Assembly: GCA_018712725.1 (NCBI GenBank)
Contig: DVGN01000051.1
Location: 1 to 51,877 of the forward strand
Direction: 5' to 3'
Length of the DNA: 51,877 bases
Source: Candidatus Scatosoma pullicola
Lineage (GTDB): Bacteria; Bacillota; Clostridia; Christensenellales; Borkfalkiaceae
The translations under genes were made by a program, and so were the position numbers. Positions 1 through 51,877 of the stretch are shown piece after piece; position 1 is the first letter of the stretch, and each line of letters begins with the position of its first letter. Below the pieces are notes generated by a model. The model ran no database searches. It was given only the letters and a program-made list of their open reading frames with translations, and was not told the origin of the DNA.

Positions 1-2
1 AT

Positions 3-1646
3 TCCGCCGTGCTCGCGGGGCTGATCCGTTCGCCCAACAACTACTCCCCCTTCCGCAATCCCGAAAACTGCCTGAAACGCAAAAAGCTCGTCCTCTCGGC
101 GATGCAAAGACAGGGGCATATCGGCGAAAGGGAAAAACAAGAGGCGCTCGACACACCCCTGCCCTCCCCGCCCGCCCCTTCCGCTTCGGACGGGGGCTAT
201 TTCGGACAGGTGTTCGCGGAATTGGAAGAACTGTCCGAAAAATACGATTTCACGATCGGCGGAACGCTGCGCATCTATACCTATCTGGACGCGGAATTGC
301 AGGAATATCTCGGCACGCTGGACGGCATGAGCGAAACGGACAAGACCTATGCCGTCCTCTCCAACGACTCGTGCGGCATCCGCGCCTGGCGCTCCACGAT
401 CGGAAACGCCCGGCGGCTGCCCGGCTCCCTCATCAAACCGCTGCTCGTCTATGCCCCCGCCATAGAGGAAAACATCCTCTCCCCCGCGACCCCGATCCTG
501 GACGAAAAGACGGATTTCGGCGGATATGAGCCGGGCAATTACGGCAGCGTGTACAGCGGGTACATGAGCGCGCGGGAAGCGCTCGCCAAAAGCGCCAACG
601 TCCCCGCCGTCAAAGTACTCGCCTCCCTCGGCGTCGAAAAGGGAGCGGCGTATCTGGAAAAAACGGGACTGCACGTCCCCGAAGAGGATTATTCCCTCGC
701 CCTGGCGCTGGGGGGCATGCGGGAGGGATTTTCCGCCGCGGAACTGCTCGGCGCCTATGCGACCTTCCCCAACGGCGGCGTATTCCGTCCCGCCCGCTTT
801 ATCCGCAAAGTCGTCATCGACGGCATACAGGCATACGGCGGCAGCGGGGAAAGGACGCGCGCCTTTTCGGAAGAGACTTCCTATCTCATCGACGACATGC
901 TGAAGACGGCAGCCGAGTCGGGCACGGCGAAAAAACTCCGCTCCCTGCCCTTCCCCGTCGCCGCAAAGACGGGCACGCACGGAACGGAAAGCGGGAACAC
1001 GGACGCCTACGCCCTTTCCTACACCACCCGCGATACGGCGCTCGTCTGGCTGGGCAATGCGGACAATTCCCCCACCCAAATCACCGGCGGCGGACGCCCC
1101 GCCGACATCCTTCTGAAAATCGACCGACGGCTTTACGAAAATTCGCCCCCGCCCGACTTCGCCCGCCCCTCCGGCATAGAGCGTGCCGATCTCGACCGCA
1201 ACGAATATTACGTCTCGCATAATATGATACTCGCCGACGAACGGGCGCCCGTACAGGCGCGGCTGACCGAACTTTTCAAAAGGGACGCCCTTCCCGCCGT
1301 CCGCTCGGACAAATATTCCTCCCCCTCCGTATCCCCGCCCGAAATCCGCTGCGAAGACGGGAAAGTGATCGTCCGCCTGCACGAAGGCGAGCCGGAGGAA
1401 TACGAATACCTGCTCGAAAAATTCGATTCTGTCACACATAGTATCGTATATCGGGGGAAATATACGTCAGACATAACAGATGAAGAATTGGAACCCGGAA
1501 AGACGTATGTCTACACTTTGATTCCCCTATACGGGGAAATACGGGGAAAGGAGATCGTCCTGCCTGCGGTGACGACGCAGGATCTCCCCTCCGTACAGCC
1601 GGAGACGCCGCCTCCCATCACGGACAAAAATTGGTGGGAATACTGA
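3..1646 (+). CDS. Class A penicillin-binding protein (PBP1A-like), C-terminal part; gene continues off the left edge
   Basis: In-frame from window edge (SAVLAGLIRSPNNYSPF is an internal PBP1 motif); transpeptidase motifs SLIK, SAN and KTGT present. Confidence 0.9.
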   Translation, partial: SAVLAGLIRSPNNYSPFRNPENCLKRKKLVLSAMQRQGHIGEREKQEALDTPLPSPPAPSASDGGYFGQVFAELEELSEKYDFTIGGTLRIYTYLDAELQEYLGTLDGMSETDKTYAVLSNDSCGIRAWRSTIGNARRLPGSLIKPLLVYAPAIEENILSPATPILDEKTDFGGYEPGNYGSVYSGYMSAREALAKSANVPAVKVLASLGVEKGAAYLEKTGLHVPEEDYSLALALGGMREGFSAAELLGAYATFPNGGVFRPARFIRKVVIDGIQAYGGSGERTRAFSEETSYLIDDMLKTAAESGTAKKLRSLPFPVAAKTGTHGTESGNTDAYALSYTTRDTALVWLGNADNSPTQITGGGRPADILLKIDRRLYENSPPPDFARPSGIERADLDRNEYYVSHNMILADERAPVQARLTELFKRDALPAVRSDKYSSPSVSPPEIRCEDGKVIVRLHEGEPEEYEYLLEKFDSVTHSIVYRGKYTSDITDEELEPGKTYVYTLIPLYGEIRGKEIVLPAVTTQDLPSVQPETPPPITDKNWWEY

Positions 1647-1745
1647 CGAAAAACCAAAAAGAAAAGGCGCCCGCGAAACATCCCGCGGACGCCGAATTTT
1701 TCGATTTTACGCTTTTACGATTTCGGGTTTTGCCTTCTCCCTTGT

Positions 1746-2900
1746 TCAGAGATCGATTTTTTCCAGCGACTGCATGGCTTCGGCGATCAGCCCGTCGACG
1801 TCGAGTTTTTCCTCTTCTTTGAGGATATCCGGGATCTTGGGGCGGATGGCGGGATAATCGGGCAAAAAGACGGTGCAGCAATCCTCATAGGGCAAAACGG
1901 AAGTCTCGTATGTGCCGATCTTCATGGCGCGCTCGATGATTTCGTTTTTGTCGAAACCCACGAGCGGACGGAAAACGGGCAGTTTTTCCACCACCGAATT
2001 GGAGGAAGTCATGCCCTCTACCGTCTGGCTGGCGACCTGTCCGAGACTCTCGCCCGTGATCAGGCACTGGGCTTTGAGGCGGAGCGCAAACCGCTCCGCG
2101 ATGCGGAACATGAACCGCCGCAGCAGCGTGACCATGAGCTCGGGCGCACATTTCGCGTGAATGGCTTCCTGGATATGCGTCACGCTGACCGTATACAGAG
2201 ATTTGACGAGGGTATATTCCGAAAGGGTGCGCGAAAGAGTCACCACCTTTTCCTTCGCCTGTAAATTGGTATAGGGATAGCTGTGAAAGTGCAGGCATTC
2301 AACGGTCATGCCCCGCTTTGCCATCATGTGCCCCGCCACCGGGCTGTCGATGCCGCCCGAGATGAGGAGAAGTCCCTTTCCCGCCGTCCCCACGGGCATG
2401 CCGTCCGCGCCGGGGAAAAATTCGCCGAACACGAGCGCCGTTCCGTTTTCGCGGACGTCCACGTACACGTAAAAGGAAGGATGATGCACGTCCACCGACA
2501 ATCCCCTGAAATGCGCCAGAAGCCGCCCGCCGATCTCTCGGCTGATCTCCACGGAGGTGAGCGGGTATTTTTTATCCGCGCGGTGGGTCTCCACCTTGAA
2601 CGTTCCCGAAGGGCGGGACACGGCAAAGGCGGCTTCCGCGATGCTGTCGATAGAGTTGTCCGTCTCGCAGGCGATGCTCATGGAGTGGATGCCGAACACC
2701 TTTTTCAGCCGTTCCGCGATGGCGTCCGCCTCCTCTTCGTCGAAGCCTTCGACGAGATACCTGCCGCTGTAACGGTGCAGTTCGTGCCGGATCCCGCGCA
2801 GCGCGCGCTCGATGTTCGTCGCGAACACCCGTTCGAAAAAGCCTCGGTTTTTGCCTTTCAGGTAAATTTCCGAATAGCGGATGACGATGACTTTTTTCAT
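1746..2900 (-). CDS. thiI: tRNA 4-thiouridine synthase ThiI
   Basis: N-term MKKVIVIRYSEIYLKGKNRGFFE, THUMP-like region, PP-loop LLISGGIDSPVAGHMMAKRG. Confidence 0.93.
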   Translation of the reverse strand: MKKVIVIRYSEIYLKGKNRGFFERVFATNIERALRGIRHELHRYSGRYLVEGFDEEEADAIAERLKKVFGIHSMSIACETDNSIDSIAEAAFAVSRPSGTFKVETHRADKKYPLTSVEISREIGGRLLAHFRGLSVDVHHPSFYVYVDVRENGTALVFGEFFPGADGMPVGTAGKGLLLISGGIDSPVAGHMMAKRGMTVECLHFHSYPYTNLQAKEKVVTLSRTLSEYTLVKSLYTVSVTHIQEAIHAKCAPELMVTLLRRFMFRIAERFALRLKAQCLITGESLGQVASQTVEGMTSSNSVVEKLPVFRPLVGFDKNEIIERAMKIGTYETSVLPYEDCCTVFLPDYPAIRPKIPDILKEEEKLDVDGLIAEAMQSLEKIDL

Positions 2901-2915
2901 AACTTCTCCCTCCCG

Positions 2916-4043
2916 TCAACGGGTTTTCTCTTTGAGTTCGCGCGCCGCGGCATTGAGGATGTCCGCCGCAGCCGCCCTCTCTTCCGCCGTGGTCTGCGGC
3001 GAAAAACTCAGGCGGAGTACCCCGTCCGCCGTGCGTTCGTCCGCACCACAGGCGAGAATGACCCGCGAATAACGGTGTTTCGCGTTGGAGGAACAGGCGG
3101 ACCCCGTACCGACGACGAGCCCTCTGTCGTCCGCCATGTGCAGAAGCACTTCGCCGCGCAGTCCGGGCGCGGAGACGCTTAAAATATACGGCGAGCCTTC
3201 CTCCGGCGAAATGCGTACGAAAATATCCTTGTCCAAGGCGTTCCAGAGCGCCTCCCGTTCGGCGCGCAGGCGGGTAAAATCCTCTTTCAGCGTGCGGAAT
3301 TTCTCTTCGGCGGCATAGGCAAACACTTTGATGCCGAACACGTTCTCCGTGCCGCTGCGCTCTCCGCCCTCCTGACCGCCGCCGAAAATGTACGGGCGGA
3401 CGGGCAGGGATTTTTTCCGGATAAGCGCGCCCGTGCCTTTGAGGGCGCCGATCTTGTGGGCGCTGACGGCATACAGATCGATTTCCCTGCCCAGCCGGAA
3501 GGGAATTTTGCCGTACGCCTGCACGCCGTCGCTGTGAAAAAGCGCGCGCGGCGATTTCGCCTTGACGGCTTTCGCGAGACCGTTCACGTCGTTGATCGCG
3601 CCCGTCTCGTTGTTCACGTGGATGACGGACACAAGGGACGTCTTGTCGTCCACAAGGGAGAGCAGCGCCTCCGCGTTTACGCTCCCGTCCCCGTTCAGGG
3701 GAGCAAAGCGCACTTCCACGCCCCTGTTTTTGAGTTCCGCCGCCGCGGACGCGACCGCCGCGTGTTCCCCCGCGGTCGTGACGACGTTCCCGCGCCTGCC
3801 GTAACCGAACAGCGCCTGGTTATCCGCCTCCGTCCCGCAGGAGGTAAAGGTCAAAGTAAAGAGCGTTTCATCCGCCACGGGCGAAAGAAGCGCCGAGCGA
3901 GCCTCTTTCAGCTCGCCCTGCAAAGAGAGTCCCGCCCGGTACAGGCCGGAGGGATTCTGCCATTTTTCCGTCAGATACGCCGCCGCGCGGGAAAGCGCCC
4001 GCTCGTTCGGCTTGGTCGTGGCGGCGTTGTCCAGATAGATCAT
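2916..4043 (-). CDS. Cysteine desulfurase (NifS/IscS-like aminotransferase class V), likely ThiI partner
   Basis: MIYLDNAATTKP, PLP-lysine SAHKIGALKGTGAL, GGGQEGGERSGTEN, catalytic Cys in GSACSSN; directly upstream of thiI. Confidence 0.93.
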   Translation of the reverse strand: MIYLDNAATTKPNERALSRAAAYLTEKWQNPSGLYRAGLSLQGELKEARSALLSPVADETLFTLTFTSCGTEADNQALFGYGRRGNVVTTAGEHAAVASAAAELKNRGVEVRFAPLNGDGSVNAEALLSLVDDKTSLVSVIHVNNETGAINDVNGLAKAVKAKSPRALFHSDGVQAYGKIPFRLGREIDLYAVSAHKIGALKGTGALIRKKSLPVRPYIFGGGQEGGERSGTENVFGIKVFAYAAEEKFRTLKEDFTRLRAEREALWNALDKDIFVRISPEEGSPYILSVSAPGLRGEVLLHMADDRGLVVGTGSACSSNAKHRYSRVILACGADERTADGVLRLSFSPQTTAEERAAAADILNAAARELKEKTR

Positions 4044-4053
4044 TCCGTCTCCC

Positions 4054-4728
4054 TCAACGTCCCTGCGCCAGCTTCTTTTCCTGCATCACATAATCGGATT
4101 CCAGCGTGCCGCGCTTGGCGAATTTGAGAATGTTGACGAGCAGTTCCTCCCGGCATTCGAGGACGTACATCTTCCGCCCGTTACTCCCGCCGATCAATAC
4201 ATACATGAAAAATTTCCCTTCCGACGGCTCCTCGTTGGGCGTGACGACCTCCTGTTTGATCCCCGGATCGGCGCGCAGGCGGTCGTAACTTTCATTGTCC
4301 ACGTCCCCGAGCTGCAATATCTCCGCCGCATCGATCCGGACGACCAGCTTGCGGCGGTTGATGTTGAATACCTTGGCGATGCGCAGTTCCCCGGACACGA
4401 AAGTGTAATCGTAGCTGATATTCACCCGTTTTTTGAGCATGTACAGCATGATCCAGACGAGCGCAAAAAACACGAACTGCATGATGATAAATATGCCCAT
4501 GCCCCTGCCGCCGGCGATCTGCCCCTGCCAATCTTCCACCGACACGTCTTCGGGCGGGGCGGAATCCATAGACGTAAGAAAGTAAGGCAGACACAGCGTG
4601 AAAAATATCAGCGCGCAGAAAATGCCCAAAGCGAACACGATCCAGGAAATCACGTTGAGGATTTTATATTTCTTTTCCGCCTTCTTCGACTTTTGGTTGA
4701 CGGCGCTCTCTTCGTACAAGACATCCAT
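4054..4728 (-). CDS. Small membrane protein of unknown function (two hydrophobic segments, basic cytoplasmic tail)
   Basis: Hydrophobic stretches ILNVISWIVFALGIFCALIFFTLCL and GMGIFIIMQFVFFALVWIMLYML; intact ORF in operon context. Confidence 0.7.
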   Translation of the reverse strand: MDVLYEESAVNQKSKKAEKKYKILNVISWIVFALGIFCALIFFTLCLPYFLTSMDSAPPEDVSVEDWQGQIAGGRGMGIFIIMQFVFFALVWIMLYMLKKRVNISYDYTFVSGELRIAKVFNINRRKLVVRIDAAEILQLGDVDNESYDRLRADPGIKQEVVTPNEEPSEGKFFMYVLIGGSNGRKMYVLECREELLVNILKFAKRGTLESDYVMQEKKLAQGR

Positions 4729-4765
4729 AATTTTTACTCCTTAGACAAGGTAGAAACGCGGGAAA

Positions 4766-7700
4766 TTAAATTTCCAGCCTGCCCTCGTAGACGGTTTTGA
4801 CGCTGCCCATGAGTTCGACGTCCCCGTCCGAATGATAGTTGACCACGAGATCGCCGCCGCGCAGCTTGACCGTGACGTTGGTATCCTGTTCGCAGTATCC
4901 GCCCAGCACCGCCGCGACCACCGCCGCCGCCGCGCCCGTCCCGCACGACCAGGTCTCCCCGTTTCCGCGTTCCCATACCCGCATCTTGATCGTCACTTTA
5001 TTGACGACGCGGATAAATTCGGCGTTGATGCGCTCGGGGAAATATTCGCAGTTTTCAAATTCCGGCCCCACCGTTCCGAGATCGACCGCGTCCACCTTTT
5101 CGCTGAACACGACGCAGTGGGGATTGCCGATGTTGACGAGGGTGATTTTATAATCCTTGCCGCCGATCGTCACGGGCTTGCCGACGATGCGATCTTCCTT
5201 CCAGATACAGGGGATCTTCTCCCCCGCCAGCTCCGCCTTGCCGAGATTGACGGACGCGGAATTGACCTTGCCGCTGAACGAATACACCTTGACTTCGTTC
5301 ACCCCGCGCGCCGTTTCGATGCGCATGTCGCGGCGGGGCACGATACCCTTTTCATAGAGGTATTTACCGACGCAGCGGATGGCGTTGCCGCCCGCCAGCC
5401 CCTCCGAACCGTCCTTATTGAAAATGCGCATTTTCGCGTCCGCGACGGAGGAATTTTCGATGAGGACGATGCCGTCTCCGCCGATCCCGTAATGGGGATT
5501 GACGTAATTGACGGCGATGGATTCGGGACAGGTGATCTTCCCGTCGCGGTTGTCGAAATAGATATAGTCGTTGCCGCACGACTGCATCTTGGTAAACGAA
5601 AGCTGCATCTTTTCCTTGCGGAGATGATTGATGTCGACGAGTTCGGTGTTCTCCTCCGTGAACTTGCTCGCGATGATGTCGGCGAGCGCGTTGGCGGTGT
5701 CGAGCGCGGTCAGCACCGTAATGCCGAGCAAAATCGCATGATGATGCAGGCGGATGAAGTCGTTGATGGACTCCATGTCCGTCTTGCCCGTATAGACGAT
5801 ATAGTCGATTTTGCCCTCGTCCATCAGGCGGATGACCGTGTCCGTCGCGGACAGTCTGTCCACTACCGTGACGTCGATGCCGAGGTCGGAAATCACCTTT
5901 GCCGTCCCCTTCGTCGCGTACATGGTACAGCCGAGATCCCCGAACTTCTTGGCGATCGAAACGATGTCGAACTTGTCCTGATCGTTGACGGTCATGTACA
6001 CGCCCACGGGGCGCTGTTCGGAGGGATGGCACATCTTGAAACCCGCGGAGACAAGCCCCTTGAACATCGCCTCTTCGATCGTCTTGCCGATGCCTAAGAC
6101 TTCCCCCGTCGACTTCATCTGCGGACCGAGCTGGGAGTTGACGTCGTTGAGTTTTTCGAAGCTGAACACGGGCACCTTGACCGCCACATACGGCGAAGAG
6201 GGATACAGCCCCGTCCCGTAGCCCAGCTTTTTCAGCTTCGCCCCCACGATGACCTTGGTGGCGAGTTCCACCATCGGCACCCCCGTGACCTTGGAGATAT
6301 AAGGCACGGTGCGGGACGCCCGCGGATTGACTTCGATGACATACAGCTGCCCCCGATAGATGAGGTACTGGATATTGATGAGCCCCTTGGTTTTGAGTTC
6401 GAGCGTCAGCTGCGTGGACACCTCTATGATGCGTTCGAGCATGGTGTCTTCAAGATTATAGGGCGGATATACCGCGATGGAGTCCCCCGAATGGATGCCC
6501 GTGCGTTCTATGTGTTGCATAATACCCGGAATGAGAACGTCCGTGCCGTCCGAAATGGCGTCCACTTCCAGTTCGGTGCCCATGAGGTATTTGTCGCATA
6601 ATACCGGATTTTCGATCCCCTGCGCGAGAATGACGTCCATATAACGGCAGATGTCCTCCTCCGTAAAGGCGATCGTCATATTCTGTCCGCCGATGACATA
6701 GGACGGGCGGAGCAGAATGGGATATTCCAGCTTTTCCGCAGCCCGGAGCGCCTCCTCCCTGGTCATGACGGTGATCGCCTTGGGGCGGGGAATGGAATAC
6801 TTTTCGAGAAGTTCTTCAAAGCGCTCCCTGTCCTCCGCCATGTCCACGCTGTCGGCGGAAGTGCCGAGAATGCGGATGCCGTGGGAGGCGAAATAGGCGC
6901 AGAGGTTGATCGCCGTCTGCCCGCCGAAGGTGATGATGACGCCGTAGGGCTTTTCGACGTCGATGACGTGCTGCACGTCCTCCGGGGTCAGCGATTCGAA
7001 ATACAGCCTGTCCGCCGTGTCGAAATCGGTGGAAACCGTTTCGGGGTTGTTGTTGATGATGACGACTTCATAGCCGAGTTCTTTCAGCGTCCATACGCAA
7101 TGGACGGAGGAATAGTCGAACTCGATGCCCTGTCCGATGCGGATGGGTCCCGATCCGATGACGATGATCCGCTTTTTGCCGCTCCTGCCGACAAAGGGCT
7201 TCGCCTCGTCGTGGGAGAGGTCGTCGTAAGTGGAATAGAAATAGGGAGTCGCCGCCGAAAATTCCGCCGCGCAGGTGTCCACCATCTTGAAGGCGGCGCG
7301 CCTGTGATAAGGCACTTTTTTGCCGGAAATCCCTTCGATGTCCTTATCGAGAAATCCCAGCCGCTTTCCCTCTTCGTACAGCGCGCGGGTGAGTTTGGGC
7401 GCCGAAGCGATCGCGGCTTCGTAATCGACGAGATTTTTCAATTTATTCAAAAACCAGCGGTCGATTTTTGTGACGGAGAAGATCTCGTCGACGGAGATCC
7501 CCTTTTTCAGGGACTGATAGACGACGAAGAGGCGTTCGTCCGTCTTTTCGGGGAGTCTGGCGCGCAGTTCGTCCGCCGTCATGCCGGTAAATTTTTTATG
7601 ATTGAGGGTGGTAAGGGAGATTTCCGCGCCGCGCACCGCCTTCATGATCGCCATTTCGAAGGAAGTGCCGATCGCCATGACCTCCCCCGTCGCCTTCATC

Positions 7701-8824
7701 CGCGTGCCGAGTTCCCGCTTGGCATACAGGAATTTATCGAAGGGCCACTTGGGGAGTTTGACGACGACGTAATCGAGCGCCGGTTCGAAACAGGCGTACG
7801 TCTTTCCCGTGACGTCGTTTCTGATCTCGTCCAGCGTATAGCCGAGCGCGATCTTGGTCGCCACTTTGGCAATGGGATACCCCGTCGCCTTGGAGGCGAG
7901 CGCCGAAGAGCGGCTCACGCGCGGATTGACTTCGATGACCGAATATTCGAAGGAATCGGGGTCGAGCGCATACTGCACGTTGCACCCCCCTTCGATGCCG
8001 AGTTCGGTGATGATCGCCAGCGAAGCGCTGCGGAGCATCTGATATTCCCTGTCCGCGAGCGTCACGGCGGGCGCGATGACGACGGAATCCCCCGTATGGA
8101 TGCCGACGGGGTCGAAATTCTCCATCGAGCAAACGGTGAGGACGTTGCCGGCGCTGTCGCGCAGCACTTCGAATTCGATCTCCTTCCAGCCGCCGATGTA
8201 CTTTTCGATGAGTACCTGCGTGATGGGCGAAAGCATGAGGCCGTTATGGGCGATGAGGCGAAGTTCCTCTTCGTCGTGCGCCACGCCGCCCCCCGCGCCG
8301 CCCAGCGTATAGGCGGGACGGACGATGACGGGATATTTCAGGCGCTCGGCGATCGCCACGCATTCCTCCACCGTATAGGCGATGTCGGAGGGAACGCAGG
8401 GCTGATGGATCTTCTCCATCGTCTCCTTGAAGAGTTCCCTGTCCTCCGAGCGGTCGATCGCGTCGAGTTTGGTGCCGATGAGTCTGACGCCGTGCTTTTC
8501 GAGAAATCCCGACTTGGCGAGCTTGCAGCCCATCGTAAGCCCCGTCTGTCCGCCGAGAGAGGCGAGCAGACTGTCCGGCTTTTCCTTGACGATAATTCTT
8601 TTCAGGCTCTCTTCCGTGAGGGGTTCGAGATAAATTTCGTCGGCGAGGGCGCTGTCCGTCATGATCGTGGCGGGATTGGAATTACAGAGGACGACGTTGA
8701 TCCCCTCGCTCTTCAGCACGCGGCACGCCTGCGCGCCCGCATAATCGAATTCCGCGGCCTGCCCGATGACGATGGGACCCGACCCGATGACCAGCACTTT
8801 CTTGATGTCGCTTCTCTTAGGCAT
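4766..8824 (-). CDS. carB: Fusion: carbamoyl-phosphate synthase large subunit (CarB, aa 1-about 1072) + diaminopimelate epimerase (DapF, aa 1073-1352)
   Basis: MPKRSDIKKVLVIGSGPIVIGQAAEFDYAG (CarB) running without a stop into MQLSFTKMQSCGNDYIYFDN...GGNAIRCVGKY...SCGTGAAA (DapF with both Cys motifs). Confidence 0.93.
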   Translation of the reverse strand: MPKRSDIKKVLVIGSGPIVIGQAAEFDYAGAQACRVLKSEGINVVLCNSNPATIMTDSALADEIYLEPLTEESLKRIIVKEKPDSLLASLGGQTGLTMGCKLAKSGFLEKHGVRLIGTKLDAIDRSEDRELFKETMEKIHQPCVPSDIAYTVEECVAIAERLKYPVIVRPAYTLGGAGGGVAHDEEELRLIAHNGLMLSPITQVLIEKYIGGWKEIEFEVLRDSAGNVLTVCSMENFDPVGIHTGDSVVIAPAVTLADREYQMLRSASLAIITELGIEGGCNVQYALDPDSFEYSVIEVNPRVSRSSALASKATGYPIAKVATKIALGYTLDEIRNDVTGKTYACFEPALDYVVVKLPKWPFDKFLYAKRELGTRMKATGEVMAIGTSFEMAIMKAVRGAEISLTTLNHKKFTGMTADELRARLPEKTDERLFVVYQSLKKGISVDEIFSVTKIDRWFLNKLKNLVDYEAAIASAPKLTRALYEEGKRLGFLDKDIEGISGKKVPYHRRAAFKMVDTCAAEFSAATPYFYSTYDDLSHDEAKPFVGRSGKKRIIVIGSGPIRIGQGIEFDYSSVHCVWTLKELGYEVVIINNNPETVSTDFDTADRLYFESLTPEDVQHVIDVEKPYGVIITFGGQTAINLCAYFASHGIRILGTSADSVDMAEDRERFEELLEKYSIPRPKAITVMTREEALRAAEKLEYPILLRPSYVIGGQNMTIAFTEEDICRYMDVILAQGIENPVLCDKYLMGTELEVDAISDGTDVLIPGIMQHIERTGIHSGDSIAVYPPYNLEDTMLERIIEVSTQLTLELKTKGLINIQYLIYRGQLYVIEVNPRASRTVPYISKVTGVPMVELATKVIVGAKLKKLGYGTGLYPSSPYVAVKVPVFSFEKLNDVNSQLGPQMKSTGEVLGIGKTIEEAMFKGLVSAGFKMCHPSEQRPVGVYMTVNDQDKFDIVSIAKKFGDLGCTMYATKGTAKVISDLGIDVTVVDRLSATDTVIRLMDEGKIDYIVYTGKTDMESINDFIRLHHHAILLGITVLTALDTANALADIIASKFTEENTELVDINHLRKEKMQLSFTKMQSCGNDYIYFDNRDGKITCPESIAVNYVNPHYGIGGDGIVLIENSSVADAKMRIFNKDGSEGLAGGNAIRCVGKYLYEKGIVPRRDMRIETARGVNEVKVYSFSGKVNSASVNLGKAELAGEKIPCIWKEDRIVGKPVTIGGKDYKITLVNIGNPHCVVFSEKVDAVDLGTVGPEFENCEYFPERINAEFIRVVNKVTIKMRVWERGNGETWSCGTGAAAAVVAAVLGGYCEQDTNVTVKLRGGDLVVNYHSDGDVELMGSVKTVYEGRLEI

Positions 8825-9902
8825 GGCATTTCTCCTTTTCCATATTCGAGAAGAATCTGTCGAACAGGAAGTTCGCGTCGTGCGGCCCGCCGCACGCCTC
8901 CGGATGGAACTGCACCGTGAAGGCGTTGATGTCGTCGTAATCCACCCCTTCGCAGGTGTTGTCGTTGGCGTTCACGAAGCGGATTTTTCCGTTTTTCACG
9001 GCGGAAGAAAGGACTTCGTAGCCGTGGTTCTGGCTGGAAATATACACCCTGCCCGTCCGGAGATCCTTGACGGGCTGGTTGCTGCCGCGGTGCCCGTATT
9101 TCATCTTGCCCGTCCTGCCGCCCATCGCGAGCGCGAAGAGCTGGTGCCCGAGACAGATGCCGAAAATCGGCTTTTTGCCCGCCAGCTTTTTCAGCTCCGC
9201 GATGATGTCCGCATTTTCTTCGGGGTCGCCGGGACCGTTGGTGAGCATGATCCCGTCAGGCGAGAGGGCGAGAATCTGTTCCGCCGTATAGAAAGAGGGA
9301 ATGCGCAGGACGCGGCAATCCCGTTTGACGAGTTCGCGCACTATGTTTTCCTTACAGCCGAAATCCCAGAGCGCAACGGTGTATTTCGCGTCCGCGGGCG
9401 CGTACTCCCTGACCTCCGGACAGGTGACCGAACGCACGGCGTTTCTCACGCGGTAATCGGCGGTCTCCTTCCGCCTTCCGTCCGTCTCGGACAGGGGAGT
9501 GGAAGAAATGTAGGCGTTCATGACCCCCGTCTCGCGGACGATGCGGGTGAGTTCGCGGGTATCGACGCCGCAGACGCCGATAATGCCCCTCTCTTTGAGA
9601 TAGGCGTCCAGCGTGCCCTCCGAGCGGAAATTGGAGGGCTTTTCGCACACCTCCCGCACGACATAGGCGGAGACCCAGGGCTTCGCGCTTTCGAAATCTT
9701 CGGGAATGACCCCGTAATTGCCGATGAGCGGAAAGGTCTGGGTGACGATCTGCCCATAATAGCTGGGGTCGGTCAGCGTTTCGAGATAGCCGGTCATGCC
9801 CGTCGTGAACACGAGCTCGCCCACCGTCTCCCCTTCGGCGCCGAAGCGATACCCTTCGAACACCTTTCCGTTTTGCAGCGTCAGATACACTTTTTTCTTC
9901 AT
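8817..9902 (-). CDS. carA: Carbamoyl-phosphate synthase small subunit
   Basis: GATase class I motif PIFGICLGHQLFALAMGG; stop overlaps carB start by 8 nt (ATGCCTAA). Confidence 0.95.
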   Translation of the reverse strand: MKKKVYLTLQNGKVFEGYRFGAEGETVGELVFTTGMTGYLETLTDPSYYGQIVTQTFPLIGNYGVIPEDFESAKPWVSAYVVREVCEKPSNFRSEGTLDAYLKERGIIGVCGVDTRELTRIVRETGVMNAYISSTPLSETDGRRKETADYRVRNAVRSVTCPEVREYAPADAKYTVALWDFGCKENIVRELVKRDCRVLRIPSFYTAEQILALSPDGIMLTNGPGDPEENADIIAELKKLAGKKPIFGICLGHQLFALAMGGRTGKMKYGHRGSNQPVKDLRTGRVYISSQNHGYEVLSSAVKNGKIRFVNANDNTCEGVDYDDINAFTVQFHPEACGGPHDANFLFDRFFSNMEKEKCHA

Positions 9903-9942
9903 AAGTTCTCCCGTCCCTGTTTATTTCGACCGGATCGACCGT

Positions 9943-10851
9943 TCAGTCGCGCATCAGCTTACACATGACCGCCTTCTGCGCGTGCAGTCTGTTTTCCGCT
10001 TCGTCGAAGATCTCATCGGCGTGCGCTTCCAGCACCTCTTCGGTGATCTCTTCGCCGCGGTGAGCGGGCAGGCAGTGCAAAACCATGGCGTCCTTATTGG
10101 CGCAAGCCATGACGTCCGCGTTGATCTGATACCCGGCGAACGCCTGTTCCCGCTTTTGCTTTTCCCCTTCCTGACCCATCGACGCCCAGACGTCGGTGTA
10201 CAGCACGTCCGCGCCTTCCGCCGCTTTCTTCACGTCCGTCGTCATTTCGAAATCCGCGCCGAAGCCCTTCGCCCATTCGACGAGCGCCCCGTCCGGCTCG
10301 TACCCCTCCGGGCAGGCGATGGAAAACTTCATGCCCGTTTTCAGCGCGCCGACCATGAGGGAGTTCGCCATGTTGTTCCCGTCCCCGACAAAACACATTT
10401 TCAGCCCCTTGAAGCCGCCCTTGTATTCACGGATGGTCATGAGGTCGGCGAGGACCTGACAGGGATGGCAGTAATCGGTGAGCGCGTTGATGACGGGGAT
10501 GCTTCCGTACTTTGCGAAATCCTCCACTTCGCTCTGCGCGAAGGTGCGGATCATCAGTCCGTCCAGATAACGGGACAGAACGCGCGCCGTATCCTTGACC
10601 GGCTCCCCGCGGCCGAGCTGCAGATCGCGGTCGGAAAGAAAGAGCGCATAGCCCCCCAATTCGTACATGCCCACTTCGAAGGACACCCGCGTCCGCGTCG
10701 AAGACTTCTGAAAGATCATGCCCAGCTTCTTGCCCTTCAGATAATCTTTGTGAATGTTGTTCTTCCTCTCGTATTTGAGCTGATCCGCCAGATTGAGGAT
10801 GCCCAAAATCTCTTCTTTCGACAAATCGCCGAGCTTCAACAAATGTTTCAT
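9943..10851 (-). CDS. argF: Ornithine carbamoyltransferase
   Basis: FQKSSTRTRVSFEVG carbamoyl-phosphate motif; HCLPAHRGEEIT. Confidence 0.95.
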   Translation of the reverse strand: MKHLLKLGDLSKEEILGILNLADQLKYERKNNIHKDYLKGKKLGMIFQKSSTRTRVSFEVGMYELGGYALFLSDRDLQLGRGEPVKDTARVLSRYLDGLMIRTFAQSEVEDFAKYGSIPVINALTDYCHPCQVLADLMTIREYKGGFKGLKMCFVGDGNNMANSLMVGALKTGMKFSIACPEGYEPDGALVEWAKGFGADFEMTTDVKKAAEGADVLYTDVWASMGQEGEKQKREQAFAGYQINADVMACANKDAMVLHCLPAHRGEEITEEVLEAHADEIFDEAENRLHAQKAVMCKLMRD

Positions 10852-12020
10852 TCCGCCAATACCTCGCTCAATATATTCAGTCCTTCATCCATTTCCGCCT
10901 TGGTGATGTTCAGAGGGGGCAGCAGGCGGATGCGGTCGTGCGCCGTCAGCACCATCAGCCCCTTTTGCAGGCATCTTTCCGCCACCGCGCGCACCGAGAC
11001 GCCCGGATGCAGTTTCAGCCCGATCATCAGCCCTTTTCCCGTCACTTCTTCCACTCCGTTCATTTTGGAGAGGAAGGTTTTCAGATACTCGCCTTTGGCC
11101 TGCACTTCCAAAAACAATTCGTCCGTGAGCCGTCCGACGATGTTCGCCGCGCCCGCGCAGACGACGGGATTGCCGCCGAACGTGGAGCCGTGGTCGCCGA
11201 AAGAAAAGACGTCCTTCGTCTTCTGAAAGAGCATGCACGCCCCGATGGGAAGTCCGCCCCCCAATCCCTTCGCCGTCGTTGCTATGTCCGGCGTAATACC
11301 ATACCCCTGATAGGAATACATACGCCCCGTTCTGCCGTTTCCCGACTGCACTTCGTCGATGATGACAAGTATGTCACGCATATTGCAGTATTCTGTGATA
11401 CGTCTGACAAAGTTCTCGTCCAGAACGTGTACGCCGCTCTCTCCCTGGATGAGTTCCATCATGATGGCGCACGTCTTTTTGCCGATCTTTGCCGTCACGT
11501 CCTCAAACGTCGGCTTGGCGCAGACGAATCCTTCGGGGAAGGGTCCGAAATACTTGTGAAATTCCGGCTGTCCCGTGGCGGCGAGCGTCGCGAGCGTCCT
11601 GCCGTGAAATCCGTCCTCCAACACGACGATTTCGTATCTGTCCGCCCCGTATTTATCGAAGGAATACTTCCGCGCCGCTTTAATGGCGCATTCGTTGGCT
11701 TCTGCGCCCGAATTGCCGAAGAATACCCTTTCCGCGCCCGATTTTTCGCACAGGAGTTCGGCGAGCCGGGTCTGCGGTTCGGTATAATACAGATTGCAGG
11801 TGTGCTGCACCTTGCCGAGCTGGGCGACGACGGCGTCCTTCCACGCCCGGTCGTTGACCCCGAAGATGTTTACGCCGATGCCGCTCGTGAAATCGACATA
11901 GCGCTTTCCCGCCGTATCGACGAGCGTCGCGCCTTCGCCGCTTTCCAGCGCGACGGCAAAACGGTTGTATGTATGCGCGATATGCGCCGTATCCTTTTCT
12001 TTGATCTGTTCAAACTCCAT
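10848..12020 (-). CDS. argD: Acetylornithine aminotransferase (start revised to MEFEQIKEKDTAH)
   Basis: Class III aminotransferase motifs; GGAGAGG upstream of ATG at 12018-12020; ATGA-type overlap with argF. Confidence 0.93.
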   Translation of the reverse strand: MEFEQIKEKDTAHIAHTYNRFAVALESGEGATLVDTAGKRYVDFTSGIGVNIFGVNDRAWKDAVVAQLGKVQHTCNLYYTEPQTRLAELLCEKSGAERVFFGNSGAEANECAIKAARKYSFDKYGADRYEIVVLEDGFHGRTLATLAATGQPEFHKYFGPFPEGFVCAKPTFEDVTAKIGKKTCAIMMELIQGESGVHVLDENFVRRITEYCNMRDILVIIDEVQSGNGRTGRMYSYQGYGITPDIATTAKGLGGGLPIGACMLFQKTKDVFSFGDHGSTFGGNPVVCAGAANIVGRLTDELFLEVQAKGEYLKTFLSKMNGVEEVTGKGLMIGLKLHPGVSVRAVAERCLQKGLMVLTAHDRIRLLPPLNITKAEMDEGLNILSEVLAE

Positions 12021-12084
12021 TCTCTCTGCCTCTCCGCCCTGCTTTCGGCGGATTTTCAAAAAATAAGACTGATTTTTGCAAAAA

Positions 12085-12942
12085 TCAGTCCCCGTTGACA
12101 AACATCGTCCCCATTCCCTCGTCGGAGAGCAATTCCATCAAAATGGAATGGTTAACCCTGCCGTCGGTGATGAAAACTTTTTTCACGCCGCGGCGGATGG
12201 CTTCCTTACAGCACTCCACTTTCGGAATCATCCCGCCCGAAATAATACCCTGTTTGACGAGCGCGGGAATGTCGGACACATACACCCGCTTGATGAGCGA
12301 ATGTTCGTCGTTTTTGTCTTCCAGAAGTCCGCGGATGTCCGTCATGAGGATCATGCTCTCCGCGCCCAGCTCGCCGGCGATCACCGATGCCGCCGTGTCC
12401 GCGTTGATGTTGTAGATGTTCCCTTCTTTATCATATCCGACCGTGGAGATGACGGGGATATAGCCCGCATTCAGGCAATCTTCGACGATGGAGATGTTTA
12501 CATCGGTGATTCTGCCGACAAAACCGAGTTCTTCGCTCTCCTTTTCGCAGCCGAGCATATGTCCGTCGATGCCGCAAAGCCCGATCGCCTTGCCGCCGCA
12601 GGCTTCGATCTGATTGACGAGCGCCTTGTTTATCTTGCCCGCCAGCACCATCCGCACGACTTCCGCCGTCTCGGCATCGGTATAGCGCAGACCGCCCACA
12701 AAACGGCTTTGGATGCCCAGCCTTTTCAGCATTTCGGAGATCTCCGGCCCGCCGCCGTGTACCAGCACGACTTTGATGCCCACCAGCCGCAAAAGGACGA
12801 GATCGCGCATGACGGAAGTTTTCAGTTCTTCGTTGATCATCGCGTTGCCGCCGTATTTGATCACGAGAATTTTGTCGTTGTATTTCTGAATGTAAGGCAT
12901 CGCCTCTGCCAGAAACTCCGCCTGATCCTGTTTGGAAATCAT
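12085..12942 (-). CDS. argB: Acetylglutamate kinase
   Basis: ILVIKYGGNAM, VLVHGGGPEISEML. Confidence 0.95.
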   Translation of the reverse strand: MISKQDQAEFLAEAMPYIQKYNDKILVIKYGGNAMINEELKTSVMRDLVLLRLVGIKVVLVHGGGPEISEMLKRLGIQSRFVGGLRYTDAETAEVVRMVLAGKINKALVNQIEACGGKAIGLCGIDGHMLGCEKESEELGFVGRITDVNISIVEDCLNAGYIPVISTVGYDKEGNIYNINADTAASVIAGELGAESMILMTDIRGLLEDKNDEHSLIKRVYVSDIPALVKQGIISGGMIPKVECCKEAIRRGVKKVFITDGRVNHSILMELLSDEGMGTMFVNGD

Positions 12943-12965
12943 ACCGCCACCCGTTTATTTTTCCT

Positions 12966-12994
12966 ATTATACCACACCGCAAAAGCCTTGTCAA
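12966..12994 (-). promoter_or_regulatory. Consensus sigma-A promoter inside the arg operon, upstream of argB
   Basis: Minus strand TTGACA-N17-TATAAT, both hexamers perfect consensus. Confidence 0.85.
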
Positions 12995-13042
12995 GTTTTC
13001 CGGCGTCCCTATTTGCGCAAATCGGCAGGACTTTCAGCCCTT

Positions 13043-14263
13043 TCAGCTGCGATAATCGCCGTTGATGTGTACGTATTCGTAAGTGAGATCGCATCCCCAA
13101 GCCGTCGCGCCGTAATTGCCGTCGTGCAGCTCGATGCGGATCTCGATTTCCTTTTCGCTTAAAATCTTCTTCGCCGCCTCTTCGGAAAAGGGAATGCCCA
13201 TCCCGTCCTCGCACACTTCGATTTTTCCCGCCGCCGAACGGAAGGAGACGCCGATTTTGCCGACGTCCACTTTCGCGCCCGAATAGCCGATCGCGCAAAG
13301 CACCCGCCCCCAGTTGGCGTCCGCGCCGAAAATCGCCGCTTTCAGCAGATTGGAGCATACCACGGATTTGGCGACCGTGCGGGCGACCTGTTTGGACTTC
13401 GCGCCCACGACGTTGCATTCGATGAGCTTTGTCGCCCCCTCGCCGTCCGCCGCGATCTTCCGGCACATCTGCGAAGTCACCGCGTGCAGGGCGTGGCAGA
13501 ATTTTTTATAATCGGTGTCGGGACGGTCGATGACCGCGTTTCCGGCAAGACCGCTCGCCATGATGCAGAGGGTGTCGTTGGTGGAGGTGTCCCTGTCCAC
13601 GCTGACCATGTTGAGGGAATCCCTGACGTCGGCGGAAAGCGCTTTTTGCAGCATTTCGGGCGTGATGTTCACGTCCGTCGTGATGAACATCAGCATGGTC
13701 GCCATGTTGGGGCAGAGCATTCCCACCCCCTTGCAGATCGCGCCGATGCGGCAGCGGATGTCGCCGAGCGCGAATTCGTAGGAGAGTTCCTTGGCGACGG
13801 TGTCCGTCGTCATGATCGCCTCCGCGGCGGCACGGCTGTTTTCCGGAGCCTTTCCCAGCCCCGCCGCGAGTTCGGGCATCCCCGCCGCGATGGGTTCGAC
13901 CGAGAGTTTCTGTCCGATCACCCCCGTCGAAGCGATGACGACGTCGTTTACGGGGATTTTGCATTCCTTTTCGACGAGCGCGCACATCTTTTCCGCGATC
14001 TCCACGCCGTCGGCGTTGCAGGTGTTGGCGTTGCCGCTGTTGACGATCACCGCCCGCGCGTACCCGTCCGCCACGTGTTTTTGGGTGACGAGAATGGGCG
14101 CGCCCTTGACGAGATTGGTCGTATAGACGCACGCCGTCGCCGCCCGCTTGTCGCAGACGATGAGCGCCAGATCCTTCTTCTGTTTGTTCTTGCGGATGCC
14201 GCAATGGATTCCGTTTGCCGAAAATCCCGCGGGGGCGCACACGCCCCCTTCGATCGGCTTCAT
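13043..14263 (-). CDS. argJ: Bifunctional glutamate N-acetyltransferase/ornithine acetyltransferase (likely start MKPIEGGVCAPAGF)
   Basis: N-term GVCAPAGFSANGIHCGIRK, TNLVKGAP, autocleavage region MATMLMFITTDV. Confidence 0.93.
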   Translation of the reverse strand: MKPIEGGVCAPAGFSANGIHCGIRKNKQKKDLALIVCDKRAATACVYTTNLVKGAPILVTQKHVADGYARAVIVNSGNANTCNADGVEIAEKMCALVEKECKIPVNDVVIASTGVIGQKLSVEPIAAGMPELAAGLGKAPENSRAAAEAIMTTDTVAKELSYEFALGDIRCRIGAICKGVGMLCPNMATMLMFITTDVNITPEMLQKALSADVRDSLNMVSVDRDTSTNDTLCIMASGLAGNAVIDRPDTDYKKFCHALHAVTSQMCRKIAADGEGATKLIECNVVGAKSKQVARTVAKSVVCSNLLKAAIFGADANWGRVLCAIGYSGAKVDVGKIGVSFRSAAGKIEVCEDGMGIPFSEEAAKKILSEKEIEIRIELHDGNYGATAWGCDLTYEYVHINGDYRS

Positions 14264-14389
14264 CTGCCGATCCACGCCGTTCTTTCTCGTAACCATGTCT
14301 TTATCCTCTGTCCGTTTTACTTCTTTTTTGACGTTCCGCAATTTGCCCGATTGCCGTCTCTCTCCTTCGGCGCCCGTGCGCGCCTGCGG

Positions 14390-15322
14390 TCAGACGCCCC
14401 GCAAAAAGGCGGTCTCTTCCAGACCGAGCGCGACGTTCATGTTCTGCACCGCCGCGCCGGACGCGCCCTTGCCGAGATTGTCGAACCGGGCGCAGGCGAG
14501 CAGCTGCCCCTCCTTTCCGCCCACGAAAATCTCCATCCGGTCGCTGCCTGCGAGATTGTTGCTCCCCAGATAGGCGTGCGTCCCGCCGTCCACCGAAATG
14601 AGTTTCGCGTCCCGATAAAAATCCCGGTAAAAATCCCGCAGTCCGTCGGGCGCGAGTTTCGTCTTCATCAGATCGGAAAAGAGCGGCACAAAAACGCACA
14701 TCCCGGCGTAATAATCGGCGACGATCGGCTGAAAAACCGGCTCGCGGGAAAGCCCGCACACCCCGGTCATCTCGGGGAGATGCTTATGCGAAAGGGTCAG
14801 CGCGTACTGCCGCGGCGAGTCCAACTCCGCCTCCCGCTCCGACGCCCGATATTCGGCGATCATCTTCTTTCCCCCGCCGCTGTATCCGGTCACGGAATGG
14901 GCGACGAAAGGATAATCCGCCCCGACGATCCCCGCCGCAACGAGCGGGTACACGAGCGCGATAAATCCGCTTGCGTGGCAGCCGGGATTGGCAATCCGCT
15001 TCCCCTCCGCAATCGCCCTTCTGAAATCGGGAGAGAGTTCGGGAAAGCCGTACGCCCATCCGGGCGCCGTCCTGTGCGCCGTGGAGGCGTCGATGATGCG
15101 GGTTTCGGGATTCTCCGCCAGGGCAACAGCCTCTTTTGCCGCCGCGTCCGGAAGACACAGAAAGACGACGTCCGCTTTGTCGATCATCGCCTTTCTCGCC
15201 TCCGTATCCTTGCGGGATTCTTCGGGAAGGACGAGCAGTTTGACATCTTTGCGAGACATAAGTCTGTCGTAGATCTGCAATCCCGTCGTCCCTTCCCGTC
15301 CGTCTATAAATACGTTATACAT
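14390..15322 (-). CDS. argC: N-acetyl-gamma-glutamyl-phosphate reductase
   Basis: MYNVFIDGREGTTGLQIYDRL; ANPGCHASGF active-site Cys. Confidence 0.92.
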   Translation of the reverse strand: MYNVFIDGREGTTGLQIYDRLMSRKDVKLLVLPEESRKDTEARKAMIDKADVVFLCLPDAAAKEAVALAENPETRIIDASTAHRTAPGWAYGFPELSPDFRRAIAEGKRIANPGCHASGFIALVYPLVAAGIVGADYPFVAHSVTGYSGGGKKMIAEYRASEREAELDSPRQYALTLSHKHLPEMTGVCGLSREPVFQPIVADYYAGMCVFVPLFSDLMKTKLAPDGLRDFYRDFYRDAKLISVDGGTHAYLGSNNLAGSDRMEIFVGGKEGQLLACARFDNLGKGASGAAVQNMNVALGLEETAFLRGV

Positions 15323-15352
15323 AATACCTGTGTTCTGCCGGAAACAAACGGC

Positions 15353-16582
15353 TTATTTGAGCTTTTTCCCGTCGAGGAGCGCCTTGACCTTGATGGGCAG
15401 TCCGAACAAATTGATGAATCCCTCCGCGTCGTTCTGGTGATAGGCGCCGCCGTCGTCGTCGAACGTGGCGATGTCCTCGCTGTACAGGGAGTAAGGAGAG
15501 GTAATCCCCGCGTTCATGACGTTGCCCTTATAGATTTTGAGTTTAACGTCTCCCGTGACCGTCTCCTGCGTCTTGTCGACGAAAGCGGTGAGCGCTTCGC
15601 GCAGGGGCGTGAACCACTGCCCGTCGTACACCATTTCGCCGAATTTGATAGCGACGTGCTGTTTGAAGTGCATGGTCGCCTTGTCCAGGCAGATGGATTC
15701 GAGAAGCTCGTGCGCGGTGTAGAGAATGGTGCCGCCCGGCGTCTCATATACCCCGCGGGACTTCATGCCCACAAGGCGGTTTTCCACCATGTCGCAGAGC
15801 CCGACGCCGTTGGCGCCGCCGATCTGATTCAGCTTTTCGACGATGGAAACGCCGTCCATCTTCACCCCGTCGATCGCGGTGGGAATGCCCTTTTCGAAAT
15901 GAATGGTAAGATAGGTCGGCTTGTCCGGCGCCTTCCAGGGGGAAACGCCGAGTTCGCAGATCTTATCGTAATCCGGCTCGTTGGCGGGATCTTCGAGATC
16001 CAGTCCCTCGTGGGAGAGGTGCCACAGGTTCTTGTCCTTGGAATAGTTGGTCTCCCGCGTGATTTTCAGAGGGATGTTGTGCGCTTCCGCGTACTCGATT
16101 TCCTCTTCGCGGCTCTTGATGTTCCAAACGCGCCAGGGAGCGATGATCTTCATTTCGGGCGCAAACGCCTTGATCGCCAGCTCGAAACGCACCTGATCGT
16201 TCCCCTTGCCCGTACAGCCGTGGCAGATGGCGTCCGCCCCTTCCTTTTTCGCAATTTCGACCAGCCTCTTGGCGATGACGGGACGGGCAAACGAAGTCCC
16301 GAGCAGATATTTGTCCTCATATTTCGCGCCCGCCTGCACGGTGGGGAAAATATAATCTTCGACGAATTCCTTTTTGAGATCCTCTATGTAGAGCTTGGAC
16401 GCCCCCGTCTTGATCGCCTTTTCTTCCAGTCCTTCCAATTCGGACTCCTGCCCGACGTCGGCGGAAACGGCGATGACTTCGGGATTGCCGTAATTCTCTT
16501 TCAGCCAGGGAATGATGATGGACGTGTCCAGCCCGCCCGAGTAAGCCAATACGATTTTCTTGAACTGTTCTTTCTGTGCCAT
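15353..16582 (-). CDS. argG: Argininosuccinate synthase
   Basis: [33 protein letters not shown]. Confidence 0.96.
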
Positions 16583-16690
16583 ATTCGTTTTTCTCCGGAT
16601 AATTTTTTTGTCGTGTTTTTGCCGCGCCTTTACGGCGCCTTTGTCGGATCGCCCTCCGTTTCCGGACTCGCCCTCCGAATATCGGGCTTT

Positions 16691-16719
16691 ATTATACTAC
16701 GCAAAAATGCCTCCGTCAA
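16691..16719 (-). promoter_or_regulatory. Sigma-A promoter for the arg operon
   Basis: Minus strand TTGACG-N17-TATAAT, about 100 nt upstream of argG start. Confidence 0.8.
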
Positions 16720-16830
16720 GCAAAAACGCACCCCTTTTATGACTTTTTATAAATTTTTTGCAGATTTTAACGCCTATTTATACATTTTTCAATGTTTAAT
16801 CTGCATAAAATTATAAAACAGCAAAATGCG

Positions 16831-17574
16831 TCACTCTCCGAAGCGGATTTCCGCCTGCACGGCGACCTCCCCGCCGTTGAATCCTTCGATCTGAAAATCC
16901 CCTTCCTCCGTCTGCCTGCGCGAGAAGCGGAGGGAATCCCCTTCGCGGCACTGGCGGATATAGCCCAAAGAAAATTCCTCCAGTTTTCGGGAGGAAAGCT
17001 CGCCGACGGAAAAGCAGTTGAAGCAATAGTCCGCGTACCGGGTATTGTTGACGTGCATATTGTGGTCGTATTCCGAATTGGCAATCGTTATGGAGAAACG
17101 CTCTTCCCCGTCCTCTGCGGGATAGAGCGGAAATTTCCAGCGGTTGACGTCGAGCGCGCGCGCGGAATTGTAAGAAGAGTAATCCTGATCGGAAAGCGTC
17201 TTTGCCTGCAGCAACTTTCCCGTATTCAGATCGACGAGACACCAACGGGAAGTGGCATTGACAAAGACTTCGCCCGACGGGGACAAAATCTGATATTCCC
17301 TGCCGAACACGAAATAAGACGGCGGCGTCGGCCAGGTTTTGACGAGTACGCGCGCCCCCAGCGGGACGGGTTTATAGATACGGCTGCGGACGTTGGTCAG
17401 CATGAAGGTATAGCCCTTCGGTTTGAGCATTTCATAGCCGAAGCCGAGTTCGTCCGCACTGGAACAAGCCACCTCTTCGAAATAAGCCAGCATGGCGGAG
17501 GGTTTGAGTTCGTCTTTGAAATCGGCATCGCAATAGCGCACGTCGAATTCCCGGATATGTTCGTAAACGTTCAT
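16831..17574 (-). CDS. Acyl-ACP thioesterase (FatA/FatB-like, double hotdog), start at MNVYEHIREFDVRY
   Basis: Typical N-term; second half SEYDHNMHVNNTRYADYCFN (N/H catalytic region). Confidence 0.85.
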   Translation of the reverse strand: MNVYEHIREFDVRYCDADFKDELKPSAMLAYFEEVACSSADELGFGYEMLKPKGYTFMLTNVRSRIYKPVPLGARVLVKTWPTPPSYFVFGREYQILSPSGEVFVNATSRWCLVDLNTGKLLQAKTLSDQDYSSYNSARALDVNRWKFPLYPAEDGEERFSITIANSEYDHNMHVNNTRYADYCFNCFSVGELSSRKLEEFSLGYIRQCREGDSLRFSRRQTEEGDFQIEGFNGGEVAVQAEIRFGE

Positions 17575-17763
17575 GATTTTATTATATACCCTTCGGAAAA
17601 AATTGTCAATGATTCGCACGGTCGTATCCTTTCCGTCCGGAAAATATCTTTGCACTTTTTCCCTTTTTCTCTCCCTTTCCGAATTTTATGTCTCTCGCGG
17701 TACTTTCTTTGATAAAATTCTGCAAAAAACCCGAAAAAACGGGGATTTTTCCGTCGATTTCCG

Positions 17764-17792
17764 TTGACTTATATACATATTTATTGTATAAT
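17764..17792 (+). promoter_or_regulatory. Sigma-A promoter for the PadR-coiled-coil gene
   Basis: TTGACT-N17-TATAAT; 7-bp inverted repeats TACATAT/ATATGTA (17774-17802) and CAGACAT/ATGTCTG (17823-17844) around and downstream. Confidence 0.8.
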
Positions 17793-17891
17793 ACTATATG
17801 TAAAATAACGGCGGTATTCCAACAGACATTTCATATTATGTCTGACACAAATCAATGCCCGCCGAAAAATACGAAAGAGGAGGAAAGAACG

Positions 17892-20800
17892 GTGCAGGAC
17901 GAGCAAGAGAAAGTCGATAAACTCGAAGATTTCTCCCTGACGGGCGGAGCGGAAGAACAGGGCATCACCACCATCAGTTCCGATCTCATCCGCGGGCACA
18001 TCAACACGATCATCCTGAGAAGCCTGTACGACGGCGACAAGTACGGCTACGACATCATCAACGAGATCGAAAAGAAGAGCGGCGGGCTGTACACGCTGAA
18101 ACAGCCCACCCTTTACAGCGCGCTCAAACGCCTCGAATCCCTCAAATACGTCGAATCGTATTACGGGGACTTTTCCAACGGCGGCAGGCGCAAATATTTC
18201 CGGCTTACGGAAAAAGGAAAACAGCTTGCCGAACACGATCTCGCCGAATGGGAATATTCGCGCACGGTCATCGACAGCCTCATTTCGGACGGAAACGCCC
18301 ATTACGACTTTTCCTTCATCACGGAAAAGCAGAAGGAGCTGCTCGACATCAAAAAAGCGCTCGCGGCGCGGGAATCGGCGCTCGAAGAAGAGAGAAACGC
18401 CCTCAACAACCTCCGCAACGAATTGCAGCGGGAGCGCTCCCTCCTCTCCGTGCAAAGCTCCTCTTTAAGCACGCAGAAATCCGACTTCAACGAACTCAAA
18501 GAAAAGATCCGCACGCAAAAGGAAGAGCTGGAAGAAAAGGAACGCACGCTCGCCGAAAAGCAGGCGGAAATCGACGCCAAGGAAGCCGAGCTGGACGAAA
18601 AACAACGGGAAATCGCGGCGGCGAAAGAAGAGCTCGAACGCCAGAGGGAAGAGATCGATTCCCTGAAAGAAAAAATCGATTCGCAGCGGGTGCAGATCGA
18701 CGAGAAGATCACCGAACTGGACGAAGTCCGGGCGGAGACCTCCTCCCGCAACGAAGAACTTCTGGAAAAGCAGGAAGCCCTCTCTTCGATGCAGGCGGAA
18801 CTCGACGAAAAACAGGCGAGTCTGGATTCCCTGCAAACCGAATTGGACGAGAAGAGGCAGGAACTCGACGAAGCGCGCGCGGCGCTCGCCGAACGGGAGA
18901 CCGCCCTCTCCGACGCGCTCAACGACTCCGAGCAGATGCAGTCGGGGCTCGCCGAACGGGAAGCCGCCCTGAAAGAGGCGGAAGAGGCGCTGGAAGAAAA
19001 GAAGCGCGCCGCCGAAGAGGCGGAGGAAAAGCTCGCCGCGGCGGAAAAGGACGCCGACGAGCGCAGAGCCGCATTGGAAGAACAGCGCGCGGAATTGGAA
19101 GAAAAGACGCGCACCCTCGACGCCCTCCGGGAAGAACTCGACAAAAAGACGGAGGAAAATTACTCCCTCCTCTCGCAGATCCAATCGGAGAGATCGGAAC
19201 TCGCGGAGGAAAAAGCCCGGATCGCCTTGGAGCGCTCCGATCTCGAATCGCAGCGGGAAGAGAACGAAGAACTCGCGGCGGTGCGCGCCGAACTCGAAGA
19301 GAAAAATGCGCAGATCGAAGAGAAAAACGCCGAACTCGAAGAGAAAAAATCGGACATCGAAACGCTGAGAGGCGCCCTCTCCTCCCACGAAAACGCCCTG
19401 ACCCTCTTGAAGAGCGATCTCGAAAACAAGACCGCCGAACACTATAACCGCTCGGTGGAACTGCGCGCCCAGCAGGCGCAGATCGAAGAACAGCGGGCGA
19501 AGCTGGAGACGGAGAAGCGGGAAGCGGAAGCGCGGGCTTCGGAGCTGGAAGCGCTCAAAGCGCAGCTTTCGGAAAAGGAAGAAGAACTTGCCGAACGGGA
19601 AAAGGCGATCGCCGACCTCAACGAATCGGTGCGCTCTTCGGACGAAAACATGCAGACTGCCCTGTCCGATCTCGAAGCGCGGGAACAGGCTCTGAAAGAA
19701 CGGGAAGAGACGCTCGAAGCGGAAAAGGCGGAATACGAGCGGCTGCGCGGCGAATGGGAACGGGAGCGCAGCGCCTATGACGAAAGCAAAGCCGCCGCAG
19801 ACGAAGAGAGACAAGCCCTCCTTTCCGACCGCGCGGCGCTGGAAGAGAGAGAACGCGCCCTCCGCGATCGGGAAGAGTATCTGGAGACGGAAAAACGCTC
19901 CGTCGAAGAATCGCAGAGAGATCTCGACGAGAAGCGGAAAGATCTCGAAAGGAGAAATTACGAACTGACCGAACGGGAATACACCCTGCAGGAGAGCCAG
20001 AAGACAGTGGAAAGCCAGCGGACGCAGGCGGACACCTCCGCCGCCGACATCCGGCGCATGCAGGAAGAACTCGACGCGCGGCAGAACGATCTCGCGCGCG
20101 GAAAGGAACAGCTTCAGAACGAACTCGTCAGCCTCCGGCAGCAGCAGAAAGATCTCGCCTCCCGGCAAACCATCTACAATCAGCAGCAGCTGGAATTCAT
20201 GACGCAGAAAAACACCCTTTCGGCGCAGCAGTTCGACTTTGCGGACAGGCTCTCCGCGTACAACGCGCAGGTCAAGCAGTTCAACGACGGTCTCGCGCGG
20301 TTCAACGAAGAACAGAACGCCTTCCGCGGCGAAAGGCAGAAGCTCGACGCGGACAAACAGGCGTTCGAAGAAGAGCGGACCAAACTGGAAGCGGACAAAG
20401 CGGAATTCGAAAAGCAAAAGACGGAATTTGAAAAACAGCAGATCGAAACGGAAAAGAAAAAGCTGGAAACGGCAGCCGAGTATCAGGAAAAGAACGCGGA
20501 CATCGACAGACAACTGAACGCGCTCAAAGAAAAGCAGCTCGATCTCGAAAGCCGGGAAAACGCCCTGAACGCGGCGCGGCGCGAATTCAATTCCCGCCGT
20601 TACGCAGAAGAATACGCAGCGGGCAATCCCCCCGTGCAGCCCTATCCCGGGTACGGAGTTCCCTATCCCGCCCCCGCCGGATACCGGGAGGAGGATTACA
20701 GGCGTCCCCTTCCCCAGAATCCGCCGGCGGCACAGTCCTCTTCCGGACAGATCGATCTCGACGACCTGCGCAAGCGGGCGCAGTCGGACGGCATCCGGCT

Positions 20801-21284
20801 GAATACGGCGGGCAGCATGGGCACGGGCGCCAAAGCCAAGGCGGCAGAATCCCCCGCCCCCGTGTACAATAAGGGGCAGACGCTGTTCAAAGCGGCGCTC
20901 ATCACCTTCTGCATCATCCTTGCGGAAAGCCTTGCCATCTTCTTCGTCCGGGATCGGCTGCACATATCCGGACTGTACCCCGCCGTCGGCTGCGGCGTCG
21001 GACTTGCGGCATTCCTGCTCTGCACGGTGCTTTACGCCTGCGGCTACCGCCCGCGGGCAAGGCGGAGCAAACATCCCGGCTATATCTTGAACGCCTCCAT
21101 CCTCTTCGTGATCGGCGTCATCGTCGTCAGCATGGTCGCCGTCTATCTCAAAGCGGACCTGAAACAGCCGGCGGAACTGCTCGCTTACGTCATTCTGCCC
21201 GTCCTCTATCTTCTGAACATCATCCTGTTCTCCGTATTCTTCTATCTGTTCTCCGTCTATCCGAAGAACGGGCTGAGAGAATAA
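17892..21284 (+). CDS. PadR-like winged-helix domain + very long coiled coil + Pro-rich linker + four C-terminal TM helices; GTG start
   Basis: AGAGGAGG 8 nt upstream of GTG at 17892; PadR core IILRSLYDGDKYGYDIINEIEKKSGGLYTLKQPTLYSALKRLESLKYVESYY...GGRRKYFRLTEKGK; heptad-rich E/K/R/Q region; hydrophobic C-term. Confidence 0.88.
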   Translation: MQDEQEKVDKLEDFSLTGGAEEQGITTISSDLIRGHINTIILRSLYDGDKYGYDIINEIEKKSGGLYTLKQPTLYSALKRLESLKYVESYYGDFSNGGRRKYFRLTEKGKQLAEHDLAEWEYSRTVIDSLISDGNAHYDFSFITEKQKELLDIKKALAARESALEEERNALNNLRNELQRERSLLSVQSSSLSTQKSDFNELKEKIRTQKEELEEKERTLAEKQAEIDAKEAELDEKQREIAAAKEELERQREEIDSLKEKIDSQRVQIDEKITELDEVRAETSSRNEELLEKQEALSSMQAELDEKQASLDSLQTELDEKRQELDEARAALAERETALSDALNDSEQMQSGLAEREAALKEAEEALEEKKRAAEEAEEKLAAAEKDADERRAALEEQRAELEEKTRTLDALREELDKKTEENYSLLSQIQSERSELAEEKARIALERSDLESQREENEELAAVRAELEEKNAQIEEKNAELEEKKSDIETLRGALSSHENALTLLKSDLENKTAEHYNRSVELRAQQAQIEEQRAKLETEKREAEARASELEALKAQLSEKEEELAEREKAIADLNESVRSSDENMQTALSDLEAREQALKEREETLEAEKAEYERLRGEWERERSAYDESKAAADEERQALLSDRAALEERERALRDREEYLETEKRSVEESQRDLDEKRKDLERRNYELTEREYTLQESQKTVESQRTQADTSAADIRRMQEELDARQNDLARGKEQLQNELVSLRQQQKDLASRQTIYNQQQLEFMTQKNTLSAQQFDFADRLSAYNAQVKQFNDGLARFNEEQNAFRGERQKLDADKQAFEEERTKLEADKAEFEKQKTEFEKQQIETEKKKLETAAEYQEKNADIDRQLNALKEKQLDLESRENALNAARREFNSRRYAEEYAAGNPPVQPYPGYGVPYPAPAGYREEDYRRPLPQNPPAAQSSSGQIDLDDLRKRAQSDGIRLNTAGSMGTGAKAKAAESPAPVYNKGQTLFKAALITFCIILAESLAIFFVRDRLHISGLYPAVGCGVGLAAFLLCTVLYACGYRPRARRSKHPGYILNASILFVIGVIVVSMVAVYLKADLKQPAELLAYVILPVLYLLNIILFSVFFYLFSVYPKNGLRE

Positions 21285-21296
21285 CGGCAGACGGGA

Positions 21297-21333
21297 AAAG
21301 GACCTCCGGAAATTTCCGAAGGTCCTTTCTTTA
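21297..21333 (+). terminator. Rho-independent terminator after PadR-coiled-coil gene
   Basis: AAAGGACCT...AGGTCCTTT followed by CTTTATT. Confidence 0.75.
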
Positions 21334-21355
21334 TTCTCTTACCGCGCTTTTTCAC

Positions 21356-21844
21356 TTATCCTGCCGCCGCGGGCTTTTTCTTTCCCGCCGACGTTTCCCG
21401 CAGGGCGCAGTATTTGTCCGCAAGGCACACCAGCCACCCCTCCCGCGAGCGGGGCAACCAGAAGAGGGTGAGCGGAAACATATGCGTGCGGATGATATAG
21501 TACACCTTATCGTCCACGCCGAACACTTTGCGCGCGTTTTTCGCCGCCAGCGCGGTGTGGCAAAAGCCGTGCAATCTCCCCCGCCGGCGATGGACGTGCC
21601 AATCGTACAGATAAAAATCGTGCAGGAAGGCGCCCAGAACGAGCCGCCTTTCGTCCACCCGCCATTTCCATTTCCGCGCGAGATACAAACTGCACTTTGC
21701 CACGTTCATGCAATGTGTATAGGTGCTAACGCCGCCGTGCTGGATATATTCCTTCATCCCGTCCGCAGCCCCGCTCTCCAAAACGGGCTGCAGATACGCC
21801 GCCGCGTCCGCCGCACAGCTTTCGCTCTTTTGCAAAAGCGTCAT
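21356..21844 (-). CDS. HD-domain phosphohydrolase-like protein
   Basis: THCMNVAKCSLYLAR...GAFLHDFYLYDW...HGFCHTALAAKNA...IIRTHMFPL. Confidence 0.8.
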   Translation of the reverse strand: MTLLQKSESCAADAAAYLQPVLESGAADGMKEYIQHGGVSTYTHCMNVAKCSLYLARKWKWRVDERRLVLGAFLHDFYLYDWHVHRRRGRLHGFCHTALAAKNARKVFGVDDKVYYIIRTHMFPLTLFWLPRSREGWLVCLADKYCALRETSAGKKKPAAAG

Positions 21845-22116
21845 TCCGCTCCTCCCGTACCCTTTTTCCTTACGAGACTTTCGTCCGTTCGATCCCCGTT
21901 ATTCCGCCTCCCGCAATCATCCGACGATCTGTTCCCTGAACTTAAAAACGCCGCCGGACAAATATATCTTCGCGGAAAAACGTCCTTATCCGAAATAAAT
22001 TCTCCGCGTATTTTCATATATTATTTTGCCCCCGCTTTGTTTTCACGTGAAACCGCACTTCTTTTTCCCGCCCGATTACAAAATCGCTGCAACCCGCACG
22101 GCAAAAGGGAAAGAGG

Positions 22117-22593
22117 TCATTCGAGTTCCAGAAATGCGTCCCGGTGTTCGACGGAGGTGGAAAAGACGATCTGCGTCTTTGTCCTCCCGAAATGCTGCAA
22201 TTCGTTGATGAAATGATCGAGCTCCGCCGTCGTGCGGAAAAGCACTTCGATGAGCATCGCGTAATCCCCCGTCACGCAGTTGCACTCCACGACGTTGGGG
22301 CAGCTGCGGATATAGGGATAAAACTCCTTTTTCTGCACCGGCTCGACCTCCAGATTGATGAACGCCTTGATGTTGAAGCCGAACGCCTGCGGATTGATGC
22401 GCGTATAATACCCTTCGATATAGCCGTCCTTTTCCAGCTTTTCGATGCGCGCGGAAATCGCGGTCGGCGACAGAAAGGTCTTTTCCGCGATGTGCCGGAT
22501 GGACATGCGCGCGTCCTCCCGGAGCAGCGACAAAATGCGGACGTCCGTCTTGTCCGCCGACGGATTTTTTTCTGTCCTTTCGCCCTTTTTCAT
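22117..22593 (-). CDS. Lrp/AsnC family transcriptional regulator
   Basis: DVRILSLLREDARMSIRHIAEKTFLSPTAISARIEKLEKDGYIEGYYTRINP. Confidence 0.92.
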   Translation of the reverse strand: MKKGERTEKNPSADKTDVRILSLLREDARMSIRHIAEKTFLSPTAISARIEKLEKDGYIEGYYTRINPQAFGFNIKAFINLEVEPVQKKEFYPYIRSCPNVVECNCVTGDYAMLIEVLFRTTAELDHFINELQHFGRTKTQIVFSTSVEHRDAFLELE

Positions 22594-22618
22594 ACCTTTT
22601 CTCCTTTTTTCCGCCTCT

Positions 22619-23398
22619 TCATCCGAGCGCCATATCCAAAATCATCATGACGACAAAACCGAGCATCACCCCGACCGTCGCGATATTGGAATGTTCCCCG
22701 CTCTGGGATTCGGGAATGAGCTCCTCCACGACGACGTACACCATCGCGCCCGCCGCAAACGAGAGCAGATAGGGCAAAACGGGCAGGATGATCCCCGAAA
22801 ACGCGACGGTGACGAGCGCGGCGACCGGCTCCACGGCGCCCGACAGAAAGCCGTACAAAAATGCCTTTCCCCGCCTGCCCTGCCCTTTCATGGGCATGGA
22901 CACGATCGCCCCTTCGGGGAAATTCTGCAAGGCGATCCCCACGGACAGCGACAGCGCCGAAGCGACGGAAATCTCCTCTCCCGCGGCGATGAGCCCCGCA
23001 AAGACCGCCCCCACCGCCATCCCTTCGGGGATGTTGTGCAACGTGACGGATAAAAACAGCAATTTGTTCTTTCCGAGAGAGGACTTATGTCCTTCGGGCA
23101 GTTCCGAATCGAGATGCTGATGGGGCACGACGGAATCGAGCAGGAGCAGAAAGAGCATCCCCGCCGCAAACCCGACCGCCGGCGGAAGCCATTCGGGCAT
23201 CCCCGCCTCCTTCGCCAGCTCCGCCGAAGGCAGGATGAGCGACCAGACGGAAGCGGCGATCATCACGCCGGATGCAAAGCCCAAAAGCATCTTCTGCACT
23301 TTAGAGCCGATTTCCCTTTTCAGAAAAAACACCGCCCCGGCGCCGAGCGTCGTCCCCGCAAAGGGCAGCAAAAGCCCCAGCGCAACCGTACCGACCAT
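22619..23398 (-). CDS. ZIP family metal transporter
   Basis: TLHNIPEGMAVGAVFAG and IALQNFPEGAIVSMPM ZIP signature motifs. Confidence 0.92.
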   Translation of the reverse strand: MVGTVALGLLLPFAGTTLGAGAVFFLKREIGSKVQKMLLGFASGVMIAASVWSLILPSAELAKEAGMPEWLPPAVGFAAGMLFLLLLDSVVPHQHLDSELPEGHKSSLGKNKLLFLSVTLHNIPEGMAVGAVFAGLIAAGEEISVASALSLSVGIALQNFPEGAIVSMPMKGQGRRGKAFLYGFLSGAVEPVAALVTVAFSGIILPVLPYLLSFAAGAMVYVVVEELIPESQSGEHSNIATVGVMLGFVVMMILDMALG

Positions 23399-23538
23399 TC
23401 CCCTGCCTCCTTTTCTGTTTTATGCTATTATTATACCCCGCTTTTGCCGAAAAGTCAACACGGGAGGAGGTGCAAACGGGAAAAAGGAAAAAGCGCGGGA
23501 TTTTTTTCGCGGAAAATACAAAAACGGGCGAAAATCGG

Positions 23539-23567
23539 TTGACGGGAAATAAATTATCTGCTATAAT
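23539..23567 (+). promoter_or_regulatory. Sigma-A promoter for tRNA-Val
   Basis: TTGACG-N17-TATAAT ending 16 nt before tRNA 5' end. Confidence 0.8.
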
Positions 23568-23583
23568 ATCAAAGCAAGATCAC

Positions 23584-23660
<77 letters not shown>

Positions 23661-23673
23661 TATCTTGCAGAAG

Positions 23674-23700
23674 GCCTCCGGAAAAAAGCGGAGGCTTTTT
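23674..23700 (+). terminator. Rho-independent terminator after tRNA-Val
   Basis: GCCTCCG-GAAAAAAG-CGGAGGC-TTTTT. Confidence 0.85.
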
Positions 23701-23748
23701 GCTTGCAAAAAAATCTGCCGCGCCCGGTGCGCAAAAGGAGGCTTGCCC

Positions 23749-24240
23749 ATGAACGAACGCGATCCCCAAAACGAACGCCACGAAAAGACGAAAAAAATCC
23801 TGAAAATTGCGGGAGGGATCGTCCTCGCCGCGGGAATCATTCTCGCCGTCGTCGGCTTTGTCGACATCTTCTCCAACTTCGGATCGGGCGACCCGCCCTC
23901 CCGTTTCTGGTGCCTGTTTTTGGGCTTCCCCGCCATTGCCGTGGGCGCGGTGCTCCTCTCTTTCGGTTTCCACCGGGAGATCGGCAGATATGTCAAGAAC
24001 GAATCGGTACCCGTCCTGAACGAAGCGGCGAATGAACTTCGCCCCGCCGTGCGCGACATCGCGTCCGCCGCCCGGGATGCCGGACAATCCGTCGTCTGCC
24101 CCGCCTGCGGCGAGGAAAACGAAAAGGGAAGCAAATTCTGTAAAAACTGCGGAAAAACGCTCCTTTCCGTATGCCCCGTCTGCGGCGAAGAAATCGAGCC
24201 GGGCAGCCAATTCTGCAACCACTGCGGCGCAAAACTCTGA
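23749..24240 (+). CDS. Membrane-associated double zinc-ribbon protein
   Basis: AAAGGAGG upstream; hydrophobic segments; CPACGEENEKGSKFCKNCG and CPVCGEEIEPGSQFCNHCG. Confidence 0.82.
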   Translation: MNERDPQNERHEKTKKILKIAGGIVLAAGIILAVVGFVDIFSNFGSGDPPSRFWCLFLGFPAIAVGAVLLSFGFHREIGRYVKNESVPVLNEAANELRPAVRDIASAARDAGQSVVCPACGEENEKGSKFCKNCGKTLLSVCPVCGEEIEPGSQFCNHCGAKL

Positions 24241-24366
24241 CGGCAAAGGCGGGACTTATCCCACTCCCATTATCACAACAGAAAGGCTTAAAGGGCGGAA
24301 ACGCAAGCACGGCAAAATATTGCGCCGTACGCGTTTCGCCGGGGCAATTATCAAGACAATCGGCAA

Positions 24367-24409
24367 AAATACGGACCCTTGCACAACCGCAAAGGTCCGT
24401 ATTTCTTTA
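24367..24409. terminator. Bidirectional terminator between zinc-ribbon gene and lipoprotein gene
   Basis: AAATACGGACC...GGTCCGTATTT (11-bp arms) followed by CTTTAATTT. Confidence 0.7.
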
Positions 24410-24427
24410 ATTTAGTTTATCTGTGCG

Positions 24428-25450
24428 TTATCTGCGCGATCCGATCGGCTCGTAAGCATAAGTGACGCTGCCGTTCTCGTCCGTTTGGGGAATGACCCGC
24501 CAGCTCTGTCTGCCGCCGCCCGTACCGACGGTGAGGCGGATGTATTCCCTGCCCCGCTCCGATTCGCGGTCGAAGGAAAAGCGCTGCGTCTGCCCGTCCT
24601 TATAGGCGGTCATTTCCAGCTCCGTCTCCCCGTCCTCCTCTTCATAGGAGAAGGAGGCGCGTTCCACAGCCCTGCCGCCTTCGTACACCGAATAGCTGTA
24701 AGACTGTTCGCTCTCTCCCCGCTCCGATTCCGTCTCCTGCTCCACCAGCATATAGCGGTTCTCGCCGAGCGTCACGCGGAAGGTCGTCTCGCTCTCCGAT
24801 TCGTCCCCTTCGCTTTCGGCGCTGCGCCTGCCCTGCACGGCATAGTCGACGCCCTCCACCGTCATCACGCCCTCTATGGCGTAATTTTCCTCCCGCTCGT
24901 CGTCGAAACGGTCGTCCCAATCGTCATCGTCGTCGTCATCGTCAAAGTCGGGAATGGCGGTCTGGTTGTAATACATGACGTACTGCGAAGTATTGCCCTG
25001 CATATCCCGCCAGGAAACGGTCATCTTTTCCGCGTACCCCTCCCGATCGGACGCTTCGGCGGTCATGCCGAATCCGCCGTCGCTCAAAAGGCTTTCCACG
25101 AGCGTCATATATCCGTCCAGCTCCGCCTTCGTCTCATCGGGCAAAGCCGCCGTATCCGAAGAGGCGTCTGCGTTTCCGCCCGAAGTCTGTCCGTCCGAAT
25201 TTCCGCCGCCGAGATCGGACGAAGCCGCCCTGACCGAAGAAGGCGCGCCCGAAAGGTCCATGGCGGAGATCAGCATGCCCGCCGAAGCGGCACTGAAACC
25301 GTAGACGGATTCCGCCGTCGTGAAGTCGCCGAACTTTCCGTTCTCAGCGCCTCCTACGCCCCCAAAGCCGCCCGTTTCCGAACAGGCGCCCAAACCGAAG
25401 GTGAGACCGAGTGCCAATGCGGCAGCCGCCGCCGTAATCATTTTTTTCAT
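24428..25450 (-). CDS. Secreted lipoprotein with poly-Asp block; paralogous to the extracytoplasmic part of the 26226-27473 protein
   Basis: Lipobox LTFGLGACSE; shared blocks with 26226-27473 (LVESLLSDG, ENYAI, YSVYEGG, ASAGMLIS/ASVGMLIS); RBS AAGGAG. Confidence 0.85.
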   Translation of the reverse strand: MKKMITAAAAALALGLTFGLGACSETGGFGGVGGAENGKFGDFTTAESVYGFSAASAGMLISAMDLSGAPSSVRAASSDLGGGNSDGQTSGGNADASSDTAALPDETKAELDGYMTLVESLLSDGGFGMTAEASDREGYAEKMTVSWRDMQGNTSQYVMYYNQTAIPDFDDDDDDDDWDDRFDDEREENYAIEGVMTVEGVDYAVQGRRSAESEGDESESETTFRVTLGENRYMLVEQETESERGESEQSYSYSVYEGGRAVERASFSYEEEDGETELEMTAYKDGQTQRFSFDRESERGREYIRLTVGTGGGRQSWRVIPQTDENGSVTYAYEPIGSRR

Positions 25451-25592
25451 CGTAAGTTTCTCCTTGACTTTTATTTTTGTCGGGGGAAGCTCCGGATTTT
25501 TTCCCCTTACACCTTTATAACAATCCCGCCCGAGGATTTTGTTGGTAAAAAAGAAAAAATTTTTTCCGATTTTTTTCCGCAGCCGGAAGTCG

Positions 25593-25622
25593 TTGACAAA
25601 ACGCCCCCTCTTCCTTTATAAT
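25593..25622 (+). promoter_or_regulatory. Sigma-A-like promoter upstream of ECF sigma gene
   Basis: TTGACA-N18-TATAAT. Confidence 0.65.
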
Positions 25623-25701
25623 ATGGATAGAAAAAACAAAAAAATTTCCTTTTTCACCAACAATTTTCCCCCTTTGCGTTGTTAATAGAGTAGGATGGGT
25701 T

Positions 25702-26229
25702 ATGAAACACGATCGACTCGAACAGAAGATAGCCGAGCTGAAAGCCGGGGACGCGCGCGCGTTCGACTTCATTTACGAACGCACCAACCGCTCCGTCTAT
25801 TTTGCCATTTTTTACATCGTGCGGGATAAGATGTACGCCGAAGACCTGTTGCAGGACACCTTCGTCAGGGCGATTTCCTCCCTGCACCAATACGCGCCCG
25901 GCACCAATTTCACCGCCTGGCTGTGCGCCATCGGCAAATCGCTCGCCTTGAACCACCTGAAAAAGTACCGGCGGGAAGTCCCCACCGACTTCGAAGCGGA
26001 CGCCCATAAATTCGGGTCGGGAGAGGCGGACATCCCCTATATCTTCGACCTTGCGGCGCGGGTGCTGACCGAAGACGAATACGAAATCGTCATGCTCTGT
26101 CAGGTCTCCAGATACAAGCGCCGGGAGGTCGCCGAAATGCTCGGCATCCCCATCGGAACGGTCACCTGGAAGAACAACGAAGCTCTGAAAAAGCTGAGAG
26201 CGCATCTCGAAAAGGAGGGCGGCGCATGA
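25702..26229 (+). CDS. ECF-type RNA polymerase sigma factor
   Basis: Region 2: DMYAEDLLQDTFVRAISSLHQY...NFTAWLCAIGKSLALNHLKK; region 4: LTEDEYEIVMLCQVSRYKRREVAEMLGIPIGTVTWKNNEALKKLRAHL. Confidence 0.9.
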   Translation: MKHDRLEQKIAELKAGDARAFDFIYERTNRSVYFAIFYIVRDKMYAEDLLQDTFVRAISSLHQYAPGTNFTAWLCAIGKSLALNHLKKYRREVPTDFEADAHKFGSGEADIPYIFDLAARVLTEDEYEIVMLCQVSRYKRREVAEMLGIPIGTVTWKNNEALKKLRAHLEKEGGA

Positions 26230-27473
26230 AAGACGTGAAAAAATTGCTTTCCGAACAGGCGTCGGAAATTCTGCCCGACGACAAGGCGGTAAAACAGAAT
26301 ATCCGGCGGGAGCTCGGCATCGGGGAAGAGGAAGCCGTCCTTTCCTATGCGCACGGCGGAGAAAAGCATATCCGCGGCAGCAAGGGGAAAATCGCGGCGA
26401 TATGCGCGGCGGCGCTCGCCTGCATCCTCTGCCTCTGCGTCCTTCTGCCCGCCCTTTTCCGCAACAGGCCGCAGATCCCCGGCAATCCCGTCGGGAACAA
26501 ATTCGCGCAGATCACGGACGCCGATTCCTTCTACGCCTACGGCGCCGCGTCCGTCGGCATGCTGATCTCATCCGGGCAAAATGCAGCCGCCCCCGCCGCC
26601 CCTGCGGCGTCTCCCGTCCGGGCGACGTCCGCGTCCCTCTCCCCCGCCGCGAACGCAAATTCCCGCGCCGCCGAGCCGGACGAAGGGCTGATCGAAGAGA
26701 TCAACCGCTATCTGTCTCTCGTGGAGAGCCTTTTGAGCGACGGCGCCATCGAAGGCACGGGGATCGCGGGCGAAAACGGGTACGAATACGGCATGACCGT
26801 GCAATACACCGATCTGCTCGGCTCCCCCGCCTCCTATACGATGTACTACGACAAAGAATTTTTATACGGGGAGACGGAGGACGGCGAATCGGAAGAAAAT
26901 TACGCCATTTCCGGCATCCTGCGCGTCGGCGCCGCCGAATATCCCGTGGAGGGAATGTACAAGACGGAGACGGAAGAGGGAGAGGCGGAAAACGAGCTGT
27001 ATTTCCGCGCCTTCACGGACGAAAGCGGCTCTTCTTATATCGAAGTGCGGCAGGAATACGAATCGGAAGAAGAGGACGGAGAAGCGGAAATCGAACAGGA
27101 ATACGTGTATTCCGTCTATGAAGGCGGCGAATTGACCGAACGCACGACCATCGAATACGAATCGGAGGACGGCGAACTCGAACTTCTGATGCGCATATCG
27201 GGAGGCGGCAGGACGGAAACCCTCGCCTTCCGCGACGAGACGGAAAACGGCGAGCGGGTGCTGCGCGTTTCGGGCACGATAGACGGCAGCCGCGTGCAGT
27301 TCCGCGTCTATGTCCGGGAGGGGCAATATCACTATGTGTTCGAAGACGGCTCCACCTCCGACTTCGACCGCTTCGACAAGGACGACGACCACGACGGCAA
27401 GGACGACGATGATGACGACGATGACGATCGGGAAGAGGATGACGACGATGACGACGATCGCTTCGACGATTGA
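26226..27473 (+). CDS. Putative transmembrane anti-sigma/regulator: short cytoplasmic N-term, one TM, extracytoplasmic module paralogous to 24428-25450 lipoprotein, Asp-rich C-term
   Basis: 4-nt ATGA overlap with sigma gene; TM IAAICAAALACILCLCVLLPALF; homologous blocks; terminal DDDDDDDDDREEDDDDDDDRFDD. Confidence 0.82.
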   Translation: MKDVKKLLSEQASEILPDDKAVKQNIRRELGIGEEEAVLSYAHGGEKHIRGSKGKIAAICAAALACILCLCVLLPALFRNRPQIPGNPVGNKFAQITDADSFYAYGAASVGMLISSGQNAAAPAAPAASPVRATSASLSPAANANSRAAEPDEGLIEEINRYLSLVESLLSDGAIEGTGIAGENGYEYGMTVQYTDLLGSPASYTMYYDKEFLYGETEDGESEENYAISGILRVGAAEYPVEGMYKTETEEGEAENELYFRAFTDESGSSYIEVRQEYESEEEDGEAEIEQEYVYSVYEGGELTERTTIEYESEDGELELLMRISGGGRTETLAFRDETENGERVLRVSGTIDGSRVQFRVYVREGQYHYVFEDGSTSDFDRFDKDDDHDGKDDDDDDDDDREEDDDDDDDRFDD

Positions 27474-27525
27474 TTCCCCTCCCCTTTATCCGCCCGGCAG
27501 GCAGCGGGACAAATAAGCATAAAAA

Positions 27526-27561
27526 CAAGCGCTTCCGTTTCCGAAAGCGCTTGCTTTTTTT
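27526..27561. terminator. Bidirectional terminator
   Basis: CAAGCGCTT...AAGCGCTTG followed by C(T)7, preceded by A-run. Confidence 0.8.
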
Positions 27562-27587
27562 CATTTCATTGAACTGACGATACGAAG

Positions 27588-28592
27588 TCAGGCGTTCTTC
27601 ATGCCCTCTTCGATCGCGACGGCGACCGCGACGGTGGCGCCGACCATGGGGTTGTTGCCCATGCCGATCAAACCCATCATCTCGACGTGCGCGGGAACGG
27701 AGGAAGAGCCCGCGAACTGCGCGTCCGAGTGCATCCTGCCCATCGTATCCGTCATGCCGTAGGACGCGGGGCCCGCCGCCATGTTGTCGGGGTGCAGCGT
27801 TCTGCCCGTGCCGCCGCCGGAAGCGACGGAGAAATACTTCACGCCGTTCTCGTTGCACCACTTCTTATAGGTGCCCGCGACGGGGTGCTGGAAGCGGGTG
27901 GGATTGGTGGAATTGCCCGTGATGGAAACGCCGACCTTTTCCAGCTTCATGATCGCCACGCCTTCGGGAACGTCGTCCGCGCCGTAGCACTTGACCTTCG
28001 CGCGGTCGCCGTCCGAGAACGCCTTCTCGTAAACGACTTTCACCGTTTCGGTGGAATGATCGAATTCCGTCTCCACGAAGGTGAAGCCGTTGATTCTCGA
28101 AATGATATAGGCGGCGTCCTTGCCGAGGCCGTTCAGGATGACCCGAAGGGGCTTCTTGCGGACTTTGTTGGCGTTCTGCGCGATGGAGATGGCGCCTTCC
28201 GCCGCCGCGAAGGATTCGTGCCCCGCGAGGAAGCAGAAGCATTCGGTGTCTTCGGAAAGGAGCATGGCGCCGAGATTGCCGTGGCCGAGACCGACCTGGC
28301 GGTTCTGGGCGACCGAACCGGGAACGCAGAACGCCTGCAGGCCGATGCCGACCGCAGCCGCCGCGTCGGAAGCCTTCTTGCAGCCCTTCTTGATCGCGAT
28401 CGCCGCGCCGACGGTGTACGCCCACACCGCGTTGTCGAAGCAGATGGGCTGAGTGCCGCGGACGATCTTTTCGCAATCGACGCCCTTGGAAAGGCAGATG
28501 TCGCGGCACTCCTCGACGGAGGAGATGCCATATTCCTTCAAAACGCCGTTGATTTTATCGATTCTTCTTTCATAACCTTCAAATAATGACAT
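27588..28592 (-). CDS. GGGtGRT family protein (function unknown)
   Basis: Signature VASGGGTGRTLHPDNMAAGPASYGMTDTMGRMHSDAQ. Confidence 0.85.
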   Translation of the reverse strand: MSLFEGYERRIDKINGVLKEYGISSVEECRDICLSKGVDCEKIVRGTQPICFDNAVWAYTVGAAIAIKKGCKKASDAAAAVGIGLQAFCVPGSVAQNRQVGLGHGNLGAMLLSEDTECFCFLAGHESFAAAEGAISIAQNANKVRKKPLRVILNGLGKDAAYIISRINGFTFVETEFDHSTETVKVVYEKAFSDGDRAKVKCYGADDVPEGVAIMKLEKVGVSITGNSTNPTRFQHPVAGTYKKWCNENGVKYFSVASGGGTGRTLHPDNMAAGPASYGMTDTMGRMHSDAQFAGSSSVPAHVEMMGLIGMGNNPMVGATVAVAVAIEEGMKNA

Positions 28593-28611
28593 TTGCTTGT
28601 CCTCCTTAGGA

Positions 28612-29337
28612 TTACTCTTCGCGGGGGTCGATGAACTTCACGGCGCCCTGTTCGGCGGTGAATCTGCCATAGTGCCCCATCGCCTTCTTATAGGCTTCGT
28701 TGGGTTCCATTCCCTTCTTGATGAAATCGGTCATTTTGCCGAGGGAGACGAATTCGTAGCCGATGACTTCGTTGTTCGCGTCCAGAGCGATGCGGGTGAC
28801 ATACCCCTCCGCCATTTCGAGATAGCGAACGCCCTTCTGCAGGGTGGAATACATCGTGCCGACCTGCGAACGATGCCCTTTGCCGAGATCTTCGAGTCCC
28901 GCGCCGACGGGCAGCCCGTCTTCGGAGAAAGCCGACTGCGATCTGCCGTAGACGATCTGCAGGAAGAGTTCCCGCATCGCCGTGTTGATGGCGTCGCAGA
29001 CGAGGTCGGTGTTCAGCGCTTCGAGCGGGGTTTTGCCGGGCAGGATCTCCGCCGCCATCGCCGCGGAATGGGTCATGCCGGAGCAGCCGATCGTCTCGAC
29101 GAGCGCTTCCTGGATGATGCCTTCCTTGATGTTCAGGGTGAGCTTGCAGGCGCCCTGCTGCGGCGCGCACCAGCCCACGCCGTGCGTCAGACCGCTGATG
29201 TCCTTGATCTCTTTCGCATGGATCCACTTGCCCTCTTCGGGAATCGCGGAATTTTCATGACGGGCAACGCCCGCGCCCTTGGCGACGCAGAACATCTGTG
29301 CAACATCTTGTGATATTGTCATTATGAATTCCTCCAA
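28612..29337 (-). CDS. NifU/IscU-like iron-sulfur scaffold-related protein, paired with GGGtGRT
   Basis: ETIGCSGMTHSAAMAAEIL and LVCDAINTAMRELFLQ (IscU-like Cys context); immediately upstream of GGGtGRT gene. Confidence 0.75.
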   Translation of the reverse strand: MEEFIMTISQDVAQMFCVAKGAGVARHENSAIPEEGKWIHAKEIKDISGLTHGVGWCAPQQGACKLTLNIKEGIIQEALVETIGCSGMTHSAAMAAEILPGKTPLEALNTDLVCDAINTAMRELFLQIVYGRSQSAFSEDGLPVGAGLEDLGKGHRSQVGTMYSTLQKGVRYLEMAEGYVTRIALDANNEVIGYEFVSLGKMTDFIKKGMEPNEAYKKAMGHYGRFTAEQGAVKFIDPREE

Positions 29338-29568
29338 AAATTATTGTTTGCTTTACCGATTGGCATTCGTCCGGCCGGCATCCGTCCGACCGCCCGTTCC
29401 GAGCCTTATACAGTATACCACATTTTTCCGGAAATTTCAACAGCCTGTCCGCCCTTTTTATCCGATTTTCGGAAAAATTTTTCCCGTTTTATTGTCTTTT
29501 GTCCGCTTTCGTGCTATAATGAAAGGCGGAAGGAGGTTTTTCCGCCCTTCCGCCGAGGTATCTCCCCT

Positions 29569-30375
29569 ATGGATCTGCTTATCCGCTTTCTCGAAAAAAC
29601 GGCGTGGGAAATGACGCCGCCCGAGCCTTACGGCACCTTTCATCTCGTCTTCTGGCTGACGGGACTGCCGATCGCGTTCCTGGCGGCGTTTTTCCTCCGA
29701 AAGATCTCGGACAAGACGGACCGGCGGCTTTTGTTCTCCGTCGGATTTGTCCTGCTGCTCGCGGAAGCCTATAAACAGCTCTTCTATACGTTTATCGTCG
29801 GCGGGGGCGAATATCAGTTCGACCGCATCCCCTTCCAGCTTTGCAGCATGCCGATGTACGCCTGTCTGGTTCTCCCCTTTCTCAGAGAGGGAAAATTCCG
29901 GCGCGCCCTTTGCACCTTTACCGCTTCTTTCGGCTTCATGGGCGGATTTGTGTCCTATTTTTCCCCCGAAAGCATGTGCCTGCCCTATTGGACGCTGACC
30001 ATCCATTCCTTTTCCTGGCACATGATTCTCGTCTTTATCGGGCTGTACCTCTTCTTTTCGGGCAGGGCGGGCGCCCGATTTCGGGATTTCCTCCCCGCCG
30101 CGGGGATCTATCTTTCCCTCTGTCTCGTCGCCTTCGGCATCAACGTGCTGTGCTATAACTGCCCCGGCGCGGACGTCAATATGTTTTACGTCGGTCCCAA
30201 ACCCAGCCCGCTCGTCATCTGCCGGGACATCGTCGCCCGGTTCGGCTGGGCGGTGAATACCGTCGTCTACGTCTCCGCGCTCACCCTCTGCGCCTTTGCC
30301 TTTTATTCCGCCTATCTGCTTTTGCGCAAAGCCGTCCGAAAACGTGCGGAAAAACGCATACGGAAAAAAGCATAA
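29569..30375 (+). CDS. YwaF/TIGR02206-type integral membrane protein
   Basis: Multiple TM segments; QFDRIPFQLCSMPMYACLVLPF, HMILVFIGLYLF. Confidence 0.7.
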   Translation: MDLLIRFLEKTAWEMTPPEPYGTFHLVFWLTGLPIAFLAAFFLRKISDKTDRRLLFSVGFVLLLAEAYKQLFYTFIVGGGEYQFDRIPFQLCSMPMYACLVLPFLREGKFRRALCTFTASFGFMGGFVSYFSPESMCLPYWTLTIHSFSWHMILVFIGLYLFFSGRAGARFRDFLPAAGIYLSLCLVAFGINVLCYNCPGADVNMFYVGPKPSPLVICRDIVARFGWAVNTVVYVSALTLCAFAFYSAYLLLRKAVRKRAEKRIRKKA

Positions 30376-30558
30376 AACAACCCGCCCCCAATGCCAACCT
30401 CAGTAGAACACTAAATTATCAGAAGGACGCCCCTACAAATTTGCGAATATGATTGCAACGCAATAGCTCTGCCATATATATAACTAAAATATAGTGTGCG
30501 GATATTCCCTTCCACAAAACATAAAAGCCCACCCCCTTATTGGGTGGGCAATACCAAA

Positions 30559-30591
30559 CAAGGTCTTAAAGTAATTTGACCTTGCTTTTTT
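30559..30591 (+). terminator. Rho-independent terminator
   Basis: CAAGGTC-N12-GACCTTG-C-TTTTTT. Confidence 0.7.
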
Positions 30592-30639
30592 CAATCCTTT
30601 CAAACCCAGGCGTAACTTTATCTGTTAAAATAAAAGGAA

Positions 30640-30844
30640 ACCGATAAGGCAACGGTCAGAAAGATAAACAGCCTCATCAAAGACATTTCCCGCAACGGAC
30701 TATCCAAGGGCATCGGGCAGCCCGAACCTCTGCGCTATCGCAAGGCGTGGAGCCGCAGAATCACCCATTCCGACAGACTTGTATACAATTTTGACGAGAA
30801 CAAAAAAACTCATCATTGCCTGCATGGAACATTATGAAACATAA
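30640..30844 (+). pseudogene. YoeB/Txe-type toxin remnant (N-terminus missing, frameshift at an A7 run)
   Basis: Translation TDKATVRKINSLIKDISRNGLSKGIGQPEPLRYRKAWSRRITHSDRLVYNFDENKK then, after removing one A, LIIACMEHYET*. Confidence 0.75.
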
Positions 30845-30916
30845 GCCGGCGCGACAAAAAGCCGTGACGATTTGTCACGGCCTTTCCCTCACTCCAAACT
30901 TACACCATAAAAGAGT

Positions 30917-30959
30917 GCCCCGAAAATCAAGCGTTCCGTCCCTTTTCGGGGCGGTTTTT
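30917..30959. terminator. Terminator-like inverted repeat downstream of sigK
   Basis: CCCCGAAAA...TTTTCGGGG with T-run on + strand, TCTTTTA on - strand. Confidence 0.55.
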
Positions 30960-31659
30960 ATTCGAAAAAATCCTCCGGGCGCAGGCGGGCGCGCAGTTTT
31001 TCGATCGCCCGCTTTTCGATGCGGGATATGTACGAGCGGGAAATTTTCAGCATCCCCGCCACCTCCCGCTGGGGCAGCGGCACCCCGCCTTTCAGCGCAT
31101 ACCGAAGGCAGATGACCGTATACTCCCGATCGCTTAAAATTTTTCGTATCTGGGAAACGAGCTTCTCCCGCTGCACCGACCTCTCCACCTTGTCGAAAAC
31201 GCAGTCCTCTTTTTCAAAGAGCAGATCCATCAGCGTGAGTTCGTTTCCGTCCTTGTCCGTCCCCACCGGCTCGGAAAGGGAACAGTTGTTTCTGTGCTTC
31301 TTATTCGCGCGGATGAGCATGAGGATTTCGTTTTCGATACACCGCGCCGTGTACGTCGCCAATGCCGTCCCGTGCCCCGGCTCGTAGGTATTGATCGCCT
31401 TGATGAGGCCGATGCTCCCCACCGAGATGAGGTCGTCCGTCTCCGCCGCGCCCGTATATTTTTTGACAATATGCGCCACCAAACGCATATTGTGCTTTAC
31501 GAGAATGTCCTTTGCCGCCTTGTCCCCCTTCGCCGCAAGGGCGAGATACTTTTCCTCCTCCTCTTTGGGAAGGGGCTTCGGAAAGGAATTTTTTCCCCCG
31601 ATCGTCCCCGTGAAGAATACGATCTTGCCGAGAATCGCCCACAAAAAATCCAAAAACAT
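30958..31659 (-). CDS. sigK: Sporulation mother-cell sigma factor SigK (uninterrupted)
   Basis: FPKPLPKEEEEKYLALAAKGDKAAKDILVKHNMRLVAHIVKKY...LATYTARCIENEILMLIRANKK...ISRSYISRIEKRAIEKL. Confidence 0.9.
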   Translation of the reverse strand: MFLDFLWAILGKIVFFTGTIGGKNSFPKPLPKEEEEKYLALAAKGDKAAKDILVKHNMRLVAHIVKKYTGAAETDDLISVGSIGLIKAINTYEPGHGTALATYTARCIENEILMLIRANKKHRNNCSLSEPVGTDKDGNELTLMDLLFEKEDCVFDKVERSVQREKLVSQIRKILSDREYTVICLRYALKGGVPLPQREVAGMLKISRSYISRIEKRAIEKLRARLRPEDFFE

Positions 31660-31721
31660 AACGCGCCGCCTCCCGGGCGGGAGCTCGCAAAATGCGGCAT
31701 TCCCGTCACATACAGTACTCT

Positions 31722-31751
31722 ATCGTATGAAGCGGACGGTTTGTACTATGC
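31722..31751 (-). promoter_or_regulatory. Candidate SigE-type promoter for sigK
   Basis: Minus strand GCATAGT-N15-CATACGAT vs SigE consensus KMATATT-N14/15-CATACANT. Confidence 0.6.
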
Positions 31752-31800
31752 AGATTACCTCTTGTCTTTCCCTCTTTTTTTCGGTAAAACCCCGCCAATA

Positions 31801-31884
31801 AATTATTATGTGTGGCATAATTATTATGTCTGACATACTATATTATTGCTATACCTGACATAATTATTCTGTCAGACATAGTAT
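31801..31884. repeat. Cluster of four related TATGTCTGACATA-like palindromic units separated by AATTATT
   Basis: AATTATTATGTGTGGCAT / AATTATTATGTCTGACAT / ...CTATACCTGACAT / AATTATTCTGTCAGACAT. Confidence 0.75.
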
Positions 31885-31885
31885 A

Positions 31886-31916
31886 TAAAAACTCCCCGCA
31901 GTTCGGGGAGTTTTTC
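31886..31916. terminator. Bidirectional terminator (HD-domain gene)
   Basis: AAAAACTCCCCG-CAGTT-CGGGGAGTTTTT. Confidence 0.85.
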
Positions 31917-31942
31917 AAAAAAATCGCTCTTTTTTCTTACTT

Positions 31943-32512
31943 TTACGGCTTTTCGGCTCGTTCGATCTTTTCCCGGCTGATTTCGTTGCACCTCTCTTTC
32001 AACCGCCTTGTATACTCCGAAAAAGCTGTACTCTCTTTGCCATAGGAGAGCTGCAGATCGTATTCGAGCGGCATCCATGTGGAAATATCCGCTTCGTTGT
32101 GCTGAATGACCGCCTCCATATTGTCGAGCGCTTTGAAAAGTTTCGCTTCCGGCGTTCGCATCCCCTCCATTTCATCGAAAAGGGAAGAAAGTTCCGCCCG
32201 ATAAGGCGGGGGAAGTTCGTCGATAAAGGCGCGGACGTTTTTCTTTTCCCGCGCTTCGTCCTCCCCTGTCTTTTCGAAGGAAGGGACGTCTCCCGTAAAC
32301 GCTTCGCCCAGATCGTGAAAGAGGCACATTAAAATGACTTTTCCGATGTCGGCGTCCGGATATTCGTCTTTTACGAAATACGCCATCACCGCCAGCCGGT
32401 GCGAATGTTCGGCGACGCTCTCCTTTCTTCCCGAAGAGGTAAACGAATGCCGGGTGTTGTTTTTGAGCTTCTCAAACACGCCGAGAATTTCCAGATACCG
32501 ATTTACTTCCAT
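31943..32512 (-). CDS. HD-domain protein (YfbR/HDDC2-like nucleotidase)
   Basis: ESVAEHSHRLAVMAYF...VILMCLFHDLGEAFTGDVPS...KALDNMEAVIQHNEAD. Confidence 0.85.
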   Translation of the reverse strand: MEVNRYLEILGVFEKLKNNTRHSFTSSGRKESVAEHSHRLAVMAYFVKDEYPDADIGKVILMCLFHDLGEAFTGDVPSFEKTGEDEAREKKNVRAFIDELPPPYRAELSSLFDEMEGMRTPEAKLFKALDNMEAVIQHNEADISTWMPLEYDLQLSYGKESTAFSEYTRRLKERCNEISREKIERAEKP

Positions 32513-32629
32513 ATCTCCTTTTATAACGCCTCCTTTGCGCTCTGTGAAACGTATTTTGTGAAACCGAAGGGGATTTTACCCCGTAAAAACGCGAAAAAGC
32601 CCGGAAAAACCCGGACTTTTTCAAAAAGA

Positions 32630-32972
32630 CGACGCGAGTCTGTCGATAAGCCGAGTTCTGTCGTGTACGGTCATCTATCTAGGCTTGCCGTCGCCGACAA
32701 GCTCAAGCGATATTCACGGCGATCTGCCGGACGGACAGCCCTGTGTGGCAGACGCCCAATCTTGCAGCGGGTGGGGTTTACATGGCATACCCCGTTACCG
32801 GGGTATCGGTGAGCTCTTACCTCGCCTTTCCATCCTTACAGGGCAAAGCCCTGCGGTTTATTTCTGTTGCACTTTCCTTGAAGTCGCCTTCACCTGACGT
32901 TATCAGGCACCCTGTCCTGTGCTGCTCGGACTTTCCTCATTGTCCCCGAAGGGACCCCGCGACCGTATAACA
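32630..32972 (-). ncRNA. rnpB: RNase P RNA
   Basis: Minus strand GAGGAAAGTCCGAGC near 5' end, GTGCAACAGAAAT, GGTAAGAGCTCACC, 3' CAGAACTCGGCTTATCGACAGACTCGC; ends approximate. Confidence 0.9.
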
Positions 32973-33079
32973 AACTCGAATCGTAATTATATTATAGCAC
33001 ATCTTGCGAAAAAAGTATTGCTTTTTTGACGAAAAAATGGTAAAATGTAGGTAGAAATTTTTTGAGGACACAAACCGAT

Positions 33080-34486
33080 ATGAAGAAAACGAAAATCGTA
33101 TGCACCTTAGGGCCCGCAAGTTCGACCAAAAAGATCATCGCGGACATGGCAAAAGCGGGCATGAACGTCGTGCGGCTCAACTTTTCCCACGGCACGCACG
33201 AAGATCACGCGGAAAAGATCAAACTCGTCAAAGAAGTGCGGGCAGAAAAGCACATTCCCCTCGCCATCATGCTGGATACCAAGGGTCCGGAACTGAGAAT
33301 CAAGACCTTTAAAGACGGAAAGGTATTCTTAAAAGAGGGCGACGTGTTCCGCTTCACGACCGAGGACATCGTGGGCGACAACACCCGCGTTTCCGTATCC
33401 TATCCCAATCTCTGCAAGGACATGAAGCCGGGAGATAAAATTCTTCTCAACAACGGCCTCATCGTCTTTCATGTCAAAGAGGTAAAGGCGCCCGACGTCG
33501 TATGTACCGTCGAGATCGGCGGCGAGCTTTCCGACCGCAAATCCATGTTCTTTCCCGATAAGGAACTCTCCCTCGAATTTCTTTCCGACCACGACCGTGA
33601 TGACCTCCTGTTCGGAATCGAACAAGGCGTCGATTTCGTGGCGCTCTCCTTTGTGTCGCGGGCGCAGGACGTCATCGACGCGCGCACCTTTCTCGACGCA
33701 CACGGCGGGAAGGACATCGACATCATCGCCAAAATCGAAAACCGCGCGGGCGTAAAAAATCTGAACGAGATCATGAAGGTATCGGACGGCATCATGGTCG
33801 CCCGCGGCGATCTCGGCGTAGAGATCCCGTACGAAGAACTGCCCGACACCCAGAAGAGCATGATCAGCAGCTGCCGCGTCTACGGCAAGCGGGTGATTAC
33901 GGCGACCGAAATGCTCGAATCGATGATCCATAACCCCCGGCCCACACGGGCGGAAATTTCCGACGTCGCCAACGCCGTCTACGACGGCACCTCCGCCGTC
34001 ATGCTTTCGGGCGAGACTGCCGCCGGCGCCTTCCCCGTCGAATCGGTCGCGGCGATGGCGCGCATCGTCGAACGGGCGGAAAACAACGTCGAATATATCC
34101 AGACCATCGACAGCTACGCGATCAAAAATTCTTCCGAAGCCCTTTCCCATTCCGCCTGCACGCTGGCAAAAGACCTGAACGCAAAGGCGATCGTCGTCTG
34201 CACCCGCACGGGCGGCACGGCGAGAATGGTCTCCCGCTTCCGCCCCCTCACGCCCATCATCGGGCTGACGACGGACGAGCGGGCATACCGCAAACTCGCC
34301 CTCAGCTGGGGGGTAATTCCCGCCATGGCGGAAGAATACACCTCGGTGGACATCCTCTTTTATTTCGCGAAGATCGCCGCGCTCAAAAGCGGACTTGCGA
34401 AAAAGGGAGACACGATCGTCATCACGGGCGGTTCCCCCAACGGCAAAAGCGGAAATTCCTCTCTGATAAACGTCGAAACCGTCTGA
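33080..34486 (+). CDS. pyk: Pyruvate kinase
   Basis: MKKTKIVCTLGPASSTKK; MVARGDLGVEIPYEELP; TATEMLESMI. Confidence 0.95.
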   Translation: MKKTKIVCTLGPASSTKKIIADMAKAGMNVVRLNFSHGTHEDHAEKIKLVKEVRAEKHIPLAIMLDTKGPELRIKTFKDGKVFLKEGDVFRFTTEDIVGDNTRVSVSYPNLCKDMKPGDKILLNNGLIVFHVKEVKAPDVVCTVEIGGELSDRKSMFFPDKELSLEFLSDHDRDDLLFGIEQGVDFVALSFVSRAQDVIDARTFLDAHGGKDIDIIAKIENRAGVKNLNEIMKVSDGIMVARGDLGVEIPYEELPDTQKSMISSCRVYGKRVITATEMLESMIHNPRPTRAEISDVANAVYDGTSAVMLSGETAAGAFPVESVAAMARIVERAENNVEYIQTIDSYAIKNSSEALSHSACTLAKDLNAKAIVVCTRTGGTARMVSRFRPLTPIIGLTTDERAYRKLALSWGVIPAMAEEYTSVDILFYFAKIAALKSGLAKKGDTIVITGGSPNGKSGNSSLINVETV

Positions 34487-34664
34487 TTTTTCGGACGCAC
34501 GGCCGAACGGAACAGCGCGAGGACATTAAAAAATACGGCAGCTCATAACCGGGCCGCCGTTACTTTTGATTGCAAAAATATTCAGACTAAATTTTTCACG
34601 TTTCGGATCCGGGGTCCGAAAAAACATGAAATAATCAAAAATCATCCATTCGGCAAAAAGGCAA

Positions 34665-34699
34665 CCGGCAGCTCCCGAACGAGCTGCCGGCATTTTTTG
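34665..34699 (+). terminator. Terminator downstream of pyk
   Basis: CCGGCAGCTC-CCGAAC-GAGCTGCCGG-CATTTTTT. Confidence 0.8.
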
Positions 34700-34806
34700 T
34701 TATGCGATCATATAAATTCCCCGCGATTCCGCCGTAACGCCCCCAACGGCGGCTTTTCGTTCAATCGCGACAAATCGTAAAAACACTTTTTACAACCCGC
34801 AGCCCG

Positions 34807-35559
34807 TTACAAACAAGTCGGATTTTCTATAATACTCAGGTCTTTTTCTGCATCGAAAACCCGCGTGCTTGCGGCATATAATTTTTCGTTTCCGATAGAC
34901 TTTTTATCGAATACTTTGCCGTTGGAGACGACGTTTTCAAAGCGGATATCCTTTATTTCGCTGCGTTCGTTTTCATACGTCTGCACATAAAGCACCAAAC
35001 CGCGGTTATTTTCGGCTCTGATGTCTTTGAAAAGAATATTCCTGACCTTTCCCCAGCCTTCTCCCCTGCCGCCGCTGCCGCCGATATAAATGTTGCAGAT
35101 CGCCTGATTGCGGCTCGTATAGATCTCCGTGCCGACAAACGCAATGTCGTGCATGGTCGCCTCGGGATTATCTCCCATTTGTATCACATTGCACCCGAGA
35201 TGCTTTGACCAGGTACCGAGCGCAAAGCCGACGGAATTGTTTTCAAACCGAACGTTCTCCGTATCCTGATTGGACTCATAAACACATCCGTAAGCAACTG
35301 CTTTATCCGTCCACGCCGCGTTGTTCCGGAAGAGAATTTTGTCTGTTTTCCCGGTTTTGGTGGTAGATTTGGTTTCAAACGCGTCATCTCCCGTGCGCAC
35401 GAAACAATTTTCCACAAGACCACCGCAGCAGTCGGAAAGCATGACGCCGTCGGAAAAGACCCGGTAACCCATAATAAAGACGTCGGAAACATATACATCC
35501 TTGCAATCGTAAAAACAAAGAGACCATGACTGCGCGTTTACAATGGACAAACCGCGCAC
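34807..35559 (-). pseudogene. Right-handed beta-helix protein (pectate lyase/GH28-like fold), N-terminally truncated; possible pseudogene
   Basis: Repeated beta-helix rungs (VRFENNSVGFALG, VRNILFKDIRAENNRG, IKDIRFENVVSNG); reading frame extends upstream to about 35650 without a convincing start. Confidence 0.65.
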
Positions 35560-35722
35560 AGAAACTCCCGCAACGCCCGAAAGAGCGACACCCGCCTTAT
35601 TGTTGACATGCTCAGGTCCGTTTTCTCCTCCGCAGCAAGCCGAAAAATCAATTATCCCTCGGCATTATACCATAATCATTCTTCACTTTGCAACAAAATT
35701 GCTGACAGACGCATGTCAGCAC

Positions 35723-36034
35723 TTACCTTTTTTCTGTGTTTTTCATAAAATACTTGCCTTCGGGCTCCAAAACTTCGACTTTGTAACCCGGCTTATACTT
35801 CCTCAAAAAAGAAGAAATTTCCCGCATATAGCGATAGAAAGTCCTTTCGGAAATAGCATGCCTGCAACAGAATTCGATGCGCGCAACCGATTGCCCGCCA
35901 ATCAATGCGTCATAAATCAAAAGCATCCATTCCGTCTTCATATTTGCGTTCTTTCTCTGTCTGCCGGCGGCATCGTTTCCGGAACTCGTCGGCGGAAAGA
36001 TGCCGTTTTCCTTAAAAATTTCATCCGATTGCAT
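35723..36034 (-). CDS. Small HTH protein (DeoR/WYL-type HTH without effector domain)
   Basis: SVARIEFCCRHAISERTFYRYMREISSFLRKYKPGYKVEVLEPEGKYFMK. Confidence 0.6.
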   Translation of the reverse strand: MQSDEIFKENGIFPPTSSGNDAAGRQRKNANMKTEWMLLIYDALIGGQSVARIEFCCRHAISERTFYRYMREISSFLRKYKPGYKVEVLEPEGKYFMKNTEKR

Positions 36035-36264
36035 GGCTTCATTATAACATATTTCCATCTGTTTGTGTTGAGCCGCGTTTTCCGAACGGGTGGAAATTTC
36101 GGCTGAATCCAAAGAAATTTTCGCTGAATCAAGCGTTTTTCCCACAAAAAGCTGCTGCCTATCGGCGAATGTGCAACGAGACTGCAGACACGCAGAGAAG
36201 CAAGCGGCGCATACACTGTAACAGGAATACTTGCCGTTAACAGAGCGGCTATCGGAGAAATGCC

Positions 36265-36870
36265 ATGGAATTTTACGAATTTTATTGTTTTCCCCGCCGT
36301 CCGGCGGGGAAAACCGTCTACATCGAAAAACTCGGCGAAACAGGGCCGACGGGCGCAACCGGGCCGACGGGCGCGACGGGCGTAACCGGACCGACGGGTG
36401 CGACAGGCCCGACAGGTGCGACGGGTGCAACAGGCACAAATCAACCCGTACAATCCGTGAACGCCTATTCGATCCCCGCCGCGCCGGTGACCAGCGGATC
36501 GCCCATTATATTCGACGTCAACGGAACGCAGAACGGGAACGCGGTTTCGCACACGGCGAACACCTCGGATTTTACGGTGACGCAAACAGGCGTATATTTT
36601 GTGATCTACAGCGGCACGGCGGCGCCCGGCACAGGTACGGATCTTCCCGCCGCCAATCTTTTGTCGATACAGCTGGACGGAACGGACGTACAGGGAGGAC
36701 AGCTGCAAAATCTTTTCACCACGGCCTCGGAAGACGTTCCGCAGACGGTTTCCGCAATCGTCAATGTCCCCTCCGCGCCGGCAACGATAAAAATCGTCTC
36801 TTCGGGCGGCACATTCAACTATTCGTCCACGTCCTTCCATATCTTCCGGATAGGCGATCTGCCCGCCTGA
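36265..36870 (+). CDS. Collagen-like surface protein (GPTGATG repeats + BclA-like C-terminal domain)
   Basis: [34 protein letters not shown] followed by a Thr/Val/Gly-rich beta domain. Confidence 0.82.
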
Positions 36871-36947
36871 CTGCAGCGACGTCCGCAGCTCCCTCAAAAA
36901 GAATTTTCCCGGAATAAAAGATCTTTTCTTTTTACAAAATGATATTG

Positions 36948-36976
36948 TTGACTTTTACGGGCGCTTATGCTATCAT
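36948..36976 (+). promoter_or_regulatory. Sigma-A-like promoter upstream of M60-like lipoprotein
   Basis: TTGACT-N17-TATCAT. Confidence 0.6.
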
Positions 36977-37030
36977 AATGTCCGCGCCTGAAAACGGCGC
37001 GGACAAACGCCCGAACAGGGAGAATAAGAA

Positions 37031-40000
37031 ATGACAAACCATCGAAAAAACATCCGCCTTTTATCCGCCCTTCTGGCGGCAGTCCTTTCCTGCGGCTTTG
37101 CCTTTGCGTCCTGCTCGGACAAGTCCCCGCAGGACTCTTCCGATCTGCCGCCCTCTTCGTCCTCCTCTTCATCGTCTTCGGAGGAACCGGGCGAAGACCC
37201 GTATCCCGACGCGCTGTTTTCGGAAAACCTGCGCAACACGTCGAAAACGGGCATGTACGCGGAATATCTCGGGACGACGGAGCGGAAAAAGCCGGAAGTT
37301 TCGGACGGAGGGCTTGCGCGCTATCCCGAATACGGCGTAACGTTGCAGAACGCGACGGAAGAAGAAAAACAGGCGATCATCGACGAAAACAATTCCCTCG
37401 TCGCCTCCTCTTCCACCTATGACGGAATGGACGAAGAGGGAAATCTGTATCTGAGCGGCGAACCGACAGGCAAAAAACTATATAAACACACCGCCTCTTC
37501 CGGCATGTACGGCGGCGACGTGTCCGACGCCGAACCCGCCGTGATCAAGCGCCTCACGATAAAGCCGCGCAGTCACGGCAACCACATCACGGGCTTGTAC
37601 GCGCCTGCGGGCGAACCGATCAAAATCGAAATGAGCGAAGCCGACCTGCAAAAGACGGGCGGACTCACCGTCTACATCGGACAAGTCCTCACGAACGGAG
37701 GTTACAACAACATCTGGCTGGCGCGGGACTTCAACCGCATGCCCGTCATCGCCAACACGATGACGGTAAACGACACGACCGCCTATGTCGGCTCCTATCT
37801 GGGCGGGCCCGTCTACATCCGCCCGGCAAAGACGGACGAAGCGTTTACCGTGACCATTTCGGGCGCGGTGTCCTATTCCCATTTCGTGCTCGGCTGCACG
37901 ACGCGGGAGGAATTCGAACGGAATAAAAACTCCACCGCCCCCTATTTCGACCTCGAAGTGTGGGACGACGCGGCGCGCCATTCGGGTCCAAAATCGGAAG
38001 CGGAGGATTTCAGTTTCGACGAACTCACGCAGGCGGCGATCCTCTGGGACAAAATCGCGCTCGTGTCCAACAAAGTCCCCGCCGGGTCGGGCGGAGATAC
38101 GGGCATCACCTTCCTGTACGACCCGTTTATCGCCGCGGGGAGCATGGTGGCGTTCGTCGGCAGGCATACCGTCAACTGCCCCGTCCACTGCCTCCGCGCC
38201 GCCCTCGACGCGGAAAGCGCCATTCTCGACGCCTCCGACGCCTTCTGGGGCTGTATCCACGAATTCAACCACCATTACCAGCGCTTCGGCTTCGCGCCGG
38301 GCGACGAAGTCACCAACAACGCCGTGAGTCTCGTCGAATACAGCCTGTTTACCCGCATCTCTTCCAAGCGTTCGGCGGACGGAGACAACGGCGGAAACTA
38401 TGCCGTCGGCTGGAACCGGTACACCAATCCCGCTTGGGCATTGCGGCAGACGATCTCCGCCTCCGCGGGGACGAGCGCGAACTCCAATCTGGACAGCTAC
38501 GCCAATCTGCTGCATTCGTTCGGACAGGACGCCTTTATCCGGGCGGCGCAGAACGGCGGCGGAAGCGGCGGCGCGGACGTCTGGTACAAGGCGGTTTCCG
38601 ACGCCACCGGCTACGACATGACCTATTATTTCCGCGATCTGCTGCATCAGGACGTCTCCGAAAACGTCATTGCCGAATATGCGGGCAAAAACCGCCCCGT
38701 GTACGTGCCCGTCGCCTGCGTCTATCAGGTGGGACGAAACGAAACGGCGGGCGGAAAGACCGCCTGCATCCGCACGGCACAGCCCTACGAAATTCCCAAA
38801 GGCGCCGATTTCGAAATCAATCTCAACGATAAAATCGTACTGCCCCAAGGCTTCACCTATACCGTCAGACAGGTGACGTCCCCCGCGTTCGGCGAACTGA
38901 ATAAAAAGAGCGACGGCGTATACGTCTATACGCCCGACCCGGAAAACGCCGATTCGGGAGAGATCGTCGTGACGCTCGGCATCGAAAAGGAGGACGGCGC
39001 CTTCGAAGTGCCCGACACCCAACTCGTTTTTGCCTTCCGTCAGGGGCAGTACAGACCGACGACGCTCGAACGCACGGTGTACACCTATTCCGCCGAAAAT
39101 ATGTACGATAGCGCGGCGGAAGCGATGAAAAAGGGCTATGCCGGCTACGAGACCAAAACGGAAGAGGACAACGACAACCGGGTGCAGAACGGCAACGCCG
39201 AGATCTGGGAACCCTCCCCTTCCTCCAATGCGATCATGGAGATCCGCGGCAAATTCCGCGTTTCCGGGGACGGCAGATACCGGATCGCGCTGCGCGCCCG
39301 GTACAATGCGGCGCTTTGGCTCTCCTTCGACGGGGGCAGGACGTACGAAGAGGCGGCAGCGCTCGTCAATACGGGCAACGGCGTGGATTTCGATTTCCCG
39401 AACGAAAACAACTATGCCGATCACGACCTGCAAAAGGGAACGTGGGTGTATTTCAAAGCGGCGCTGCTCGTGACGGCGCCCAACAGCTTTATCGGCGTGG
39501 GGATCGGCAAATTCGACGGGGAAAGCGTGAACGTGTCCTACCTGAATGCCTATCGGAACGACTATGTCCCCGAAACTTTCACCTCCGAATATTTCTACAC
39601 GCGGGATTACCGATATGACTATTCGGAACCGCGCGCGGCGAAACAGACGCTTGCGGAGACCAACTACCGCCCCTGGGATCAGAATTATCCCATCAACGCG
39701 CTGTTCGACGAAGACGACGCGAACTTCATCCATTCCGACCGCACGCCGATTACAGAGGATAATCCCTTCGACATCACCGTCCTTCTGGACGAGCCCGTCC
39801 GCGCAAACCAGTTTACGATTTACGGAGAGCCGACCCGCCTGTACCTCCCCACCGACTTCGAACTGTACGGCGGAACCGACCCCGAACGCCCCGAACTGCT
39901 CGCGAAAGTCGAAAACGCCAAAATTTCCGGGACGGACGTACACGTCGATTTCGAAGAGCGGGAAATTTCCTTTTATAAGCTGCACGTGACGGACACGTCG

Positions 40001-40402
40001 GCGACGGGCACGAAATATATCGCCTACCGGCGAGCGGGATTCTCCTATGCCCTTCCGGGCGGGGAAATTCTCTCCCCCGACGAAGAGATGTTCGTATGGC
40101 GGGGAAACTGGTCGGTCACAAGCGCCCTTGCCACCTTCGGGCATCTGTACTCCGGCGAAAACGCGACGGTGGAATTTACCTTTTCGGGCACCCGGTTCGG
40201 AGTATTCTCCTGCCCCTCCGCGGGAGGCGGCGATTTTGAAATGCTGATCGACGGACAAACCGCCCTGCCCGCCGATTTCCGGCGTACGGAGGGCGAGCCG
40301 GCGCTCGCATGGCTGTCCGACGGGCTGAAAGACGGGACGCACACCGTGCTCATCCGCAGCAAAACGCCCTTCAACATCGATTCCTTTGCGTTGTGGCGGT
40401 AA
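37031..40402 (+). CDS. Large lipoprotein with M60/enhancin-like metalloprotease domain and C-terminal carbohydrate-binding-like modules
   Basis: Signal peptide/lipobox FAFASCSD, poly-Ser linker, HEFNHHYQ (HExxH) zinc motif with upstream GITFLYDPF, downstream jelly-roll-like domains. Confidence 0.75.
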   Translation: MTNHRKNIRLLSALLAAVLSCGFAFASCSDKSPQDSSDLPPSSSSSSSSSEEPGEDPYPDALFSENLRNTSKTGMYAEYLGTTERKKPEVSDGGLARYPEYGVTLQNATEEEKQAIIDENNSLVASSSTYDGMDEEGNLYLSGEPTGKKLYKHTASSGMYGGDVSDAEPAVIKRLTIKPRSHGNHITGLYAPAGEPIKIEMSEADLQKTGGLTVYIGQVLTNGGYNNIWLARDFNRMPVIANTMTVNDTTAYVGSYLGGPVYIRPAKTDEAFTVTISGAVSYSHFVLGCTTREEFERNKNSTAPYFDLEVWDDAARHSGPKSEAEDFSFDELTQAAILWDKIALVSNKVPAGSGGDTGITFLYDPFIAAGSMVAFVGRHTVNCPVHCLRAALDAESAILDASDAFWGCIHEFNHHYQRFGFAPGDEVTNNAVSLVEYSLFTRISSKRSADGDNGGNYAVGWNRYTNPAWALRQTISASAGTSANSNLDSYANLLHSFGQDAFIRAAQNGGGSGGADVWYKAVSDATGYDMTYYFRDLLHQDVSENVIAEYAGKNRPVYVPVACVYQVGRNETAGGKTACIRTAQPYEIPKGADFEINLNDKIVLPQGFTYTVRQVTSPAFGELNKKSDGVYVYTPDPENADSGEIVVTLGIEKEDGAFEVPDTQLVFAFRQGQYRPTTLERTVYTYSAENMYDSAAEAMKKGYAGYETKTEEDNDNRVQNGNAEIWEPSPSSNAIMEIRGKFRVSGDGRYRIALRARYNAALWLSFDGGRTYEEAAALVNTGNGVDFDFPNENNYADHDLQKGTWVYFKAALLVTAPNSFIGVGIGKFDGESVNVSYLNAYRNDYVPETFTSEYFYTRDYRYDYSEPRAAKQTLAETNYRPWDQNYPINALFDEDDANFIHSDRTPITEDNPFDITVLLDEPVRANQFTIYGEPTRLYLPTDFELYGGTDPERPELLAKVENAKISGTDVHVDFEEREISFYKLHVTDTSATGTKYIAYRRAGFSYALPGGEILSPDEEMFVWRGNWSVTSALATFGHLYSGENATVEFTFSGTRFGVFSCPSAGGGDFEMLIDGQTALPADFRRTEGEPALAWLSDGLKDGTHTVLIRSKTPFNIDSFALWR

Positions 40403-40405
40403 ACG

Positions 40406-40434
40406 AAAAATCCTCCGGTATCCGGAGGATTTTT
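40406..40434. terminator. Terminator after M60-like gene
   Basis: AAATCCTCCG-GTATC-CGGAGGATTTTT. Confidence 0.8.
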
Positions 40435-40501
40435 CGCTTTATAAAATGCCTTTTGCGGAATTGTCCGCTCGTTTTCCGTCCGAGACAGGCGTCGGCAGAC
40501 A

Positions 40502-41344
40502 TCATCTGACAAGGGACATAAACCATTCCACCGTCCGGGGATCGTAATGGGAGAAAAACAGGCTCTTTCCCGTATCGAGCGCGGAGATCTCCCGCATATC
40601 CTCTTCCGACAGGGAAAAGTTCAGAACGTCGAGATTTTCCGCCATGCGCTCCTTATGCGTGGATTTGGGGATGATCGCCACGCCGCTCTGCAAGAGGAAG
40701 CGGAGGGCGGTCTGCGCCGCCGTCTTGCCGTATTTTTTGCCGATCTTCACGAGCGCTTCGTTGGTGAAAATGCCGTTCTTCCCTTCGGCGAAAGGACCCC
40801 ACGACTGGATGAGCGTGCCGTATTTTTCCGCCACCCCGCGCGCGACCTTCTGCTGCTGAAAGACGTGCGTCTCCACCTGGTTGACCGCGGGCGTCACTTC
40901 GCAGAAATTGGCGAGATCGATAAAGCGGTCGGGATAGAAATTGGACACGCCGATCGCGCGGGCTTTCTCCGCCTTATACGCCTTTTCCATCGCCCGATAG
41001 GTGCCGTAATAATCGCCGAACGGCTGATGGATGAGGAGCAGGTCGACATAATCGGTGCCGAGCTTGCGCAGGGATTCGTCGATGGAGCGGGCGGCTTTTT
41101 CCTCTCCCGCGTTGGTGATCCACACCTTGGTGGTGAGAAAGACTTCGCCGCGGGGAACGCCGCTCTTTTTCAGAGCGCTCCCCACTCCCTCTTCGTTGCC
41201 ATACGCCTGCGCCGTATCGACGGCGCGATAGCCGACGGACAGGGCGTCGAGAACGCATCTCTCGCATTCTTCCGGGGCGACCTGATACACGCCGTACCCG
41301 AGCATGGGCATCTTCACGCCGTTGTTCAAAGTTTTGTATTCCAT
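40502..41344 (-). CDS. Aldo/keto reductase
   Basis: MPMLGYGVYQV, AVDTAQAYGNEEGVG, DYVDLLLIHQPFGD, AIGVSNF, IPKSTHKERM. Confidence 0.93.
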   Translation of the reverse strand: MEYKTLNNGVKMPMLGYGVYQVAPEECERCVLDALSVGYRAVDTAQAYGNEEGVGSALKKSGVPRGEVFLTTKVWITNAGEEKAARSIDESLRKLGTDYVDLLLIHQPFGDYYGTYRAMEKAYKAEKARAIGVSNFYPDRFIDLANFCEVTPAVNQVETHVFQQQKVARGVAEKYGTLIQSWGPFAEGKNGIFTNEALVKIGKKYGKTAAQTALRFLLQSGVAIIPKSTHKERMAENLDVLNFSLSEEDMREISALDTGKSLFFSHYDPRTVEWFMSLVR

Positions 41345-41389
41345 ATCTCTTTACTCCTTTCCGGGCGGACTCTTCGCCTCGGTTTCTTT

Positions 41390-41716
41390 TCAGTCCTGCG
41401 ACAGCGCATACAACAGGCAGTCCGTCTTGTCGATGCGCTTCTGTACGTCGTGCAGCTCGTCCAGGAGCGCCGAACGCAGACGGCGGAGAATGCGCATCTG
41501 TTCCTTTTTCTCCGCTCCGGGCGAAAGCCAGCGGACGATCTCCTCTTCGTCCAGCCCGATTTCTTCCAGCCAGGAAAGCATCGCGGCGCGGCGGAGCGTT
41601 TCATCCCCTTCCCCTTCGCCGAGAATGCCCTTCCTCTTGAAAAATTCCACCTTTTTCGGATCGAGACCGTATTGTTTACACTTGTCGCAATTCATTTTCT
41701 TCTCCCGCAAAAACAA
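41390..41716 (-). CDS. Small protein with MerR-C-terminal-like helical region and N-terminal CxxC
   Basis: MNCDKCKQYGLD...LRRLRSALLDELHDVQKRIDKTDCLLYAL. Confidence 0.55.
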   Translation of the reverse strand: MFLREKKMNCDKCKQYGLDPKKVEFFKRKGILGEGEGDETLRRAAMLSWLEEIGLDEEEIVRWLSPGAEKKEQMRILRRLRSALLDELHDVQKRIDKTDCLLYALSQD

Positions 41717-41788
41717 AAGCGCTTACGGCTTTGTCCGTCTGCGCTTTTATTATATCTTATTCTTCGGGAAAAGTAAAATACTTTGTTT

Positions 41789-42679
41789 TTATGCGTTTTC
41801 ATGCCCTGTAAGCATGCGCAGTTCCTCCAAAAAACGGCTGACCGTGCGGCTCATGGGCTGATATTTTTTCCAGATGAGAAAAGTAGACTGGCTGATTTCG
41901 GGATAAAAGGGTCGGAAAACGAGTTCGGGATTGCGGTAATTCTGCAAAGTGCCCTCCACCGTGAACACATAGCCGCGGTTTTGCAGGGCGAACAGCGCCG
42001 CGTTGTTGATGAGATTGAAGGTCGCCACGATGTTGAGCCTGTCGAACGCCTCCCCGAGATGCTGCCGATAAAAATCCCGCACGGACGCCCGCCGGTTTGC
42101 CACGACGGGCAGACCTATGAGATCCTCCGCCGTGACGTATTCCTTTCGGGCGAGTTCACATTTCGCGCTCATCAGGATTCCGCATCTGTCTTCGATGCCC
42201 AGGCGCATAAATTCGTATTTCCCGATCTCCCCCGGCTCTATCAGGAGCCCGATGTCGAGAAGCCCCCGATCCAGCCGCTCTTTGATATGGTCGGCGATAT
42301 CCGAATAGATGTCGAAGGTCACGTCCGGATATTTTTGGCGGAAGGACTCGATCGCCCGGGGAAAAATCTCCGCGGCGCGCGTCTCCGCCGCCCCGATGGA
42401 GACCGTACCGCTCAGAGACTCGCTCCTCTTCCGGAATTCCGCCTCCGTCTTCGCCTCCAATTCCGCCATTTCCTCCGCCCGGCGGCGCAAGAGCATCCCC
42501 TCTTCCGTCAGCGTGATCTTCCGCTTGCCGCGGATAAAGAGGGGCGCCCCCAATTCCTCTTCCAGCTCCGCGAGCTGCCTGGACAAGGTGGGCTGCGTGA
42601 TATACAGCGCCTCTGCCGCCCGGGAGATGTTCCCTTCCCTTGCCACCGTCAGAAAATACCGCAATACCCTCAGTTCCAT
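41789..42679 (-). CDS. LysR family transcriptional regulator
   Basis: MELRVLRYFLTVAREGNISRAAEALYITQPTLSRQLAELEEELGAPLF. Confidence 0.94.
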   Translation of the reverse strand: MELRVLRYFLTVAREGNISRAAEALYITQPTLSRQLAELEEELGAPLFIRGKRKITLTEEGMLLRRRAEEMAELEAKTEAEFRKRSESLSGTVSIGAAETRAAEIFPRAIESFRQKYPDVTFDIYSDIADHIKERLDRGLLDIGLLIEPGEIGKYEFMRLGIEDRCGILMSAKCELARKEYVTAEDLIGLPVVANRRASVRDFYRQHLGEAFDRLNIVATFNLINNAALFALQNRGYVFTVEGTLQNYRNPELVFRPFYPEISQSTFLIWKKYQPMSRTVSRFLEELRMLTGHENA

Positions 42680-42812
42680 CTCCCTTCCCTCCGTCCGGAC
42701 TTTTATGCCTTTTTATTATACCATACTTTTCAGGCATAATCAAGTTTTTCGGAAAAATTTTCCGCGAAAATATCCGGGCGTATTCCGCCCGGATGTCCGC
42801 TTTCCTGCAACT

Positions 42813-44183
42813 TTATGCAAAATCGACGGTAAACGTCGTCCCTTCGCCCAGGCAGCTCTCCACGCGAAGCCCCCAGCCCGAGCGGCGGCAGATCTTCTTG
42901 ACGACCGCAAGCCCTAAGCCGAAACCGCCGTTTTTGCCGCTGTGCGATTTGTCCACCGTAAAGAAACGGTCGAAAATGCGCTCGAGATTTTCTTCGGCGA
43001 TGCCGATGCCGGTATCCGACACGGTGAGACGGGGATGCCCGTCCTCCGTGCGGCAGATGCCGACGCGGAGGTTTCCGCCCTCCTTGTTGTAGCGGATGGC
43101 GTTGCGGATGAGATTGCCCAGAACCTCGTTGAGGCGCTCGTGGCGGCTCATGACGGAAATGCCCGGTTCGATGTGCTTTTCCAGCGCGATGTTTCTCTTT
43201 TCGATGTCGGGCGCAAGGACTTCCAAAATCTCCTCCGCGAGCTTGGACAAATCCACTTCATAGGCGGGGAGTTCGTCGTTGTCGATCTCGTTGTAATTGA
43301 TGATGCAGGCGATGAGTTTGGAAAGGCGGTCGCTCTGTTTCACGAGCGTGTTCGCCGCCGCCTTGGTCTGCTCTTCGTTGAGGGCGCCGCCGGCGATCAG
43401 CTCGGAATAGCCGCGGATGGAGGTGAGCGGCGTATTCATCTCGTGCGTCACGTTGGCGATGAAGTCGTTTTTGGAGCGCTGCGCCTTTTCGACGAGATCT
43501 TTTTCCTCCGAAAGCTCGCGGAACTGTTCGCTCACTTCGCTGTTGCGCTTGTTGAGGACGTCCACGATGGGCTGCAACTCGGGATAGCGGGTGGAGAGAC
43601 GGAGGTTGAGGGCGGCGTCCTTGGCGAGCCTGCGCACGGGGCTGATGATGTATTCCGTCTCGATATAGGTAAACAGCAGGCAGACGAGAAAGTCCAGAAG
43701 CAAAAACCAGGCGAGCGTGGGCAGGGTGTCCCTGAATACCTGCCACTCCGAAGAGGTGGGAATGGCGATGCGGACGAGATACGCCGCCTCCCCCTCCGGC
43801 GAAAACAGGCGGCAGTAATAGATCATGTCTTCGCCGAGCGAAGAGCTGCGCCGCACCGAATACCCCTCTCCCGAAGCGAGCGCTTCGCGCACCTCTTCCC
43901 TGTCCGAATGATTGCCCAGCTCCTCTTTGCTGCTGTCGGCAAGGACGTTTCCCTCCGTGTCCATAAAGGTCACGCGGAGCCCGGAGAGCTGACCGGAAAA
44001 TCCGTCCGCCCCCGCCTGATCGAGGGAAAAATCCCCCTCGTCGAAGAGATTCATGTAAATTTTCAGCTCGTTCTGCGACGCGGTGATGAGATTGTCGTAA
44101 AAGACCTGCGTGGACAAAAGGGCGTAAATGAGCAGGACCACCGCCATGATGAGCTGGGAAATCCAGAGTATTTTCTTTCGCAT
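42813..44183 (-). CDS. phoR: Sensor histidine kinase (PhoR-like)
   Basis: VTHEMNTPLTSIRGYSE, NLIRNAIRYN, DTGIGI, GGFGLGLAVVK; next to pst cluster. Confidence 0.85.
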   Translation of the reverse strand: MRKKILWISQLIMAVVLLIYALLSTQVFYDNLITASQNELKIYMNLFDEGDFSLDQAGADGFSGQLSGLRVTFMDTEGNVLADSSKEELGNHSDREEVREALASGEGYSVRRSSSLGEDMIYYCRLFSPEGEAAYLVRIAIPTSSEWQVFRDTLPTLAWFLLLDFLVCLLFTYIETEYIISPVRRLAKDAALNLRLSTRYPELQPIVDVLNKRNSEVSEQFRELSEEKDLVEKAQRSKNDFIANVTHEMNTPLTSIRGYSELIAGGALNEEQTKAAANTLVKQSDRLSKLIACIINYNEIDNDELPAYEVDLSKLAEEILEVLAPDIEKRNIALEKHIEPGISVMSRHERLNEVLGNLIRNAIRYNKEGGNLRVGICRTEDGHPRLTVSDTGIGIAEENLERIFDRFFTVDKSHSGKNGGFGLGLAVVKKICRRSGWGLRVESCLGEGTTFTVDFA

Positions 44184-44249
44184 GCCGACCTCCCCGTATG
44201 TGCCGAAAAACGGATAGCCGCAACCCTGCCCTATCCGTTTTTGCTTTTT

Positions 44250-44903
44250 TTATGATTTTTTGAATCGATAACCGACCCCGAACACCGTCTCGAAATTGTC
44301 TATCCCCAGCTTTCTCAGCCGCGCGATATGGTTGTCGAGCGTTCGCGTCTCCGTGTCCACGTACCCCCAGATTTCGGTGAGCAGCGTGTCGCGGGGCAGG
44401 ACGATGTCCGCGTTCCGCATACAGTATCGGAGCAGTTCGAATTCCTTTTTGTTGAGGTCGAGCAGCCTGCCGTCCAGCGTCACGGTCATCGAATCGTTGT
44501 TGAGTTCCAGACGACCGATCTTGATGATGTTGCTGCCCGCGCGGCGGCGGAGCGCCGCATGGACGCGCGCCACGAGTTCCATCACGCCGAAGGGTTTGGA
44601 GATATAGTCGTCGGCGCCCATGTTCAGACCCGTGACCTTATCCCCCTCCTGCCCCAGCGCGCTGAGCATGATGCAGCAGACGCCCGGGTGTTTTTGCTTG
44701 ACGTCTTTCAGGACGTCAAGCCCGTTCCCGTCCGGGAGCATGATGTCGAGCAGGGCGACGTCGGGGACGCTTTCTTTCAGCCCCGCATAGAACTCCTGTA
44801 CGCTGCCGAAGGTGCGGCAGACGAGCTGTTCCCTTTCCAGGGAGAACCGGATAAGCCCGCTGATGCTGGCGTCATCCTCCAAAACGTAAATTGTGCCTTT
44901 CAT
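44250..44903 (-). CDS. phoP: Response regulator, OmpR/PhoB family
   Basis: VLEDDASISGLI, LLDIMLPDGNG, winged helix TETRTLDNHIARLRKLG. Confidence 0.88.
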   Translation of the reverse strand: MKGTIYVLEDDASISGLIRFSLEREQLVCRTFGSVQEFYAGLKESVPDVALLDIMLPDGNGLDVLKDVKQKHPGVCCIMLSALGQEGDKVTGLNMGADDYISKPFGVMELVARVHAALRRRAGSNIIKIGRLELNNDSMTVTLDGRLLDLNKKEFELLRYCMRNADIVLPRDTLLTEIWGYVDTETRTLDNHIARLRKLGIDNFETVFGVGYRFKKS

Positions 44904-44941
44904 GTATATTCACCTCGGAATTTTCTTCCGGAGCGCACTTT

Positions 44942-46576
44942 TCAAAGATTGTCGGTGCTGTGCGCTATATAACTTAAATGATCCCCGATCCGCTCTAAAT
45001 TGGATACGAGATTGATAAATACGGTATTGTTTTCGGGCCGGCATTCCCCGCGGCTCATGCGGGCGATGTGGTCGGCGATGAGTTCCCGGCGCATGGCGTC
45101 GATCTTGTCCTCCGTCTTGTCCGACTCCTCCATCAGGGTGTATTCCCCGTCCAGCGCGATCCGCCTGACCAGCCCGTACTGTACGCGGAGCAGATCGTGC
45201 ATCGCCGAGATCTTCTCCCCGACCGCCGCGGAAAAAATCAGATTGTCGTGGACTTCCCGGCGGGTGTACTTGGTAATATTGTCGGCGAGTTCGGAAATGC
45301 GCACCACGTCGCCGACGTCGTTGTGCAGGGCGCACACCAATTTTTCGTCGTCGAGTGAGATGCCGTTTGCCGAAACGCGGACGAGATAATCCCCGATCTT
45401 CTCCCCGAGCGAAGAGATCTCTTCGTTCTGCGCCGCCACCTTTTCCGACGCGCCGAGATCGCGCGCGAGAAATCCTTCAAATGCCAGCCGAAGGCTTTCC
45501 ACGGACATGTCCGCCATGCGGAAGATCTCCTTCGTGAGCTGACCGATCGCCAGCGTCGGCGCCGAGAGGATGCGCTCGTCCATAAAGGTGCCGCCCTCCC
45601 CCGCGCCCTTCTTTCCGTGCCGGACGATAAAAGATACCAGCCGCACGACGGGCTTTTTCAGGGGAAGCAGAATGAGATCGCAGACGATCACCGCCGCCGT
45701 GTAGAACATCGCCAGCCGCGTTCCCTCCCCCGCAAACAGCCGCCCGAACGTCTGTGCCGGAAGGTTTGGAAAGAGGAGGAGCACCGCCGTGAGCAGCAGC
45801 GCGGAAAACAGGTTGTACAGGAGATATACCGCGGCGGCGCGGCGGGCGTCCGCATTGGCGCCGAGCGCGGAGATCAGGGGCGCCACGACGCTGCCCAGCC
45901 CCGTGCCGATGAGGAGAAAGAGCGCGGCATTGCCGCCCCCGCCGAAGGCAAATCCCCCCGCCGCGACCGTCACCACGACGGCGGCAACGGCGCCCGACGA
46001 CTGCACCAGAGCGGCGAGCAAAGCGCCGAGCAGCAGGAGCAGGACGGGATTGGACAATCCGGAAAACAATGCCGCCGCCCCGCCCCCTTCCATGTACAGG
46101 CGCAGGGTTCCGGACATGACGTCCAGCCCCAGAAAGACGAGCCCGAAGCCCGCGAGGGCGAGTCCGCCGCTCTTGGCTTTGTCCTTTTTGGAAAAGCGCT
46201 CGACGAGAACGCCGACCAGGACGAACGCCATGAAGATCGCCGCCGCGTCGAAGGATTGCAGCGCCGCGAGCTGCGCGGTGATCACCGTGCCGATGTTCGC
46301 GCCCAGAAGGAGGGACGCCGCCTGGCTCAAAGACATCACGCCCGAATTGACGAAGCCGACGACCATGACCGCGGTGACGGAAGAACTCTGCACCACCGCC
46401 GTGGTCACGGCGCCCAGCCCCACGCCCGCCAGCGTCTTTTGCGAAGTGCGGTCGAACAGCGATTTGAGTTTGTTCCCCGCGATCCGCTCCAGATTGTCGC
46501 CGAGCAGCTTGACGCCGAGCAAAAACGCCCCGAAACCCGCCAAAATCCTGATCGCCGTGTAAATGATGTCCGTCAT
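44942..46576 (-). CDS. Na/Pi cotransporter family protein with C-terminal PhoU-like domain
   Basis: LLGVKLLGDNLERIAGNKLKSLF, GAVTTAVVQSSSVTAVMVVGFV repeated QSSG motif. Confidence 0.9.
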   Translation of the reverse strand: MTDIIYTAIRILAGFGAFLLGVKLLGDNLERIAGNKLKSLFDRTSQKTLAGVGLGAVTTAVVQSSSVTAVMVVGFVNSGVMSLSQAASLLLGANIGTVITAQLAALQSFDAAAIFMAFVLVGVLVERFSKKDKAKSGGLALAGFGLVFLGLDVMSGTLRLYMEGGGAAALFSGLSNPVLLLLLGALLAALVQSSGAVAAVVVTVAAGGFAFGGGGNAALFLLIGTGLGSVVAPLISALGANADARRAAAVYLLYNLFSALLLTAVLLLFPNLPAQTFGRLFAGEGTRLAMFYTAAVIVCDLILLPLKKPVVRLVSFIVRHGKKGAGEGGTFMDERILSAPTLAIGQLTKEIFRMADMSVESLRLAFEGFLARDLGASEKVAAQNEEISSLGEKIGDYLVRVSANGISLDDEKLVCALHNDVGDVVRISELADNITKYTRREVHDNLIFSAAVGEKISAMHDLLRVQYGLVRRIALDGEYTLMEESDKTEDKIDAMRRELIADHIARMSRGECRPENNTVFINLVSNLERIGDHLSYIAHSTDNL

Positions 46577-46738
46577 CCGTTACTCCTTCGTAAAAACAAC
46601 CGGGGTATTATATAATCCGTTTTTCCGACTATCATTATATAATAACCCCGCCCCGGATGTCACCTCAATGTCGCGTCAAATCGATAAAATTTTCCAAAAA
46701 ATAACGATTCCGGCGTATTTTTTATCGATATATCTTTA

Positions 46739-47413
46739 TCAATACCCGTTTTCGGTATTGACGTGGACGCCGGTGATGGAATAGATGACCCATTCGGCAA
46801 TATTGGTGGCATGGTCGCCTATGCGTTCGAGATATTTGGAGACGAGCATGAGGTCGAGGGCGCGTTCGGCGAATTGTTCGTCCTTGCGGATGCACTCGAA
46901 CAGGGCGTTTTTGGCGCCGTTGAAGAGTTCGTCCACTTCGTCGTCCGACTTGCACACCTTTTTGGCGAGTTCGAGGTCGGAATTGGTGAAGGCGAGAACG
47001 GCGCTGTCCACCATGCGGATGACCGCCTCCCCCATCCTGCCGACAAAGGGGATGTTGTAAGCGGTGCCGCTGCGCCCGCCCTTGGTGATGATCTCGGCGA
47101 TGTCCGCCGCGAAATCGCCGATCCTCTCCATGTCGGTGATCATTTTCAGCGCCGCGGAGATCATGCGCATGTCCGCCGCGACCGGCTGCTGGGTGAGGAA
47201 GAGTTTGAGGCAGAGACTCTCGATCGTGCGCTCCGCATCGTCGATGATGCAATCCTTGTTGATGACCTCCTGCGCCATGATGAGGTCGTCTTTTTCGAGC
47301 GCCTGCATCGTGTTCTTGATCGCCTCTTCGATGTAGGAACCCATTTGAAGTATGTCCGTTTTCAGCTCTTTCAGTTCGCTGAGGTACGTGGTACGCATTG
47401 CCATATCAACCAA
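46739..47413 (-). CDS. phoU: Phosphate signaling complex protein PhoU
   Basis: Two PhoU helical repeats; next to pstB with 8-nt overlap. Confidence 0.93.
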
Positions 47414-48191
47414 ATCTCCCTGTGATATAATCTTCCGTCCGCTTGTCGGAAGGAACGGAGAAGATCTTCTCCGTGTCGCCCATCTCCACCATCTCGCCGA
47501 GCAGGAAAAACGCCGTCTTGTCCGAAATACGCGCCGCCTGCTGCATGTTGTGCGTGACCATGACGATGGTAAAATTCTTTTTGAGTTCGGAACAGAGTTC
47601 CTCTATCTTCCCCGTCGAAATGGGGTCGAGCGCACTCGTCGGCTCGTCCATGAGCAGAATCTGCGGCTCGACGGCGAGAGCGCGCGCGATGCAAAGGCGC
47701 TGCTGCTGCCCGCCCGAAAGCCCCAAAGCGGATTTGTTCAGACGATCTTTGAGTTCGTCCCACATCGCCGCGCCCTTCAGGGACTTTTCGACGATGCCGT
47801 CCAGCTCGCTCTTGCGGCGGATGCCGAAGGTACGGGGACCGTAGGCGATATTGTCGTACACGCTCATCGCGAACGGATTGGGGCGCTGGAACACCATGCC
47901 CACATTCTTGCGGAGCATGGCGAGATTCATGCTGCGGTTGTAGATGTTGACGCCGCCGATCTGAATGCCGCCCTCCACCCGGCAGCCCTCCACGAGATCG
48001 TTCATGCGGTTGAGGGATTTTAAAAGGGTAGATTTGCCGCAGCCGGAGGGACCGATCATCGCGGTGATCTGCCTTTCGGGGACGATCATGTTTATGTTTT
48101 TCAGCGCCTGAAAATCTCCGTAAAAGAGATTCATTTCCCGCACTTCGATGGCGATGTTGTCATTGAATTGAAATTTCTCTATCGTTTTCAT
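47406..48191 (-). CDS. pstB: Phosphate ABC transporter ATP-binding protein
   Basis: [35 protein letters not shown]. Confidence 0.96.
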
Positions 48192-50278
48192 ATCGTCTGT
48201 TTTCCTTTTTCGCCCTCTGCGGGAAGCTCGTTTTTCACCGCGACGATCTGCACGGCGGGCGCCTTCCCGGCATCTTTTGCTGCTTCTCCGCCAAGTACGA
48301 CCGCCGCTCCGTCAACGGATGCCGCGGATGCGGGCGTCTCTTCGGACGATTCCTCTGCGGTCGCCTCTGCACGATGCGCCTTTTTCGCCGCTTTGCTTCC
48401 GCCCGCGTCGCCGAATACCTTTTTCTTGATTTTCTTTTCCAGAAACGTGACGAGGAAATTGAGCACCGCCACGATCAAAAGCAGGACAAACGCCGTCGCA
48501 TACGTCTTTTCAAGACTGGTCTGACCGAACTCGTCCACGACGCCCGAACTGGACAGATTATACATCAGAACGGCAAAGGTAAGCCCCGGAGAGAGATAGC
48601 CGTCGGGAGAAGGATTGGTCGCGCCCGTCGTATAGATGAGCGCCGCCGATTCGCCGACGATGCGCCCGATACTCAGGATAATCGCCGTGACGATGCCGCT
48701 CAGAGCCGCGGGCAGGACGATGCGGAACACGGTGCGCACCTTGGACGCGCCGAGCGCCAGAGACGCCTCCCGCATGCTGTCGGGCACTTCCCGAAGGCTC
48801 TCTTCCGTAGAGCGGATGATCGTGGGCAGAATGATCAGCACCATCGTAAACGAGCCGGCGAGCAGACATCTGTGTCCGATCACCTGATCCACGAAAAAGG
48901 TCAGCCCGAACAAGCCGAACACGATGGAGGGAATGCCCGAAAGGGTATCCACAAACAGGCGGATGACCTTGACGAATTTGCTCCCCTTTTTGGAATACTC
49001 GTTGAGGTAAATCGCCGCGCCGATGCCGAGCGGCAGTGCGATGACCAGCGTCATGAGCACGATGAGCAGCGTGGATTTTCCCGCCGCACGGAGGGTGGCG
49101 TAACTGACATTCGCTTCGCCGAAAACAAAATGGACAGTCAGATTGGGAATGCCGCGGATACAGATATAGACGACGATCGCCGCGAGCACGGCAATCAACA
49201 CCCACGCAAAAACGACGCAGACATATTTGAGGACGGACGGAACGGTGCCGCAGGCGCGGAATTCGTGCGTGCGGTTAAAATGCTCCGCCTGTTCCCGCAG
49301 CTTTTTATGGAACAGCGATCCCTTGTCCGACTTGCGTTCCCGCTGCAAAAGGGTCAGCCCGATGTTGATCAGCAGGATAAAGAAGAGCAGCACCACGCAG
49401 ACGGCAAGCAGAGTCTGCAGCAGAATTCCGTCCGCATACGCCATATTCTGCACGATGAGCGTCGTCAGCGTAACCACCCCCTGGAAGGGGCCGGTGGGGA
49501 AATAGTTGACGGAATTGCCGATGACCATCTGCACCGCCATCGTCTCGCCGACCGCGCGGCCGACGCCCAAGATGAGGGCGGCAAAAATCCCCTTCTTTGC
49601 CGCGGGAACGCAGACGTTGAAGATCGCCTGCGCCTTGGTGTTGCCCATCGCCAGCGCCCCTTCGTAATATTCCTTGGGCACCGATTCGATGCTGTTACGG
49701 GCAAGAGACGCCACCGTCGGCGTGATCATCAGGGAGAGGACGAGAATGGCCGGCAGCGGCCCCATTCCCATCGGCGTATTGAAAGTCTCCCGGAAAAACG
49801 GCACGAGGGTCTCCAAACCGACAAAGCCGTAGATGACGGAGGGAATCCCCGCCAAAAGGTTGATGAGCTGGGTGTAAATCCCCTTCACCTTCTTGGGGCA
49901 GTAATACACCATGAAGATCGCAGAGCAGATCCCCAAAATGCCGCCCACAACCACCGCGCCCAACGTAACCACGAGCGAAGAGACGATGGCGGGCAGAATT
50001 CCGAAATATTCGGAGGGATTCGTCAGACCCTTGTCGTTGTTCCAGATTCTTCCGAACAGGAAGTTGAACAGACCGATTTTACGCAGCGCGGGAAAACTGG
50101 AACCGAGCAAATAAAAGACAATCGTAAGGACAGCGACGATGGAAAAGACCGCGCAAACGATAAAAATGACCTTTGCGAAAATTTCCGAAAACGACGCTTT
50201 GGAACGCCCGGAGGCGGGAGCAACCGCTGCTGCCCCCGCCTCTCCATTTTCTACTTTGTCAAAAGTTTTCTTCTTCAT
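48188..50278 (-). CDS. Fused phosphate ABC transporter permease PstC-PstA with Ala/Glu-rich C-terminal tail
   Basis: PstC half ([12 protein letters not shown]...[13 protein letters not shown]...[10 protein letters not shown]) followed by PstA half ([14 protein letters not shown]...[18 protein letters not shown]) in one ORF. Confidence 0.93.
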
Positions 50279-50301
50279 ATCTTTTCCCGGTTACAAGCCA
50301 A

Positions 50302-51162
50302 TTACATCTTGATGTAGCCTTTTTGTTCAACGATCGTCTGTCCTTCTTCGCTCATGATGAAATCGATGAACGCCTTCGCAGCGTCGCTGAGGGAATCTTC
50401 CGACTTATAGACGATGTTGAAGGGACGGGACAGGGTATAGGAACCGTCCGCAACGTTCTCGACCGTCGCTTCTACCCCTTCAAATTTGAGAGCCTTCACG
50501 GTGTCGTCCAAAGAGCCGAGGGAAATATAGCTCATGACCGTCGTGGAACCCGCGATCGTCGTCTTGACGGCTTCCGTGCTGTTCTGTTCGGTGATGCAGC
50601 TCGCGAACGTGTCCAGCTCGTCCAGCGCATGCCCTTCTTTTTTGATGAGTTCGGTGAACGCGCCGCGCGTACCGGAAGAAGGCTCGCGGTTGATGCCCGC
50701 ATTGATGACGTTCTTAATGGGCGTACCATTCGCATACAGGTCATAAACTTCCGCCGCAGTCACGTCGGAAACCGTGCAGCCCGTCCCGACGATAAGCGCA
50801 ACGCCGTCCGTCGCGATCTGCTTGCTGACGACGCCCGTTTCCGTATCTTTCAAATCCCGGGACGCCATACCGATATCGTTGCGACCGTTCTGCGTGTCGC
50901 GGATACCCGTACCGGAATCGCTCGTCTCGACATTAATCAAAACGTCGTGATCTTCCATATAGGCAGCGGCGAGTTCCTGCATCAGAGGGGAAACGGAAGA
51001 ACTGCCCGTGATGGTGATCGTCGTTCCGTCCGTGCTGTCACCGCCGCCCGTGCTGGTGCCGCCGCCCGTGCTGGTGCCGCCTTCGCCGCAGGAAGCGAAC
51101 GCCGCCATCGTGCCGACAGAGATTGCCGCAAGCGCAAGTGCCAAAAATTTCTTCGATTTCAT
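50302..51162 (-). CDS. pstS: Phosphate-binding lipoprotein
   Basis: Lipobox AAFASCGE; ITGSSSVSPLMQELA; REPSSGTRGAF. Confidence 0.95.
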   Translation of the reverse strand: MKSKKFLALALAAISVGTMAAFASCGEGGTSTGGGTSTGGGDSTDGTTITITGSSSVSPLMQELAAAYMEDHDVLINVETSDSGTGIRDTQNGRNDIGMASRDLKDTETGVVSKQIATDGVALIVGTGCTVSDVTAAEVYDLYANGTPIKNVINAGINREPSSGTRGAFTELIKKEGHALDELDTFASCITEQNSTEAVKTTIAGSTTVMSYISLGSLDDTVKALKFEGVEATVENVADGSYTLSRPFNIVYKSEDSLSDAAKAFIDFIMSEEGQTIVEQKGYIKM

Positions 51163-51209
51163 AATTTCTTTCTCCTTTCAACGTTTGTGCCCCTATGATA
51201 ACACACACT

Positions 51210-51247
51210 TGTAAAAAAGTACGCAGTTTTTTGTAATAAAGTTGTAA
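51210..51247 (-). promoter_or_regulatory. Candidate Pho box upstream of pstS
   Basis: Minus-strand TTACA units; TGTAA on + at 51210, 51232, 51243 (11-nt phase). Confidence 0.6.
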
Positions 51248-51447
51248 TAAGTTCGTCCTTTTTTAATTACAAGTGTAAAAAATTTTTTACAACTGTGCGT
51301 TTTCGGAGGAATTTTTCGGAAAAAACGGCAGAAAATGCGCAATTTTCCCCTTGTCCCATCCTTTCGCCCGTGTGCTTTCCAAACTTGTAATATACATCTT
51401 TGATTTCAGCATGCGGCATTTCCCGTCCTTTTATACGCCTTTCCCGA

Positions 51448-51570
51448 CTTTCTTATCCCCTCCGGTGCTGCGCACTGCCTCCCCTTTCCAAAAGGGGAGG
51501 CATGAAAAGGGGGCGACACCTCCCCCGCCACACCTTGGCTCCCTTGTGCAAAGGGAGCTGTCAGCCAACG
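51448..51570. repeat. Interspersed hairpin-rich repeat block
   Basis: CTTTCTTATCCCCTCCG shared with 51819-51835; GCCTCCCCTTT/AAAGGGGAGGC; GCTCCCTT/AAGGGAGC; TCAGCC/GGCTGA. Confidence 0.75.
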
Positions 51571-51596
51571 GCTGACTGAGGGATTGTATGGGGTTT

Positions 51597-51626
51597 CGTT
51601 AAATTTTTCGGAGAAAAAATTTAACG
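51597..51626. repeat. Inverted repeat CGTTAAATTTTT...AAAAAATTTAACG
   Basis: 12-bp arms with short loop CGGAG. Confidence 0.7.
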
Positions 51627-51818
51627 AGAGTCTGCGGAAGGATTATACAGGAAAGACACCGGCGGCGCGCCGTGCGGCTGACTGCCGGTTTCTTTCCTCT
51701 CTCGCCTGCGGCTCGTTTCACCTTATTTCCGTTTTTCACAAGGGCAAAAAGAGCATAACAAGTGACGCTCTTTTTGCGGATTTATACCTGCGCTTCGATT
51801 TGTTTTATCGAAATCCGG

Positions 51819-51877
51819 CTTTCTTATCCCCTCCGTCTCGCTCTGCTCGACACCTCCCCTTACCATAAGGGGAGGCG
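51819..51877. repeat. Second copy of the CTTTCTTATCCCCTCCG...AAGGGGAGGC repeat, running off the right edge
   Basis: 17-bp exact match to 51448-51464 followed by CCTCCCCTT/AAGGGGAGG. Confidence 0.75.

Follow-up and report, generated by a model that had tools for sequence, protein, structure and literature searches.

A conserved pair of candidate ECF sigma factor promoters in a three-gene module of uncultured gut Clostridia

What reads two matching motifs that face outwards from the intergenic region between a sigma factor operon and a divergent lipoprotein gene, and how far does the control that they suggest extend? The question arises from a 51,877-nucleotide stretch of DNA of Candidatus Scatosoma pullicola (contig DVGN01000051.1; hereafter, the window), for which the original prediction, made from the letters alone, proposed −35 and −10 elements of an ECF sigma factor in both directions. 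We followed it through the window, its genome and the related loci of other genomes.

The locus and its motif pair

The sigma protein consists of sigma regions 2 and 4 alone, as is characteristic of ECF (group IV) factors (Pfam Sigma70_r2, E = 4.8e-13; Sigma70_r4_2, E = 4.9e-6), scores above the cutoff of the NCBIfam sigma70-ECF model (63.8 versus 42.9 bits) and has the ECF factors SigW and SigH among its PDB relatives (Table 1). The gene that overlaps its stop codon, which keeps its place after sigma in orthologs, encodes a presumed anti-sigma factor with two short cytoplasmic helices, one transmembrane helix (residues 53–79), a beta-rich ectodomain and an acidic tail (AlphaFold2 model, pLDDT 78). 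The mature part of the divergently encoded lipoprotein shares 39% identity with this ectodomain over 293 columns (BLASTP, E = 4e-36), and its Cys23 is invariant in a 51-row alignment. The lipoprotein was modelled as a long beta meander (AlphaFold2, pLDDT 79), for which Foldseek returned no confident match of any kind in the PDB (best E = 0.15), RseB/LolA-like sensor lipoproteins included. Searches with the lipoprotein and ectodomain sequences against Pfam, NCBIfam and the PDB gave no consistent family.

Elsewhere in the window, a 1,198-aa open reading frame (17688–21284, + strand) unusually joins a PadR DNA-binding domain (E = 3.3e-16) to a very long region resembling coiled coil and then to hydrophobic segments at the C terminus. 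A gene for a GGGtGRT family protein (PF14057, E = 4e-197) lies just past the anti-sigma gene (27588–28592, − strand), and a second sigma-70 family gene with regions 2 and 4 (30958–31659, − strand) resembles, by eye, those of sporulation sigma factors.

Both copies of the predicted motif, ACCAACAA-N15-TTGTTA, proved exact, each facing a gene: the + strand copy reads ACCAACAATTTTCCCCCTTTGCGTTGTTA (25656–25684) and the − strand copy ACCAACAAAATCCTCGGGCGGGATTGTTA (25546–25518). With up to two mismatches allowed, chance alone would give 0.07 matches in the window, and the exact form occurs just these two times in the whole 1.99-Mb assembly (~90% complete). Of 400 resampled intergenic sequences, 12 contained an 8 + 6 pair of some kind with an equal gap in the two directions. 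Judged from the window locus alone, the pair is thus only moderately unusual and related loci were needed; we regard conservation across relatives, a matter of comparative sequence analysis, as the decisive evidence for the motif.

Table 1 Features of the sigma factor locus in the window
Feature	Position	Strand	Basis
Predicted −35 box, ECF promoter of the sigma operon, ACCAACAA	25656..25663	+	Exact match and ortholog conservation
Predicted −10 region, ECF promoter of the sigma operon, TTGTTAATAG	25679..25688	+	Exact match and ortholog conservation
Predicted −35 box, ECF promoter of the lipoprotein gene, ACCAACAA	25539..25546	−	Exact match and ortholog conservation
Predicted −10 and start region, lipoprotein promoter, TTGTTATAAAGGTG	25510..25523	−	Conservation across the 61 lipoprotein promoters aligned
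P1, housekeeping-type promoter ahead of the sigma operon, TTGACA-N18-TATAAT (12/12)	25593..25622	+	Consensus match
ECF sigma factor (175 aa) composed of regions 2 and 4	25702..26229	+	Pfam, NCBIfam and PDB relatives
Presumed anti-sigma factor, 415 aa	26226..27473	+	Open reading frame overlapping the sigma stop codon
Lipoprotein, 340 aa, lipobox LGAC at Cys23	24428..25450	−	Paralog of the anti-sigma ectodomain

Conservation of the motif in orthologous loci

Eighty orthologous loci were recovered from a genome collection; they come from uncultured Clostridia, among them Candidatus Borkfalkia, Coproplasma and Gallimonas. Lack of the paired motif in such loci had been named beforehand as a refutation of the prediction; the motif is present just upstream of the sigma gene in 81 of 81 loci (the orthologs and the window) and ahead of the lipoprotein gene in every region scored. 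CCAACAA is retained letter for letter at 75 of the 80 sigma genes scored, and all 81 loci have, by sequence, the AAC-type −35 and GT-type −10 of a candidate autoregulated promoter. Boxes of these types fit the general ECF promoter pattern, AAC/CGT (PMC8103513), which counts in favour of a promoter.

The TGTT end lies 14–21 nt before the sigma ATG in 72 of the 80 loci scored and 34–42 nt before it in the remaining eight, for some of which the aligned start codon is perhaps not the real one. In the window, TTGTTA ends 17 nt ahead of the ATG, as the original prediction had stated; it had treated this short distance as a caveat, but the range kept by most orthologs makes it a conserved feature. 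The very short leader that would result was counted against a promoter, as was the resemblance of TGTTATAAT, in a few orthologs, to a housekeeping −10. Farther from the gene, the same upstream region holds a housekeeping-like promoter of at least 10/12 at 60 of the 81 sigma loci (versus 18 of 810 Markov resamples), and the separate TTGACA-N18-TATAAT promoter predicted between the two units of the window is real, with a full match (P1; Table 1).

The lipoprotein gene is divergent in about 39 loci; in about 30 it is codirectional and lies downstream. Its upstream region contains CCAACAA and GTT in all 68 cases scored (relaxed score), divergent or codirectional alike; a strict pattern is found in 61 of 69, the misses having CCAACAA with CGTTAT, GGTTAT or similar. 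The motif lies mostly 45–70 nt ahead of the gene start, and the 61 aligned promoters give the consensus CCAACAA-N15/16-TGTTATATA(A/G)GTG, with a T-rich stretch ahead. The predicted spacing and right element therefore hold for the window but not as general rules: relatives have either 14 or 15 nt from CAACAA to TTGTT, and TTGTTA is part of the longer conserved stretch seen before lipoprotein genes. The motif precedes the lipoprotein gene in six same-family relatives with the order lipoprotein–sigma–anti-sigma, and it is kept where that gene lies 2.5–3.2 kb from the anti-sigma gene (L155 and L156) or on another contig, ~27 kb from the nearer contig end (L157, genome G118). In L075, L079 and L110, two tandem copies stand ~80–90 nt apart upstream of the lipoprotein gene.

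Promoter or operator, and for which sigma factor

AACAA and TTGTT are inverted repeats, and the motif could instead be an operator (AACAA-N15-TTGTT) at which a dimeric regulator controls both units, an alternative that the original prediction had itself raised. Some support comes from the sigma-side spacers of the orthologs (the window copy is not among them), which have extra self-complementarity between −35 and −10 (z = 4.1, from non-independent sites); it may be a leader hairpin in the P1 transcript. We consider an operator highly improbable. Conservation is asymmetric (left, CCAACAA; right, TGTT(A/T)(A/T)TA, rarely TTGTTGG), spacer length differs by one base among relatives, extra complementarity is absent from the lipoprotein side (z = 0.4) and the motif is always oriented toward the gene. 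In seven loci from more distant families (L176–L182), moreover, the left arm is GGYAAAA and the right arm TTGTT, so that no such palindrome is left. The symmetric half-sites and fixed spacing of a palindromic operator were not found, and it was rejected as a candidate. Asymmetric halves, variable spacing, a lipoprotein side without complementarity and a distant form without a palindrome together favour a promoter.

Such a promoter might be read by another sigma factor of the cell, as sequence alone cannot name a promoter's reader and the genome has further sigma genes (for example, that at 30958–31659). We give this reading scarcely any probability, given that the motif tracks the module, being in excess neither in genomes that lack the module nor outside it in genomes that have it, stays with the lipoprotein gene when that gene is unlinked, and co-diverges with the recognition helix of the module's own sigma factor. 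In the seven distant loci, both promoters have TTGGCAAAA or TTGGTAAAA, followed by TTGTT; that is, the left box has changed from CCAACAA to TTGGYAAAA at both promoters together, and TTGTT has been retained. At residues 158–160 of the recognition helix, the CCAACAA group mostly has NNE and the TTGGYAAAA group Y/L, K/Q/S and K/S/Q/T. On the sigma tree, this co-divergence amounts to as few as two changes and is therefore strong in pattern, not in independent events. Same-family relatives with Y at position 158 still use CCAACAA, which makes residues 159–160 the better candidates. Natural co-variation of a sigma factor and its −35 box is directly testable.

Directional promoter-like elements stand at both genes and, in these alignments, co-diverge with sigma. 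We conclude that the motifs are very probably two promoters read by the adjacent gene's product, an ECF sigma factor of the envelope-stress type. The predicted −35/−10 elements, with autoregulation and control of the lipoprotein gene, receive strong support from comparative evidence. This module would give uncultured gut Clostridia a class of promoter with sharp definition and a minimal circuit of two promoters.

Extent of the control

A genome-wide motif search had been suggested as a way to define a regulon. A scan of 201 genomes of the family with the pattern CCAACAAN{14,16}TGTTDTA, with reversed-pattern controls, gave 99 matches, of which 74 lie no more than 3 kb from one of the module's genes. 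Away from the module, there was no excess in module-positive genomes (10 matches versus 12 for the controls), nor was there any in module-negative genomes (15 versus 30); scans of the window's own genome added nothing convincing outside the module. Of nine apparent extra matches at the loci, six proved to be sites of the module itself and three the sigma-side site read from the opposite strand. A wide regulon was rejected on these own-genome and 201-genome scans, sites outside the three-gene module being at or below control level. The strict scan pattern overlooks some of the module's known sites, so there may be weak distant targets, and the incompleteness of the genome means that further targets could be missing from it. 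On present sequences, the circuit appears to be local feedback over the three-gene module.

Sensor domains and the role of the lipoprotein

Members of the ectodomain's protein family are present in 38 of 200 genomes from the order, spread over several families. RsgI_M (PF23750) replaces the beta ectodomain in the anti-sigma factors of six more distant relatives (L147, L149 and L179–L182), and the first ~84 anti-sigma residues are homologous to those of the RsgI_M-bearing anti-sigma factors from four of these six (hhalign, 98.3%). The window anti-sigma factor and 50 aligned orthologs gave no match to RsgI_M, and the window protein does not qualify as an RsgI family member. Domain comparison thus indicates sensor exchange within one sigma family, between RsgI_M and a lipoprotein-like beta domain; the sigma tree requires at least two sensor changes, with some relatives that have an INPS-like motif left unlabelled by the simple pattern used. 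Autocleavage of RsgI has been described (PMC12203970).

From these comparisons we infer sigma binding, transcription starts, anti-sigma activity and a role for the lipoprotein, as follows. Region 4 of sigma would read CCAACAA as the −35 box and region 2 (T)TGTTAT as the −10 box. The housekeeping promoter P1 would supply basal sigma and anti-sigma. Once released by the membrane anti-sigma factor, sigma would transcribe the lipoprotein gene in one direction and its own operon in the other, the latter from the promoter immediately ahead of the start codon; the operon's leader, only ~10–12 nt long, would still have a ribosome-binding site. The product would be a membrane-anchored relative of the anti-sigma sensor domain, and because of this relationship the only dedicated output detected for the circuit probably takes part in the circuit's own signal reception: the lipoprotein would feed back on the sensor or share a ligand with it.

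Alternatively, the lipoprotein may be an effector and no regulator of the anti-sigma factor, such as a surface protein with the same envelope ligand as the sensor, a role that is compatible with the promoter reading and to which we give a little less than an even chance. The lipoprotein stays in relatives whose anti-sigma ectodomain is RsgI_M, and its retention beside such sensors argues for a role independent of a matching sensor; yet with no excess of other sigma targets, the effector programme would be one of a single protein. As for a part in signal reception, we regard it as tentative, and unlikely as a whole, that sigma mainly controls one lipoprotein acting on sigma's own anti-sigma factor through like-with-like contact of the beta domain that the two share, and that anti-sigma sensors in this order were exchanged at least twice between the RsgI_M type and a copy of the circuit's output protein. 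A literature search of limited reach, and hence weak as evidence, found no earlier case of a lipoprotein with paralogy to the sensor of an anti-sigma factor. A sensor interchangeable with RsgI_M and an output protein related to the sensor domain would together allow one to study the evolution of anti-sigma sensors and any feedback of targets on them.

Comparison with characterized sigma factor systems

The hallmarks of ECF systems are a two-domain sigma factor, a linked membrane anti-sigma factor and an autoregulated promoter with an AAC-type −35 (PMC8103513). The module resembles the SigW–RsiW and RpoE–RseA type in its two-domain sigma factor, its linked, presumed membrane anti-sigma factor and its predicted autoregulated promoter with such a −35. 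It differs in its candidate −35 (CCAACAA) and −10 (TTGTTAT), in having no target excess beyond the operon and one lipoprotein gene, and in the cytoplasmic part of the window anti-sigma factor (~50 aa, modelled as two helices). This part we take to be closer in form to class II domains such as CnrY.

In EcfG–NepR–PhyR of Alphaproteobacteria, two divergent units at one locus are both transcribed from promoters of the locus-encoded sigma factor (PMC8103513). The module has the same arrangement, with predicted promoters; its divergent gene, however, encodes a lipoprotein paralogous to the anti-sigma ectodomain, and that of the EcfG locus a response regulator, the sigma factor there directing a general stress response. 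Likeness to SigI–RsgI of Bacilli and Clostridia lies in those relatives of the module whose anti-sigma factors have an RsgI_M ectodomain with an INPS/INPA motif; by contrast, the window anti-sigma factor lacks RsgI_M and the window sigma factor matches general ECF models.

In the SigE–CseA system of Streptomyces, a lipoprotein gene belongs to the ECF sigma locus and its product tunes the sigma factor, and a two-component system takes the place of an anti-sigma factor; we know of no paralogy there between the lipoprotein and an anti-sigma sensor. The module likewise has a lipoprotein gene in an ECF sigma locus, but it differs in having a presumed anti-sigma factor.
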